NCBI GenBank assembly: GCA_014896305.1
Contig: JADBKQ010000003.1
Coordinates: 122,389 to 186,388 of the forward strand
Source: Limnochordaceae bacterium
Lineage (GTDB): Bacteria > Bacillota > Limnochordia > Limnochordales > DUMU01
Direction of reading: 5' to 3'
DNA length: 64,000 nt
Each line of letters begins with the position of its first letter. Position 1 is the first letter of the stretch. The notes beneath the pieces are model-generated. The model was not told where the DNA came from and made no database searches. It saw only the letters and a program-made list of their open reading frames with translations. Shown here in pieces: positions 1 to 64,000 of this stretch. The translations under genes and the position numbers were made by a program.

Positions 1-363
1 GTGGCCCAGGTCTTGCGGGACCAGCTGGGATACACGTATTTGCTCTCTTTGACCGGAGTCGACTGGCAAGAAAAAGGCTTGCAGGTGGTTTATCATCTGC
101 AAAACCTGGATAAGGGCCTCTTTTTGGTTCTTACTGTGGCGCTGCCGGCACAAGATCCCCACATTCCGTCAGTGACCCATTTGTGGCCCACCGCCAACTG
201 GCAAGAACGGGAAGCATGGGATTTGGTCGGCATCTATTTTGACGGTCACCCCGATTTGCGCCGGATTTTGATGAAAGAAGGTTGGCCCGGTCATCCTCTG
301 CGTAAGGATTACAGGGATACCCGGCCACTCCGAGAGCGCTTGCCCAAAACAGAGCGAAGGTAA
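1..363 (+). CDS. nuoC: NADH-quinone oxidoreductase subunit C (probably 5'-truncated by window edge)
   Basis: Translation has the NuoC signature [22 protein letters not shown]...GHPLRKDY; followed directly by nuoD. Confidence 0.9.
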
Positions 364-433
364 GGTAGTAAGCTACATCGAGGACATCGATGCATGCCTA
401 TGGACGTGTATCGCGAGAAACGAGGTGCAGGTA

Positions 434-1591
434 ATGGCGTTGGATACCCATTCGGAGCGGCGAACCGAGACCCTGGAGATTCCAGGATCCGATCTTCCCC
501 GCACCGAAGAGATGATGGTGAACATGGGGCCGCAACACCCCAGTACCCATGGGGTTTTGCGCGCCGTGCTCACGTTGGATGGTGAACGCATTGTCGATGT
601 CGACAGCGACGTAGGCTATCTGCACCGCTGCTTCGAGAAGATCTGCGAACAGCAGAATTACCCGCAGATCATCCCCTATACTGACCGGACCGATTATCTG
701 GCTGGAATGACCAACGAGCTGGCGTTAGTACTTACCGTGGAAAAGGCGATCGGCCTGGAGGTTCCCCGGCGAGCCCAGTATATCCGTACTATCATGGCGG
801 AACTGCAACGGATCCATAGTCACCTTATCTGGTTTGGCACATTTGCCCTAGACATGGGGGCTACGACGCCCTTCCTTTATTCGTTTCGGGAACGGGAGAC
901 GATCTCCGACTTTTTCGAAGAGATCACCGGCGCCCGCATGATGTACAATTACATGCGCTATGGCGGGGTGCGCAATGATATCACAAGCGAGTGGGTGAAG
1001 AAAGTCCAGGCGTTTCTGAAGAGATTCCCGGAAAATCTCCAGGAGTATGATGACCTCTTTACCGGGAATCCCATCGTACACGCTCGCACCCAAGGAATCG
1101 GAAAGATCTCGGCGGAGCAAGCGATCGCCTATGGCGCCAGCGGGCCGGTGCTACGGGCGACTGGTGTCCCGTACGACATTCGCCGGGCCGACCCCTACCT
1201 GGTCTACGATGAACTCCAGTTTGACATAGCCACCGCCTCGGAGGGCGATGTTTGGGCCCGCTATCAGGTGCGCATGCAGGAAATGCGCCAGAGCGTGCGC
1301 ATGCTCGAGCAGCTGCTGGCGGGCGTTCCGGAAGGGGAAATCATGGGGAAAGCCCCCCGGATCATCAAGGTGCCGGCGGGTCATTATTACGGCCACGTTG
1401 ATTCTCCCCGGGGCGAGGTGGGTTGCTACCTGGTGAGTACCGGCGAGCGGACGCCGTACCGTTTGCACTGGCGCTCTCCCTGCTTTGTTCACCTGCAGTT
1501 GTTACCTCTCATGGCCAAAGGCCACCTGATGGCGGACATGGTCGCGATTATCGGAAGTATTGACATCGTCATGGGAGAGGTGGACCGCTGA
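434..1591 (+). CDS. nuoD: NADH-quinone oxidoreductase subunit D
   Basis: MGPQHPSTHGVLR motif and full-length 49-kDa subunit; start chosen at ATG 434 after GAGGTG. Confidence 0.95.
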   Translation: MALDTHSERRTETLEIPGSDLPRTEEMMVNMGPQHPSTHGVLRAVLTLDGERIVDVDSDVGYLHRCFEKICEQQNYPQIIPYTDRTDYLAGMTNELALVLTVEKAIGLEVPRRAQYIRTIMAELQRIHSHLIWFGTFALDMGATTPFLYSFRERETISDFFEEITGARMMYNYMRYGGVRNDITSEWVKKVQAFLKRFPENLQEYDDLFTGNPIVHARTQGIGKISAEQAIAYGASGPVLRATGVPYDIRRADPYLVYDELQFDIATASEGDVWARYQVRMQEMRQSVRMLEQLLAGVPEGEIMGKAPRIIKVPAGHYYGHVDSPRGEVGCYLVSTGERTPYRLHWRSPCFVHLQLLPLMAKGHLMADMVAIIGSIDIVMGEVDR

Positions 1592-2616
1592 TGCTGGTCG
1601 ACTGGGTAGCTTCGCTATATCAGAGCGTGCAGGCGACCTTCGTAGCTCACGGGTGGCCTCTATGGGTCCTGGCCGTGCTGACCGCCGTCTTGAAAGTGGC
1701 GGGCGTTCTCGTCTGGATTTTGCTCAACGTCCTTTTCTTGATTTGGCTGGAGCGCAAGATCAGCGGTCACGTCCAAAACCGTCCAGGGCCTGTCTATACC
1801 GGACGCTTCGGCCTCCTGCAAACGCTGGCCGACGCTCTGAAAGTGCTCCTCAAAGAGGACGTCATCCCGGCCGGAGCGGATCGCTGGGTTTTCGTCCTCG
1901 CCCCGCTGGTCGCTTTCGTTCCCTCGGTCATGATCTGGGTCGTCATTCCGTTCAGCCGGGGTGTGCAGGCGCAGGATCTCAACATTGGGATTCTGTACGT
2001 GGCTGCCCTGGCCAGTTTCACCGTCCCCTCGTTGCTCATGGCCGGCTGGTCATCCGACAACAAATGGTCGTTGATGGGCGCCTTGCGTTCGGCCGCCCAA
2101 TTGATCAGTTATGAGGTTCCCCTTATCCTGGCCGAGCTGGGCGTGGTGGTGCTCGCCGGCTCGTTGCGCCTGAGCGATATCATTGCGGCCCAGCAGCGTT
2201 CCGTCTGGTTCCTTTTTCTGCAGCCGGTCGGTTTCGTCGTGTACTTCATCGCGGCGCTGGCCGAGAGCAATCGGACGCCTTTCGATCTGCCCGAAGCAGA
2301 ATCGGAGCTGGTCGCCGGGTTCAATACGGAGTACTCTGGCTTCCGCTGGTCGATCTTCTTCCTGACGGAGTATGCGAACCTGCTGGGGATGGCTTCCCTG
2401 GCGGCCACCCTCTTTCTGGGCGGCTGGAGCGGCCCGTTCCTGCCTCCCTTCGTTTGGTTCGTCATCAAGACGTATTTCTTCGTCTTCCTGGCCATGTGGA
2501 TTCGCTGGACATTGCCTAGGATCCGGGTAGACCAGTTGATGGACCTGGGTTGGAAGTTTCTGTTGCCTGTCGCTTTGGTCAACCTGGTCGTGACAGGTGT
2601 ATTCGTGGTCCTGTAG
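1591..2616 (+). CDS. nuoH: NADH-quinone oxidoreductase subunit H
   Basis: WLERKISGHVQNRPGP and AESNRTPFDLPEAESELVAGFNTEYSG motifs; overlaps nuoD stop (TGATG). Confidence 0.97.
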   Translation: MLVDWVASLYQSVQATFVAHGWPLWVLAVLTAVLKVAGVLVWILLNVLFLIWLERKISGHVQNRPGPVYTGRFGLLQTLADALKVLLKEDVIPAGADRWVFVLAPLVAFVPSVMIWVVIPFSRGVQAQDLNIGILYVAALASFTVPSLLMAGWSSDNKWSLMGALRSAAQLISYEVPLILAELGVVVLAGSLRLSDIIAAQQRSVWFLFLQPVGFVVYFIAALAESNRTPFDLPEAESELVAGFNTEYSGFRWSIFFLTEYANLLGMASLAATLFLGGWSGPFLPPFVWFVIKTYFFVFLAMWIRWTLPRIRVDQLMDLGWKFLLPVALVNLVVTGVFVVL

Positions 2617-2653
2617 TTCGTTGCCCTGCGCGGGTAGCGATGGGGGTGAGCCC

Positions 2654-3229
2654 ATGGGCGTGCTAAAGAATGTGGTTAACAGTGTGGTCGGGATTGCCAA
2701 GGGTCACAAGGTGACGTTGAAAGAGATGTTACGGCCCACAGTCACGGTGATGTACCCGCAAGAACGGCTGGACCTGCCGGTAGGCAGCCGGGGCATCCCG
2801 GTACTTCTCAGCGATGAGCAGGGGAATCTCCTGTGCACCTCCTGCGGCGTCTGCGAGCGGGAGTGCCCGGTGCAGGTCATCCATATCGTTTCGCACCGGG
2901 GCGAGGATAAGCGGAAGGTCCTGGACGAATTCGATATCGATATGAGTCGTTGCATGTTCTGCGGCATCTGTGCCGAGGTTTGCGCTTTCGGCGCGATCGC
3001 CATGTCCGACCAGTATGAGCTGGATGACTTCGAACAGGGGGATTTGATCTATCACAAGGATCAACTGGCCGCCATCGGTCGCACCCAGCGCACCCCTATT
3101 ACGAATTACGGCATCAAGACCGAAGTAGGGGTGCTCGACCAGGTGCGAGCCGGGAGAGCCTCAGCCGCCCAGACGGCGGCCGCTCCGGCCACGAGCACCC
3201 CCTCCTCGGAAGGGAGTCGTTCCGAGTGA
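2654..3229 (+). CDS. nuoI: NADH-quinone oxidoreductase subunit I (two 4Fe-4S motifs)
   Basis: CTSCGVCERECP and CMFCGICAEVC ferredoxin motifs; start at ATG 2654. Confidence 0.93.
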   Translation: MGVLKNVVNSVVGIAKGHKVTLKEMLRPTVTVMYPQERLDLPVGSRGIPVLLSDEQGNLLCTSCGVCERECPVQVIHIVSHRGEDKRKVLDEFDIDMSRCMFCGICAEVCAFGAIAMSDQYELDDFEQGDLIYHKDQLAAIGRTQRTPITNYGIKTEVGVLDQVRAGRASAAQTAAAPATSTPSSEGSRSE

Positions 3230-3771
3230 ACACTACCTTGCTCGCCTTCTTCATCGTGGCTTTCATCAGTCTGGTGGCTGCCTGGCGCGTGATCACCGAT
3301 CCGTCGATCCTGCACGCCGGCTTATGGATGGGTCTTTCCTTCGTAGGGGTAGCCGGCATCTTCCTTTTGCTGGAAGCCGAGTTCCTGGCTGGCGTGCAGG
3401 TCCTCGTTTATGTGGGGGCAATCACCACCATTATCCTGTTTGGAATCATGCTGTCGGATGTGGGCGAGGTCCGCGTCGGCCCGGAGCCGCCAGGGTGGGT
3501 TCAGGCTGGCGCCGCCTGGCACCGGGGACTGCGTCACGCATTCCCCCTCCTAGTGGCTGCCGGCTTCGCCGGAACGATGCTGGGCTTGTACACTCAGTCC
3601 GGCTGGGGACAGCTGCGGGAGCGCCCGCTGGAGCTGGCCGGCCTGAGCGTAGGGGGGATTGGGCGCGAGCTTTTCTCCACCTTTGCACTCCCCTTTGAGA
3701 TCGCCTCCCTGGTCTTGCTGGCCGCTTTGCTGGGCGCCATCGTGTTGGCCATGAGGGAGGAGGAGCGCTAG
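3226..3771 (+). CDS. nuoJ: NADH-quinone oxidoreductase subunit J
   Basis: EAEFLAGVQVLVYVGAITTIILFGIML motif; position between nuoI and nuoK. Confidence 0.93.
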   Translation: MNTTLLAFFIVAFISLVAAWRVITDPSILHAGLWMGLSFVGVAGIFLLLEAEFLAGVQVLVYVGAITTIILFGIMLSDVGEVRVGPEPPGWVQAGAAWHRGLRHAFPLLVAAGFAGTMLGLYTQSGWGQLRERPLELAGLSVGGIGRELFSTFALPFEIASLVLLAALLGAIVLAMREEER

Positions 3772-3772
3772 C

Positions 3773-4081
3773 ATGATCCCACTCGGGTATATACTGGGAT
3801 TCTCCGCACTGTTGTTCGGACTGGGACTGTACGGAGCGCTGACCCGTCGCAACGCTATCCGTATGGTGATGAGCATCGAACTGATGTTGAACGCGGTCAA
3901 TGTCAACTTTCTGGCCTTTAGCCGCTACCTCAACCCTGGCGATCCGCGCGGATCGATCTGGGCGATTTTCGTGATGACGGTGGCCGCGGCCGAGGTGGCG
4001 CTGGGGTTGGCCATCATTCTGATGCTCTCCCGGCGACAGGACGATATCGATGTGGACAAGGTCCACTCTCTACAGGGGTAG
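3773..4081 (+). CDS. nuoK: NADH-quinone oxidoreductase subunit K
   Basis: 102 aa, SIELMLNAVNVNF and AAAEVALGLAI motifs. Confidence 0.95.
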   Translation: MIPLGYILGFSALLFGLGLYGALTRRNAIRMVMSIELMLNAVNVNFLAFSRYLNPGDPRGSIWAIFVMTVAAAEVALGLAIILMLSRRQDDIDVDKVHSLQG

Positions 4082-4091
4082 GTGAACGACG

Positions 4092-6035
<1,944 letters not shown>

Positions 6036-6087
6036 GCTGTCCGGCGGCATGAAGACAGCTGCCAGTTCGTGAGGAGGAGGCCGTTTC

Positions 6088-7578
6088 ATGTTAACTACGT
6101 TGGTCTTCTTACCCCTGGTGGGTAGCCTCATTTTGTTGCTGCTGCCCAAAGACCGGCACGTCTGGCTGCGGGGGATAGCCACCGCGGTCAGCGCGGTCGA
6201 GGTGCTGATCAGCTTGCTGCTCCTGGCCCGCTTTGTGCCAGGACAGGCAGGAATGCAGTTCGTAGAACGAGCGAGCTGGATTCCGTCCATTGGGGTTCAG
6301 TATTACCTGGGAGTAGACGGAGTCTCGCTGGCCTTGGTGCTGGTGACGAGCCTGGTTACCCTGCTGGCCACCATCACCTCCTACTCCATCCAGCAGCAGG
6401 TGAAAGAGTTCTATGCCCTGCTGTTGTTGCTCGAGACCGGCATGCTGGGGGTCTTCGTGGCCCTTGACTACGTCCTGTTCTATGTTTTCTGGGAGCTCGT
6501 CCTGGTGCCCATGTACTTCATCATCGGGATTTGGGGCGGACCCCGCCGGCAGTACGCCGCCTTGAAGTTTTTCCTGTACACTCTGGCCGGCTCCGTCATC
6601 ATGCTGGTGGGGATTCTCGCCCTCTACTTCGGCACCGGTCTGGGCACTTTCGACATGCTCGCCCTGCAGCAGGCGGGGCCGCGGTTGGCCGGCTCCCTGC
6701 AGTGGTGGATTTTCCTCGCCTTCTTTTTGGGGTTTGCGGTGAAGGTTCCGATTTTCCCCTTCCACACCTGGCTACCTGATGCTCACGTCGAGGCGCCGAC
6801 AGGTGGCTCGATGATCCTGGCCGGGGTCTTGTTGAAGATGGGAGCGTACGGGTTTTACCGGATCGCCCTGCCCACGCTGCCCCAGGCTGCTCATCAGTGG
6901 ATGCTCCCCCTGGCCACGCTGGGGGTCATCAGCATCCTGTACGGTGCGCTGGCCGCGATGGCCCAGAAAGATCTGAAAAAGATGGTGGCCTACTCGTCCA
7001 TCAGCCACATGGGTTTCGTCACCCTGGGGCTGGCAGCGCTCACCCCCGCCAGCATCAGCGGCGCCGTCTTCGTCATGATCTCACACGGGCTCATCTCGCC
7101 GCTCATGTTCTTCCTTGTAGGCACGGTCTTCTACGAGCGGCTGCATACCCGTATGCTCGATGAGCTGGGGGGCCTGTTTGACCTGATGCCATTGGCAGGC
7201 GTTATCTTCGCCTTTGGGATCTTTGCCAACCTGGGGCTGCCTGGCTTATCCGGATTCATTGGTGAGTTTTTCACCTTGCTCGGCTCCTTCTCTACTTTCC
7301 AAACCCTGGTGATCGTGAGCTCTCTTGGTTTGGTTCTTACCGCCGCTTACCACCTGTGGATGATGCAGCGAGTATTGATGGGACGAGCAGAGGACCTGGG
7401 GGGAGGTCATGGACCGCTGGCGGACATCTCCCGCCGGGAGCTGGTCGTAGCTGTGCCCCTTATGATCCTGGTGCTGGTGTTGGGGGTCTACCCCGGGCCG
7501 CTGCTCCACCTCATGAATCCCGCCGTGCTCCACTTGCAGAATGTGGTGCAGGTAGCCAGCCGATGGGGAGGGATGTAA
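6088..7578 (+). CDS. nuoM: NADH-quinone oxidoreductase subunit M
   Basis: FYVFWELVLVPMYFIIGIWGG and FPFHTWLPDAHVEAPTGGSMILAGVLLKMGAYG motifs. Confidence 0.96.
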   Translation: MLTTLVFLPLVGSLILLLLPKDRHVWLRGIATAVSAVEVLISLLLLARFVPGQAGMQFVERASWIPSIGVQYYLGVDGVSLALVLVTSLVTLLATITSYSIQQQVKEFYALLLLLETGMLGVFVALDYVLFYVFWELVLVPMYFIIGIWGGPRRQYAALKFFLYTLAGSVIMLVGILALYFGTGLGTFDMLALQQAGPRLAGSLQWWIFLAFFLGFAVKVPIFPFHTWLPDAHVEAPTGGSMILAGVLLKMGAYGFYRIALPTLPQAAHQWMLPLATLGVISILYGALAAMAQKDLKKMVAYSSISHMGFVTLGLAALTPASISGAVFVMISHGLISPLMFFLVGTVFYERLHTRMLDELGGLFDLMPLAGVIFAFGIFANLGLPGLSGFIGEFFTLLGSFSTFQTLVIVSSLGLVLTAAYHLWMMQRVLMGRAEDLGGGHGPLADISRRELVVAVPLMILVLVLGVYPGPLLHLMNPAVLHLQNVVQVASRWGGM

Positions 7579-7581
7579 GAG

Positions 7582-9129
7582 ATGGCCACAAGCCTCTTGC
7601 CTCTCCTTCCCCAGCTGCTGCTCGTCCTCTTTGCCCTGGCAGTCCTCCTATATGACCTGGGCAACGAAGATCGTCCGGGGCTTGGGTCTCTGGCTATGCT
7701 GGGACCGCTGGCTGCCCTCCTCGGCCTGGGGATCGTCGCCGGCCATCCCGGAGAGTATTGGGGTCGGATGCTGAAGGTGGACTCCTTCAGCCTGTTCTTC
7801 CAGCTCCTGACGTACGCCGGCACGTTCCTGGTCATCCTTTTGTCCAGGGACTACGTCGAACGGCAACCGATTCACCGGGGCGAATTTTACACGCTCATCC
7901 TGCTGGCCGGCGTCGGCATGAGCGTGATGGCAAGCTCGGCGGAACTCCTGATGATCTATGTGGGGCTGGAACTCATGTCACTGTCCAGTTATGCGCTGGT
8001 CGGCATGATCAAGCGTCAGGACCAGTCCATCGAGGCCGCTCTCAAGTACTACCTCATGGGAGCGGTCACCTCGGCCATCCTGTTGTTCGGTATATCGCTG
8101 CTCTTCGGCATCACCGGTACCACCTACTTGCCCGACATCGCCAGTGCGCTCGCCCTCACCAAAGACATCCAGGGCAATCTCCTACTCATCGCGGCGGTTG
8201 TCTTTGTCCTGGCCGGCTTTGGGTTTAAAGTCTCGCTCGTTCCCCTGCACATGTGGACCCCCGACGTCTATCAGGGCGCTCCCACCCCCATCACCGCCTT
8301 CCTGGCGGTGGGGTCCAAAGCGGCAGCCTTCGCCGGGTTCATTCGTCTGCTGGCGACAGGCCTGCCGGCCGCCGTCTCGCTGTGGCAGCCCCTGCTGGCC
8401 CTGGTGGCCGTGGTCACCATGACGTATGGGAACATGACGGCGCTGGCTCAGACGAACATGAAGCGAATGATGGGGTACTCCTCGATCGCGCAGGCGGGGT
8501 ACATTCTGACAGGGCTCGTCGTCTTCACGCCGGACAGCCTCGCCGCCACACTCTACTATCTGCTGGCCTATCTTTTCATGAACATCGGGGTCTTCGCCTG
8601 CCTCATCTGGGTCGCCAACCAGCAGGAGAGCGAGGAGATCGCCGCCTTTCGCGGATTGGGACAGCGAGCGCCATTCTACGCAGTCTCCCTGGCCATCTTC
8701 TTCCTGTCCCTGGTAGGTATTCCGCCGACCGGGGGCTTCATGGGGAAGTTCTACCTGTTCTTCGCAGCGGTACAGTCCCACTACGTCTGGCTGGCTGTGG
8801 TGATGGTGATCAACTCCGTCATCTCTCTGGCCTACTACTACGGCGTTGTTCGCCAGATGTGGCTGGAGCCTTGCTTGCCGGCGGCTCCCGGGGCCGCAGC
8901 AGGCGGCACGTCCCGCTGGAGCATGCCAGCGGCCCGTGCTAGCACCAGCACCCCTCCGGCTGCCGCTTCTTCCACCCCGGAAAAGGCACAGTCTTGGCCT
9001 GAGCCAACGAAGCCGGCCTCGCTGGCCCTGGGGGTCGCGGTGGTCATCTCCCTCCTTCTGGTGCTTCTCCTGGGCCTTTACCCGCAACCCTTCTTCGAAT
9101 GGGTAGGAAAGGCCGCCTTGTTGGGGTAG
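7582..9129 (+). CDS. nuoN: NADH-quinone oxidoreductase subunit N
   Basis: GLELMSLSSYALVGM and HMWTPDVYQGAPTPITAFLAVGSKAAAFAG motifs. Confidence 0.95.
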   Translation: MATSLLPLLPQLLLVLFALAVLLYDLGNEDRPGLGSLAMLGPLAALLGLGIVAGHPGEYWGRMLKVDSFSLFFQLLTYAGTFLVILLSRDYVERQPIHRGEFYTLILLAGVGMSVMASSAELLMIYVGLELMSLSSYALVGMIKRQDQSIEAALKYYLMGAVTSAILLFGISLLFGITGTTYLPDIASALALTKDIQGNLLLIAAVVFVLAGFGFKVSLVPLHMWTPDVYQGAPTPITAFLAVGSKAAAFAGFIRLLATGLPAAVSLWQPLLALVAVVTMTYGNMTALAQTNMKRMMGYSSIAQAGYILTGLVVFTPDSLAATLYYLLAYLFMNIGVFACLIWVANQQESEEIAAFRGLGQRAPFYAVSLAIFFLSLVGIPPTGGFMGKFYLFFAAVQSHYVWLAVVMVINSVISLAYYYGVVRQMWLEPCLPAAPGAAAGGTSRWSMPAARASTSTPPAAASSTPEKAQSWPEPTKPASLALGVAVVISLLLVLLLGLYPQPFFEWVGKAALLG

Positions 9130-9163
9130 CCGGCAACGGCCCGGACTACCGGATCACGCGTAA

Positions 9164-9193
9164 CACCCGCCGGAAGGTGACTCCCGGCGGGTG
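9164..9193. terminator. 10-bp perfect inverted repeat after nuoN (terminator-like, no clear U-tract)
   Basis: CACCCGCCGG-aaggtgactc-CCGGCGGGTG between nuoN stop (+) and tRNA-Ala (-). Confidence 0.45.
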
Positions 9194-9265
9194 AATCGTC
9201 TCTCTGCTTCGACTCTTCCTGCTGCGAGGGCTGGCGCGCCTGTTCAAGCGGCAAAGACAAGAAAA

Positions 9266-9341
9266 TGGTGGACCTGAAGGGATTCGAACCCTCGACCTCT
9301 GCGATGCGAACGCAGCGCTCTCCCAACTGAGCTACAGGCCC
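9266..9341 (-). tRNA. tRNA-Ala (anticodon CGC), CCA encoded
   Basis: Reverse strand GGGCCTGTAGCTCAGTTGGGAGAGCGCTGCGTTCGCATCGCAGAGGTCGAGGGTTCGAATCCCTTCAGGTCCACCA folds as a cloverleaf; anticodon loop TTCGCAT. Confidence 0.95.
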
Positions 9342-9361
9342 ACAAGCGTGGCAACGGTCGT

Positions 9362-9390
9362 ATTATAGCGGATACCCGTCTGTTTGGCAA
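9362..9390 (-). promoter_or_regulatory. sigma-A-type promoter for tRNA-Ala
   Basis: Reverse strand TTGCCA (9385-9390) - 17 bp - TATAAT (9362-9367), just upstream of the tRNA. Confidence 0.8.
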
Positions 9391-9393
9391 GCG

Positions 9394-10338
9394 TTACAAG
9401 AGGGTGAAGCGCCGGGTGCCAGAGATCGCGAGGCTGACCGAGTCATACCGGCGGGCCGAGGGTTCAAACATCGGGATGGTCCGCACAGCCAAGACCCGCC
9501 ATTCATACGTCATGCCGCGCTGCCAGCCACCGGCTGCGGGAGTTACCTGGGCCAGGTCAAGTGATGCGCCGGTGGTGAACCATGTACCCACCCGTACGCC
9601 CGTTCCTGCTTCGACGACGTCTACCTGGTAGCCGATGGCCCGGCTGTCCCCTTGCCAGCTGAGGACAGGTAGCTGCGCGGCAGCCAAGCTCGCCTGGTCG
9701 TCCGGGACGAGCAACGTCGGATCGGCCAGAGTGGGCAGCAGTTTGCCGCTGACGCCCGCCGCCGGCCCTACCAGATTCCCCTGATGGGCAAAGACCTCAT
9801 AGGAAACAGGAGTCCCTTCGTCACCCGGGACGAGGTCCAGTGCCTGGTCTGTCGCAACAAACAAAAGAGCGCCAGTTCCCGGCTCGCTCGTTCCCTCGCC
9901 GAATGGTACCTGCTGGCTCACGCCCCCGGCCCGTCGCCAGAGAAACCGATCCACCGGCGTCGCCGCGGGATTCGGCCAGCGCCATTGCAAGACGACGTAT
10001 CGCTCCGACGGCACGGCGGGCCCGGCCAGCAGCGGCCGGATGACCACCCCCAGAGGGGTCAGGGCGGCGGCTGGCGTCGCCTGGTTCACCCATGACTGTC
10101 CGCTCGGGCTGGCCAGCCAGCGGTAAGCGTTGGGAGACAGGGTGACAGCCGTCATTTGCAGCCGTTCGGGAGCGGGCAGGAGAGCGGTGGGTGGCCCGGG
10201 CGGAGCACCTCCTCCCCCGGTACAGCCGGCTACCAGCGTAGCCAGCACCAAGGTCATACTGAACGCCCAGAGACGACTCGCCCCTCGCCCCGTCAAAGTC
10301 CGGGCACAACGCAATCCTTGAGACCTCGGCGTGTTCAT
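9394..10338 (-). CDS. Secreted lipoprotein of unknown function, divergent from the barrel-like pair
   Basis: N-terminal signal with lipobox-like LVAGC; C-terminal region resembles fibronectin-type beta-sandwich segments (PVLSWQGDSRAIGYQVDVVEAGTG, YEWRVLAV). Confidence 0.7.
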   Translation of the reverse strand: MNTPRSQGLRCARTLTGRGASRLWAFSMTLVLATLVAGCTGGGGAPPGPPTALLPAPERLQMTAVTLSPNAYRWLASPSGQSWVNQATPAAALTPLGVVIRPLLAGPAVPSERYVVLQWRWPNPAATPVDRFLWRRAGGVSQQVPFGEGTSEPGTGALLFVATDQALDLVPGDEGTPVSYEVFAHQGNLVGPAAGVSGKLLPTLADPTLLVPDDQASLAAAQLPVLSWQGDSRAIGYQVDVVEAGTGVRVGTWFTTGASLDLAQVTPAAGGWQRGMTYEWRVLAVRTIPMFEPSARRYDSVSLAISGTRRFTLL

Positions 10339-10597
10339 CCTCGCTATGACTTCCCTTCTCTGTGCTTTCGGTCTCCTCTATTTCCTGAGCCATTCGCGCG
10401 CAGGAGAGAATCTGGCAGCTACTTCCCGTTACTCCGCCCCCCCATCGGTACGACGCAGGAGACCACCCGCCGGTTCTACGGGGTGAACCCCGGCCGGCAT
10501 CTGAGCGTCAGTACGCAGGGTTTCAGGCCCTGGTCACGAACGAATGTTATAGATCGCCCCTCTACGACAGACCACCCATCTCCATGAGGAGGTCGTC

Positions 10598-11818
10598 ATG
10601 AATCGCTATTTTCGTTCTCGCCGGCCCCCCTCCCTGCTTGCCGGGATTTTGCTTCTGGCTCTGGCCAGCGGTGGGCCATTCGTAGGATCGGCCCTCGCTC
10701 AACCGGCGGTCTCTCCTGCTCTAGACATCCATGGCCTCTTTACGCTGCGGGCCGACCAGTACCACGGGGCCGTCCCCCTCAGCCCTCCCGGGAGCTTGCC
10801 ACCGGGACTGGCGGACAGCCAGAGGCGAGAAGCAGCCTCGGGGCAGTTCGGCTGGGGAGTGCAACAGGTGACTCGGCTACAACTCCGCCTCGAACCGATG
10901 CCCCAGCACGAGCTGGTCCTCACCCTCTGCCATCTGGGCTGGTGGGGCGTGGATCAATACACTTCCGGCACCTACGGAGCCCCGGCATTTCTCAGCGACC
11001 CCTTCCGGGTAGAGGAATTGTACGCCTCCCTGCCCGTGCGCCAGGGAAGGATTTTCATCGGGCGGCAGTACTTCCAGCTCGGCCCCATGGGCCTGCTGGC
11101 CGCGACCCCCCTGGGGGACGAGCAACTCCCCAGCGCGGTGACCGGGCTGCTGTGGGAAGGTCCGCTCCTCTCCGCTTGGAGCGGAGCGGCCGTGGTCGCC
11201 CGCCTCGCGGTCGAGCCGCCGGACGAAGCTCACCCGCAAGCACGCCCTCACGACCTGTTGGGGGTCCGCTTGACTCCTCCTCGACGCAATGTGGGGATCA
11301 ATTTGTTGCTCGCTGGGCCCCAGGGTGAACAGGGACTAAGCCTGGACTGGGACCAGCGCGAGGGTCTGCGTTCCCACTCCGCCGAAATCGCGGTGGCTCG
11401 CCTGCCCGACTCCAACCGCTGGGTCTGGGCGGCGGCCGGGCGTAGCCAGCCAGCCCTCGCCTCGGATCCAGCTCCCTCGTCTCCTTCCTCTGGCTGGTCC
11501 TGGCAGTGGGCCGCCCTCGACCCCGCCTACCCGGTGACCCTCACCCAACTGCGCGACCAGGGTGGCGATCTTCCCTTTGCCCCGGGAGAAGCCGGCTGGG
11601 AACTGCGCTGGGACCAGCCGGTGCGGCCCGGGATCGCGGCCATGGTCAGTTGGCGACTGCGGCTGCAACTCACCGGCAAACCTCCCATCAATCAGCTGGA
11701 GGCAGGCTGGACCTGGGCTGCCGGGGCGGGGCTCACCCTGGCCGGCAGCTACCAGCATACCTGGACATCCCCTCTCGGTTACGGACGGGCTCGAGTGGAG
11801 GTACGCTATGGGTTCTAA
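10598..11818 (+). CDS. Putative outer-membrane beta-barrel (porin-like) protein, paralog 1
   Basis: Signal peptide (LLAGILLLALASGGPFVGSALAQ); alternating amphipathic strands; GRQYFQLGPMGLLAATP motif shared with next ORF; C-terminus ARVEVRYGF ends in Phe. Confidence 0.6.
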   Translation: MNRYFRSRRPPSLLAGILLLALASGGPFVGSALAQPAVSPALDIHGLFTLRADQYHGAVPLSPPGSLPPGLADSQRREAASGQFGWGVQQVTRLQLRLEPMPQHELVLTLCHLGWWGVDQYTSGTYGAPAFLSDPFRVEELYASLPVRQGRIFIGRQYFQLGPMGLLAATPLGDEQLPSAVTGLLWEGPLLSAWSGAAVVARLAVEPPDEAHPQARPHDLLGVRLTPPRRNVGINLLLAGPQGEQGLSLDWDQREGLRSHSAEIAVARLPDSNRWVWAAAGRSQPALASDPAPSSPSSGWSWQWAALDPAYPVTLTQLRDQGGDLPFAPGEAGWELRWDQPVRPGIAAMVSWRLRLQLTGKPPINQLEAGWTWAAGAGLTLAGSYQHTWTSPLGYGRARVEVRYGF

Positions 11819-12992
11819 CGCCAGAGTGGGCCGAAGGAGTTCACAAGCGGTCATCGTTCCGGTCGGTTGCCAGCTTTTCCGAGCTCTTTTTGCCGGGATT
11901 CTGATGTTGGGGGGCTGTGTGGCCGGAGTCAAGGCCGAGTCCGTCTCTTCGCCGCTCGCCTGGAACGGAGAGTGGATTCTGACGTTGGCGGCTCCGCCGA
12001 CGTCCGCCAGTGTCACCTTGAACCTTTCTGCGGATTGGGTGCGGGCGCTGGCCGTCACCGACCAGCCCAGCACTGGCAGCAAGGCTCGCTGGGTCGGGCA
12101 GCTGCACGTGCAGGCCCGCTACCAGCAAGAGGCGGGAGTAGACGAGAGCACAGGGGGCAACGGCCCGCTCCTCCGGACGGATGAACTGTGGCTGCAACTA
12201 TCGCGCCAGGGGGACTCCTCCTCCGCCTGGTTGCGGCTAGGGCGGCAACGCTTTCAGGCCGGCCCCGTCGGTCTGCTGGTGGCCAACCCGTTCGACGCCA
12301 TTGCCGCCGCCCAGGCCGGCCTCTCCTTCCCCCGTCGGCATCTGATGCTGACGGGAGTGGATGGCCGCCTCGACACGAGCTACGTTACGTACCTGCCCTA
12401 TGTGTGGGATCAGGATAGCTATCGCTGGCTGCGCGTCCAGGGCCCACGGGCCGGCTTCACTTGGCTCGTCGATGGGTTGGGCAGCGAACAGGGGCTGTCT
12501 TGGGACATGCGCTCCACTGGGCCAGAACGCAGTTGGGTGGCGGAAGTCGCACTCTTTCGGGCCAGCCGCGGGGCGGACAACTATCAAGGCTGGGTAGGGG
12601 CGGCTGTGGCCAGCCTGGATCTCGCAGGCAGCGAAAGGTACAAGGTCAACCTGAACGTCGGCAGTGTCCACCCAGGATTTACCCCTATGGCGTCGAATCT
12701 GGCCTCGGCAGGGGGAAATCTCAACTTCAAGAACGGCAGTACAGGGCTGGAGCTCAACACGAGCTGGCTGGCACGCCCCCAGTGGCTGCTGGAGAACGAA
12801 AGCTCCCTGTTGTGGCGGTTTGGCTGGCTGGACGCCCAAACGCTTTTCCGGTTCACCCAGGCGTGGCGGCCAGGTCTCCAGACGGTCTGGGAGTTGTCCT
12901 GGCGGCCTTCCTCCCCCATTGTCACCCCCCGGTCGCCCCCCGACGGGCGAGCGCAGCTGGCAGGGCAGTGGCAGCTGCGCTGGCAGTTCTGA
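11808..12992 (+). CDS. Putative outer-membrane beta-barrel (porin-like) protein, paralog 2
   Basis: Start ATG 11808 overlaps the upstream stop (ATGGGTTCTAA); signal peptide; GRQRFQAGPVGLLVANP motif; C-terminus GQWQLRWQF ends in Phe. Confidence 0.6.
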   Translation: MGSNARVGRRSSQAVIVPVGCQLFRALFAGILMLGGCVAGVKAESVSSPLAWNGEWILTLAAPPTSASVTLNLSADWVRALAVTDQPSTGSKARWVGQLHVQARYQQEAGVDESTGGNGPLLRTDELWLQLSRQGDSSSAWLRLGRQRFQAGPVGLLVANPFDAIAAAQAGLSFPRRHLMLTGVDGRLDTSYVTYLPYVWDQDSYRWLRVQGPRAGFTWLVDGLGSEQGLSWDMRSTGPERSWVAEVALFRASRGADNYQGWVGAAVASLDLAGSERYKVNLNVGSVHPGFTPMASNLASAGGNLNFKNGSTGLELNTSWLARPQWLLENESSLLWRFGWLDAQTLFRFTQAWRPGLQTVWELSWRPSSPIVTPRSPPDGRAQLAGQWQLRWQF

Positions 12993-13029
12993 GGATCGAG
13001 CAGCAGCCACAAGGGAGGCCAAAGAAGAG

Positions 13030-13752
13030 ATGATGGAGCATCAGACCTTCAGACCGGGGCGAGTCATAGCAGCGCTGGTCGTCTTGTTCACCTGGGCGGG
13101 GTGGACCTGGCCAGGTACTCCTGAGGTATCGGCGAGCGGAGCGCTGACCGGGCATCGGTTAATGATCGATCCCGGCCACGGCGGTAGCGACCCGGGCGCG
13201 GTAGGCCCGACCGGGCTGCGAGAAGCGGATGTCAATTTGCGGGTGGGTCTCAGCCTGCGGAGCCTTTTGGTCCAGTACTCTGGGGCCACCGTCTACATGA
13301 CCCGGGACAAGGACATGGACGTGACTCTTGAACAACGTACTACGCAGGCTAACCAGCTGGGCGTGGAGCGGTTCATCTCCATTCACCACAACGCCTCCTC
13401 CAACCAGCAGGTCAATGGCGTGGAGACCTACGCGTACACGTACGCCAGCGCGGACAGCTTGGACCTACGGGACAAGGTCTACGGCGAGCTACTCAACTGG
13501 AGCAGGTTGCCCGGCCGTGGGCCCAATACGGCGAACTTCTGGGTCCTGAAGTATACACAGATGCCTGCCATTTTGACCGAAGCGTCCTTCATCAGCAACC
13601 CTTACCAGGAGTCCCGGCTACGGGATCCCGACTACAATTTCCGAGAAGCCCTCGCCATTTACAAAGGAATTCTGGCCCACTTCGACACGCGGGACGCGGT
13701 GCCTACCCAGGATCCGGCATCTACCTGGGAGTTTCTGCGTCACTTGCCGTAG
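13030..13752 (+). CDS. N-acetylmuramoyl-L-alanine amidase (Amidase_3), secreted
   Basis: MIDPGHGGSDPGAVGPTGLREADVNLRVG...SIHHNAS...ILTEASFISNP; signal sequence; start ATG 13030 after GGGAGG. Confidence 0.9.
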   Translation: MMEHQTFRPGRVIAALVVLFTWAGWTWPGTPEVSASGALTGHRLMIDPGHGGSDPGAVGPTGLREADVNLRVGLSLRSLLVQYSGATVYMTRDKDMDVTLEQRTTQANQLGVERFISIHHNASSNQQVNGVETYAYTYASADSLDLRDKVYGELLNWSRLPGRGPNTANFWVLKYTQMPAILTEASFISNPYQESRLRDPDYNFREALAIYKGILAHFDTRDAVPTQDPASTWEFLRHLP

Positions 13753-13796
13753 CCTCAGGCGGGCTGTCGCCTAAAGTTGACCGGAAGGGGAACCGG

Positions 13797-13836
13797 CGGA
13801 GCTGAACCGACCGAGGTCTGCTCCGTCCTTTTTATT
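13797..13836 (+). terminator. Probable intrinsic terminator after first amidase
   Basis: CGGAGC...GCTCCG stem with internal GACC/GGTC followed by CCTTTTTATT. Confidence 0.5.
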
Positions 13837-13890
13837 GCCTGGCTGGGCAGTGCAACCCGCTTTGATCGCCTGGATGGGCGGTATTACCCG
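13836..13890 (+). repeat. Two imperfect tandem copies, period 31 nt
   Basis: tgcctggctgggcagtgcaacccg (13836-13859) versus cgcctggatgggcggtattacccg (13867-13890). Confidence 0.6.
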
Positions 13891-13926
13891 GCGGGCAAAC
13901 ACCATACAGTTAGGTAAAAGGAGGGG

Positions 13927-14589
13927 ATGAAGATGTTGTCATACCGTCGGAACATCAGCATGCTCGTGGCAGTGATGGCTGTGGTGGTGGCCAGTGTGGG
14001 GTGGTTGGGCTGGCCGGCAGCTGCCGGCGGCGGGCTGACCGGCAAGCTGTTCGTGGTTGACCCTGGCCACGGAGGCTCCGATCCAGGCGCGGTCGGACCC
14101 ACCGGGTTGCAGGAAAAGGAGGTCAACCTGAGAGTCGGCACCGTGTTACGCAACTGTCTGGTGGAGTATGGAGGGGCGCAGGTGGTGATGACCCGCACCT
14201 CGGATGTGGATGTCAGCCTGGATGGGCGAGTAGCCATTGCCAATAACTGGGGGGCGGACCGCTTTATCTCCGTTCACCACAATGCGGCCAGTGATCCGTC
14301 TGTCAATGGCACCGAAACGTACGCGTACACCTACGGAAGCTCCGCCAGCTTCGATCTGCGTGATAAGGTCCATCGCCAGCTGCTGGCCTGGGGTGGGCTG
14401 CCGGATCGGGGCGCACGTACTGCCAACTTCTACGTCCTGAAATATACCACCATGCCGGCCATCCTGACAGAGGCTTCGTTCATCTCCAACCCCTATGAAG
14501 AAGCCCGTTTGCGGGATGCCAGTTACACGTGGAGGGAAGGGTATTACATCTATAAAGGCATCGCTGACCATTATGGCGTCGCCTACTAG
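13927..14589 (+). CDS. N-acetylmuramoyl-L-alanine amidase (Amidase_3), tandem paralog
   Basis: VVDPGHGGSDPGAVGPTGLQEKEVNLRVG...SVHHNAASDPSVNGTETYAYTYGS; closely similar to 13030-13752. Confidence 0.9.
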   Translation: MKMLSYRRNISMLVAVMAVVVASVGWLGWPAAAGGGLTGKLFVVDPGHGGSDPGAVGPTGLQEKEVNLRVGTVLRNCLVEYGGAQVVMTRTSDVDVSLDGRVAIANNWGADRFISVHHNAASDPSVNGTETYAYTYGSSASFDLRDKVHRQLLAWGGLPDRGARTANFYVLKYTTMPAILTEASFISNPYEEARLRDASYTWREGYYIYKGIADHYGVAY

Positions 14590-14633
14590 CGACGTGGATG
14601 GAGGAAAGTGGCCAGCCCTCAGTGCCTGCGCCC

Positions 14634-15845
14634 TTAAACGTAGTTGAGAGTATTTCCCCACATCCATGGGAGGGGCAACGGCGAGGCCAACGTTTCGACC
14701 CGCCCTCGCTCCTCCTCTCGCATTCCCAGGAGCTCTCGCAGCTGGGCAAGCCAGGCGGCGCGGGACCCGGTCCACCAGCCCGCCTCTTGCCCGAACAGAA
14801 TGGCCAGCAGTACAGGGGGCGTGATCCGCCCGGCCGTGACGGCCGTGAGCAAGTGTCCCGCCAGTTCCTCCCCCAGCAGCGGCTGCAGGTCGCCGAGGAG
14901 GCCTTGCGGGTTCAGCCCCACAAACGTCCCGCCCCAACTGGCCCAGGCCGTAGAGTCGGTCGCAGCCACGGTGAAGCCATGACGCCGAGCCTGGTTGAGA
15001 AGGTCGCGGTCGATGCTGGACACCGGAAAGCGGATGCCGTTCACCCCGTGCCCACCAGCCAGCTCTGCAGCCAGCCGCCAGACCGCTGCCCGGTCGCCGC
15101 CCCACTCGCGAGCCTGCCAATAGATCGGCTCATCCACTGCGGGCGACGCAGCGGGCCAGCTGGGACCGTCGGTCGTCAGGTACGCCCTGGCCGGCCCCGA
15201 GCGACCCTGCCGGGCGAGCCAGAGCCGGCGGTAGCGGGTGCCATCGAATCCATGCGGTAATGCCCCCACGAATCCGCGCAGGTCTTCCAGGCTTCGTTCG
15301 AATCGCACCGGCTCCTGTTCGTAGAGGCGCAACACCTCCGCCAACCGTTCGGTCTGCTCTGGCCGGACCTCTTCCACCCACCACCGGTCCTCTGCAGCCG
15401 CCAGCGTGGGTGTGGGCGACGCCGGTACCGTTACCCAGTGCACCAGGCCGCTGCGAACGCCCCCCATCCTCCGATAAAGTGGGCGGTCGCCTGAAATAAT
15501 GAGAACCCGGACTCCCTGCTGGGTAAGGTGTAGTGCGAGGCTGCGTAAAATCAGACCAGCCAACCCTTGACTCCGGTAGGCCGGATCGGTACAGACCGCC
15601 CCCAGGGCAGCGGTGGAAGTCTTGCACCCCTGCAGGTACAGGTCACGGCGAAACGCCCCCACCAGGGAGACCACCCTCTCCCCCTCGCGTACGATCCACA
15701 ACTGCTCCGGATGCTCTTTGCAGAAAAGCCGGGGAAACTCCAGATGCATGGTTGGACCTAAGTGAGCAGCCAGGCGAAATACCCGGTTGGCCAAATCGGC
15801 TGCCTCCATTACCTCCGACGCCCGAGCCGAACGCGGGCCATCCAT
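14634..15845 (-). CDS. GNAT-family N-acetyltransferase
   Basis: AALGAVCTDPAYRSQGLAGLILRSLALHLTQQGVRVLIISGD matches the GNAT acetyl-CoA-binding core; start chosen at ATG 15845 after AGGAGGGAG. Confidence 0.75.
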   Translation of the reverse strand: MDGPRSARASEVMEAADLANRVFRLAAHLGPTMHLEFPRLFCKEHPEQLWIVREGERVVSLVGAFRRDLYLQGCKTSTAALGAVCTDPAYRSQGLAGLILRSLALHLTQQGVRVLIISGDRPLYRRMGGVRSGLVHWVTVPASPTPTLAAAEDRWWVEEVRPEQTERLAEVLRLYEQEPVRFERSLEDLRGFVGALPHGFDGTRYRRLWLARQGRSGPARAYLTTDGPSWPAASPAVDEPIYWQAREWGGDRAAVWRLAAELAGGHGVNGIRFPVSSIDRDLLNQARRHGFTVAATDSTAWASWGGTFVGLNPQGLLGDLQPLLGEELAGHLLTAVTAGRITPPVLLAILFGQEAGWWTGSRAAWLAQLRELLGMREEERGRVETLASPLPLPWMWGNTLNYV

Positions 15846-16055
15846 CAGCGTATCGCTCCCTCCTGCCCCGGGCCTCGTCCCGGGCCCGGGGGTGCAGTAG
15901 CTGGCTGCCAACCCTCTCATCGATTCACGGGCCGGCCTGCCAACCGCATTCACCAGGCATTATGGCACACCACTCTCTCCCCGTCATCCCACCCTCACGT
16001 TTCCCCGGTGCGGCGGCGCTGTCCCCGGGCACAATAGCTGTCAGGAGGGTTTCGG

Positions 16056-18002
16056 TTGGAACAACCTGCTGCTGCCGTCACCGCCACTCCCACACCGCCG
16101 GCGGTCTCCCTCTCTCCGTCGTTTCCCCAGTGGGCCATCACCGTCCCCATCATGACCTTTTCCCTGGAAGGATGGTCACCATTTCGGCCTCCGCGCCCTG
16201 TGACCTGGACACCAGCCGTCCCGATCTCCCCTGACTTGCCCGAATCGCTGCAGTTGCGGGTGAGCCGCAGCCAGCTGGCCAGCATTCTTGGCCCATTTCG
16301 CCATGGACACTACGAACCTTTCGCCCGCTGGCAGCTGGCCTGGACGGCGCCCCCTGCCCCCTGGCACTCCCCTGCACCCTCGCTACGCGTGAAACCGGGG
16401 GGGCGGCCGGCGCCGCACGCCACCGCCGCCCCGACGTGGCCCCTTCACTGCCTTACCTACCTCTCCGATCGCTTCCAGCAGGCGGGGGTCATCCTCTATC
16501 CCCACCAGCTCGAGACCGCCTACCGGGTGGTCTACGAACTGGGCGGGCGGGCGATCCTGGCCGACGAGGTGGGGCTGGGCAAAACCGTCGAGGCCGGGCT
16601 GATCCTGCAAGAGTACCTGCTCTTGCAGCGCCTGCGCCGGGTCTTGGTCCTCGTACCCCCTACCCTGTTATGGCAGTGGTTTCGCGAACTGCGGGACAAA
16701 TTCGCTCTGGAGCCGTACTTCCAGCGTTCGCTCTACGACTGGCAACGAGAAGGAATCCTGCTGGCCTCCCTGGATACCGCCCGGCGTGAACCGCACCGCA
16801 GCGCCGCCACAGCCCAACCTTGGGACCTGGTGGTGGTTGACGAAGCGCACCGTCTGAAGAACGAACGAACCCTCAGCTGGCAACTGGTGGACCGCCTTTC
16901 CAAACGGTATCTGTTGCTGCTCACGGCCACCCCAGTTCATAACCGCCTGCGAGAGTTGCACAGCCTCGTCTCTCTTTTGTACCCCGGCCGCTGGCAGACC
17001 TGGGCCAGCTTCCGCCGCCACCATCTAACCGATGAACGGACCCCGCGACAGCCGCAGGCCCTGCAACGGTTGGTCGCCGAGGTGATGATCCGGCACCGGC
17101 ACGGTCCGCAGACCGTCACCTTACCGCCCCGCCGCGTCCACCAGATCGAGGTCCACCTGACCCCGGGTGAACGCCAGCTCTACCTGGCGGTGGCCGACTG
17201 GGTGCAGCGGGCCTACCGCCAGCGCGGGCGTCTTGACCCGGCGGTACTCTCCCTCATCACCCTGCAGCGGGAAGTATGCAGCAGCCTGCCGGCGGCCGCT
17301 TTGACGCTGGCCCGGATCGCCCGCACCGACCCAGGCGATCCACAGGTCATCGAAACGCTCCGGCTCTTGCTGCAGCAGGGGATCAGCAGCAAAGCCCAGG
17401 CATTGCTCCACCTGGTTCGCACCCTCGGGCAGCAGGCGATCGTCTTCACGGAGTACCTGGCCACCCAGGCGCAGCTGATCGGCATGCTCCGCCAGGCCGG
17501 CATCGTAGCCTTGCCTTTTGATGGCCACATGTCGGCTAGCCGGAAAGAGTGGGTCCGCAACCTGTTCCAGCAAAAGGGGCAAGTGCTGGTCAGCACAGAG
17601 TCCGGAGGGGAAGGGATCAACTTTCAGTTCTGCCATGTCCTCGTCAACTACGACTTGCCCTGGAACCCCATGCAGCTGGAGCAGCGAATCGGCCGTCTCC
17701 AGCGGCTGGGTCAGACACAAACCGTGGATATCTACAACCTGGTCACCCGGGACACCATCGAAGAACACATCGTCTACCTGCTGGGCGAGAAGATCCGCCT
17801 CTTCGAGCGGGTGGTCGGAGAACTGGATGCGATCCTGGGCGACTCCCGGCAAGTGAAGAGCTTCCAATCCCAGTTGCTGCAGATTCTGGCCGACTGGCCG
17901 GGCGCGGCCGAGGGACGCCGGCGGCTGGATGAGTTAGCCCAAGCGCTGCTCGCAGGGGCCACCTCCCGCCGGCAGGAGGTGCTCGAGGAGGTGCTGTCAT
18001 GA
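16056..18002 (+). CDS. SNF2/RapA-family DEAH helicase (YqhH-like)
   Basis: DEVGLGKTVEAGLILQEYL, VVDEAHRLKN, LLTATPVHNRLRELHSLVSLL, ESGGEGINFQFCHVLVNYDLPWNPMQLEQRIGRLQRLGQ; TTG start after AGGAGG. Confidence 0.88.
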   Translation: MEQPAAAVTATPTPPAVSLSPSFPQWAITVPIMTFSLEGWSPFRPPRPVTWTPAVPISPDLPESLQLRVSRSQLASILGPFRHGHYEPFARWQLAWTAPPAPWHSPAPSLRVKPGGRPAPHATAAPTWPLHCLTYLSDRFQQAGVILYPHQLETAYRVVYELGGRAILADEVGLGKTVEAGLILQEYLLLQRLRRVLVLVPPTLLWQWFRELRDKFALEPYFQRSLYDWQREGILLASLDTARREPHRSAATAQPWDLVVVDEAHRLKNERTLSWQLVDRLSKRYLLLLTATPVHNRLRELHSLVSLLYPGRWQTWASFRRHHLTDERTPRQPQALQRLVAEVMIRHRHGPQTVTLPPRRVHQIEVHLTPGERQLYLAVADWVQRAYRQRGRLDPAVLSLITLQREVCSSLPAAALTLARIARTDPGDPQVIETLRLLLQQGISSKAQALLHLVRTLGQQAIVFTEYLATQAQLIGMLRQAGIVALPFDGHMSASRKEWVRNLFQQKGQVLVSTESGGEGINFQFCHVLVNYDLPWNPMQLEQRIGRLQRLGQTQTVDIYNLVTRDTIEEHIVYLLGEKIRLFERVVGELDAILGDSRQVKSFQSQLLQILADWPGAAEGRRRLDELAQALLAGATSRRQEVLEEVLS

Positions 18003-18958
18003 GCGTATCATCGAGCCGCTGGGACGACGGCGGGAGCGTTACGGCGGGAACGGGGAACGAGGTAGAACCGGCCAGTGGGAAACTGGACCACGCTCAATGG
18101 GTCCGGCAGCTCCTGGCCACACTGGGGGTACATGTCCAGGAGGACGAACCGGGGCTGTTGCGACTGTTGGCCACTCCCGAGCAAGCCCGCCTTCTGGGCC
18201 ATCCTCGCCAGGCGACCGGAGTCTGGGCGCTCGATCCAGCCTGGCTCCTGCGCGTTCCCCAAGCCCAACTCCTCGTTCCCGGCAGCGAACGCTTCGAAAC
18301 GTTGCGGCGCATCGCCCGCGAGCGAGCCCGGGTCAGCCGGCTCTTTCTGGCTGCCGATCCTCCCACCCGCCCCAGCCCGTCCTTCACCCTCTGCCTTGCT
18401 CCCATCGGCGTGCTCTTTTTCGACGTATACACCACAGGCCGGGTCCCCTGGCAGCTACGGGCCAACGTGGCAGTGGATCTCTTGACAGGTGTGGCCAGGT
18501 CTGACGCCTGGTCCCGCTGGCAAGGCCTGCACTGGCGGGAAGAGCCGGCCGCAGTCGCCTCCCTGCCCCGCCAACGACGGCGGCTGAGCTACCGTCAGAT
18601 GCTGGATCAGGCGGCCGGGGCGCTGCGCCAATGGCTGGCCCAGGCGGTCGACTGGAGTTGGACCTGGGCAGAACAACGGGCCCAGCAGGAGGAAGAGGAC
18701 CAGGTCCATGCGTACTATGACGCCCTGGCCCGTCAGGAACGCGGGCTTCATCGTGAGGACGAGCGCGCTCACCATCTCGAGGAAATCCGCCGCCGCTACA
18801 GCCTGCTGCTGGAGGCTGAACCCGTCTCCCTACTGATCCTGTTCCGCCCCGTAGGACTGGTCGCCACGCCCTCTCCTGGTCAGAGTCCGGCTACCCCCTG
18901 GAGTCGGAGCCGGCCTCCTCTCCCAGGCGGGGCGATCCTGTGGGATCCCCTCCCGTAG
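17999..18958 (+). CDS. Hypothetical protein translationally coupled to the SNF2 helicase (YqhG-like candidate)
   Basis: ATGA overlap with the upstream helicase. Gene order and size recall Bacillus yqhH-yqhG, but sequence homology was not tested. Confidence 0.55.
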   Translation: MSVSSSRWDDGGSVTAGTGNEVEPASGKLDHAQWVRQLLATLGVHVQEDEPGLLRLLATPEQARLLGHPRQATGVWALDPAWLLRVPQAQLLVPGSERFETLRRIARERARVSRLFLAADPPTRPSPSFTLCLAPIGVLFFDVYTTGRVPWQLRANVAVDLLTGVARSDAWSRWQGLHWREEPAAVASLPRQRRRLSYRQMLDQAAGALRQWLAQAVDWSWTWAEQRAQQEEEDQVHAYYDALARQERGLHREDERAHHLEEIRRRYSLLLEAEPVSLLILFRPVGLVATPSPGQSPATPWSRSRPPLPGGAILWDPLP

Positions 18959-21655
18959 CCGAGCCAATTTCTGTCGCAGGCGCTGCTCCAGCGCGGGTGT
19001 CAACGGCACCTCGACCGCTGGCCAGCGGGCAGCGGCAGCAGGGGCGGGCCCAGAAGCAACCATCACGTCCGTCTGGCCTCTATCCACGTCTGTAGCTGCC
19101 CCGCCGGTGGCTGCCGCCGACGACGAGCCTGACGCCAGCACGTTCTCTGGGGAGGTTGCCATTGCTGATGTAGCCGCTGTCTCGACGGCGGCCAACGCGG
19201 CCGCAGGCGAACCCATATTTTGAACTGGGGCCGGTGCGGACTCTTGCGCCAGACGGGCCTTCGCCTCGTCCAGCCGGGCGGCCAACGGCCCTGCCAGCGG
19301 CTGTTGCAGCATGGCCGCCAAAAGCAGCAAGGCGGCCTGTTTGTTCGGGACCAATCCCGCGGTACCGTTGCCCCCTCCACCACCGGGGAAGGCGATGGGC
19401 GCGCCTACGCAGGAAGGGCAACCGTCGGCACAAGGACAGCCCTGGATCAGGTCGAGGCAGCTGGCCAGGACTTGATCGAGGAGCCGGTAAACCCGCTCGC
19501 TGAACCCCAACCCGCCCGGATACCGGTCATACACATAAACCGCCGGTAGCCCCGCCGCACCCGTATCGACCGTCGTGCCCACGTCGGCTGGATCGCACAT
19601 GGCATACAGGGGGACCACTTCGGCCAGCGTGTTGGCCAGTCCAAGCAACCCTTCCGCGGCACTCAGCCCGGCTGCCTCCACCAGCCGGCGGGCTTGCTGG
19701 CCGGGGGCCAGCCAGACGCCGAGCGTGTGCAATGTCCGAGTGGGTAACCCTTGAATCAAGCCGTAACCGACATTCTCCCGGGTGGAGAAGCGGATCTTCT
19801 TGAACATATACGGAGCAAAGAAGATGTCGACCGCCCCAAAGCCTGCAGTCGCCTCGCTCTTCTCCTGGCTCGCCTCCACCCGCTCTACCCGCACCCGGCG
19901 TTCCGCCACAGCCTGGGTGTAATACTCCAGCTCTTCCTTGTGCACGTGAGCCACGTGCTGCTCGGTGTCTAGCCGGTCCACCAGGTAGCTTTCGCCGTTG
20001 TGCAGGTAGACCGCTTGCGGGTGAAGCTCGAGGAAGGCACTCACCTCATCGGTCGTCCCCAGTACCTGGGGTGGAGCCCCCGGTTCTTTGTCGAGGACCG
20101 TATAGGTGACATCATCCAGGGTACGCAGGCCAAACTGGCTGGCCGGATGGGGATGCCCCTGCCAGCGAGCCTGCCCGCCTACTCGTATGACCTCCCCCTG
20201 CTCCTCCAGCAGCTGCAGCAACGACGGGGCATACCGGCCAAACAGCGTCAACTCCTCCGGAACGAGCACGGTCTCGGCCAGAGCCGCGCGCAGATGGTTC
20301 AGACAAACGTATGGGTTGCCCGGGTCGATCACAGCGTGCTCGGGCGAGCGGCCGAAAAAGTAGTCGGGGTGGCGACAAAGGTACTGATCGATAGGACCGG
20401 GTCCGGCAATCAGCACGGATAGCGATGGCTCTTGCCCGCGCCCCGCTCGTCCTGCCTGCTGCCAGGTGCTAGCGATGGAGCCGGGATACCCCACCAGCAC
20501 GCTGGCGTCGAGCCCCCCGACGTCGATTCCGAGTTCGAGAGCGTTAGTAGAGGAGACCGCCAGCAGTTCACCGGAGAAGAGCTGTTGCTCCACCTGGCGA
20601 CGTTCTTGCGGCAAGTAGCCGCCGCGGTAGGCACGAATCCGGTTGGCCAGGCGGGGGGCTTGCCGCAGCAATTCTTCCTGCACGTAGCGGTAGAGTAACT
20701 CCGCCCCACCCCGCGTGCGGCTGAACACAATGCTGGTCACCTGCTGCTCCATGAGCCGGACCACCAGGTCCCGCGCCTCCAGGACGCTGCTGCGCCGGAT
20801 CTCTCCCTGGCTCACCACGGGCGGATTCCACAGGACGAAGGTGCGCGGACCCCTGGGCGAGCCGTCCTCATCTACCACCGTGAACGGGGAACCAACCAGG
20901 GCAGACGCCAGTTCACCCGCATTGGCCACCGTCGCTGAAGCTGCCAGGAATTGGAGTTTCGCTTGCGGGTTGTGTATCCGCACCAGACGGGCCAACCGTC
21001 GCAAAACCAGGGCGACGTTGGAGCCGAAGACGCCGCGGTATGTGTGAATCTCGTCGATGACCACCCAGCGCAGTTGACCCAGGAAATGGGACCAAACGCC
21101 ATGATTGGGCAGAATGCCGGCATGAAGCATGTCGGGGTTGGTCAGGATGATCTGACCTTCCGCCCGCAAGCGACGCCGGGCTGCCACCGGCGTATCCCCG
21201 TCGTAGGTACCGGCCCGCAGGCGAATCCCAGCTAGCTTCTGCGCAAGTTGCTCGAGGGAGCGCAGTTGATCTTGAGCCAGCGCCTTGGTGGGAAAGAGGT
21301 ACAGCGCCCGGTGATTGGGATGAGAGAGCAGATCTTCCAGCACGGGCAGGTTGTAACACAGGCTCTTGCCACTGGCCGTACCCGTGACCACCACCACGTT
21401 GTGGCCGGCCCGGGCCAGATCCAGGCTGCGCGCCTGGTGGACGTAGAGCTGAGAGACCCCCTGTTGGGCCAGCGCCTGCGCCAGGGAAGGCGGCAACGGC
21501 TGGGCAGGCTGGGCGTAGCGGGCCGGACGCGCCGGCAGTTCACGCAATGTCAAGAGGCGGGGGGAGCGTGGCGTACCGCGGCCCGGGCGGGCGGGTTCTT
21601 CGGGTTGCGTGGCCCATTCCGCCCGCAGGGCGTCGAGAAACTGGCGAACGTTCAT
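18830..21655 (-). CDS. DEAD-box helicase with C-terminal DUF1998-type Cys domain (MrfA/YprA-like)
   Basis: VVTGTASGKSLCYNLP, LFPTKALAQDQ, VIDEIHTYRGVFGSNVALVLRRL, QAGRAGRG, and CPCADGCPSCVG Cys motif. Confidence 0.85.
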   Translation of the reverse strand: MNVRQFLDALRAEWATQPEEPARPGRGTPRSPRLLTLRELPARPARYAQPAQPLPPSLAQALAQQGVSQLYVHQARSLDLARAGHNVVVVTGTASGKSLCYNLPVLEDLLSHPNHRALYLFPTKALAQDQLRSLEQLAQKLAGIRLRAGTYDGDTPVAARRRLRAEGQIILTNPDMLHAGILPNHGVWSHFLGQLRWVVIDEIHTYRGVFGSNVALVLRRLARLVRIHNPQAKLQFLAASATVANAGELASALVGSPFTVVDEDGSPRGPRTFVLWNPPVVSQGEIRRSSVLEARDLVVRLMEQQVTSIVFSRTRGGAELLYRYVQEELLRQAPRLANRIRAYRGGYLPQERRQVEQQLFSGELLAVSSTNALELGIDVGGLDASVLVGYPGSIASTWQQAGRAGRGQEPSLSVLIAGPGPIDQYLCRHPDYFFGRSPEHAVIDPGNPYVCLNHLRAALAETVLVPEELTLFGRYAPSLLQLLEEQGEVIRVGGQARWQGHPHPASQFGLRTLDDVTYTVLDKEPGAPPQVLGTTDEVSAFLELHPQAVYLHNGESYLVDRLDTEQHVAHVHKEELEYYTQAVAERRVRVERVEASQEKSEATAGFGAVDIFFAPYMFKKIRFSTRENVGYGLIQGLPTRTLHTLGVWLAPGQQARRLVEAAGLSAAEGLLGLANTLAEVVPLYAMCDPADVGTTVDTGAAGLPAVYVYDRYPGGLGFSERVYRLLDQVLASCLDLIQGCPCADGCPSCVGAPIAFPGGGGGNGTAGLVPNKQAALLLLAAMLQQPLAGPLAARLDEAKARLAQESAPAPVQNMGSPAAALAAVETAATSAMATSPENVLASGSSSAAATGGAATDVDRGQTDVMVASGPAPAAAARWPAVEVPLTPALEQRLRQKLARLREGIPQDRPAWERRPAPTPGGSRTLTRRGRGDQSYGAEQDQ

Positions 21656-23175
21656 GGGCGACCGCTCTCCTGCGAAGAGGCGAGCGATGAGCCTGGGGTC
21701 ACCGTCGATCCTTCAATGCGCCGGCCTATCTGGCGGGCAGCTACCGTGATGTCGCCCGCCCCCATGCAAAGGATGAGATCCCCGGAACGGGCATGGGAGC
21801 AGACGTACTCCACCACCTCGTCCAGGGTTGGCAGGTAATGGACCGGTCGCTGCAGTTCCTGCTCCACCTTCCGGGCAAGAACAGCACCATCGACATCGGG
21901 CCATGGTTCTTCGGGCGGGGGAGAATAGACCTGGGTCATCACGATCTCATCGGCCTGTCGAAACGCCGCCGGGAACTGGTCGAGCAAGTAGTGGGTGCGA
22001 GCATAGCGGTGGGGCTGGAAGACCGCCCAGAGACGGCCCGGATGGCCAGTACGCGCCGCGGCGATCGTCGCGGCGATCTCTGAGGGGTGGTGGGCGTAAT
22101 CATCGATCACCCGAATCCCACCGGTCTCGCCCACCGTCTCAAAGCGGCGGCGAGCGCCCCGAAACATGGCCAGGGCCGCACAGGCCGGTTCCAGGTCCAG
22201 GCCGAGCCAGTGAACCACCGCCAGTGCCGCCAGAGCGTTGGAAACGTTGTGGCGCCCAGGAATACGCAGCTGTAACTCCCCCACCGGCTTGCCCTGGTGC
22301 AAGAGCTGGGCGCGAGCCCTGCCACCCTCTAGCTGGATCCGATCCGCACTCCATTCCGCCGGCACATCCAGCCCGTAGGTCACCAGAGGTCGCGGCCAAT
22401 CGGCCGTCAGTTGCCGAAGCGTGGGCGAGTCCACCCCAACCACGCCTACCCCCTCGGGCTTCACCTGGCCAAGGAACTGGCGGTAGGCCGCTACCAGGCG
22501 GGTAAAGTCGCCGCCGTAATGCTCGAGGTGGTCGGGCTCGATGTTGGTGATGACCGTCACCGTAGGATAATAACGTAGAAACGAGCTGTCACTTTCGTCC
22601 GCTTCGGCGACCACCCAATGCTCGTCGGGCAGGCTTACCCACCGCCGGGCGGTGGCAGACCCGGTTGCTGCCAGCTCGGGCTCGGCCGGGGGGCGAACGC
22701 TCTCCCCAGAACGCGCCCTCCCGTCCCTCCCGGGCGTGCATATGGGCCACCGTTCCCCTTGAATCTGCCCACCGATCACCCCTTCCACCCGTAGTCCAGC
22801 CTGCCGCAGCGCCACCGTGATCATGGAGGTGGTGGTCGTCTTGCCGTGCGCCCCCGTCACCGCCACAGAATGTCCCTGGTTGACCAGACGGGCGAGCAGA
22901 TCGGACCGGTGAACGACGCGTAACCCCAGACGACGGGCCTCCAGCAACTCGGGATTATCTGCGGGAATGGCCGTGGAGATGACCACCTCATCCGCTCCGT
23001 GTACCTGTTCAGCCCGGTGGCCTACGTAAATGATCGCTCCCGCCTCCCTGAGATGCTGGAGGACCTCGCTGTCGTACAAGTCAGACCCGGACACGGGCTC
23101 CCCCCGGTCCAGTAGAACCCGGGCCAAGGAGCTCATGCCCGCTCCCCCGATTCCGATAAAGTGGTGATGGCCCAT
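21652..23175 (-). CDS. murC: UDP-N-acetylmuramate--L-alanine ligase
   Basis: FIGIGGAGMSSLARVLLDRG, TGAHGKTTTTSM, EADESDSSFL, DDYAHHPSEI; start ATG 23175. Confidence 0.93.
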   Translation of the reverse strand: MGHHHFIGIGGAGMSSLARVLLDRGEPVSGSDLYDSEVLQHLREAGAIIYVGHRAEQVHGADEVVISTAIPADNPELLEARRLGLRVVHRSDLLARLVNQGHSVAVTGAHGKTTTTSMITVALRQAGLRVEGVIGGQIQGERWPICTPGRDGRARSGESVRPPAEPELAATGSATARRWVSLPDEHWVVAEADESDSSFLRYYPTVTVITNIEPDHLEHYGGDFTRLVAAYRQFLGQVKPEGVGVVGVDSPTLRQLTADWPRPLVTYGLDVPAEWSADRIQLEGGRARAQLLHQGKPVGELQLRIPGRHNVSNALAALAVVHWLGLDLEPACAALAMFRGARRRFETVGETGGIRVIDDYAHHPSEIAATIAAARTGHPGRLWAVFQPHRYARTHYLLDQFPAAFRQADEIVMTQVYSPPPEEPWPDVDGAVLARKVEQELQRPVHYLPTLDEVVEYVCSHARSGDLILCMGAGDITVAARQIGRRIEGSTVTPGSSLASSQESGRP

Positions 23176-23356
23176 CTGCCGGCCCCCCCTGCGTTGACTG
23201 CCTGCCCGCCTCAAGGTAGGGAAGGCGCTCAGGCTCCATGCGGCAGGTAGCCGCCGCGTGTGCCAGCATTCCCCAAGAGCGGCGGTTTATCCTGCCTGGA
23301 CTGCACCGACTCCTCCGGATACAGCCCCGTCAGCGGGGTTCGAGCCGGGTAGGACC

Positions 23357-24259
23357 TCACGTCTGGCCAGCCGCCGGGGTGTGGGTCGACGGGAGTGACG
23401 GCGGCGTCGGAACAGGCGCCGGGGCAGGTGCAGGCGAAGGTGAGGGCACAGGTCCTGCGGCGCCCCGCACTACCTGAGCCAGTACTTCGGCCAGCGCGGC
23501 CGCGCTGCGTCGAGCCTCCTCCAGAGTGTTGTCGGTATAGTCGCCTATATACACCGTCAGACTGTTCGGATGCAGCTTTCCATTATAGTCCTGATGCTGC
23601 GTTTTGAGCCCGCGCGAAAGATCTGGATAGAGGTGGTTGAGGCCTGTTCGAACCTGTTCGGCAAAGGCGAAATTCCGTTCTAGTTCCGGATTGTCTAGAT
23701 CCCCCACGACGAGCAGGATTTTGGCCGCCGGCTGCCCATTGGCCATCCCGGTGGTGTACCCCTTGGGCTTGCCGGGCAGACCGTCCCGGTGGATATCCAC
23801 CACGGCGGCGACGTTCGGATGAGCCTGCAAGGTCCGCTTGACCACCTCGGCAGCGCTCTTGTAGGCTTCATCATACCGCGGCCAGTCGTTGAGTTGCTGC
23901 AGATGGATAGCCTCGATCCCCCGGGCCTCCAACTGCCGGGCGAGCTCCGCCCCGACCTCCACGATATCCCCGGCGCGACCCCGGGCATGGCTCTCCGCTG
24001 GCTGGTAGTTTTCGGTGGCGTGCGTATGGTAGATCACCACCACCGGCCGGCTGTCCGCTCCTCCTGCGCTCCCTCCGCTGCTGCCCTGACCTCCGGGCAA
24101 GTTTACCTGGGGCAACGAGGAGAGGTTCTGACCCTGTTGCCGGGCGGACGGCGGCCAGACCCCGGTCACCCGCAGGACGACAACGCCCACCACCACCAAG
24201 ACAACCAAAACGAACAGAAGTCCCGGTCCTCGTGCTTCTCTTCCGGCTGCTTTGGCCAA
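23357..24259 (-). CDS. spoIIP: Stage II sporulation protein P
   Basis: VVIYHTHATENYQP, VVDIHRDGLP, NPELERNFAFAEQVRTGLN motifs; N-terminal membrane anchor; TTG start. Confidence 0.88.
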   Translation of the reverse strand: MAKAAGREARGPGLLFVLVVLVVVGVVVLRVTGVWPPSARQQGQNLSSLPQVNLPGGQGSSGGSAGGADSRPVVVIYHTHATENYQPAESHARGRAGDIVEVGAELARQLEARGIEAIHLQQLNDWPRYDEAYKSAAEVVKRTLQAHPNVAAVVDIHRDGLPGKPKGYTTGMANGQPAAKILLVVGDLDNPELERNFAFAEQVRTGLNHLYPDLSRGLKTQHQDYNGKLHPNSLTVYIGDYTDNTLEEARRSAAALAEVLAQVVRGAAGPVPSPSPAPAPAPVPTPPSLPSTHTPAAGQT

Positions 24260-24271
24260 CGTGGACCGCCT

Positions 24272-24300
24272 CCCTTCGGCATCAACCGTATGCCGAAGGG
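24272..24300 (-). promoter_or_regulatory. 11-bp perfect hairpin overlapping the spoIIP Shine-Dalgarno
   Basis: mRNA reads CCCTTCGGCAT-ACGGTTG-ATGCCGAAGGG-AGG...TTG; the SD AAGGGAGG (24269-24276) is partly in the stem. Confidence 0.6.
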
Positions 24301-24340
24301 GACCGGCTTAGACCGGACAGGCTCACCCTGCACCATCAAT

Positions 24341-25261
24341 CTATCCAGCGTCTCCGAGCTTCGCCAAGAGTTGGCGCAGCTCCCCTTCGCTGAACTCATA
24401 GGTCCGGCCGCAGAAACGGCAGACCAGCTGAGCGCCATGATCTTTGGCGATCATCTCCCGGATGGCCTCTTCGCCCAGGCTCAACAAACCTGCCCCCAAC
24501 CGCTGGCGGGAGCAAGAGCAAGTAAAAGCGGCTGGCTGGGAGGACAGAATCTGCAGGTTCATATCGGCAAACAGGCTCTGCAACAGCTCCTCGGGTTTCT
24601 TGCCCTCCTCGAGCTGGTGAGTGATCGTCGGCATCGCCTGGAGACGTGCCTCCATCGCACGAATGCTTGCGTCCGTCGCCCCCGGTAAGGCCTCGACCAG
24701 CAGTCCCCCTGCCCGCAAAACGTTCCCTTCTTCGTCCAGGCTCACGCCTAGCGCTACGGCGGCCCGGCGCTGTTCCGAACTGGCCAGGTAATGGGCTAGG
24801 TCCTGCGCAATCTCGCCCGAAACCAGAGGTACGGCGCCCCGGTACGGCTCTCGCAAACCCAGCTCCTTGATCACCCAGAGCGTTCCCTTGCCTACGGCCG
24901 CCCCCACGTCGATCTTGCCGTCCGGCCGGCGAGGCAGCTCCACATGTGGTTGTTGAACATAACCCCGAACCGCCCCTGTCCCGGTCGCCTCCGCCACCAC
25001 CATGCCCAGGGGCCCGTTGCCCATCAACTCTAGCAAGACACGCTCCTGGCCCTTTTGTAGTCCAGCGAGCAACAGGGCACCGGTCAGCGCCCGGCCCAAG
25101 GCGCAGGTGGCGGTGGGCCACGTGTCATGCCGGCGCCGGGCCTCAGCCACCAGTTTGTCGGTACGGGCCGCCAAAGCTAGCCAGTCGCCAGCCGGCGTCA
25201 TGGCATGCACCAGGCGATCCCGGCTCAGAGGGTCATCCAATGAACGGACGGCTTCTACCAT
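24341..25261 (-). CDS. hslO: Redox-regulated chaperone Hsp33
   Basis: MTPAGDWLALAARTDKLVAEARRRHDTWPTATCALGRALTGALLLAG plus C-terminal CSCSRQR and CRFCG zinc motif; start ATG 25261. Confidence 0.9.
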   Translation of the reverse strand: MVEAVRSLDDPLSRDRLVHAMTPAGDWLALAARTDKLVAEARRRHDTWPTATCALGRALTGALLLAGLQKGQERVLLELMGNGPLGMVVAEATGTGAVRGYVQQPHVELPRRPDGKIDVGAAVGKGTLWVIKELGLREPYRGAVPLVSGEIAQDLAHYLASSEQRRAAVALGVSLDEEGNVLRAGGLLVEALPGATDASIRAMEARLQAMPTITHQLEEGKKPEELLQSLFADMNLQILSSQPAAFTCSCSRQRLGAGLLSLGEEAIREMIAKDHGAQLVCRFCGRTYEFSEGELRQLLAKLGDAG

Positions 25262-25725
25262 ACCCACCTCACCACTACCCACCCCACCAGCAGGACGAGT
25301 AACAACAACAGCAGCAACAGCAGCGAAGGGCGGATGACGCCACGGCGTTGACGCCGCTGCCGGCGGCGTCGTTCTCGGGAGACTCGCTGCTCCCGGGCCT
25401 GGCCCAGCTCCGTGGCGGCCGCCTCCTGCTTGCCCGCCCATCGCCCTTCGTCCCGGGTACCGCTACCGCCGGCAAGCTCGTCCGGGCCAGCCAGCAACGT
25501 GTCGGGCACCAGGCCCAGGAACCGGGCATAGGAACGAAAGAAAGCCCGCGCATAGAACGTCCCCGGACAGGCAGCCCAGTCATCCCGTTCCAGCGCCAGC
25601 AGGTAGCGCTGGCGTATGTGGGTAGCCTGCTCCACCTCGGCCAGCGACAGGCCCTGGGCCAGGCGAGCCTGCCGCAACCGTTCCCCCATCCCGGCCGTCG
25701 CCGGATTGAAGTCCGCGGGATTCAT
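25255..25725 (-). CDS. RodZ-like helix-turn-helix protein with single TM and no extracellular domain
   Basis: GERLRQARLAQGLSLAEVEQATHIRQRYLLALERDDW...FYARAFFRSYARFLGL; poly-Leu TM at the C-terminus. Confidence 0.75.
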   Translation of the reverse strand: MNPADFNPATAGMGERLRQARLAQGLSLAEVEQATHIRQRYLLALERDDWAACPGTFYARAFFRSYARFLGLVPDTLLAGPDELAGGSGTRDEGRWAGKQEAAATELGQAREQRVSRERRRRQRRQRRGVIRPSLLLLLLLLLVLLVGWVVVRWVW

Positions 25726-28287
25726 CTAACTGTCCAGACTCCTCTCTCCCCGCCCCAGGCGTTGCCCGATCAAGATCTCCCTGGGCTTGGCGCCCTGAGC
25801 CGGGCCCACAATCCCTTTCTGCTCCATTTGATCGATCAACCGGGCCGCCCGGCTATAGCCGATGCGAAACCGGCGCTGCAACAGCGAGATGGAGGCTTGC
25901 CCCATTTCTGTCACCAGGTTCACAGCGTCCTCAAAGAGCGAATCCTCCGGGGTATCTTCGTTCGGCCCGTTTTCGCCGTCTGCCACCGGCTCCCATACCG
26001 ACGCTTCATACTCCGGCGTTCCCTGCCGTTTCCAGAAATCAACCAGGCGCTCCACATCGGGATCCAAAATCAGCGCTCCCTGCGCCCGCACCGGTTTGGC
26101 CGCGCCAATGGGGAAAAAGAGCATATCTCCCCGACCCAGTAGTCTTTCTGCTCCCAGCATATCCAGGATGACCCGGGAGTCGGTCTGGGAGGAAACGGCA
26201 AACGCGATGCGAGAAGGGATATTGGCTTTGATCACGCCGGTGATCACGTCTACTGAAGGCCTCTGGGTGGCGATCACCAGGTGGATTCCGGCAGCCCGGG
26301 CCATCTGGGCCAACCGCCAGATGGCATCTTCCACCTCCGCTGCGGCCACCAGCATCAAGTCCGCCAACTCATCGATGATCACTACCACGTAGGGGAGGGG
26401 TGCGGCTGGCGTCGCCGCCTTGCTGCTTTGCGCCTCCGGGTTCGGAGCCCCCCCGGCCCGCGCAGCCGCCCCGGCGGCGGCTGCACTCTCAATTACCGGC
26501 CGAGGCATGGGCAGACGGTCAATCGCCGCATTGTACCCTTCGATATTCCTGGCCCCGATCTGTGCGAATAGCTGGTAGCGCTCTTCCATCTCCCGCACCG
26601 CCCAGCGCAACGCGCCGGCGGCCTCCTTCGGATCGGTGATCACCGGGCAGATCAGGTGAGGTACACCGTCGAACGTGGTCAGCTCCACCCGTTTGGGGTC
26701 GATCATCAACAACCGAACTTGTTGCGGGGTGGATTTGTACAACAAGCTGGCAATCAAGGCATTGAGGCAAACGCTCTTGCCGGACCCGGTCGCTCCCGCA
26801 ATCAACAGGTGAATCATCTTGCGCAAATCGGCCACGACCGGTTCCCCCGCAATATCCTTTCCCAGTGCCAGCGCCAGCGGCGACGGGTGCAGCCGAAACA
26901 GGTCGCTCTCGATCACATCCCGGAAAAAGACCGTCTCCGGCTCCGGATTGGGCACCTCGATACCGATCGCCCGCTTGCCTGGAATCGGGGCTTCGATGCG
27001 CACGCCGGTCGCTGCCAACGCCAAGGCGATGTCGTCGGCCAGGTGCGTGATACGGCTCACTTTTACCCCCGGCGCCGGCTGCAGTTCGTATCGGGTAACC
27101 GTCGGCCCCCGGTGGACTTCCAGAACCGACGCTTGAATTCCGAAGGTCCGGAAAGTCTCCTCGAGCAACGCCGACTGGTCCGGAACTTGCCCTGCCCGGC
27201 GACGCCGGGCGGGACGAGACAGAAGAACGGCGTCGGGCAAGACAAAATGCCCGGCCGTCGGGATTCCATGCTGCCCGCGCACCTGCCGCCCGGCCGGCAC
27301 CGGCTGCGGATGGGAAGAACTGCGCTCACCAGCAGCAGTCTCCCGCCGCGTCTCCGATCCCTTGGAAGTCAAGCTCCTACCAGGCTCGCTGGTATCAGCG
27401 GGCCAGGGGGAAACGTCTTGTCCCTCTCTCTCCTGCCCGCCGACGCCCCCCACCGTCCCGCCTCGAGCCATCCCACTGCCCACTTCATCACCAGAAATCG
27501 TTACCCTGTCCCGGTGCCATCCCGCCAGCCCTGCCTGGGTTTGACCGGCCGCGTCCCTGGTCCCACCGGCAACGCCCCGCGCCACGCCGCGCTGCCAGGC
27601 CTGCCGGCGACGACCCTCCCGCCACCCCACCAGCCAGTCTTGAAACTGCCTGGCCTTTTCCCCGCCCCAGCGGCCCAGCTGCTGGGCCAACCTGAGGAAG
27701 CGGGCCAACGCCCCTGGCAGCCAAGACTGCTCGACGACCAGAATGATTCCTACCAACCCCGACGCCGGCAACAAGGTCCACGCCCCCGGCCAGCCAAACA
27801 AAGACAGCAGGCCGAAGGCCATCATAACCCCCAAAATGCCGCTACCATCTGCGATTGCGGCGGGAAGGAGCGCAGGGTTACTGCGCCACGACAAGTCTGG
27901 CCAGGCTAACGCCGCTCCCGCCGGCCAGACCCGCAGTTCCCAAGAGATGGCCCAGGTCAGGACCAGCAAAATGAACCCCAGCTGGTGCGCCCGCCCCGGG
28001 TGTGCCAGCTTTGGCACCCAGGCGCTGATCCCCCACAGGACCATCAACACCGCCGGCACGAACGCCAGCTGGCCGCAGAGCCAGGTCAGAGCTGCGACGA
28101 CCCAGTGGCCCACGGTGCCGCCCGCCCCGGTGAGCAGGGCCGCCAGTGCAAACAGGCCTACGGCTAGCCGGAGAATGCTGTGGATCGCACGGCGGCCCTT
28201 GCTGACGGTCACTGGCGGGGTCGCTCGACGAGTAAACAAAACACGCAAGAGACTGCGGTGCGGGCGATGATTTTCCACAACGTTCAC
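25726..28287 (-). CDS. DNA translocase FtsK/SpoIIIE
   Basis: GATGSGKSVCLNALIASLLYK, DELADLMLVAAAEVEDAIWRLAQMARAAGIHLVIATQRPSVDVITGVIKANIP, C-terminal gamma winged helix; GTG start overlapping pgeF stop (GTGA). Confidence 0.93.
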   Translation of the reverse strand: MNVVENHRPHRSLLRVLFTRRATPPVTVSKGRRAIHSILRLAVGLFALAALLTGAGGTVGHWVVAALTWLCGQLAFVPAVLMVLWGISAWVPKLAHPGRAHQLGFILLVLTWAISWELRVWPAGAALAWPDLSWRSNPALLPAAIADGSGILGVMMAFGLLSLFGWPGAWTLLPASGLVGIILVVEQSWLPGALARFLRLAQQLGRWGGEKARQFQDWLVGWREGRRRQAWQRGVARGVAGGTRDAAGQTQAGLAGWHRDRVTISGDEVGSGMARGGTVGGVGGQEREGQDVSPWPADTSEPGRSLTSKGSETRRETAAGERSSSHPQPVPAGRQVRGQHGIPTAGHFVLPDAVLLSRPARRRRAGQVPDQSALLEETFRTFGIQASVLEVHRGPTVTRYELQPAPGVKVSRITHLADDIALALAATGVRIEAPIPGKRAIGIEVPNPEPETVFFRDVIESDLFRLHPSPLALALGKDIAGEPVVADLRKMIHLLIAGATGSGKSVCLNALIASLLYKSTPQQVRLLMIDPKRVELTTFDGVPHLICPVITDPKEAAGALRWAVREMEERYQLFAQIGARNIEGYNAAIDRLPMPRPVIESAAAAGAAARAGGAPNPEAQSSKAATPAAPLPYVVVIIDELADLMLVAAAEVEDAIWRLAQMARAAGIHLVIATQRPSVDVITGVIKANIPSRIAFAVSSQTDSRVILDMLGAERLLGRGDMLFFPIGAAKPVRAQGALILDPDVERLVDFWKRQGTPEYEASVWEPVADGENGPNEDTPEDSLFEDAVNLVTEMGQASISLLQRRFRIGYSRAARLIDQMEQKGIVGPAQGAKPREILIGQRLGRGERSLDS

Positions 28288-29201
28288 CCCTGCGGGGGGT
28301 TCGGCAACCCCAAGGGCGAACCCTGCCTGCCCTCCGAGCTTTGCATCACCAGGGCCGCCATCCTTCCGGTGGGGTAGCCTTCCCGCCGGTGAGAGAAGTA
28401 TCGCTCTGCCTGGCAGGCGGTGCAGTCCGGACAGACCTCGATCTGGGCCGGCGGCACCCCCATCTCCAGGCAAAGCTCACGGTTGGCCGCCCGCAAGTCC
28501 AGTACGGTAGGGCGAGGGGTGGCCACCCGACCAAACCGGCGGCGAAAGGCGTTCCAAAGTGCACCATCCACAGTGTAACAACACGGACCGATCGCGGGAC
28601 CGAGCGCAACCCACAGGTCTTCCACGGGAATCCCGAGACCTTCCGTCAATAGCTGGATCATCTGCCGGGCGATGCCTTGCCACGTACCCCGCCAGCCGGC
28701 GTGGGCAACCCCGACCACCCCCCGTGCGGCGAAAAACAGCGGGACACAGTCGGCAAAAAAGAGGGCGAGCGGTTGGTCCGCCAGCGTTGTAATCAAGCCG
28801 TCCACGCCGCGCACTACCGCATACTCCCCCGTGACGGTGCGCACCGGGGCTTGCCGGATGAGGGCAACTCTTGGCCCGTGCACCTGCTCGGCGGTGATCC
28901 AGGGAACTACCGGGAGCGACAGCGCGGCTTGCACCCGCGCCCGGTTCAAGCGAACCGCCTCGGGAGCATCTTGCACATGGTAGGCGAGATTGAGCGAACA
29001 CCAGGCCGCCCCACTCACGCCGCCAGTCCGACCGGTGAACCACCCGTACGCCGGAGGGGGCAGCTTCGGTCGCCAGGCGACCACGCCTGCATCCGGATTC
29101 CCCGCTTTGGACTGGGGCTCAAGGGTGAGGTGTGGAGAAGGAGGGTGTACCGCTGATGGTCCCAGGTCCATTCGCACGCCCCCGTCGATAGGCGACCGCA
29201 T
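28284..29201 (-). CDS. pgeF: Peptidoglycan editing factor PgeF/YlmD-type (laccase-domain) protein; start may be downstream
   Basis: HVQDAPEAVRLNRARV, ADCVPLFFA, GVAHAGWRGTWQGI, GPAIGPCCYTV motifs. Confidence 0.88.
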   Translation of the reverse strand: MRSPIDGGVRMDLGPSAVHPPSPHLTLEPQSKAGNPDAGVVAWRPKLPPPAYGWFTGRTGGVSGAAWCSLNLAYHVQDAPEAVRLNRARVQAALSLPVVPWITAEQVHGPRVALIRQAPVRTVTGEYAVVRGVDGLITTLADQPLALFFADCVPLFFAARGVVGVAHAGWRGTWQGIARQMIQLLTEGLGIPVEDLWVALGPAIGPCCYTVDGALWNAFRRRFGRVATPRPTVLDLRAANRELCLEMGVPPAQIEVCPDCTACQAERYFSHRREGYPTGRMAALVMQSSEGRQGSPLGLPNPPQG

Positions 29202-29505
29202 ATGGGTTCTCCGCTAGCTGCGGAGCTTCCACCAACAAGCAGTCTACACCGACCAGGACCACCTGGGACCAAGGGATTTCGATCTCTTCATCGTTGTGGC
29301 GGAAGAGGTGGCGACCCGCCTCGCCAAAGATCAATGCTTGGATCTGACCGGTTTCGGGGTCGAACTCCACGTCACTGAGCACGCCTAACCGGCGGCCGTC
29401 GACGACGTTGATCACCTCACGTGCTCGCAGATCCGAACTGGTGACCAACATGGTCTCGCCCCCCCAAACGTTGCGCACTGCCATCCCATCGTATGGGAGG
29501 GACAA
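29119..29505 (-). CDS. YlmC/YmxH-family PRC-barrel sporulation protein
   Basis: LVTSSDLRAREVINVVDGRRLGVLSDVEFDPETGQIQALIF; adjacent to pgeF and sporulation genes. Confidence 0.82.
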   Translation of the reverse strand: MSLPYDGMAVRNVWGGETMLVTSSDLRAREVINVVDGRRLGVLSDVEFDPETGQIQALIFGEAGRHLFRHNDEEIEIPWSQVVLVGVDCLLVEAPQLAENPYAVAYRRGRANGPGTISGTPSFSTPHP

Positions 29506-29520
29506 ACTTTCCTAGACCGG

Positions 29521-30261
29521 TTAAAACCAACTCCGGAGGGACTGCCACCAACTGGATGGAATCCACTTCCACGCGAGGCGGACCCGTCTGGGGGCCGGCG
29601 ACGTCACTTGGACCCCGACAGGTGAACCCACGGGCGTTTTGCCGGCCGCCCGCACCACGTCCATCCGTTGGCTGACCTCAGCCGGGCGCAACGGTTCATC
29701 CAGACAGAGGGGTGGAAAGAGCACACACCACCAGTTATTCCCCTGGCCTCGGCCCAGGATCACCCTGACCGCCTGGTAACGACCGGCGGGTAAAACCCGA
29801 TCGCCGTAGGTTCGTTCAGGGAAATCCGCCACCCCCACCTCCACCTGCACGGGGTAGCGCAAACCGGCCTGCCAGATCACCTCCTGAGCCCAACGGGCGA
29901 TCTCCTCGCGGTGCACCAGCGCCAGCCATTGCGCCTCGGCCGCTGTCCGCGCCTGGGTGAACCAGGTCTGGCTGTGACGCAGGATCGCCTCCCTTACCTG
30001 CATTTTCACCGCCTGATCCAGGGCACTGTTGCTGTTGGCCAGAATGTGTAAACGGAGAAGGTTATGGGGAGTGTAGGCCAAAACGGCTTCACCCGGACTG
30101 GACACAGCACTGTGGGTGGAAGTCTGGGCATACGCCACCAGTGACGGCGACCCCCACAACCCTCTAGCGAGCGCCAGGATGAGCGTGATCTGAACCAGTG
30201 ACCAGCCCCGCCCAGACAACCTGGTCGCCCCCCACCTGCTGGACGGACTTTGCGCAGTCAA
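29521..30261 (-). CDS. spoIIR: Stage II sporulation protein R
   Basis: LLRLHILANSNSALDQAVKMQVREAIL...GNNWWCVLFPPLCL, typical SpoIIR motifs; signal sequence; TTG start. Confidence 0.93.
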   Translation of the reverse strand: MTAQSPSSRWGATRLSGRGWSLVQITLILALARGLWGSPSLVAYAQTSTHSAVSSPGEAVLAYTPHNLLRLHILANSNSALDQAVKMQVREAILRHSQTWFTQARTAAEAQWLALVHREEIARWAQEVIWQAGLRYPVQVEVGVADFPERTYGDRVLPAGRYQAVRVILGRGQGNNWWCVLFPPLCLDEPLRPAEVSQRMDVVRAAGKTPVGSPVGVQVTSPAPRRVRLAWKWIPSSWWQSLRSWF

Positions 30262-30337
30262 AATGGATGAGCACCTCCCTTTCCCGGCCCTTTGATCGCC
30301 ACCAGAGCGGACCGAGAACGGACCCGCCGGCCGGCAG

Positions 30338-31114
30338 TCAACTGGCCATGAAGCGGCGCAAGCTCTTCAAGGCAGCCTTTTCCAGACGGGAGACCTGAGC
30401 CTGTGAAATGCCGATCTCCTGCGCTACCTCCATCTGCGTGCGCCCGTCGAAGAATCGCTTGCGCAGAATCAGTCGCTCCCTCTCGCTGAGCCGCTGCATT
30501 GCCTCCTTGATGGTCAGTTCATCCAGCCAGTTACTGTCCTGGTTTTTCTCGTCGCCGATCTGGTCACCGACATAGATGGGATCCCCCCCGTCGTGGAAGA
30601 TCGGTTCGAAGAGAGAAATGGGCTCCTGAATGGCGTCGAGTGCGAAGACAACCTCCTCCCGAGGCATCTTCAGCTCCTGTGCGATTTGCGCGACGGTTGG
30701 CTCTTTGGCATATTTGTTGGTGAGCTGGTCCCGTACTTGCAGCGCCTTGTAGGCGGTATCTCGGAGCGAGCGGGAGACGCGGATCGGGTTGTTGTCCCGC
30801 AGGTACCGGCGGATCTCGCCGACGATCATGGGCACGGCGTAGGTGGAAAATTTTACGTTTTGGCGCAAATCAAAGTTGTCGATGGCTTTCATGAGGCCAA
30901 TGCAGCCCACTTGAAACAGGTCGTCGACGTGCTCACCCCGGTTGTTGAAGCGCTGAATGACACTGAGGACCAACCGCAGGTTGCCTTGCACCAGCTGGTT
31001 GCGAGCCTCCCGGTCCCCTTGCTTCATCTTTTGTAGCAACTCACGCATGCGAGCATTGGAGAGGACCGGCAGTTTGGCCGTATTCACGCCGCATATCTCT
31101 ACCTTGTTGGTCAT
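30338..31114 (-). CDS. sigG: RNA polymerase sporulation sigma factor SigG
   Basis: NKVEICGVNTAKLPVLSNARMRELLQKMKQGDREARNQLVQGNLRLVLSVIQRFNNRGEHVDDLFQVGCIGLMKAIDNFD, SigG signature. Confidence 0.93.
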   Translation of the reverse strand: MTNKVEICGVNTAKLPVLSNARMRELLQKMKQGDREARNQLVQGNLRLVLSVIQRFNNRGEHVDDLFQVGCIGLMKAIDNFDLRQNVKFSTYAVPMIVGEIRRYLRDNNPIRVSRSLRDTAYKALQVRDQLTNKYAKEPTVAQIAQELKMPREEVVFALDAIQEPISLFEPIFHDGGDPIYVGDQIGDEKNQDSNWLDELTIKEAMQRLSERERLILRKRFFDGRTQMEVAQEIGISQAQVSRLEKAALKSLRRFMAS

Positions 31115-31145
31115 CCGGCTTCCCCCCGGCGAAACCTTTCAGGGA

Positions 31146-31175
31146 GAGTATGGGCCGCTTTGCCCCGGGTTATGC
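31146..31175 (-). promoter_or_regulatory. Candidate sigma-F/sigma-G promoter for sigG
   Basis: Reverse strand GCATA (31171-31175) - 18 bp - CATACTC (31146-31152), close to the B. subtilis sigma-G consensus GHATR-N18-CATXHTA. Confidence 0.65.
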
Positions 31176-31271
31176 TCCGCTGACCAACCGCTGCCAGGCA
31201 AGAAGCTCCATACATAGTGGTGGATCGCGGCGAATAGGGTGAAGGAAAAGGTTGCGGGGAGGGGCGAGCCC

Positions 31272-32300
31272 GTGACGGAGACCGTGCTGTACGTGGACGA
31301 ATTGACCGTACACGCCCTCATGAACGGGTGGGTCGACTACCTGCTGCTTGGCGCCACCGCCCAGCTGGCGGATGAGCCACTGCCCCGTCGCCGCCGCTTG
31401 GCTGGAGCGGCCGTGGGGACTGCCTATTATGTCCTCTACCGCCTGGCCAACGTAGGCCTGCTGCCAGGGGGAAGCCTATGGTCGTCGCTGGCTGTACTCC
31501 TTTTGTTCGGCGGCCTGATGCTGACCGTCGCCTTCGGGTGGGGCGGGCGACAGCCTTCGCGCTGGGTCGGTTTGCTGGGGCCGTTTGGCCTCTTTGCCTG
31601 CCTGGCCGCCGGTAGCGCCTTCGCCATCGCGTACCGGGTAGGGACGCCCGCCGCTCCGCAATGGCCCGCCGGTTTCCTGACCGCCGCCTTCACTTTGCTG
31701 GTCTCCGCCCGCCTCGCCTGGGGCCTCACTCACCGGGCTGCGCTCCCCCGTTCCTGGCAGGGACGCTTGCGCATTGACTGGCGAGGACGCAGCCTCGAAT
31801 TGCCGGCCTGGCTGGACAGCGGAAACCAGGCGGAGGATCCGCTCACCCACGACCCCGTCATCGTCGCCGAAGTGGACGCCGTGGTACCCCTGCTGCCGGT
31901 CACCGTCGTCCCTGCCGTGCGCCAATTGGCAGCCGGGCGCTGGCCCGCCGATTCCAATTGGATGCAGCATCCAGATTCCTGCTTTTTGCGCCCCCTGCCC
32001 TACGCCGCCGTCGGCCAACCCCGTGGCTTGCTCTGGTGCTTTCGCCCGGACAAAGTCCACTGGCACGACGGCTACCAGGAGGTGGAGACCCGTCGCTGCT
32101 TGTTGGGTCTGACCAGCTCGCCGCTGGATCGTCACCGACGCTATCGCGCCCTGGTTCCGGCCGCCCTGGCCGCCGCTGCCGTTCCGACCACCGGACCCCA
32201 GACTGTCTCTTCGCCACGATCCTGGCCGGCCGGCTCGCCCCCCGCAAACCAGAGCAGTAGAGGAGGGTCTCTCGTCCATGGCAGTGCAATTCCTTCGTAG
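31272..32300 (+). CDS. spoIIGA: Sporulation sigma-E factor-processing peptidase SpoIIGA
   Basis: [22 protein letters not shown] polytopic N-terminus, aspartyl motif LDSGN; immediately upstream of sigE; GTG start inferred. Confidence 0.88.
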
Positions 32301-33012
32301 GTTACGGCTGCGCTGGTCCGTCGCCCTGGCCACCGCACTGGGGCGCTGGAACTGGTTGCCTGGTCGCATTCACCACGTGGCGAGCCAGGTCTTGCTGCCA
32401 CCGCCCCTCAGCCCCGACCAGGAAGATCGCCTGCTGCACAACCTCTCCTGTGGCGATGAGAGCGTCCGTACCCCGCTGATCGAGCACAACCTGCGGCTCG
32501 TGGTCTACATCGCCCGTAAGTTCGAGAACACAGGGATCGCCATGGAGGACCTGGTCTCCATCGGCACCATCGGACTGATTAAGGCGGTTCAAACGTTCGA
32601 CCCGCGTAAGAAGATCAAATTGGCTACCTACGCGTCGAAGTGCATCGAGAATGAAATCCTCATGTACCTGCGGCGGGTAAGCAAGATGCGGGCAGAGATC
32701 TCCATGGACGAACCGCTCACCACCGATTTCGAAGGCAACGAGCTGCGGCTGTCGGACGTGTTGTGGGCCGAAAGCAACGTCAACAAACACCTCGACGAGG
32801 AAGAAGAACGCAACATCCTATCGCACGCTCTGGGACGCCTGCTGCCCCGGGAGAAGGTCATCATGGAGCTGCGGTTTGGGTTACGGGATGGACAAGAGCA
32901 CACCCAAAAAGAGGTCGCCGACCTCCTGGGCATCTCACAAAGCTATATCTCCCGCCTGGAAAAGCGAATCCTGCGCAAACTCCGCTGGGAGATCAGCCAG
33001 GCTGAGGGGTAG
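32278..33012 (+). CDS. sigE: RNA polymerase sporulation sigma factor SigE
   Basis: [67 protein letters not shown] plus N-terminal pro-region; coupled to spoIIGA. Confidence 0.93.
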
Positions 33013-33116
33013 CGCCGCCCCCGCCTGGCTACCCAGGAGCGTGCCAAGACGCAACAGACGCAGCACGCCATGGTCGTCGCACAGATGATGGCTCAGCCAC
33101 TCCTCGATCCCCGGCG

Positions 33117-34184
33117 CTACCGCCGGCGCAGGAAGGCAGGAATATCCAGCTCGTTCTTGCCAAACGGCGTCAGGATATCCGTAGCCGCCGCGGCCTGATC
33201 TCCCGCCGATGCCTCCTCAGCCTGGCGGGACTCGAATCCGGTGGCAATCACGGTCACCCGAATCTCATCTTCCAGTGTTTCGTCGATGACCGCTCCAAAG
33301 ATGATGTTGGCCTCCGGGTCAGCGGCCTCGGCCACGATCTCCGCTGCCTCGTTCACTTCAAACAATCCCAGATTCGAGCTGCCGGTAATATTGAGCAGGA
33401 TGCCCTTCGCTCCTTCGATGGACGCCTCCAGCAGCGGGCTGGAAACCGCAAGCCTGGCTGCCTTGACGGCCCGGTCGTCCCCCGCTGCCCGGCCAATCCC
33501 CATCAGGGCCGAGCCGGCGTTGGTCATGATCGTTCGGACATCGGCGAAGTCCAGATTGATGAGGCCCGGCACCGTAATCAGGTCCGAGATTCCCTGAACC
33601 CCTTGGCGCAACACATCGTCCGCCACCCGGAAGGCATCCAGGATGGAAGTTTTCTTATCTACGACCTGGAGCAACCGGTCATTGGGGATAATGATCAACG
33701 TATCGACGTTCTTTTTCAGATTCTCGATGCCGCGCTCGGCCTGCTGGGCCCGGCGTCGCCCCTCGAACGAGAAAGGTTTGGTCACCACACCCACCGTCAG
33801 CGCATTCAGTTCCTTGGCCACCTCGGCCACCACCGGTGAACCACCCGTACCCGTACCCCCACCCATTCCCGCCGTGATGAAGACCATATCGGCTCCGGTG
33901 AGAGCCTGGCGGACCGCCTCGCGGCTTTCCTCGGCTGCCTTCTGGCCGATCTCCGGGTTCGACCCCGCCCCCAACCCCTTGGTCAGCTTTTCGCCCAAGC
34001 GCAGTTTTACCGGCGCGTTGCAATAGCGCAGAGCCTGCGCATCCGTATTCATCGCCAGGAACTCGACCCCCGTCAGGCCGGCATCGATCATCCGATTGAC
34101 GGCGTTGCTGCCGCCGCCGCCTACGCCCGCCACCTTCAGCTGCGCAAATCGAGTCCCTTCATTTTCTAGTTCCAGCTCTGACAT
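33117..34184 (-). CDS. ftsZ: Cell division protein FtsZ
   Basis: [50 protein letters not shown]; ends DIPAFLRRR. Confidence 0.98.
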
Positions 34185-34297
34185 ACTTGTCCCCCCAGCC
34201 TCCGGTGACCGCTCTCCCTGGGTACGGAAAGCAGGGTCGGAGGTCTTCCCATCCGCGTCACGTCAGCATTCCACATAGCGATGCAATTTCCTTCAGA

Positions 34298-35143
34298 TTA
34301 CGGCCAGACCGTGGGCACATCCGCACCCGTTGGTTTCTGCCCTTGCTTCACCAGCCCTCCATCCACCGGAGCATTCCCATGGCCTGCCTGCTCCCGTCGA
34401 ACCGTCGCCCCACCCGGAGCTCCCACATCGACGATCCAACCGGCTCCGTACCCCGCCAGGTGCGGAAGAATGGCCGCCAACAATTGCAGGGCGGACGCGT
34501 ACCGGCCCTGCTCCAACGGGAGATCGACGGCCAACAGATTGTTGAGGTACAGGCGGACCGGACGCTCCGGTTCGTCCCCCATATGAACCTCGGAAACCTG
34601 CCGGGCCACGCTGGGTGGCAAGGCTGCCAGTACGGCCAAGGCTTGCGACAACCAGGGGGCCGTCAGCCGATGGCCGATCAGGACTTCCGTGTAACCCTCG
34701 TAGGTAAGGATGGGAAGGTCAGCAGCCTCCTGGCTGCCCGCCAAAGCAAAGGGGACCCCCTTTTGGTCGAGCACCAGCCAATCACTGCCGGCCTGGATCA
34801 AAGCGACCGCCCGCCGCTCCTCGACGTGAATGACCACCCGGCCATCCCAGTAGCGGTCGATACGAGCTGCCGCCAGGCGGGGATGACGCAATAACCGCTC
34901 CCGGGCCGCCCCTGGGTTCACCCAAAGCAAAGGAGTGCCCAGGCGGATTCCGGCAAGGGCGCGGATTTGTTGGGCCGGGACCGCCTTCGCCCCGACGACG
35001 TCGATGCGCCGGACAGCGAAGACCGTGGAGCTCAACACCACCGCCAGTGCTGCCAAGAGGAGGACGGCGGCCCAGATTCCGCGCCAGGGTCGTGGCCAGG
35101 GCATGGACGCGGGCAGCTCCATCTGCCGGCGGATCTCCTGCAC
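34298..35143 (-). CDS. ftsQ: Cell division protein FtsQ/DivIB (POTRA domain)
   Basis: Single TM, RRIDVVGAKAVPAQQIRALAGIRLGTPLLWVNPGAARERLLRHPRLAAARIDRYWDGRVVIHVEERRAVA. Confidence 0.9.
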   Translation of the reverse strand: MQEIRRQMELPASMPWPRPWRGIWAAVLLLAALAVVLSSTVFAVRRIDVVGAKAVPAQQIRALAGIRLGTPLLWVNPGAARERLLRHPRLAAARIDRYWDGRVVIHVEERRAVALIQAGSDWLVLDQKGVPFALAGSQEAADLPILTYEGYTEVLIGHRLTAPWLSQALAVLAALPPSVARQVSEVHMGDEPERPVRLYLNNLLAVDLPLEQGRYASALQLLAAILPHLAGYGAGWIVDVGAPGGATVRREQAGHGNAPVDGGLVKQGQKPTGADVPTVWP

Positions 35144-35145
35144 CC

Positions 35146-36423
35146 CTACTCCTCCTTATCCTCCGTGATGCGGCTGACCGCCGCTCCGATCTCTGTCAAC
35201 CGTCCCTCCAGGGCGGCGTAGCCCCGGTCCAGATGCTCGACGCCCTCCAACCAACTGTTACCTTCCGCTGCGAGCGCGGCCGTGAGCAGGGCCGCACCAG
35301 CCCGTAGATCAGGGATCTCCGCCCGTGCCCCGGTCAGACGCACCGGGCCACGTATGACCGCCGTTCGCCCCTCCGTCCAGATCCAGGCTCCCATACGGCG
35401 CAACTCTCCCACCTGCCGGAAGCGAGAAGCATGGACCTCCTCCGAGATCACACTCGTTCCGTGCGCCATCGTCAGCACCGCCATGATCTGCGGCTGCACA
35501 TCCGTGGGGAAACCAGGATATGGCAGCGCGCGCACGTGCACAGCCTGGTAATGCTCCGCCACCGCCCCTTTCCCCCGGACCCGCAGCCCGTCCCCTGCGG
35601 GCGCCCAGTCTACCCCCATCTCCGTCATCTTCCCCAGGACGGCCCCCAGGTGTTCGGTGCGGACCGGCCGGATCAGCAGGTCTCCTCCAGCCGCCGCGAC
35701 CATGAGGGCGTATGTCGCCGCCTCGATCCGGTCCGGCATCACCTGGTACGTCGTCCCGTGCAGTTCGGCCACACCCTCGACCTCGATGACATCCGTTCCG
35801 ACCCCACGCGCCCGGGCGCCGCACTGGTTAAGGAAAGCCACGGAATCGGCGATCTCCGGTTCACGGGCAGCGTTGGCAATCACCGTTCTGCCACGAGCCA
35901 GGGCTGCCGCCATCATCAGGTTTTCCGTCGCTCCCACGCTTGGAAAGTCCAGGTGAATCTCAGCACCGTGCAACCCCTTGGGGGCCGTTACCGTCAGCAC
36001 GCCGTGCTCCTCTTCCACCTGTGCGCCCATGGCGATCAGCCCCTGCAAGTGCAAGTCAATGGGTCGTGGCCCCAGTGAACACCCGCCTGGCTGTGCGATC
36101 CGCAGCCGCCCGGTGCGAGCCACCATGGGCCCCAGCACCTGAATGCTGGCCCGCATCTCCCGCACCGGTTCCTCGGGTGCCTCCGAACGCAAGGTTTCGG
36201 CCCGGATGGTCAACCGATCTCCCAACCGCTCCACCGTCGCTCCCAAACCCGCGAGCAGCCGTTCCATTGTTCGCACGTCCCGGATGTCGGGGACGTTCTG
36301 CAGAATACAGGGTTCAGGCGTGAGCAGGCTGGCGGCCATCAGCTTCAAAGCTGCGTTCTTGGCTCCACCCACCTGGATGGTCCCGCGCAAGGGGTGGCCG
36401 CCTTCCACTCGCAAAACCTCCAC
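35146..36423 (-). CDS. murA: UDP-N-acetylglucosamine 1-carboxyvinyltransferase
   Basis: GGAKNAALKLMAASLLTPEPCILQNVPDIRDV, PYPGFPTDVQPQIMAVLT, YAALEGRL motifs. Confidence 0.96.
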   Translation of the reverse strand: MEVLRVEGGHPLRGTIQVGGAKNAALKLMAASLLTPEPCILQNVPDIRDVRTMERLLAGLGATVERLGDRLTIRAETLRSEAPEEPVREMRASIQVLGPMVARTGRLRIAQPGGCSLGPRPIDLHLQGLIAMGAQVEEEHGVLTVTAPKGLHGAEIHLDFPSVGATENLMMAAALARGRTVIANAAREPEIADSVAFLNQCGARARGVGTDVIEVEGVAELHGTTYQVMPDRIEAATYALMVAAAGGDLLIRPVRTEHLGAVLGKMTEMGVDWAPAGDGLRVRGKGAVAEHYQAVHVRALPYPGFPTDVQPQIMAVLTMAHGTSVISEEVHASRFRQVGELRRMGAWIWTEGRTAVIRGPVRLTGARAEIPDLRAGAALLTAALAAEGNSWLEGVEHLDRGYAALEGRLTEIGAAVSRITEDKEE

Positions 36424-36520
36424 CGGTCATCACCCCCGGCACAGCATGGTGACCGGCCCATACTATGCAGGGACGAAAACGGTGGCCACACCCCTTCTCC
36501 GCTACCCTCGGGACGGCGCC

Positions 36521-37660
36521 TTAGACCACTGATCGCGCGACGGCAATGATCTCCTGGGTGGCACGGGGCCGCGCCAGGCGCAGGGCGGCCTGGTGCATTT
36601 GCTCCCGCAGTCGCTCGCTGTCCAAGAGCGCCTGGACTTCCTGGAGCAGCCGGTCGCCATCGCACTCCGCGTCCGGTACCAGCCGGGCTGCCCCGGCGGT
36701 TACCAGCACTTCCGCGTTTTTATACTGGTGGTCATCGGCGGCAAAGGGGTAGGGCACAAGAATGGACGGAATGCCGCGGACCAGAATCTCCGCCAGCGAG
36801 AGCGCTCCCGCCCGGCTGACCACGAGGTCGGCCGCGGCCAGAGCGGCCGGCATATCGTACAGATACGAAACCAGTGTGCAGTTCCCCTGCCGAATGGCTT
36901 GTGCTCCTCCCGGCATGGTCAGGGCCTGCCAGCGCTCCCCCGCCAGAGCCTGCCGCACCGCCGCGTAGGGTCTGTCCCCCGTATGCCAGAGAATCTGCAG
37001 ATCGCGGCGTTGAGCCAGACGGGGATAGGCGGTCAATAGCGCCTGGTTGAGGGTGGCTGCCCCCTGGCTGCCTCCGGTCACCAACAACGTCCGCCGGGCA
37101 GGGTTCAGCCCCAGCTTAGCCTGGCTGGCCTGGCGATCTGCCGCCAATACCTCCGGGCGCACCGGATTGCCGGTCACAACGATCCGGTCCTGAAGCCGGG
37201 CCGGAAAGTGACGACGCGCTTGCTCGAAGCCCAGAGCGATCTTTCGCGCGTAGCGGGCCAAGTAACGGCTGGTGCGTCCGGGCACCGAGTTTTGCTCTTG
37301 GAGCACCAGGGGAATCCGGTGGCGGGCGGCAGCCAGCGCCAAGGGGCCGCAGACATATCCCCCCGTGGCCAACACCAGGTCGGGGCGGAGCTGGTGCAGC
37401 AGACGGAGCGCCTCCACGACTCCCCAGCCCGCACTGAGGGCAGCCTCCACCGCGGTCCAGGGGCGGGTGCGCAGGAAAGGACGCGAGGAGAGCGTATAAA
37501 ACGGAATTCCTGTGGGCGGAACCAGCCGGCTTTCCAATCCGCGGCGGGTACCTACGTAGAACAGTTCGACGCCCGGGTCCTGGGCACGCCACGCCTCCGC
37601 CACCCCCAGAGCCGGGTAGATGTGCCCGCCTGTGCCGCCCCCGGTCAGCACAACCCGCAT
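36521..37660 (-). CDS. murG: UDP-GlcNAc--lipid I GlcNAc transferase MurG
   Basis: LTGGGTGGHIYPALGVAEAW, ATGGYVCGPLALAA, SRAGALSLAEI. Confidence 0.96.
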   Translation of the reverse strand: MRVVLTGGGTGGHIYPALGVAEAWRAQDPGVELFYVGTRRGLESRLVPPTGIPFYTLSSRPFLRTRPWTAVEAALSAGWGVVEALRLLHQLRPDLVLATGGYVCGPLALAAARHRIPLVLQEQNSVPGRTSRYLARYARKIALGFEQARRHFPARLQDRIVVTGNPVRPEVLAADRQASQAKLGLNPARRTLLVTGGSQGAATLNQALLTAYPRLAQRRDLQILWHTGDRPYAAVRQALAGERWQALTMPGGAQAIRQGNCTLVSYLYDMPAALAAADLVVSRAGALSLAEILVRGIPSILVPYPFAADDHQYKNAEVLVTAGAARLVPDAECDGDRLLQEVQALLDSERLREQMHQAALRLARPRATQEIIAVARSVV

Positions 37661-38949
37661 CAGCCTATCCTCCCCTGTCCGGCAATGTTGAGCAGAATGC
37701 CCACGCTGGCCAGACTGACCACCAGCGATGAGCTCCCATAGCTAATGAACGGCAGGGTGACACCTGTCACGGGCAAGACGCCGGTCACCACACCAATGTT
37801 CAAGAAAGCCTGTATCACGATGAGCCCGGCCAGGCCTGTCGCGAGCAGCGTACCGTACAGGTCCGGAGCACGCAAGGCGGCCCGCAAGCCCCGCCACCCC
37901 AGCACCAGGAAGAGGAGAACGACGAACACCGCCCCCAGGAAGCCCAACTCCTCACCGATGATGCCAAAGATGAAATCGGTATGTTGTTCGGGAAGATAAT
38001 AGAACTTCTGGCGACTCGCTCCCAAACCAACCCCAAACAGGCCGCCCGAACCCACCGCCAACAACGACTGGATCGTCTGGTACCCAGCCCCCGCCGGGTC
38101 GGCCCAGGGGTTGAGGAACCCCACGATTCGCCGCCACCGGTACGGCTCGCTCCAGATCAGATAGGCCACCGCCGGCAGCCCCGCCAGGGCCGTCCCCAGC
38201 AACTGCCAACCGGAGACGCCGGCGACGAAAAGGACCAGGACCGTCGTACCCACTATGGTCAAGCCGGTGCCAAGATCAGGCTCGAGCATGATCAAGCCAA
38301 AGAAGACAACCCCCAAAAGCAAGGGGGGAAGGTACCCCTTCCAGAACGAGCGCAGCCAGAATCGTCGGCGCACCCCCCAATCGGCCAGGGCCAGGACCAG
38401 CGCGATCTTGGCTACCTCTGACGACTGCAAGTTGATGGGCCCCAGGGGAATCCAGCGTTTGGCCCCGGCGATCTCCCGCCCTACAAAAAGCACGGTCACC
38501 AGCAAGACCGTGGCCAGTCCTACCAGCGGCCAGGTGAACCGGCGCCAATAGTGATAGTCCACCCGGGCAAACAGGATCAAAGCGAGACTTCCCAGGACAG
38601 CCCCCTGCAATTGGCGTTTCACGTAAAACAAAGGATCTCCACTTTCCGCCAACGCCTGCACATAGCTGGCTGAAAAGACCATCACCAGGCCCAGGCCAAG
38701 CAACAAAACGCTGGCTGCCAGCAGGGGAATATCCGTCCTTAGACCTGGTGAACGTTGGGCCCGCCATCCGCCCGGCGCCACTCCGTAGGGTGGGGGCGTC
38801 CGCCTGGCCGCACCGGCGGGGACAGCGGCCGGGGGGTGGACCATCGCCCATGGGAGTACCTCGCTCGCCACCACGGCCGTGCCGGCCGCGCGCCGGCCCA
38901 CCCGTTGCCGCGCTCGCCTCATAGCGGCCTCCTCCTCATCCAGACTCAC
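37660..38949 (-). CDS. ftsW: SEDS-family peptidoglycan polymerase FtsW
   Basis: Polytopic; YQTIQSLLAVGSGGLFGVGLGASRQKFYYLPEQHTDFIFGIIGEELG; located in dcw cluster. Confidence 0.93.
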   Translation of the reverse strand: MSLDEEEAAMRRARQRVGRRAAGTAVVASEVLPWAMVHPPAAVPAGAARRTPPPYGVAPGGWRAQRSPGLRTDIPLLAASVLLLGLGLVMVFSASYVQALAESGDPLFYVKRQLQGAVLGSLALILFARVDYHYWRRFTWPLVGLATVLLVTVLFVGREIAGAKRWIPLGPINLQSSEVAKIALVLALADWGVRRRFWLRSFWKGYLPPLLLGVVFFGLIMLEPDLGTGLTIVGTTVLVLFVAGVSGWQLLGTALAGLPAVAYLIWSEPYRWRRIVGFLNPWADPAGAGYQTIQSLLAVGSGGLFGVGLGASRQKFYYLPEQHTDFIFGIIGEELGFLGAVFVVLLFLVLGWRGLRAALRAPDLYGTLLATGLAGLIVIQAFLNIGVVTGVLPVTGVTLPFISYGSSSLVVSLASVGILLNIAGQGRIG

Positions 38950-39001
38950 TCATCCAGACTCACTCATTCAGACTCATACGGCATGGGTGGCCACCGCATT
39001 C

Positions 39002-39988
39002 TCACCACAGCACCCCCGGCAATGCCAGCAACCCCAGACAGGCGAAGAGCAGCCCCATCACCCAAAACCGGGCGACGACCCTGGTCTCCGGCCAACCGGA
39101 CAGTTCGAAATGGTGGTGTACCGGCGTCATGCGAAAGATCCGCCGGTGAAACCGCTGGAAAGAAAAGACTTGAAGCATGACGGAGAGCGTTTCCAAGACA
39201 AAGACCCCCCCTACGATGGCCAGGTAGAGCTCCGTCCCCGTCACCACCGCCATGCTCCCTAGCGCTCCGCCCAACGCCAGCGAACCGGCATCTCCCATAA
39301 AAACCTGGGCCGGGTAGCCATTGAACCACAAGAACGCCAGGCAGGCCCCGGCCAGCGCTGTCGCCAACACGGCCACGTCGGCTCGACCCAGCCAGACGAG
39401 TATGAAGGCCAAGGCTAAGGCGGCAACGGCCGTAGTTCCTGCCGCCAACCCATCCAGCCCATCGGTCAGGTTGACGGCGTTGGAACTGCCAACTATGACG
39501 AAAACCGCCAGCGGGACAAACCCCCAGACCGGCAGGGTGATGGTGGCGTTACTGAACGGCACCAGCAGTTGGAAGGCCTCGCCGGGGCGGTTGAGCAGCC
39601 AGACCGCCAACGCCAGCGCCAGCACCACCTGCCAAAAGAACTTGACGCGGGCGCGCAAGCCAAGCGACCGGTGGTAGGCGACGATCAGAAAGTCGTCGAC
39701 GAGCCCCACCAGGCCAAACCCTACGACCACCACCAGCAAAGCGGCCGTCACCGCCACGTTGGGGGTAAAAAGTAGAGCGGCCACCGAAGTGCCCAGCAAC
39801 ATCAGCACGCCTCCCATGGTGGGCGTGCCGGTCTTCTTCAGATGCGAGGCCGGCCCTTCCGTCCGGATCGTTTGTCCCGCCTTGAGCCGGCGCAGCCAAG
39901 CGATGACCGCCGGCCCCAGCAGCAGCACGATCAAGGCCGCCAGTCCAAAGGCCATGGCCAACGAGAAAATGATGTGGTGAGCCACCAT
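39002..39988 (-). CDS. mraY: Phospho-N-acetylmuramoyl-pentapeptide-transferase
   Basis: SHLKKTGTPTMGGVLML, NLTDGLDGLAAGT, FMGDAGSLALGGALG, TPVHHHFE. Confidence 0.96.
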   Translation of the reverse strand: MVAHHIIFSLAMAFGLAALIVLLLGPAVIAWLRRLKAGQTIRTEGPASHLKKTGTPTMGGVLMLLGTSVAALLFTPNVAVTAALLVVVVGFGLVGLVDDFLIVAYHRSLGLRARVKFFWQVVLALALAVWLLNRPGEAFQLLVPFSNATITLPVWGFVPLAVFVIVGSSNAVNLTDGLDGLAAGTTAVAALALAFILVWLGRADVAVLATALAGACLAFLWFNGYPAQVFMGDAGSLALGGALGSMAVVTGTELYLAIVGGVFVLETLSVMLQVFSFQRFHRRIFRMTPVHHHFELSGWPETRVVARFWVMGLLFACLGLLALPGVLW

Positions 39989-40065
39989 AACCTAGCCTCC
40001 CGCCCGCACCTCGTCCACCTTGGGGAAACAGTGCCAAGCCCCCGGACATCACCAGGGACGACCTC

Positions 40066-41484
40066 TCAGTGGCTGTGTAGTACCTCTGCCACCCGTTCCA
40101 GCTCTAACGCGCGGGACCCTTTGATCAAAACGATATCGCCTGCCCGCAACAGGGGGGCGACCACACTGGCTGCCTGCGTGCTGTCCGCAGTCGCGTGCCA
40201 TTCCAGCGGCTGTCCTTTCTGGCCCGCACTCGCCTGAGCGCTCTCCCCAGCCATCTGGGCCCATGGGCCCACGGTGACCAACAGCTCGACCCCGGCGTGA
40301 ACCAGTTCCTCGCCCAGCTGGCGGTGGGCCTGGGGTGCGTACTCGCCCAGCTCCCGCATATCGCCCACTACCGCCACGCGGCGGCTGCCCGCACGCCGCT
40401 CCCCCAGCCGCGAGAGCACGTCCAGAGCGACGGCAAAAGAGGCCGGGCTGGCGTTATACATGTCTTCGATCAGGGTGACTTCCCCGGGAAGGTTCACGAC
40501 CTGGAGACGGCGAGCCGTCGGTTCGACGTGCGCCAGGCCTGCCTGGATCTTCCCTGGGTCCACCCCCCAGGCCAGGGCCAGACAAGCAGCGGCCAGAGAG
40601 TTCCACACCGCCGCACGCCCCGGTACCGGCACCTCGATCGGGATACGCACTCGCTCCTGCCACACCAGCGTATAACGGCAACGAGTCACATCGTTTAGGT
40701 CCACATCCACGGCCCGTGCCTCTGCCCCGCTGCTAAACCCATAAAATACCACCCGTGCCCCGGAGGCAGCCGGAGCCATGCTGCTTACCCGCGGGTCGTC
40801 GGCATTCAGGACGGCCACCCCTCCGGGTAGCAGCGACTCCACCAGCTCTTGTTTGGCCCGCCGGATCGCCTCCAGACTGCCAAGCAGTTCCAGATGAACG
40901 GGCCCTACATTCGTCACTACGCCAGCCTGCGGCTTGGCCAAGCCGGCCAGTCGCCGGATTTGGCCCGGCCCTCGCATGCCCATTTCCACCACGAGATAGC
41001 GGTGCTCCCGGGAGAGCTGAAACAAGGTCAGAGGCAGGCCGATCTCTGTGTTGAAGTTGCCCGCCGATCGCAGGGTCGGAGCAACCTGCCGCAAGATGGC
41101 GGCGATCATCTCTTTCGTCGTGGTCTTCCCATTGCTGCCCGTTACGGCCACGGTCTGAACGGGAAATCGCTCCCGGTACCAACGACCCAATCGGAGCAGG
41201 GCCGCCAGCGGGTCATCGACCCAGACGACGCCGGAGCGAACGGAGGCTGGAATTTCCGCCTCCTTCGCCTGGCTGACCAGCAGGGCAGCCGCCCCCGCCT
41301 GCCAGGCCGGCAGGACAAAGCGATGTCCGTCCGTTCGTTCTCCGGGTAGAGCCACAAACAGGTCGCCCGGCGCTACGGCTCGACTGTCGACCGCCACCCC
41401 CTGCACCTGTCGATCGGGGGTACAAGCCGGATCCAACCGTCCCCCTACTGCCGCCGCAATTTCATCTACGCGCAGACTCTCCAC
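40066..41484 (-). CDS. murF: UDP-MurNAc-tripeptide--D-Ala-D-Ala ligase
   Basis: VTGSNGKTTTKEMIAAIL, LIEDMYNASPASFAVALDVL; GTG start 41484 inferred. Confidence 0.94.
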   Translation of the reverse strand: MESLRVDEIAAAVGGRLDPACTPDRQVQGVAVDSRAVAPGDLFVALPGERTDGHRFVLPAWQAGAAALLVSQAKEAEIPASVRSGVVWVDDPLAALLRLGRWYRERFPVQTVAVTGSNGKTTTKEMIAAILRQVAPTLRSAGNFNTEIGLPLTLFQLSREHRYLVVEMGMRGPGQIRRLAGLAKPQAGVVTNVGPVHLELLGSLEAIRRAKQELVESLLPGGVAVLNADDPRVSSMAPAASGARVVFYGFSSGAEARAVDVDLNDVTRCRYTLVWQERVRIPIEVPVPGRAAVWNSLAAACLALAWGVDPGKIQAGLAHVEPTARRLQVVNLPGEVTLIEDMYNASPASFAVALDVLSRLGERRAGSRRVAVVGDMRELGEYAPQAHRQLGEELVHAGVELLVTVGPWAQMAGESAQASAGQKGQPLEWHATADSTQAASVVAPLLRAGDIVLIKGSRALELERVAEVLHSH

Positions 41485-42994
41485 GATATCCAAGCTCCCC
41501 CAACAGCTGGCGGGCCACTTCCCGGTCATCAAAATGAATGCGTCCACCAGCTACCTCTTGATAGTCCTCGTGACCCTTACCGGCGATCAACACCAGATCG
41601 CCCGGCCCGGCCCGCGCCAGCGCGTACCGGATCGCCTGCCGCCGGTCCACGATCACCTGGTACGAGCGGGCACGAGGCTGGGGCACCTGCAAGAAGCCTT
41701 CTTCGATCGCCCGGCAGATGCTCTCCGGCTCCTCACTGCGGGGGTTGTCGGAGGTGATGATCACGTCATCCGCCTGCCGGGCGGCAATCGCTCCCATCAA
41801 CGGCCGCTTGCCACGATCCCGGTCTCCCCCACAGCCAAACACGACCCGGAGCGCCCGCGGCTTTAGATCCGATGCCGCCTGCAGCACCCGTTCCAGGCTG
41901 TCGGGCGAATGGGCGTAGTCGACCACCACGAGAAACGGCTGTCCCTGCTCGATCCGTTCAAAGCGGCCGGGGACTCCCAGCACCCCTGCCAGCGCCTGAC
42001 CGGCTGTGCGGAGATCCAACCCTAACGCTTGCGCTACCCCCAGGGCCGCCAGCCCATTGTAAACATTGAACACTCCTACTAGGTGAAGACGCAGCGGGAA
42101 CTGCTCTGTGCGGGTATGAACGGTGAACGTCGTTCCTGCCAGGGAAGTATGGACATCCGTCGCCCGAATGTCGGCTTCCTCGCTTTCCACCCCGAAGGTG
42201 ATGAGACGGCTGCCCTCCCCAGCCCGGGCGATGGTTGTCCAATGGGCATCATCCCGGTTGACCACCATGGCCGGCGGCTCACCGGGCCGCGGCCCTTTAC
42301 CCTCCTGGGCCAGGAGCCGGAACAACCCGGCCTTGGCGTCCAGGTACTCTTCAAAGGTTCGGTGGAAGTCCAGGTGGTCGCGAGAGATATTGGTAAAGAC
42401 GGCCACGCTGAAACGGCAGCCTCGCACTCGCTGCAACACCAGCGCGTGTGAGGATACCTCCATGACCACCGACTGAACCGCCGCCTGGCGCATCTGGGCG
42501 AAGAGCTCCTGCAGGTCCAGCGACTCGGGCGTCGTGCGGTGGGTGGGTAACGGCTCAGAGCCGATGAGATTCTGAATGGTGCCGATCAGACCCACCTTCT
42601 GCCCAACCGCCTCCAGGATCGCTTTGACCAGGTAGGTCGTACTGGTCTTGCCTTTTGTCCCTGTCACTCCGATCAGACGCAGCTTGGCCGCGGGGTTGCC
42701 GTAAAACCGGACGGACAGATCCGCCAGCGCGGCTCGCGTGTCCTGCACCACCGCTTGTGGAACCGTTACTTCCAATCCCGGTAGGGGCCTTTCAACCACC
42801 AGCGCTACAGCCCCTTTGGCCACCGCTTCCTCGGCGTACGCGTGTCCATCGACGTTGAACCCTCGAATCGCCACGAAAACGCTACCTGGCCTCGCCATGC
42901 GCGAATCATAGGTCAATTCCTGAACCTCAGGATCGCCCCCCGCCCCTACCAGCCGGGTGGCGGGCAACACCGCCAGCAACTCGTGCCAGCGCAC
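41462..42994 (-). CDS. murE: UDP-MurNAc-tripeptide synthetase (meso-DAP type motif)
   Basis: TGTKGKTSTTYLVKAIL, YAHSPDSLERVL, TSDNPRSEEP (DNPR motif). Confidence 0.94.
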   Translation of the reverse strand: MRWHELLAVLPATRLVGAGGDPEVQELTYDSRMARPGSVFVAIRGFNVDGHAYAEEAVAKGAVALVVERPLPGLEVTVPQAVVQDTRAALADLSVRFYGNPAAKLRLIGVTGTKGKTSTTYLVKAILEAVGQKVGLIGTIQNLIGSEPLPTHRTTPESLDLQELFAQMRQAAVQSVVMEVSSHALVLQRVRGCRFSVAVFTNISRDHLDFHRTFEEYLDAKAGLFRLLAQEGKGPRPGEPPAMVVNRDDAHWTTIARAGEGSRLITFGVESEEADIRATDVHTSLAGTTFTVHTRTEQFPLRLHLVGVFNVYNGLAALGVAQALGLDLRTAGQALAGVLGVPGRFERIEQGQPFLVVVDYAHSPDSLERVLQAASDLKPRALRVVFGCGGDRDRGKRPLMGAIAARQADDVIITSDNPRSEEPESICRAIEEGFLQVPQPRARSYQVIVDRRQAIRYALARAGPGDLVLIAGKGHEDYQEVAGGRIHFDDREVARQLLGELGYRGESARR

Positions 42995-42998
42995 GCTC

Positions 42999-45215
42999 TC
43001 ACCTGCTTCCCGCCTCTGTGATCGGAGTTGTACTCTCCAATTGTAATAGGACCGTCTCTCCGCGCCGCAAGGCCGTACCGGGGACTGGACTCTGCGCAGC
43101 CACTGCGCCGCTCCCTTCCGCCTGGGCGCGCAGCCCCACCGCCTCCAGACTCAGGATCGCCTGGCGCAGACCCTGGCCGCGTACATCCGGCACCGAGACA
43201 GTCGTCAGCGTCTCCGGATCACTACTGAGCCCACTCAGATACAACGTCACCGTAGTCCCGGGCGGCACTTTCGCCCCTGGCGGTGGAACCTGGTCCATCA
43301 CCGCCTCTCCCTCGCCCACAAAGCGAACTCCCAGGCCCGCCTGCAGGAGCCGGTCATTGGCCTCTCCAGCCAGGGAGTCCCGCACGTTGGGGACGGCTAC
43401 ACCGGCCAGCGTCTCCGAGCCGCCTTGACCCCCCGCTTTCGGTACGGAGCTCCCCTCGGGAACAGGTGCGCCCTCCGGCCCAGACGTGGTCGGCGGCGGC
43501 TCTGCCTGGGGCCGCACTCCCAGGTAGGGCAGCACCTCGCGAAAGATCGCCCCCACGATGGGTGCAGCCCACGTGCCTCCATATGCTGGCTGAGCGCCTA
43601 CATTGTAAAGTACCGCGATGGCCGCAATCCGCGGATGATCGACGGGAGCAAAGCCGACGAACGAGGCGATACGTTTGTCGGTATAGCGCCCTCCCTCCGC
43701 CACCTGGGCCGTTCCGGTTTTCCCTGCCACCCTCATACCGGGCACATCCGCCCGTTCCCCGGACCCGTTGACCACCACCGACCGCAAAATCCGAGCATAC
43801 TCCGCTGCCACCGATTCCGGCAAGACCCGCCGGACCACTTCCGGGTGAACCTCCTCCAGCGCCCGCCCGTCCGGCCCCCGCACCTCTTTCACCAGGTGGG
43901 GGCGGAGCAACTGCCCTCCGTTGGCGATGGCGGAGGCGGCCATCACCATCTGCAGCGGAGTAACCGTCACTCCCTGGCCAAATCCCGCCGTGGCCCAGGC
44001 CACGTTCGCTCCCCACTTGATCTGGTCGGGGCTGTGGATAATCCCTCCAGCCTCCCCCGGAAAATCAATCCCCGTCGGCTGTCCAAAGCCGAAAGCCTTT
44101 ATATACTGATAGAACCGCTGCGGCCCCAGCCGGTTGAGGGCGAGCTGGGCGTAGACCACATTGCACGAAACCTCCGTCGCTTGAACGAAGTTGAGTGTGC
44201 CATGCCCGCCCGGCTTCACACAATGCAGCGTATCCCCGTCCACCACGATATAACCAGGGTCGAAAAACTCTTCGTCCGGCCGCACCACTCCTTCGGCCAG
44301 GGCAGAAGCCCCCGTGACGATCTTGAAAGTCGACCCCGGTTCATACTGATCCGTCACAGCCCGGTTGCGCCGGCTATCCGCAGGGAAGTCGCGGTAGTGG
44401 TTGGGGTCGAAGCTCGGGTAATTGGCCATCGCCAGGATCTCGCCGGTTTGGGGGTCCACCGCCACCACCACCCCCCGTTCCGCCGAGGCGGCCAATACCC
44501 CCTTGGCCAACTCCCGTTCCGCCACATATTGAATCACCCGGTCCAGGGTAAGCACCACCGTGTCCCCGTCCTGGGGTGGCACATATCGTCGCTCGCCGCC
44601 CGGAATGTTCTGGCGGTTCGTGGCGTCCCGCTCTTCCAGGACGCGTCCTGGCTTACCCCGCAAGATGCGATCGTAGTATACCTCGAGTCCTTCCAGCCCC
44701 TGGTTGTCCACCCCCACAATCCCCAGCACGGGCCCGGCGAGTGAACCGTTCGGGTAAAACCTCTGCGGCCGGTCGATCAGCGCTACTCCGGGCAGATCCA
44801 GCTGCCGAATCTGGCGGGCAACCTCCAGGGGCAGCTGCCGGGCGAGCCAGACCGAGCCTACCTGCCGGTTGCTCAGCTTCTCCAAAAGTTGTTCTTCGGG
44901 CTGGCCCAGAAGCGGGGCCAGAACCACCGCCGTATGGGCCGGATCTTTCACCTGGGCGGGTATGGCGTACAGAGCATCGGCACTGACGCTGGTGGCCAAC
45001 ACTTCCCCGCGGCGGTCGAGGATGTCCCCCCGTCGCGGGACGACCGGGACATACCGCAGCCGCTGGACGACGGCTCGCTCCTGGTAGTATGCACCCTGGA
45101 CGAGCTGTACCTGAACCAGGCGTAGGGTCAACCCCAACGCCACCAACCCCAGCGTGAGAAAAAGGCCCGCCAGCCGTTGGCGGACCGTTACCAGGGAGTG
45201 TCGCCGCGCGTTCAC
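42999..45215 (-). CDS. Penicillin-binding protein 2 / SpoVD-FtsI type with two PASTA domains
   Basis: PRRGDILDRRGEVLATS, YEPGSTFKIVTGA, KTGTAQVAEGG; C-terminal PASTA repeats (VAVPNVRDSLAGEANDRLLQAGL..., VSVPDVRGQGLRQAILSLEAVGL...); GTG start 45215. Confidence 0.92.
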   Translation of the reverse strand: MNARRHSLVTVRQRLAGLFLTLGLVALGLTLRLVQVQLVQGAYYQERAVVQRLRYVPVVPRRGDILDRRGEVLATSVSADALYAIPAQVKDPAHTAVVLAPLLGQPEEQLLEKLSNRQVGSVWLARQLPLEVARQIRQLDLPGVALIDRPQRFYPNGSLAGPVLGIVGVDNQGLEGLEVYYDRILRGKPGRVLEERDATNRQNIPGGERRYVPPQDGDTVVLTLDRVIQYVAERELAKGVLAASAERGVVVAVDPQTGEILAMANYPSFDPNHYRDFPADSRRNRAVTDQYEPGSTFKIVTGASALAEGVVRPDEEFFDPGYIVVDGDTLHCVKPGGHGTLNFVQATEVSCNVVYAQLALNRLGPQRFYQYIKAFGFGQPTGIDFPGEAGGIIHSPDQIKWGANVAWATAGFGQGVTVTPLQMVMAASAIANGGQLLRPHLVKEVRGPDGRALEEVHPEVVRRVLPESVAAEYARILRSVVVNGSGERADVPGMRVAGKTGTAQVAEGGRYTDKRIASFVGFAPVDHPRIAAIAVLYNVGAQPAYGGTWAAPIVGAIFREVLPYLGVRPQAEPPPTTSGPEGAPVPEGSSVPKAGGQGGSETLAGVAVPNVRDSLAGEANDRLLQAGLGVRFVGEGEAVMDQVPPPGAKVPPGTTVTLYLSGLSSDPETLTTVSVPDVRGQGLRQAILSLEAVGLRAQAEGSGAVAAQSPVPGTALRRGETVLLQLESTTPITEAGSR

Positions 45216-45252
45216 CCCTCGTCCTCCTCCCGTTATCCCTATACGGACCATT

Positions 45253-45690
45253 CTATGGCAGCAAGTTTGTCCGGGGGGGCGACGTCGGTTCCGCGTCAGG
45301 AAGAACGAGTTGCAGCTGTGGCTCATCGACCATCCCCAGCTGGCCCCGGGCGACGGCCTCCACCCGGGCAGGCGAGCCCAGCTCCAACTGCTGCCGGCGC
45401 AACTGGTCCACCGCCGCCTGTTCCTGGGCGAGCCGTTGCTGCCAGACCACCAGTTGATACCCGGCCTCCACCTGACTGGCCTGCAGCCACAGATACCCGT
45501 AGGCCAGGCCCACCCCACCGGCGGCCAAACCCGCCACCAGCCAGGCCAGGGCCCGCGCCGCCGGCCGCCGGCGAACTCTCCGTACCGGTTGCCGTGCCGG
45601 CGTCCCCCTTTGTGGATGCCGACCTGGAGAAGGCTGGGTCACCACGGATGCCGTCCAGGCCACGGCTGCACTTCCGTCTTCTTGTAGCAA
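45253..45690 (-). CDS. ftsL: FtsL-like cell division protein
   Basis: Small bitopic protein with a coiled-coil segment after the TM; position between rsmH and the PBP. Confidence 0.7.
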   Translation of the reverse strand: MLQEDGSAAVAWTASVVTQPSPGRHPQRGTPARQPVRRVRRRPAARALAWLVAGLAAGGVGLAYGYLWLQASQVEAGYQLVVWQQRLAQEQAAVDQLRRQQLELGSPARVEAVARGQLGMVDEPQLQLVLPDAEPTSPPRTNLLP

Positions 45691-45693
45691 GGT

Positions 45694-46662
45694 TTATTCC
45701 GCCCCTTTCGTCCCCATAACCAATTTGGCCGCTGCCCGCAGGTGGGCTGAACGGGCCCGCCGGTTTTGTTCCTGCTCCGCTGCGCTGGGTACTACCGCGC
45801 GGCGAGTGATGATCTCCATCTCCGGCTGCTGGCCACAGACGCAGACCGGCAACCCCGGCGGACAAACACAGCCGCGCGCCTTCTCCTGGAAGAACTGCTT
45901 GACCAAGCGGTCTTCCAATGAATGGAAGGTAATGACGACCAGCCTCCCGCCAGGCCGCAGCAACTGCGCTGCTGCGTTGAGCCCCTGCCGCAGCGCTCCC
46001 AACTCGTCATTCACGGCAATACGCAACGCTTGAAAAGTACGGCGAGCCGGATGACCCCCTTCCCGGCGAGCAGAAGCTGGCACGGCCTCTTCAATGATCT
46101 CCACGAGCTGCTGTGTGGTGACGATGCGCTCCCGCCGGCGGGCATTCACGATGAACCGGCTGATCCGGCTGGCCCATCTCTCCTCGCCATACTCCTTCAG
46201 AATCCTCGTCAACTCATCGGCGCTACATTGATTCACCAGGTCGGCGGCCGTGGTCGTCAAACCAGGGTTCATCCGCATATCGAGCGGTGCTTCGTGCTGG
46301 TAACTGAACCCCCGGCCCGGAGTATCCAACTGGTAGGAAGAGACTCCCAGATCCAACAAGATGCCGTCCACCTGCGCCCAGCCCTGTTGGGCGGCGATGG
46401 TGGTCAGATTCCGGAAGTTGTCCTGGACCAGCGTGACCCGGGATCCGAACGAAGCCAGGCGTTCGGCCGCCGCCGCCAGCGCCTGCCGGTCCTGGTCGAT
46501 CCCGAGTAGTTGTCCATCGGGCGCCGATGCCTCGAGGATGGCCCGAGCATGCCCTCCCGCTCCCACTGTGCCGTCGATGTACCAGCCCCCGGGCCGGCAC
46601 TGGAGGTACTGAAGTGCCTCTTTCAGCAGCACCGGGGTATGCTCAAAGGTTGTCAGGAGCAT
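45694..46662 (-). CDS. rsmH: 16S rRNA (cytosine1402-N4)-methyltransferase
   Basis: HTPVLLKEALQYL, DGTVGAGGHARAIL, GILLDLGVSSYQLDTPGRGFSY, FHSLEDRLVKQFF. Confidence 0.96.
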   Translation of the reverse strand: MLLTTFEHTPVLLKEALQYLQCRPGGWYIDGTVGAGGHARAILEASAPDGQLLGIDQDRQALAAAAERLASFGSRVTLVQDNFRNLTTIAAQQGWAQVDGILLDLGVSSYQLDTPGRGFSYQHEAPLDMRMNPGLTTTAADLVNQCSADELTRILKEYGEERWASRISRFIVNARRRERIVTTQQLVEIIEEAVPASARREGGHPARRTFQALRIAVNDELGALRQGLNAAAQLLRPGGRLVVITFHSLEDRLVKQFFQEKARGCVCPPGLPVCVCGQQPEMEIITRRAVVPSAAEQEQNRRARSAHLRAAAKLVMGTKGAE

Positions 46663-46699
46663 CGCCTCGCCTCCACCCGGTCAGCTTTCGCCAGAGGGG

Positions 46700-47134
46700 T
46701 TACCCCAGATTGAAATCCACCATTTCCTCCGCCAGCTGGGCGAAGCTTGACCCAGCCGTCTTCGTATACTCATCCCAGCGCTGGGCATCCCAGATCTCCA
46801 ACCGCTGCGACACCCCCAGCACCACGGTCTCCCGCGTCAAGCCAGCAAACTGCCGCAGCACGGTAGGGATCAGAATGCGTCCCTGCCGATCAGGCGTGCA
46901 CTCGCTGGCTCCTGAGAAGAGCAAGCGGGTAAACGCCCGGCTGGCGGCTTTGTTCACAGGAAGCTGATCCAGCCGTTTTTGCAGTTCGTTCCAGGTGGGG
47001 ATGGAGAAGCCGAACAAGCAATTGTCCAGGCCACGGGTGAGAATGAACGTCTCCCCCAGCTCCTCCCGCAGACGGGCCGGCACGAACAGCCGGCCTTTCT
47101 CGTCCAGGTTGTGACGGTACTCTCCCGTCAGCAC
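46700..47134 (-). CDS. mraZ: Division/cell wall cluster transcriptional regulator MraZ
   Basis: GEYRHNLDEKGRLFVPARLREELGETFILTRGLDNCLFGFSIPTWNELQKRL; GTG start 47134 inferred. Confidence 0.94.
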   Translation of the reverse strand: MLTGEYRHNLDEKGRLFVPARLREELGETFILTRGLDNCLFGFSIPTWNELQKRLDQLPVNKAASRAFTRLLFSGASECTPDRQGRILIPTVLRQFAGLTRETVVLGVSQRLEIWDAQRWDEYTKTAGSSFAQLAEEMVDFNLG

Positions 47135-47169
47135 CCCCACGTTCCCCCATTCGCCACCACTATTCCCCA
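47130..47169 (-). promoter_or_regulatory. Four tandem MraZ-box-like repeats at 10-bp period
   Basis: Reverse strand TGGGGAATAG TGGTGGCGAA TGGGGGAACG TGGGGGTGCT, ending at the GTG start of mraZ. Confidence 0.75.
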
Positions 47170-47243
47170 CCAACCGCCTATTTCTCGCCCCCACCGCCCA
47201 CTCCTGCCACCCAGGCTCATTTTGTGTAAAAAATCTAGTGAAC

Positions 47244-47271
47244 AAAAAAGGCGACACGTTGCCGTGCCGCC
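47244..47271 (-). terminator. Intrinsic terminator in the mraZ leader region
   Basis: Reverse strand GGCGGCACG-GCAA-CGTGTCGCC-TTTTTT, 9-bp stem with GNRA-type loop. Confidence 0.85.
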
Positions 47272-47355
47272 CACGCCCCCGCTGAGCGCTTTACGGGTCG
47301 GTAGCTTGACCGAGCGATCGCCTGCCTCCCACGCCCCGGGGTCAAACCGAAAACA
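47272..47355 (-). ncRNA. Candidate structured leader/sRNA upstream of mraZ
   Basis: Between two same-strand terminators; contains CGGTCAAGCTACCGACCCGTAAAGCGC and two copies of GGGGCGTGGG(A/C)GGCA (47265-47279, 47323-47337). Confidence 0.4.
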
Positions 47356-47387
47356 GTAAAAAACAGGAGGAGGCAACAGCCTCCTCC
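47355..47387 (-). terminator. Intrinsic terminator
   Basis: Reverse strand GGAGGAGGC-TGTT-GCCTCCTCC-TG-TTTTTT, 9-bp perfect stem. Confidence 0.88.
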
Positions 47388-47424
47388 CATCCACTCACAC
47401 TACCTTCCCCGGCAGACCTTGGAA

Positions 47425-47643
47425 CTACTGATCCCGCCCCGCCGGTCCAAACCCCGTGCTGTACACCTCCGGCTCCCACTCATCCCATTCGACCTGCGGA
47501 TCCCCCGGCTCAGCTGCCGCCCGCCCTGGAGGCGAGGAACGGATCGAGGGGACCGGAGTCCGTGCCCACGAAATCAGCCCAGACTGTGGTACTTTCCCAT
47601 GCTTGCGGTTGCTAGCTGAAGCCTGCCTTGACTTCGCCTGCAT
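47425..47643 (-). CDS. Possible small protein (72 aa) between rnpB and mraZ
   Basis: MQAKSRQASASNRKHGKVPQSGLISW...EWDEWEPEVYSTGFGPAGRDQ; ATG preceded by GGAAGGGGG; followed by a strong terminator. Confidence 0.4.
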   Translation of the reverse strand: MQAKSRQASASNRKHGKVPQSGLISWARTPVPSIRSSPPGRAAAEPGDPQVEWDEWEPEVYSTGFGPAGRDQ

Positions 47644-47724
47644 GGCAGCACCCCCTTCCTTCCGATCCCGCCGTACTCCCCTGCCGGCCACTGCCACGGT
47701 CGTTCCGCTTGCGACGCCGGAGTA

Positions 47725-47767
47725 CAAAAAACCGCCGCAGGAGACCAGGGTCACCCACCGCGGTTTA
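47725..47767 (-). terminator. Probable terminator of rnpB
   Basis: Reverse strand AAACCGC...GCGGTTTTTTG a few nt after the RNase P RNA 3' end. Confidence 0.65.
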
Positions 47768-47778
47768 TATGTCAAGAA

Positions 47779-48124
47779 GAAAACCAGGCCTGTAAGCGGG
47801 ATTCCGTTTTAGTGGCCATCCATCTAGGATGCCAGTTACCTGGCATCTCCAGCGACCAACCCGAGGGACGAGCGGGCCACTCGATCTCCCTCCTATTTGG
47901 TCTTGCTCCGGGTGGGGTTTGCCAAGCCGACCGGTCACCCGATCGCTGGTGCGCTCTTGCCGCACCGTTTCACCATTACCCGCCGCTAGGCGGGCTGTCT
48001 TCTTTTCTGTGGCACTTTCCTTGGGGTCGCCCCCACTGGGGATTACCCAGCACCCTGCCCTGTGGAGTCCCGACTTTCCTCGCGAAAACCTTCGCGCGGC
48101 CACTCAGCCTCGTTTTCTCTTTAC
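47779..48124 (-). ncRNA. rnpB: RNase P RNA (bacterial class A)
   Basis: Reverse strand carries GCGAGGAAAGTCGGGACTCC, GGGTAATGGTGAAACGGTGCGGCAAGAGCGCACCAGC, GGCAAACCCCACCCGGAGCAAGACCAAATAGG and a 3' CCGCTTACAGGCC; P1 ends GAAAACGAGGC/GCCTGGTTTTC pair. Confidence 0.95.
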
Positions 48125-48130
48125 GGTGCC

Positions 48131-48159
48131 ATTGTACGACCCAAGACGAACCTCGTCAA
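48131..48159 (-). promoter_or_regulatory. sigma-A-type promoter of rnpB
   Basis: Reverse strand TTGACG (48154-48159) - 17 bp - TACAAT (48131-48136). Confidence 0.82.
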
Positions 48160-48195
48160 CCGGAACCTGTGGCTCCAGTTGGTAGGAATAACCAG

Positions 48196-48268
48196 TGGGC
48201 CCTGCAGGGTTCGAACCTGCGACCCATGGATTATGAGTCCACTGCTCTAACCACTGAGCTAAGGGCCC
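48196..48268 (-). tRNA. tRNA with CAT anticodon, probably tRNA-Ile2 (lysidine-modified) rather than Met
   Basis: GGGCCCTTAGCTCAGTGGTTAGAGCAGTGGACTCATAATCCATGGGTCGCAGGTTCGAACCTGCAGGGCCCA; loop CTCATAA; acceptor pairs C4-G69 and C5-G68; no encoded CCA. Confidence 0.9.
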
Positions 48269-48297
48269 ACGGACCCGATGGTCGACCAGACTCTTTC

Positions 48298-48303
48298 ATT
48301 ATA
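48298..48303 (-). promoter_or_regulatory. -10 TATAAT element upstream of the CAT tRNA
   Basis: Reverse strand CATGTATAATGAAAG 30 nt upstream of the tRNA; -35 is weak. Confidence 0.55.
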
Positions 48304-48396
48304 CATGCCAGAGCGCCCAACGCGAAAGATCTCCGTCCCCCCGTGAGGCGCCCACCCGCAGATCCATCCGTTCCGATGGAAACTACCCGGCTTCGC

Positions 48397-49488
<1,092 letters not shown>

Positions 49489-49514
49489 CCCCTTTCCCCC
49501 CTTTCCGTCCATTG

Positions 49515-51542
49515 TTATTGTGCCCCCCTCCCAAACGCGCCGGGCTGAACCAACGACGCCGATATTTGTTTATGCCGCAAAAGCAGTTGATTTAAACCTC
49601 CAAGTTGAAGCGGCAGGCTCTGCTCCCAATGGCTCATCTCCTTCTCGGCTTGACGGATCACCTGCACCTGAACCGCCACTCGCAGACGCCAAAACAACTC
49701 CTGGCCATACAATTCGTCAACATCCGAGGAAGCCCTGCCTCGATCTGCCCCCAGCTTTTCTCCAACTCCTCGCTCCCGTAACAACTGCAGTAAACCCGCC
49801 AACTCCGGCCCCTCTTGCCCAGACTGCACCGCGGCAGGGCTGACCCCCTTCATAAGTACCTCCCACAGACGGCGGTACAGAACCGTCTGAAACCAATCTG
49901 GCCGAGCTTGCCACACCCAGGCGGGCCAAGGAGGGGGCCGGTGAATGAGCCAGCCCAAAAAGGCCGTTTCAATCGCTGTTTGATGCGAATCCGACCAGTA
50001 GTCCTGCCCGTCTGCTCCGCCGGCCCGACCCGGCTGTGTCTCCCTGCTAGTATGGTTCACCTGCTCACCTTGCCGCGGCCAACCCCGTCCCAGTCGGGGC
50101 ACACCCTGGCGTTGCCGGAACGTGCGAACCTCGTCCTCCAGAGCTAGCGGGGTCACCCCCAGCCTAGCGGCGGCCTCCTGGATCAAGACTTCTAGCTCGG
50201 CTTGTTCCTCTACTCCCGCCAACAGACGGGCCACTCTGCCTACCGCCTCCAGACGCTCATCAAAGCCCTTGATATCCTGATCTCCCAACGCCAGTTCCAG
50301 GCGGTAATTCCAGGCCGATATGGCGTGGTTTATGCACTCTACCGCCGCTTGCGGATCCCGTCGTGCCAGAGAGTCAGGATCGTCTCCGTCGGGCCAGCGC
50401 GCCACCACCACCGAGACACCCGCCTGCTGCCAGAGCTGAATGGCCCGCACCGTGGCCAGGCGGCCAGCGATATCCGCATCATATGCCACGACCACCTGCC
50501 GGGCATCCCGGGCCAGCCGTGCCACCTGCAGCCGGGTCAAGGACGTCCCCAGGGAAGCAGCCACCTCTGCAACCCCTGCCTGATATAACGCGATGCAGTC
50601 CATGTACCCTTCCACCACCACCGCCTTTTGCCGCTGGCGGATGGCAGCCCGAGTCACATGCAGCCCGTACCATTCCCGCCCCTTATGGTAAATGGGGCTT
50701 TCGGGCGAATTCAGATACTTGGGCTCATTCTCTTCTGTGCCCAGGCGCCGTCCTCCCACAGCCAGCGGCCGACCGTTAGCGTCCAGGATCGGGAAGATCA
50801 GGCGGTGACGAAAGCGGTCCCACCATCGCCCGTCCCTTCCCTGCGCCACCAGCCCCAGCTTGCCAAGAAGCGGCAAGGGCACGCCGTCGCGGCGGGCCTG
50901 CGTCACCAGGGCATCCCATTGGGCCGGAGCATAACCGAGGCGAAATGCCGCCGCCACCTGGGGCTTTACCCCCCGGCGCTGAAGATAAGCACGCCCCTCA
51001 GCCCCAGCTGCGCCGGAAAGCATTCGTTCGAACCACCGGACCGCCCACTCCTGTGCCTGAAATAGCGACTGTAGCCAGCGATCTTCCTCCGCCCCCCGAC
51101 CAGCAACAACCCTGACCGGCTCAGGAATCCCAGCTCTGCGGGCCAACCAGAGTACGGCCTCGGGAAAGGAGAGCCCCTCGCTTTTCATGACGAAAGCGAA
51201 GACATCGCCCCCCGCCCCGCATCCAAAACAATGGAAAAACTGACGCTGCGGGTGTACGTGAAACGAAGGCGTCCGCTCCCGGTGGAATGGGCACAGGCCG
51301 ACAAAGCCCTGGCCACTCCGCTTCAGACGCACCCTCTCTCCAACCACCGTCACGATGTCGCTCGCCTGGCGGACCTGCTCGATCCACTCGGGGGTGAGCC
51401 GATTCCCTGTGGTCGGCACTCCTGCCACGCGGTCCACCTCCCCTGGCGACCTGCTCGAGTCCAACACAACAGAGCGAACAACATTCGTTGCCTTCGTCAC
51501 TTCTCCTGCACGTGCTGACGCATTCTTTGCCGGCCCGTTCAC
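49515..51542 (-). CDS. dnaG: DNA primase
   Basis: [34 protein letters not shown] zinc motif; [21 protein letters not shown]; upstream of sigA. Confidence 0.95.
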
Positions 51543-51556
51543 CTGTCTCCAAGGAT

Positions 51557-51587
51557 GCGGAAGCCCCGGCAGAGCCGGGGCTTCCGC
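51557..51587. repeat. 14-bp perfect inverted repeat, 3-nt loop, between ppdK and dnaG
   Basis: GCGGAAGCCCCGGC-AGA-GCCGGGGCTTCCGC; no U-tract on either strand. Confidence 0.85.
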
Positions 51588-51605
51588 TACCGGATCTGCA
51601 CGTCT

Positions 51606-54251
51606 TTAAGCTCTTGGATACTTGATCTGCGCGTGTGCTGCCGCCAGACGAGCAATGGGCACACGGTACGGCGAGCAACTCACATAGTCAAGGCCCACCC
51701 GATGGCAGAACTCGACGGAGGCCGGGTCTCCACCATGCTCCCCGCAGATTCCTGTCTTCAGGTGCGGGTTGGTGCTGCGTCCCTTTTCTACACCCATTCG
51801 AATCAGCTGCCCGACCCCCTCCTGGTCCAGCGTTTGGAAAGGATCGGCCGGCAGGATCTCCTTCTGCAAGTAAACCCCAAGGAACTTACCCACGTCGTCC
51901 CGGCTGAACCCGAAGGTGGTCTGCGTCAGGTCGTTCGTTCCGAACGAGAAGAAGTCGGCCTGACGGGCAATCTGATCGGCCAACACCGCTGCCCGCGGCA
52001 ACTCGATCATCGTACCGATCCGATACTCCAGCTTCACCCCGGCCTCCGCCATCACCCGCTCAGCCACCTCGATGGCATTCTTGCGCAACAGCTCGAGCTC
52101 TTTCTCGATGCCCACCACCGGGATCATCACTTCCGGCACGATGATGAATCCCTCTTTGGCCAGTTCGGTAGCGGCTTCGAAGATCGCCCGAACCTGCATG
52201 TTGTAGATTTCCGGATATGTGACCCCCAACCGGCAGCCACGGTGCCCCAGCATCGGATTGAACTCTTTGAGGCTTTCCACTCGCTCCCGCAGCTTCTGCA
52301 CGCTTACGCCCATCTCGGCCGCCAGCTCTTTCAGCTGGGCTTCCTCATGCGGCAGGAACTCGTGTAGCGGTGGATCGAGCAACCGGATGGTCACAGGCTT
52401 GCCCTTCATTTCCCGGAAAAGCCCGATGAAGTCGCTCTTCTGATAGGGCAGCAGCTTCGCCAGAGCCTGCTCCCGCCCGGCCGTATCGTCCGCCAGGATC
52501 ATCTCGCGCATGGCCTTTATCCGATCGGGTGCAAAGAACATGTGCTCGGTGCGGCACAGGCCAATCCCTTCCGCCCCGTACTGGGCCGCGGCCCGGGCAT
52601 CGCGTGGAATATCCGCATTGGCTCGCACGCCCAGCTTGCGGATCTCGTCCGCCCACTGCATCAGCTCACCAAATTCACCGGCTAGCGACGGCTCGACCAG
52701 CGGCGCCTGTCCCAGGATGACTTCGCCCGTCGAACCATTCAGCGTAATCCAATCGCCCTCGTGCAGGACGTGCTCCCCGATCTTCAGGGTCTTCGTCTCT
52801 TCATCCACCAACGCTGCACCCACACCGGCCACGCAGCACTTGCCCATACCGCGGGCGACCACGGCCGCATGCGACGTCATGCCACCCCGGGAGGTCATGA
52901 TCCCTTGGGCCACATTCATGCCACCGATGTCCTCTGGGGAGGTCTCCGCCCGAACCAGGACCACCTTTTCGCCCCGCTTGGCCCAGGCCTCGGCGTCGTC
53001 AGCACGGAAGACGATGCGTCCCACCGCTGCTCCCGGGGAAGCTGGCAAGCCCTTCGCAATGACCTGAACTTTCGCCTTGGGATCCACCATCCTGTGGAGC
53101 AACTGGTCGAGTTGCTTGGGCTCTACCCGCAACAGCGCGGTCTTCTTGTCGATCAGGCCCTCGTGCACCATGTCCACAGCAATCTTCACTGCGGCCTGAG
53201 CTGTCCGCTTGCCGTTACGGGTCTGCAGCATGTACAGCTTGCCTTCCTGGACGGTGAACTCGATATCCTGCATATCCTTGTAATGGTGCTCAAGCTTCTG
53301 GTAGATCTCTACCAGCTGCCGGTACACCTCGGGCATCTCCTGCTCCAGTCGGGAGACCGGTTCGGGCGTCCGGATTCCAGCTACAACGTCCTCGCCCTGA
53401 GCGTTCACCAGGTACTCACCGAAGAACCGCTTCTCGCCGGTGGCCGGGTCGCGGGTGAAGGCAACCCCTGTGCCCGAATTGGGGCCCATGTTGCCAAATA
53501 CCATCGCCATCACGTTGACCGCCGTGCCCCAGTCATGCGGGATGCCGTTGATCTCGCGGTACTTGATCGCCCGTGGGTTATTCCAGGAGTTGAAGACGGC
53601 GTCAATCGCGCCCCGCAGCTGCTCCCAGGCATCCTGGGGGAACGGCCGGCCCAGTCTCTTCTGGACGAGCTCTTTGTACTCATCGACCAGAGATTTCCAA
53701 TCATCGGCATCCAGTTCGATGTCGAGCTTGACACCCTTTTGGGCCTTGCGGGCGTCGATCAGTTTCTCGAATTCCTCGTGCTCGATGCCCAGCACGACGT
53801 CGCTGTACATCTGGATGAACCGCCGATATGAATCCCAGGCAAATCGGGGGTTATTCGTCCGCTGGATGAGCCCCTGGACCGTTTGGTCGTTGAGGCCCAG
53901 ATTGAGGATGGTGTCCATCATCCCCGGCATGGAAACCCGTGCCCCGGACCTTACGGAGAGAAGCAAGGGATTATTGGGGTCCCCCAGCCGGGCGCCACCC
54001 ATGGCAACGGACAACCGCTCAAGACCTTCTTTAACCTGAGCTTCCAGCCCTTCCGGCCACTTCTCGCCGCTTCGATAAAAATCGATGCAGACCTCGGTCG
54101 TGATGGTGAATCCGGGCGGCACCGGGATGCCAAGGTTGGTCATCTCTGCCAAACCGGCGCCCTTTCCGCCCAACAGGACCTTCATGTCGCCTTCTCCTTC
54201 GGCGTGACCGTTGCCGAAGAAGTAGACCATCTTTTTGGTCGCTACCGCCAT
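51606..54251 (-). CDS. ppdK: Pyruvate, phosphate dikinase
   Basis: [49 protein letters not shown]; start ATG 54251 after AAGGAGG. Confidence 0.96.
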
Positions 54252-54429
54252 CCCGAACATACCTCCTTGGAAACAGTCGGACAGGATTCTCACAACGCCC
54301 GGCCCATGCTTGGGATCAAACTCGTCCCGCACCCGCTGAATTCTGTCCAGCCAGATATTCGGCTTTCCTCGAGTAATTCCTCCTTTTCCCCGGATCGAAT
54401 TTGGTCCGCCATTGCTTCCCCTCTCCCAT

Positions 54430-56601
54430 TTAGGCTTGACCAGCCGGCACCACTTTCTCCCAGGCGGCCACCCGCCCTGCCACCCGGACAAAGAAGTCCA
54501 GCAGTTGCAGGCGGTAGCGACGGACCTGAGGGTCGGGGTCCATCACGAGCACTTCCGTAAAAAAGCGATCGATCGCCTGGCGCAGGCCGGACAACTCCAC
54601 GATCGCCTCCTGCCAGCGCTCCTGTCGAGCGTAAGCTTCCACACGCCCCGCCACCCGCAGTGTCGCTTCCAGCAGTTCGGCCTCCGCACCGGGATGATCT
54701 GCGGCCCGCTCAGCAGCCAGCGCATCCCACCGGGCCCGCAACTCCTGCTCCGTTCGATCTGAAGCGGTAAACTGTGCCTGGCGCAGGATGTGGAAGGCCC
54801 GCCCATAGGCTACGGCCAGATCATCGAACTCGCCATGGGCCGCGGTGGCATGCAAAGCGTGCGCCCGGGCTGCTGCCCCCACCGGGTCAGCCCCAGCAGC
54901 CAGTAGCGCCGCATCGACCAAATCGTAACGGAGTCCCTGTTCGATGAGGAGGGCTCGCTCCCGATCCGCTACGAAACGCCAGATCTCCTCTGCCACCTGC
55001 GACACCGCCGGGGCTCCCTGGCGGGGTGGATACTGTTCCAACGCCCTCTCCAGGGTCTGGCGCAGGTCCAAGTGCCAGCCTCGCTCCAGGAGAATACGGA
55101 GCAACCCCAGTGCCTGGCGCCGCAAAGCGTAGGGGTCTTGCGATCCGGATGGCACCATACCGATGGAGAAGTAGCCGGCCAGGGTGTCGATACGGTCGCT
55201 GACGGAGAGCAACGCCCCGGCAGGGGTGGCCGGCAGTGCGTCCGCCGCTCCCCGCGGCAGATACTGCTCACCAATGGCGACCGCCACCGCCTCGGGCTCA
55301 CCAGCACGGCGGGCATACTCCCGGCCGATGACCCCCTGCAGTTCGTCAAACTCGCTGACGACGCGGGTCGCCAGATCGTTCTTACAAAGTTGTGCCGCCC
55401 GCCTGCCTGTAGCTAACACATCGTCGGGCAGCAGGAGCTGACGGCCAACCCACTCGGTCAACGCCACGATTCGGCGGACTTTGGCCGCCATCGTTCCCAG
55501 CTGCTCCTGGAAGACGATACCTTCTAGCGCCTCGCTATAGGCGCCTAAAGGCTTGTCTAGGTCCTGGGTAAAGTAGAAGCGGGCATCTTCCAGCCTGGCT
55601 TGCAACACCCGTTCGTTGCCCGCCGCCACCCCAGCCAGGCCTTCCGTGCCGCCGTTGCGCACCCCGACGAACAACGGCAAAAGACGCCCGTTGGCATCGC
55701 GGACGGGGAAGTAGCGCTGATGATGCTGCATGGGCGTGATCAGGACGGGCTCCGGCAATTCCAGGAAGGCCGGGTCAAAATGCCCAACGAACGCGGTGGG
55801 CCATTCCACGAGGTTGGTGACTTCTGCCACCAGCCCCGGAGCGAGTACCGCCTGCCCCCCCGCGGCAGCGGCCGCCTGGTTCACCTGGGACAACAGTTGC
55901 TGGCGGCGGCGCTCTGGGTCAGCCACCACGCCCACCTGGTAGAGGACATTTTCGTAATCCGCCGGCTGGGACAGTGCCCACGGGCCGGGGCCCAACTGGC
56001 GATGACCGTAGGTGGCCCGCCCGGACGAAACCCCTTTGCTGGTGACCGGGATGACGTCGCTCCCGAACAGCACAACCAGCCAGCGAACCGGCCGGGCGAA
56101 GCGTTCGGTCAGATCCCCCCAACGCATGGTCCGGGGAAAGGCGATGGCCGCGATGGCGGTCTTCACGATCTCAGGCAAGACCTCGGCCGTGGGACGCCCC
56201 GGTTGCCGCCGGACGGCAAAAAGATACTCTCCCTGGGGGGTTGATCGTACCTCCAGGGACTCGACGGGCACGCCGTTGGCCTTGGCAAAGCCGATGGCCG
56301 CTTGGGTTGGCGTCCCCTCGGCGGTCAAGCCGGCCTGCCGCGACGGACCACGCTTTTCGATCACCTGCTCTTTTTGCAGGGTGGCCACTTCGCGAACCAG
56401 GACTGCCAGCCGGCGCGGCGTAGCCAAACGCCTCAAATCGCCGTGGGAGACTCCCTGCTGGTCCAGGCCGGCAGCCAGCTGTTGGGCCAGCTGCTCACTG
56501 CCGGAGTCCACAAAGCGAGCCGGCAACTCTTCCGTGCCGATCTCGACAAGAAGATCCCGGACTTGCCCTTCTCCCTCGGAGACGTTTAGCTGGGCGTTCA
56601 T
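54430..56601 (-). CDS. glyS: Glycyl-tRNA synthetase beta subunit
   Basis: [16 protein letters not shown]-terminus and [31 protein letters not shown]. Confidence 0.95.
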
Positions 56602-57560
56602 GCGCGGCCGACCCCCTCTCCGAAAGCGGCAGCCCGCGGCCCTGCCGTCTTCCCTGCCGGTTCAGGCTGAACGGAAGCCTCCGGGGAGCTAGACCGCAGG
56701 AGCGGAAAGCCCCGCTCCTCACGGGACTTCACGTAAAGGGAGGCCGCCAGACGCGCCAGCGCCCGCACCCTCCCGATGTAACTGGCCCGCTCCGTGACAC
56801 TCAGCGCCCGCCGAGCGTCTAATAGGTTGAACGTATGACTGCACTTGAGCACGTAATCGTAACCGGGCAAAGCCAGGTGCTCCTGGCTGAGCAGCCGTTG
56901 GGCTTCCGCCTCATACTCCTCGAAGAGCCGAAAGAGCCTGGCTACGTCCGCCTTTTCGAAGTTATACCGGCTTTGCTCCACCTCATTTTGGTGGAAGACG
57001 TCACCGTAGCGAATCCCGTCCACCCAGGTCAGCTCGTACACGTTGTTCACTTGCTGCAGGTACATGGCAATGCGCTCGACCCCGTACGTGATCTCCGCCG
57101 TCACCGGGTGGCAATCTTCGCCCCCTACCTGCTGGAAATAGGTGAACTGGGTGATCTCCATCCCATCCAGCCACACCTCCCAGCCCAGTCCCCAGGCTCC
57201 GAGCGTGGGTGACTCCCAGTCGTCCTCGACGAAGCGGATGTCGTGAAGCTTGGGGTCAATACCGAGCCGGCCCAGGCTTTCGAGATAAAGCTCTTGCACA
57301 TTAATAGGAGATGGCTTGAGAATGACCTGAAACTGAAAATAGCGTTGCAGGCGATTGGGGTTCTCGCCGTAACGGCCGTCGGTGGGCCGCCGGGAAGGCT
57401 GCACGTACGCCACCCGCCAGGGTTCCGGACCCAGTGCTCGCAAGAACGTGTCCGGATGCATCGTCCCCGCTCCTACCTCCATGTCGTACGGCTGCGAGAT
57501 GATGCATCCCTGGCTGCCCCAGTACTCTTGTAGTGTAAAGATGAGCTCCTGGAGATTCAA
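56598..57560 (-). CDS. glyQ: Glycyl-tRNA synthetase alpha subunit
   Basis: [62 protein letters not shown] overlap with glyS. Confidence 0.97.
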
Positions 57561-57716
57561 ACTCTCCCTCCTCAGTCCTCAGGGTGACCGTAGGGGCCGG
57601 TTGAACGCGCGAAAGCCCCACCCCCTGGCCCACCTGGTCTGCCAGGGATGGAAGGCATTCGCTCTTTGACCACGCCTGGCCCGGATGCCCAGCCGAGCCA
57701 CCTAATACCGAGACGT

Positions 57717-57746
57717 ACTGTATCAGACTCTGCTCGGCGTCGTCAA
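57717..57746 (-). promoter_or_regulatory. sigma-A-type promoter upstream of glyQS
   Basis: Reverse strand TTGACG (57741-57746) - 18 bp - TACAGT (57717-57722), followed by a ~150-nt leader. Confidence 0.6.
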
Positions 57747-57770
57747 CCCGTCTCACCAGAGGCCCGACCG

Positions 57771-58274
57771 TCACACCCGAGCCAGCTGGGCCATCTGGCG
57801 AGCAGCGGTAGGCCGAGAAGACCCCTTCCCTACCGTCAGGCGGCAGTCTGCCGCCAGTGCAGACAACCCAGCCAGCAGCGTCAACGTGGGAGCAAAGACC
57901 CCCATGGCGAGCCCGACCACGAGCGGGATGTCCAGCAGCTGATGATCCTTCCGGTCCACTCGAATGCGAGTCGTGGTGCTGTCCTGCCACAGCTGCTGCA
58001 GGCCACGCATCACCCGCTGGCCGCTGCCTCTTGGGGACGCCGGAGTCGGTCCTCGCCCGGACCGGCTCAGGCTGCCCGGTTCCTCCCCGGGTTCCTCTTC
58101 GTCCTCGAGAAGAGCGAGCGCTTCCACCAGGTCACCGCCGGCCTGTTCAAGGAGAGCGCGGGCTTGCCTGTACCCGACCGGGAATCGCTGCCGGATGAAC
58201 TCGATTTTCTCCAACCAACTCTGCGCGTGGCCGGTTTCCGAGTTAGCAAGCTGTTCGGTCGTCTCCATCGCCAT
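57771..58274 (-). CDS. UBA-like/DUF4342-type protein
   Basis: YRQARALLEQAGGDLVEALALLEDEE UBA-like helix region followed by VMRGLQQLWQDSTTTRIRVDRKDHQLLDIPLVVGLAMGVFAP; located between recO and glyQ. Confidence 0.7.
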   Translation of the reverse strand: MAMETTEQLANSETGHAQSWLEKIEFIRQRFPVGYRQARALLEQAGGDLVEALALLEDEEEPGEEPGSLSRSGRGPTPASPRGSGQRVMRGLQQLWQDSTTTRIRVDRKDHQLLDIPLVVGLAMGVFAPTLTLLAGLSALAADCRLTVGKGSSRPTAARQMAQLARV

Positions 58275-58345
58275 CCGCCCCTTTGTACTATCTACCCTTC
58301 CAGGGGATGTCCACAGCTGAGCCGCCCCGTTCGGGCGGGCCCCAG

Positions 58346-59191
58346 TCAAGCCCGAGAAGCCCTGGGCCCACCCCCGTCTCCAGCAGCGGCTGTCGTCCCC
58401 ATCAACTCTGCCAGGAAGGGAAGGGATCGGATTGTATGGTTTACGTAGTAGTCGACGTACATGCGCAAGGCCGCGGCCAACTGTCGCCCTGCAGGCTGGG
58501 AAGGGTCTGCGACCGCGCCAGGGTCTGGCTCCGCCTCCTGCTGCCACCGCCGCAAACAGAGAATGACTTCGTCTCCCAGCAACACCCCGGGTTCGGCCGA
58601 TGGAGACTGACTGCGACAAGAGGAACAGACGAGGCCTCCTTGCGCCGGCTGGAGCCACCACCCGGAGTTGTCCGTCGACCGCCCCGCACTGGGGAGGAGG
58701 GGACGGTGGCACAAGACGCATCCATCCAGCTGGGGCCGGTAGCCCAGCTCGCCCAGATGGTGAAGTTCGAACCAGCTTTCCAATGCCAGCGCCCGTCCGG
58801 GTGAGCGGGGCGGATGCTCGTCCAATTCGGCCAAAAGAGTTAGAAGAAGGCGGAACACCCCTGGTACCGGCTGTCGCTCCATCGTCGTCCAGTCCACGAC
58901 CTCTGCGACGTAACTGGCCAGCGCAAAGCTGAGGAGCTGGTCCCGAACGGCCAGATGCGACCGCACCAGCTGAACCTGCGTAATGCTATCCAGTTCGCGC
59001 CCCCGGAACAACTGATACCGGGCATATACGAAAGGCTGCGTCCCGGCCACCAGGGAGGAGCGGCCACGACGAGCTCCCCGGGCCGTGGCACGAATCTTCC
59101 CCTCCGAATCGGACAGGAGCGAGACCAAGCGGTCCGCCTCTCCCAGCGGACGGCTGCGCAAGACCACCGCGTCGGTCCAGTAACTCTTCAC
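58346..59191 (-). CDS. recO: DNA repair protein RecO
   Basis: [41 protein letters not shown]...CSSC zinc motif. Confidence 0.92.
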
Positions 59192-60465
59192 GAGCCTTCG
59201 CTTCCTGCTGCTGGCCGCTCTGTGAGCGAAAGCTGTTCAGCGGTGGAAAGCTGGGCGGCTTGCTGACGCCAGGGCCTGAGGAAGGGCAGCTCGTTGTAGG
59301 CACGGGCGGTCAGCTGACGCCCCCGGGGGGTTCGTTGCAGAAACCCCTGCTGCATCAAGTATGGTTCGTAGACATCCTCCACGGTCTCCGGGCTTTCCGA
59401 CGTCACGGCAGCCAGCGTCTCGAGCCCGACCGGACGTCCTCCGAACGTCTCCGCCATCGCCTGCAACAGTTTGCGGTCGACAGCGTCCAAACCAAACGAG
59501 TCGACCTCGAGACGGGCCAGCGCGGCCACGGCTACGTCGTGGTCGATGCGGCCTACGCCCAGCACTTCGGCGTAGTCTCGGACCCGCTTGAGAAGGCGGT
59601 TTGCGATCCGCGGAGTCCCTCTGGAACGGCGAGCAATCTCCGCCAGGGCTTCCGGTGTCGCCCCGATGTGAAGCAGGGCGGCAGAGCGCTGGAGGATAGA
59701 GGCCAGTTCAGCCGCGGTGTAGTATTCCAGGCGGCAAATGACCCCGAAGCGGTCACGCAGCGGGGAGGTCAGCATGCCAGCCCGGGTGGTCGCCCCGATC
59801 AACGTGAAATGAGGCAGTTCCAGGCGGAGGGAGCGAGCTCCTGGACCTTTTCCCAACACAATGTCGACCGCGAAGTCCTCCATTCCGGGGTAGAGCACTT
59901 CTTCGATCACGGGTCGCAGGCGGTGAATCTCATCAATGAAGAGCACATCCCGGGGTTCCAGATTGGTCAGCAGTGCGACCAGGTCCCCCGGACGCTCGAT
60001 GGCCGGACCGGATGTCACCCGCAGGGAAACCCCCAGTTCAGCGGCGACGATGTGGGCCAGAGTGGTCTTCCCCAATCCAGGGGGTCCATAGAGCAACACA
60101 TGGTCGAGCGCCTCAGATCGGCGCACCGCCGCTTGAATGAAGACCGACAGGTTCTGCTTCACCTTTTCCTGGCCGACGTACTCAGCCAGGCGTCGAGGGC
60201 GCAGAACGCCGTCGCTCTCGGTCTCTCCTAAAAGCGCCATGGACTCCGGCACTGGTCTGGGTGAAGGCACCAACCCGGGCCCGAGCGCAGGTGAGTTCTC
60301 CTGTCCGTCCTGTTCGGGCACGTGCGCCGGGTTGAGCAGCCGTGGGTCTTGGGCGCGAGTTTTGCTCTTGCTGGTGCGGCTCATTGCGCGCCGGGGTCGA
60401 CGGGCTGGCGCTGTGGGTTCATTCCAATTCTCCATCACCCGCACGGCCTCCTCTTGGGAATCCAT
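59188..60465 (-). CDS. ruvB: Holliday junction branch migration helicase RuvB (long N-terminal extension)
   Basis: [54 protein letters not shown]. Confidence 0.95.
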
Positions 60466-60476
60466 TGCCGACTATC

Positions 60477-61376
60477 TTAGCGAGGTGGACTCAAGCGTCT
60501 CAGAGCAGCCCGCAACCACTCCTGAACGAACTGGCCCTCCGATACCTCTCCGTTTCGGGTTAGCGCATCCAGGGCCGCCGTCGCCTCCCTGTCCGAGTAG
60601 CCCAAGGAGGTCAGGGCAGCCAAGGTCTCACCCCATAGAGAACTCAGCCGGGCGGCGGCGGTTGGGGGCACCTCAGCCCGCGCCTCGGATACCGCCGGCT
60701 GGGCGTGCGGGGGCTGCTGACGCTGCTGGTGCGGCTGATGTTGCTGATCCTCCGAATCAGGTTCGCCATCGACAGCGACATACCCTGTTTCCGTGACATC
60801 TTCTCCGGTTGCGACCTGACCGTCCCCTTTTCCTGAGTTGTGGAATGCTGCTAGCGACTGTAACCGCGGCAAGGGCGATGCCGACGGTCCCTCCGTTTGC
60901 GGCTGAGATAACGGGGATGGCGACTGCGAGGGGGAAGCTCTCGTCGACCCGATGATGTCGATCCGGTCCGCCGTCCAGTGGAAGCGATTACGAAACTCCA
61001 CAATCCACCGCTCGGCACTGCGCCGTCCCACTCCTGGAATCTGAACCAGGAGTGCGGCCTCCCCCAGGGCGATGGCGCGTCGAAACCGTTCCGGGCTGAA
61101 TGTGGACAAGACGGATAGGGCCACCCGAGGGCCGATACCCGAGACTGTGAGCAGCTGATCAAATAACTCCCGTTCCGCCAGGGATGCAAAGCCGTATAGG
61201 CGGATATCGTCTTCCCGCACCACCTGGCGACACCACAGTATTGTCGGCTGCCCTGGGCGGGGTAGTTGCCGCCGGGTCGACTCCGGCACGTATACCTCGT
61301 AGCCCACACCGCCCACGTCTACTAGACAACGCTCCTCGTCTGCAAGAACCAGCTCTCCACGAAGGCGTCCGATCAT
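60477..61376 (-). CDS. ruvA: Holliday junction branch migration protein RuvA (extended linker)
   Basis: MIGRLRGELV...GGVGYEVYVP, HhH regions VSGIGPRVALSVLS and IPGVGRRSAERWIVE, C-terminal domain III LTSLGYSDREATAALDAL. Confidence 0.94.
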   Translation of the reverse strand: MIGRLRGELVLADEERCLVDVGGVGYEVYVPESTRRQLPRPGQPTILWCRQVVREDDIRLYGFASLAERELFDQLLTVSGIGPRVALSVLSTFSPERFRRAIALGEAALLVQIPGVGRRSAERWIVEFRNRFHWTADRIDIIGSTRASPSQSPSPLSQPQTEGPSASPLPRLQSLAAFHNSGKGDGQVATGEDVTETGYVAVDGEPDSEDQQHQPHQQRQQPPHAQPAVSEARAEVPPTAAARLSSLWGETLAALTSLGYSDREATAALDALTRNGEVSEGQFVQEWLRAALRRLSPPR

Positions 61377-61405
61377 TTGGCCTTCACCGCCCGTCCCTCT
61401 CTGCG

Positions 61406-62005
61406 TTACTGGTCGCCAGACAACGCCTGCTCCCAGCGCCGCCGGGTGGTGGCCGTCTGGCAGTGGCAGATGGCGATTGCCAGGGCATCGGCCACATCAT
61501 CAGGAGTTGGTATGTCCCGCAACCGCAGGATTCGCTGCACCATGAGCCCGACCTGGTCTTTATCTGCGGCGCCGTTGCCTGTCACCGCCAGCTTGACGGC
61601 GGGCGGAGTATACTCAGCCACTGGCAACCCAAAGCGGGCTGCGGTTAACAGCACCACACCCCGAGCTTCTCCCACCCGCATCGCCGTCCGTACGTTGCGG
61701 TTGAAGTAGAGCTTCTCGACGGCCATCTCCTCGGGGTGGTGGGTACGGATCAAATCAGAGAGAGCTCGTTCAATGGACAAAAGGCGCATCGGTGCCGCCT
61801 CTGCGGCAGGAGTACGGATGGCTCCGGCCACTACCACTTCCCACTGCTGCCCATCGTAACGTACGACTCCGAAACCGCAGAGGGCGTTTCCTGGATCTAC
61901 CCCGATCACCACCAACCCCGTCGCCTCCTGCGTCACAAGGCACGTCTCAGCCTCCGCACCACTACAACCTGGAAAACTCAGCTGGCTTGGATTCGGTCCC
62001 GTCAC
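61406..62005 (-). CDS. ruvC: Crossover junction endodeoxyribonuclease RuvC
   Basis: VIGVDPGNALCGFGVV, AVEKLYFNRNVRTAMRVGEARGV, DVADALAIAICH. Confidence 0.95.
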   Translation of the reverse strand: MTGPNPSQLSFPGCSGAEAETCLVTQEATGLVVIGVDPGNALCGFGVVRYDGQQWEVVVAGAIRTPAAEAAPMRLLSIERALSDLIRTHHPEEMAVEKLYFNRNVRTAMRVGEARGVVLLTAARFGLPVAEYTPPAVKLAVTGNGAADKDQVGLMVQRILRLRDIPTPDDVADALAIAICHCQTATTRRRWEQALSGDQ

Positions 62006-62760
62006 GCCTGCACGGTTTCCAATGTAGACTCGTCGATATCTGCGTTGCTGTACACGTTTTGAACGTCATCCATGTCTTCCAGCGCTTCGATGAGCTGTAA
62101 CACTCTTTCGGCATCTTTGCCTTCTACGGTGACGCGGTTCTTAGGTACCAAGGCGATCTCCGCCTCTTCCACAGGAATCCCTCTCTTGTCCACCGCCTCT
62201 CGCACCGCTTGAAAGTCCGCCGGTTGGGTAATCAGTGTATAAGCGTCTTCTTCGTTTTGGACGTCGGAGGCGCCCGCATCCAGAGCCTCCATGAGGAATT
62301 CGTCCTCCGACATTTGTACTTTCTGTTTGGGAACCCGAATCAGCCCCTGCTGGTCGAACATCCAGGCGACACAGCCAGCTTCGCCGAGGTTACCCCCGTG
62401 GCGTGAAAACACGTAACGAATGTCGCTCGCGGTCCGGTTCCGATTGCTCGTCATCGCCTGAACCAAAAGCGCTACGCCTCCCGGACCGTATCCCTCGTAG
62501 GTGACTTCCTCCCAGTTCTCCCCTTCGGATAACTCACCCGTCCCGCGCCGGATGGCCCGCTCGATGTTTTCCGCCGGCATGTTGACGCTGCGTGCATGCT
62601 CGATGGCCAACCGCAGCCGGAAATTGCCGTCCGGATCCCCCCCACCTTCCCTGGCAGCTACAATGATCTCCCGCGCAATCTTGGTGAACATCTTCCCCCG
62701 CCCTGCGTCCACCTTTTCCTTCTTGCGCTTAATGTTGGCCCACTTGGAATGTCCCGACAT
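62002..62760 (-). CDS. yebC: YebC/PmpR-family protein
   Basis: MSGHSKWANIKRKKEKVDAGRGKMFTKIAREI...YEGYGPGGVALLVQAMTSNRNRTASDIR. Confidence 0.96.
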   Translation of the reverse strand: MSGHSKWANIKRKKEKVDAGRGKMFTKIAREIIVAAREGGGDPDGNFRLRLAIEHARSVNMPAENIERAIRRGTGELSEGENWEEVTYEGYGPGGVALLVQAMTSNRNRTASDIRYVFSRHGGNLGEAGCVAWMFDQQGLIRVPKQKVQMSEDEFLMEALDAGASDVQNEEDAYTLITQPADFQAVREAVDKRGIPVEEAEIALVPKNRVTVEGKDAERVLQLIEALEDMDDVQNVYSNADIDESTLETVQA

Positions 62761-62860
62761 CGGCCACCCTCCCCTTCATACCCGAAGCCCACGCATGACT
62801 TCCGGCGGTGCTTGCGTTGGCGTAATGCGAACACGCCGAGCCCAGTTTGGCTTGTACGAC

Positions 62861-62886
62861 ACAAAAACAGCCCGCGGTCGCGGGCT
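62861..62886 (-). terminator. Intrinsic terminator downstream of prsW-like gene
   Basis: Reverse strand AGCCCGC-GACC-GCGGGCT-GTTTTTG. Confidence 0.8.
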
Positions 62887-63007
62887 CGCCACCATGAGAT
62901 TTTACCACGATGCGCCTTATCGGGGTAGGTGGGGACATTCTCGCGGCCAGGCGTCGGTATTTGCCCAGAGGCCGGGGACAGCCGGGCACGTGCGGGTATT
63001 CGGGTAT

Positions 63008-63682
63008 TCACTGGGTAGGCGTGCGTATTCGAGCAGGCGGCCGACTCTGCGCCAATTGCCGCAAAGATCTGCCTAAGTAAAGGGCAGCCACCACCAACAG
63101 TCCAATCGCTGCCAAGGCTTGCATGCCCCCAGCAAACAGAAGACCATCATACGTGCCGTGCAGCAGTACAGCTATGGCCTCGCCGAGCAACAGGGACGGC
63201 GCCAACGCCCGCCCGCCGAACAGTCCCTTCCCCACTTGTACTCCCAGTACCCCGGAAAAGGTCGCGTGAGCCAGGGCGGAAAACAGACCCCGCCACGGTG
63301 TGATCGCCAGGCCAAACGCTCGAGCGTAGAGCAGGTTTTCTGCAGCCGCAAATCCCAGGGCAGCAGCAACAAGGTATATCACCGCATCGACCGGTTCATC
63401 CAGCTCCGGCCGACGCCAGGTAGTGGCAGCAGCCGCCACCAGTTTCAGGTTTTCTTCCAGCGGAGCAACGACGAACAGAACGCCCCCCCAGCGCTGCCAC
63501 GCCGAGCCATCGGTCGCCCAGGAACGCCAGGGGCTCTCCAGCCAGACAGCCGGCCAGACAAGAATCGCTCCCGCAGCGAAGGTCAGGAGCAGCCGGCCCA
63601 CCGGCTCACCATGGCGATCCTGTCGGGTGAAATACCAGAGCCAGGCCAAAGCGGGCAAGAGAGACAGAATAGCAGCAGCCAT
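63008..63682 (-). CDS. PrsW-family intramembrane protease
   Basis: APLEENLKLVAAAATTWRRPELDEPVDAVIYLVAAALGFAAAENLLY and HATFSGVLGVQVG motifs (EExxK, FxxxE, H). Confidence 0.85.
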   Translation of the reverse strand: MAAAILSLLPALAWLWYFTRQDRHGEPVGRLLLTFAAGAILVWPAVWLESPWRSWATDGSAWQRWGGVLFVVAPLEENLKLVAAAATTWRRPELDEPVDAVIYLVAAALGFAAAENLLYARAFGLAITPWRGLFSALAHATFSGVLGVQVGKGLFGGRALAPSLLLGEAIAVLLHGTYDGLLFAGGMQALAAIGLLVVAALYLGRSLRQLAQSRPPARIRTPTQ

Positions 63683-63953
63683 CGACTCGCCAACGCTCCC
63701 TCTCGACTTACCGGGTGAACCGGGCCGGCTCTCCCTCGCACCTTGTCCCTGCTAGTCTGCCCTTCCCGTCATCCCCTGCAAAAGAGATGTTGTTCGCCGG
63801 GAGCAGCCCGTCGGGGTCCCCTCCCGCATCGCGAGCAGCCCGGGGCAGAACGCCCCCCAGTCCTTCCCCAAAGCCCCCGCCAGGCTCCTGGCCGCACGCC
63901 GCCGGCGCCCCCTCTCTCCCCGGCCGGACGCGCTCGGGGGGCCAGCCGGCGCG

Positions 63954-63981
63954 AAAAAAGGGGGGTGCTACCGCACCCCCC
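63954..63981 (-). terminator. Intrinsic terminator of a minus-strand gene beyond the window end
   Basis: Reverse strand GGGGGGTGC-GGTA-GCACCCCCC-TTTTTT. Confidence 0.88.
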
Positions 63982-64000
63982 GTGAGAAACTCCCGGCAGT

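Follow-up and report, generated by a model that had tools for sequence, protein, structure and literature searches.

OmpM is the described porin of diderm Bacillota, a group in which the passage of solutes through the outer membrane, as well as its coordination with the cell wall, has been little studied. The OmpM proteins of Negativicutes are outer-membrane barrels that carry an N-terminal SLH domain and a periplasmic stalk. Other barrels that are relevant to the present work include the Occ/OprD channels and the Campylobacter MOMP, which have 18 strands and end in Phe, and the DUF1302 (PF06980) barrels, which also have a C-terminal Phe. The Occ/OprD pores are lined by a row of basic residues. 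The Occ family is defined by an 18-stranded barrel, whose constriction is formed by the inward-folded loops L3 and L7 (PMC3260308). In E. coli, the outer-membrane protein NlpD is tied genetically or functionally to AmiC, an Amidase_3 enzyme. The diderm envelope of the class Limnochordia itself has already been established (PMC11456536).

Here, we analyze two overlapping genes, designated A and B, of a Limnochordaceae genome, whose predicted products resemble such barrels. The window (i.e., the whole stretch of 64,000 nucleotides that was analyzed) contains the following features at this locus:

9394..10338, minus strand: predicted lipoprotein, divergent, upstream of A, with an LVAGC lipobox recognized by eye
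10598..11818, plus strand: ORF A, 406 aa, predicted 18-stranded outer-membrane barrel with a C-terminal Phe and a signal-peptide-like N-terminus
11808..12992, plus strand: ORF B, 394 aa, paralog of A; an 18-stranded outer-membrane barrel is predicted with lower model confidence
11808..11818, plus strand: ATGGGTTCTAA, the 11-bp overlap between the end of A and the start of B
13030..13752, plus strand: secreted Amidase_3 (N-acetylmuramoyl-L-alanine amidase), starting 37 bp past the end of B
13927..14589, plus strand: second secreted Amidase_3, in tandem, for which CwlD is the nearest NCBIfam model, with the cut-off missed

The overlap ATGGGTTCTAA, the motifs GRQxFQxGPxGLLxAxP and EQGLS(L/W)D shared by the two proteins, and their Phe-ended C-termini (VEVRYGF and WQLRWQF) are all present as the first-pass annotation of this DNA had described them. 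The sporulation genes that it had reported in the window were found as well, namely SpoIIP, SpoIIR, SpoIIGA, and two sporulation-type sigma factors. Shine-Dalgarno-like sequences could be read ahead of both starts (GAGGAGGT for A and GGAGG for B), and the N-termini of both A and B, as judged by eye, consist of a hydrophobic segment followed by an A-x-A site. A promoter scan upstream of A found no promoter. It is probable that A, B, and the periplasmic amidase are co-transcribed. The divergent lipoprotein had no match in Pfam, and lipoprotein-like genes of similar make-up were observed at the same position in two relatives.

Predicted fold and paralogy of A and B

Structure prediction, which the first-pass annotation had suggested as a check, returned 18-stranded barrels for both proteins. 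The AlphaFold2 model of A, which was built with 29 homologs, has a pLDDT of 85.5 and a pTM of 0.81, and the model of B, built with four sequences only, also matches porins but is of low confidence (pLDDT 62.7). When the model of A was compared with PDB structures, all of the best 50 matches listed were outer-membrane barrels (E-values from about 2e-10 upward), led by the Campylobacter MOMP and the Pseudomonas Occ/OprD channels, and OmpM1 of Veillonella was ranked 17th. TM-scores of these matches were mostly 0.4–0.6, with an identity of about 7–15% (0.5–0.6 and 9–15% for known porins), indicating a common architecture rather than close kinship, so that the shared architecture is the sole basis for transferring function. 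When the PDB was searched by sequence, no clear or convincing relative was revealed. Neither A and B nor 29 family members matched a named porin family of Pfam or NCBIfam by sequence; none of these 29 is covered by a Pfam model or, convincingly, by an NCBIfam model, and the few sub-threshold matches each concern one member.

The C-terminal Phe, which corresponds to an aromatic beta-signal, is present in all members first collected (30/30). The first-pass annotation had also proposed alternating amphipathic strands; hydrophobic alternation along the strands of A exceeds that of shuffled sequences (p = 0.03), but modestly when this measure is taken alone.

We then mapped sequence conservation on A. 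The best conserved long loop is L7 (mean top-residue frequency 0.52), followed by L3 (0.44) and L2 (0.42), both of which hold invariant glycines; the short L5 is also highly conserved, and most turns, like L1 (0.25), vary. Invariant or near-invariant residues of L3 include G162, P163, G165, and L166, and strongly conserved motifs are located in L3 (the GRQxFQxGPxGLL region) and in L7 (GFxPxxSxLASxxG). The family of A is conserved at the same two positions, L3 and L7, at which the loops of Occ/OprD channels turn inward. Several conserved charged residues in or near the strands (E140, R202, R224, E244, D250, and E263) would fit a polar lumen. With regard to the basic row of Occ/OprD pores, R202 and R224 are the only near-invariant Arg residues of the family. 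A and B differ from Occ/OprD in having no OprD Pfam match, an identity of 9–15%, an amidase neighbor, and Bacillota hosts. Like OmpM, they are predicted outer-membrane barrels of diderm Bacillota, and the barrel of OmpM1 is among the structural matches, but they have neither a periplasmic stalk nor an N-terminal SLH domain, whose absence from both proteins had already been noted in the first-pass annotation.

The similarity between A and B is not due to chance, as it was detected by both BLASTP (E = 7e-10) and profile–profile comparison with hhalign (probability 99%, E = 7e-18). In a maximum-likelihood tree of 39 family members, parts of which are uncertain because of two long branches, two groupings link A and B to a tandem in another taxonomic family, f104: A joins its upstream barrel (support 96/85) and B its downstream barrels (support 98/95). 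Considering that A and B group separately with the members of this tandem, the duplication that gave rise to them is older than the split of the two taxonomic families. As channels, the two paralogs would probably differ in the solutes they pass.

Occurrence of the family and its genomic context

A search of the genome for outer-membrane assembly genes, also suggested by the first-pass annotation, detected two BamA-like Omp85 proteins, Skp/OmpH, LpxD, LpxA, LpxI, a FabZ-like protein, an MsbA-like exporter, LptB, two LptF/G permeases, and an 850-aa LptD-like protein, with most of these envelope genes on one contig. That annotation had named a soluble fold, combined with the lack of bamA and every other outer-membrane assembly gene, as the outcome opposed to its reading; we found a predicted barrel and the machinery itself. 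The second, shorter BamA-like Omp85 (L013:7723-9510, contig C9) is located on a small contig apart from the LPS cluster. A PF04453 search for LptD in this genome gave no hit. However, the absence of LptD was not accepted because the 850-aa protein (L012:6411-8963, contig C57) adjoins LptF/G and has a sub-threshold match, to LptD_N only. It appears that LptD of this lineage is easily overlooked by profile searches.

To describe the distribution of the family, 399 Bacillota genomes were sampled, 103 of which contain Omp85 and 296 of which have none. A profile of 8 sequences detected the family in 28 genomes and a profile of 29 sequences in 37; removal of two marginal hits (G359 and G380, E-values 5e-4 to 8e-4, left uncounted) and addition of one genome that the second profile had missed resulted in 36 clear carriers. 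All 36 have Omp85, and no carrier was found among the 296 Omp85-negative genomes. Counted per genome, such co-occurrence would arise by chance with a probability of about 3e-24; with a single count for each of the 11 carrying families, the probability is about 1e-7, the latter figure being fairer because the genomes are related. SpoIIR is present in 35 of the 36 carriers. A tie with sporulation is not claimed here, since its P-value of 1.6e-4 per genome becomes 0.15 per family.

We also considered whether the family is specific to Limnochordia. A profile of close relatives (A2) detected it in 3 of 73 genomes of the class, but the wider profiles A3 and A4 reached other Bacillota families, at least ten in number, and a restriction to the class was therefore rejected. 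Neither this spread nor the amidase neighbors had been described in the first-pass annotation. Four marginal hits in other Limnochordia (L113, L114, L115, and L116) were not counted, as these DUF1302-like barrels adjoin LolA_like genes and the two that were scanned match DUF1302; an apparent RND-type transporter gene lies alongside. In addition, a distant family member (L112:1282-3376 in genome G024, E = 1e-23) is followed by a Phe-ended, exported-looking protein of 284 aa without a Pfam match.

An Amidase_3 gene directly adjoins the barrel gene on the same strand at 32 of the 38 loci with enough flanking sequence. It is located downstream at 29 loci and upstream at three (family f23), and was observed in 10 of the 11 carrying families. 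No adjacent amidase was found in f110 and in one genus of f35. Only six genes of the Limnochordaceae genome match Amidase_3-type amidases, so adjacency by chance is expected at well under 1%. The loci are not independent, as synteny can be inherited, yet other neighbors vary between families while the amidase stays. Both amidases of the window match PF01520 (166.5 and 172.3 bits, cut-off 27). The second scored 112.6 bits against the CwlD model TIGR02883, below its cut-off of 221.55, which no gene of the genome passes. Relatives have one or more Amidase_3 genes where the window has the tandem at 13030-14589. In f110 and f35 (L046, L048, L054, and L092), a MurC/Mpl-type ligase-like gene, recognized by eye, is located near the barrel gene, suggesting a possible link with cell-wall metabolism. 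No barrel–amidase pair of this kind in Bacillota was found in the part of the literature covered. New here are the amidase adjacency and the age of the A/B duplication, in a porin-like barrel family that carries no name in the protein-family libraries used; the diderm envelope of Limnochordia is known.

Possible roles of the barrels and the adjacent amidase

The first-pass annotation had placed A and B in a divergent porin-like family of a diderm sporulator. This proposal is supported by the barrel models, the porin matches, the C-terminal Phe of all members first collected, the BAM and LPS genes that accompany endospore genes in this Bacillota genome, and the co-occurrence with Omp85. The fold and outer-membrane location of A and B are strongly supported by these computations, to which homology and amidase synteny add further computed observations; insertion into the membrane is a prediction. 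In our opinion, A and B are likely to be selective diffusion channels of a porin-like family that are made along with a peptidoglycan amidase, with pore function and selectivity inferred from the architecture. Both proteins would be exported by a signal peptide and inserted by the BamA machinery via the C-terminal Phe beta-signal. They would then fold as 18-stranded barrels whose L3 and L7 turn inward and narrow the pore as in Occ/OprD, allowing small polar solutes to cross the outer membrane selectively. As for the amidase, channel supply and peptidoglycan opening may be provided jointly, or the channels may handle solutes released from the wall.

In the main alternative, the barrel would serve mostly to anchor the adjacent amidase at the outer membrane or to regulate it, as a functional analog of NlpD–AmiC, so that the cutting of peptidoglycan keeps step with the movement of the outer membrane at division or spore engulfment. 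NlpD, likewise an outer-membrane protein tied to an Amidase_3 enzyme, indicates that control of an amidase from the outer membrane is possible (PMC5533458). Such a role is consistent with the retention of Amidase_3 in 10 of the 11 carrying families though other neighbors differ, with the small number (six) of such genes in the genome, and with SpoIIR in most carriers. However, NlpD is a LytM-type lipoprotein and not a barrel, and no domain known to bind peptidoglycan or amidases, such as LytM, LysM, or SLH, was found in the barrels. Moreover, conservation is strongest at pore-loop positions, f110 and one f35 genus retain the barrel without an adjacent amidase, and counting by family leaves no significant tie with sporulation (P-value = 0.15), which makes this role rather unlikely, if still worth considering. 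We regard as similarly doubtful a Bacillota-specific module of barrel and secreted amidase, whose joint action would link the outer membrane with the cutting of peptidoglycan at division or spore engulfment and take the place of the NlpD-type link of Proteobacteria.

Export of a polymer or lipid, as by AlgE or by a DUF1302 partner of LolA_like proteins, appears improbable. AlgE is among the structural matches, and the family resembles DUF1302 barrels in a G[RK]Q-x-x-x-G region, the C-terminal Phe, and a profile similarity over 98 columns (96%). Nevertheless, A and B have no PF06980 match, and while the DUF1302 barrels found here adjoin LolA_like genes, neither such a gene nor a polymer synthase is conserved beside this family, whose constant partner is the amidase. 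The sporulation genes elsewhere in the window could point to soluble beta-rich or spore-surface proteins instead, but the confident barrel model with its porin matches, the outer-membrane machinery of the genome, and the restriction of carriers to Omp85-positive genomes make this highly improbable.

The diffusion-channel reading adds a second porin-like family to the diderm Bacillota, one that is without SLH and was found here only in Omp85-positive genomes, and that can serve as a concrete marker for the physiology of the outer membrane in Bacillota. In addition, the amidase adjacency kept over many lineages connects this membrane with the remodeling of peptidoglycan in a way that can be tested.
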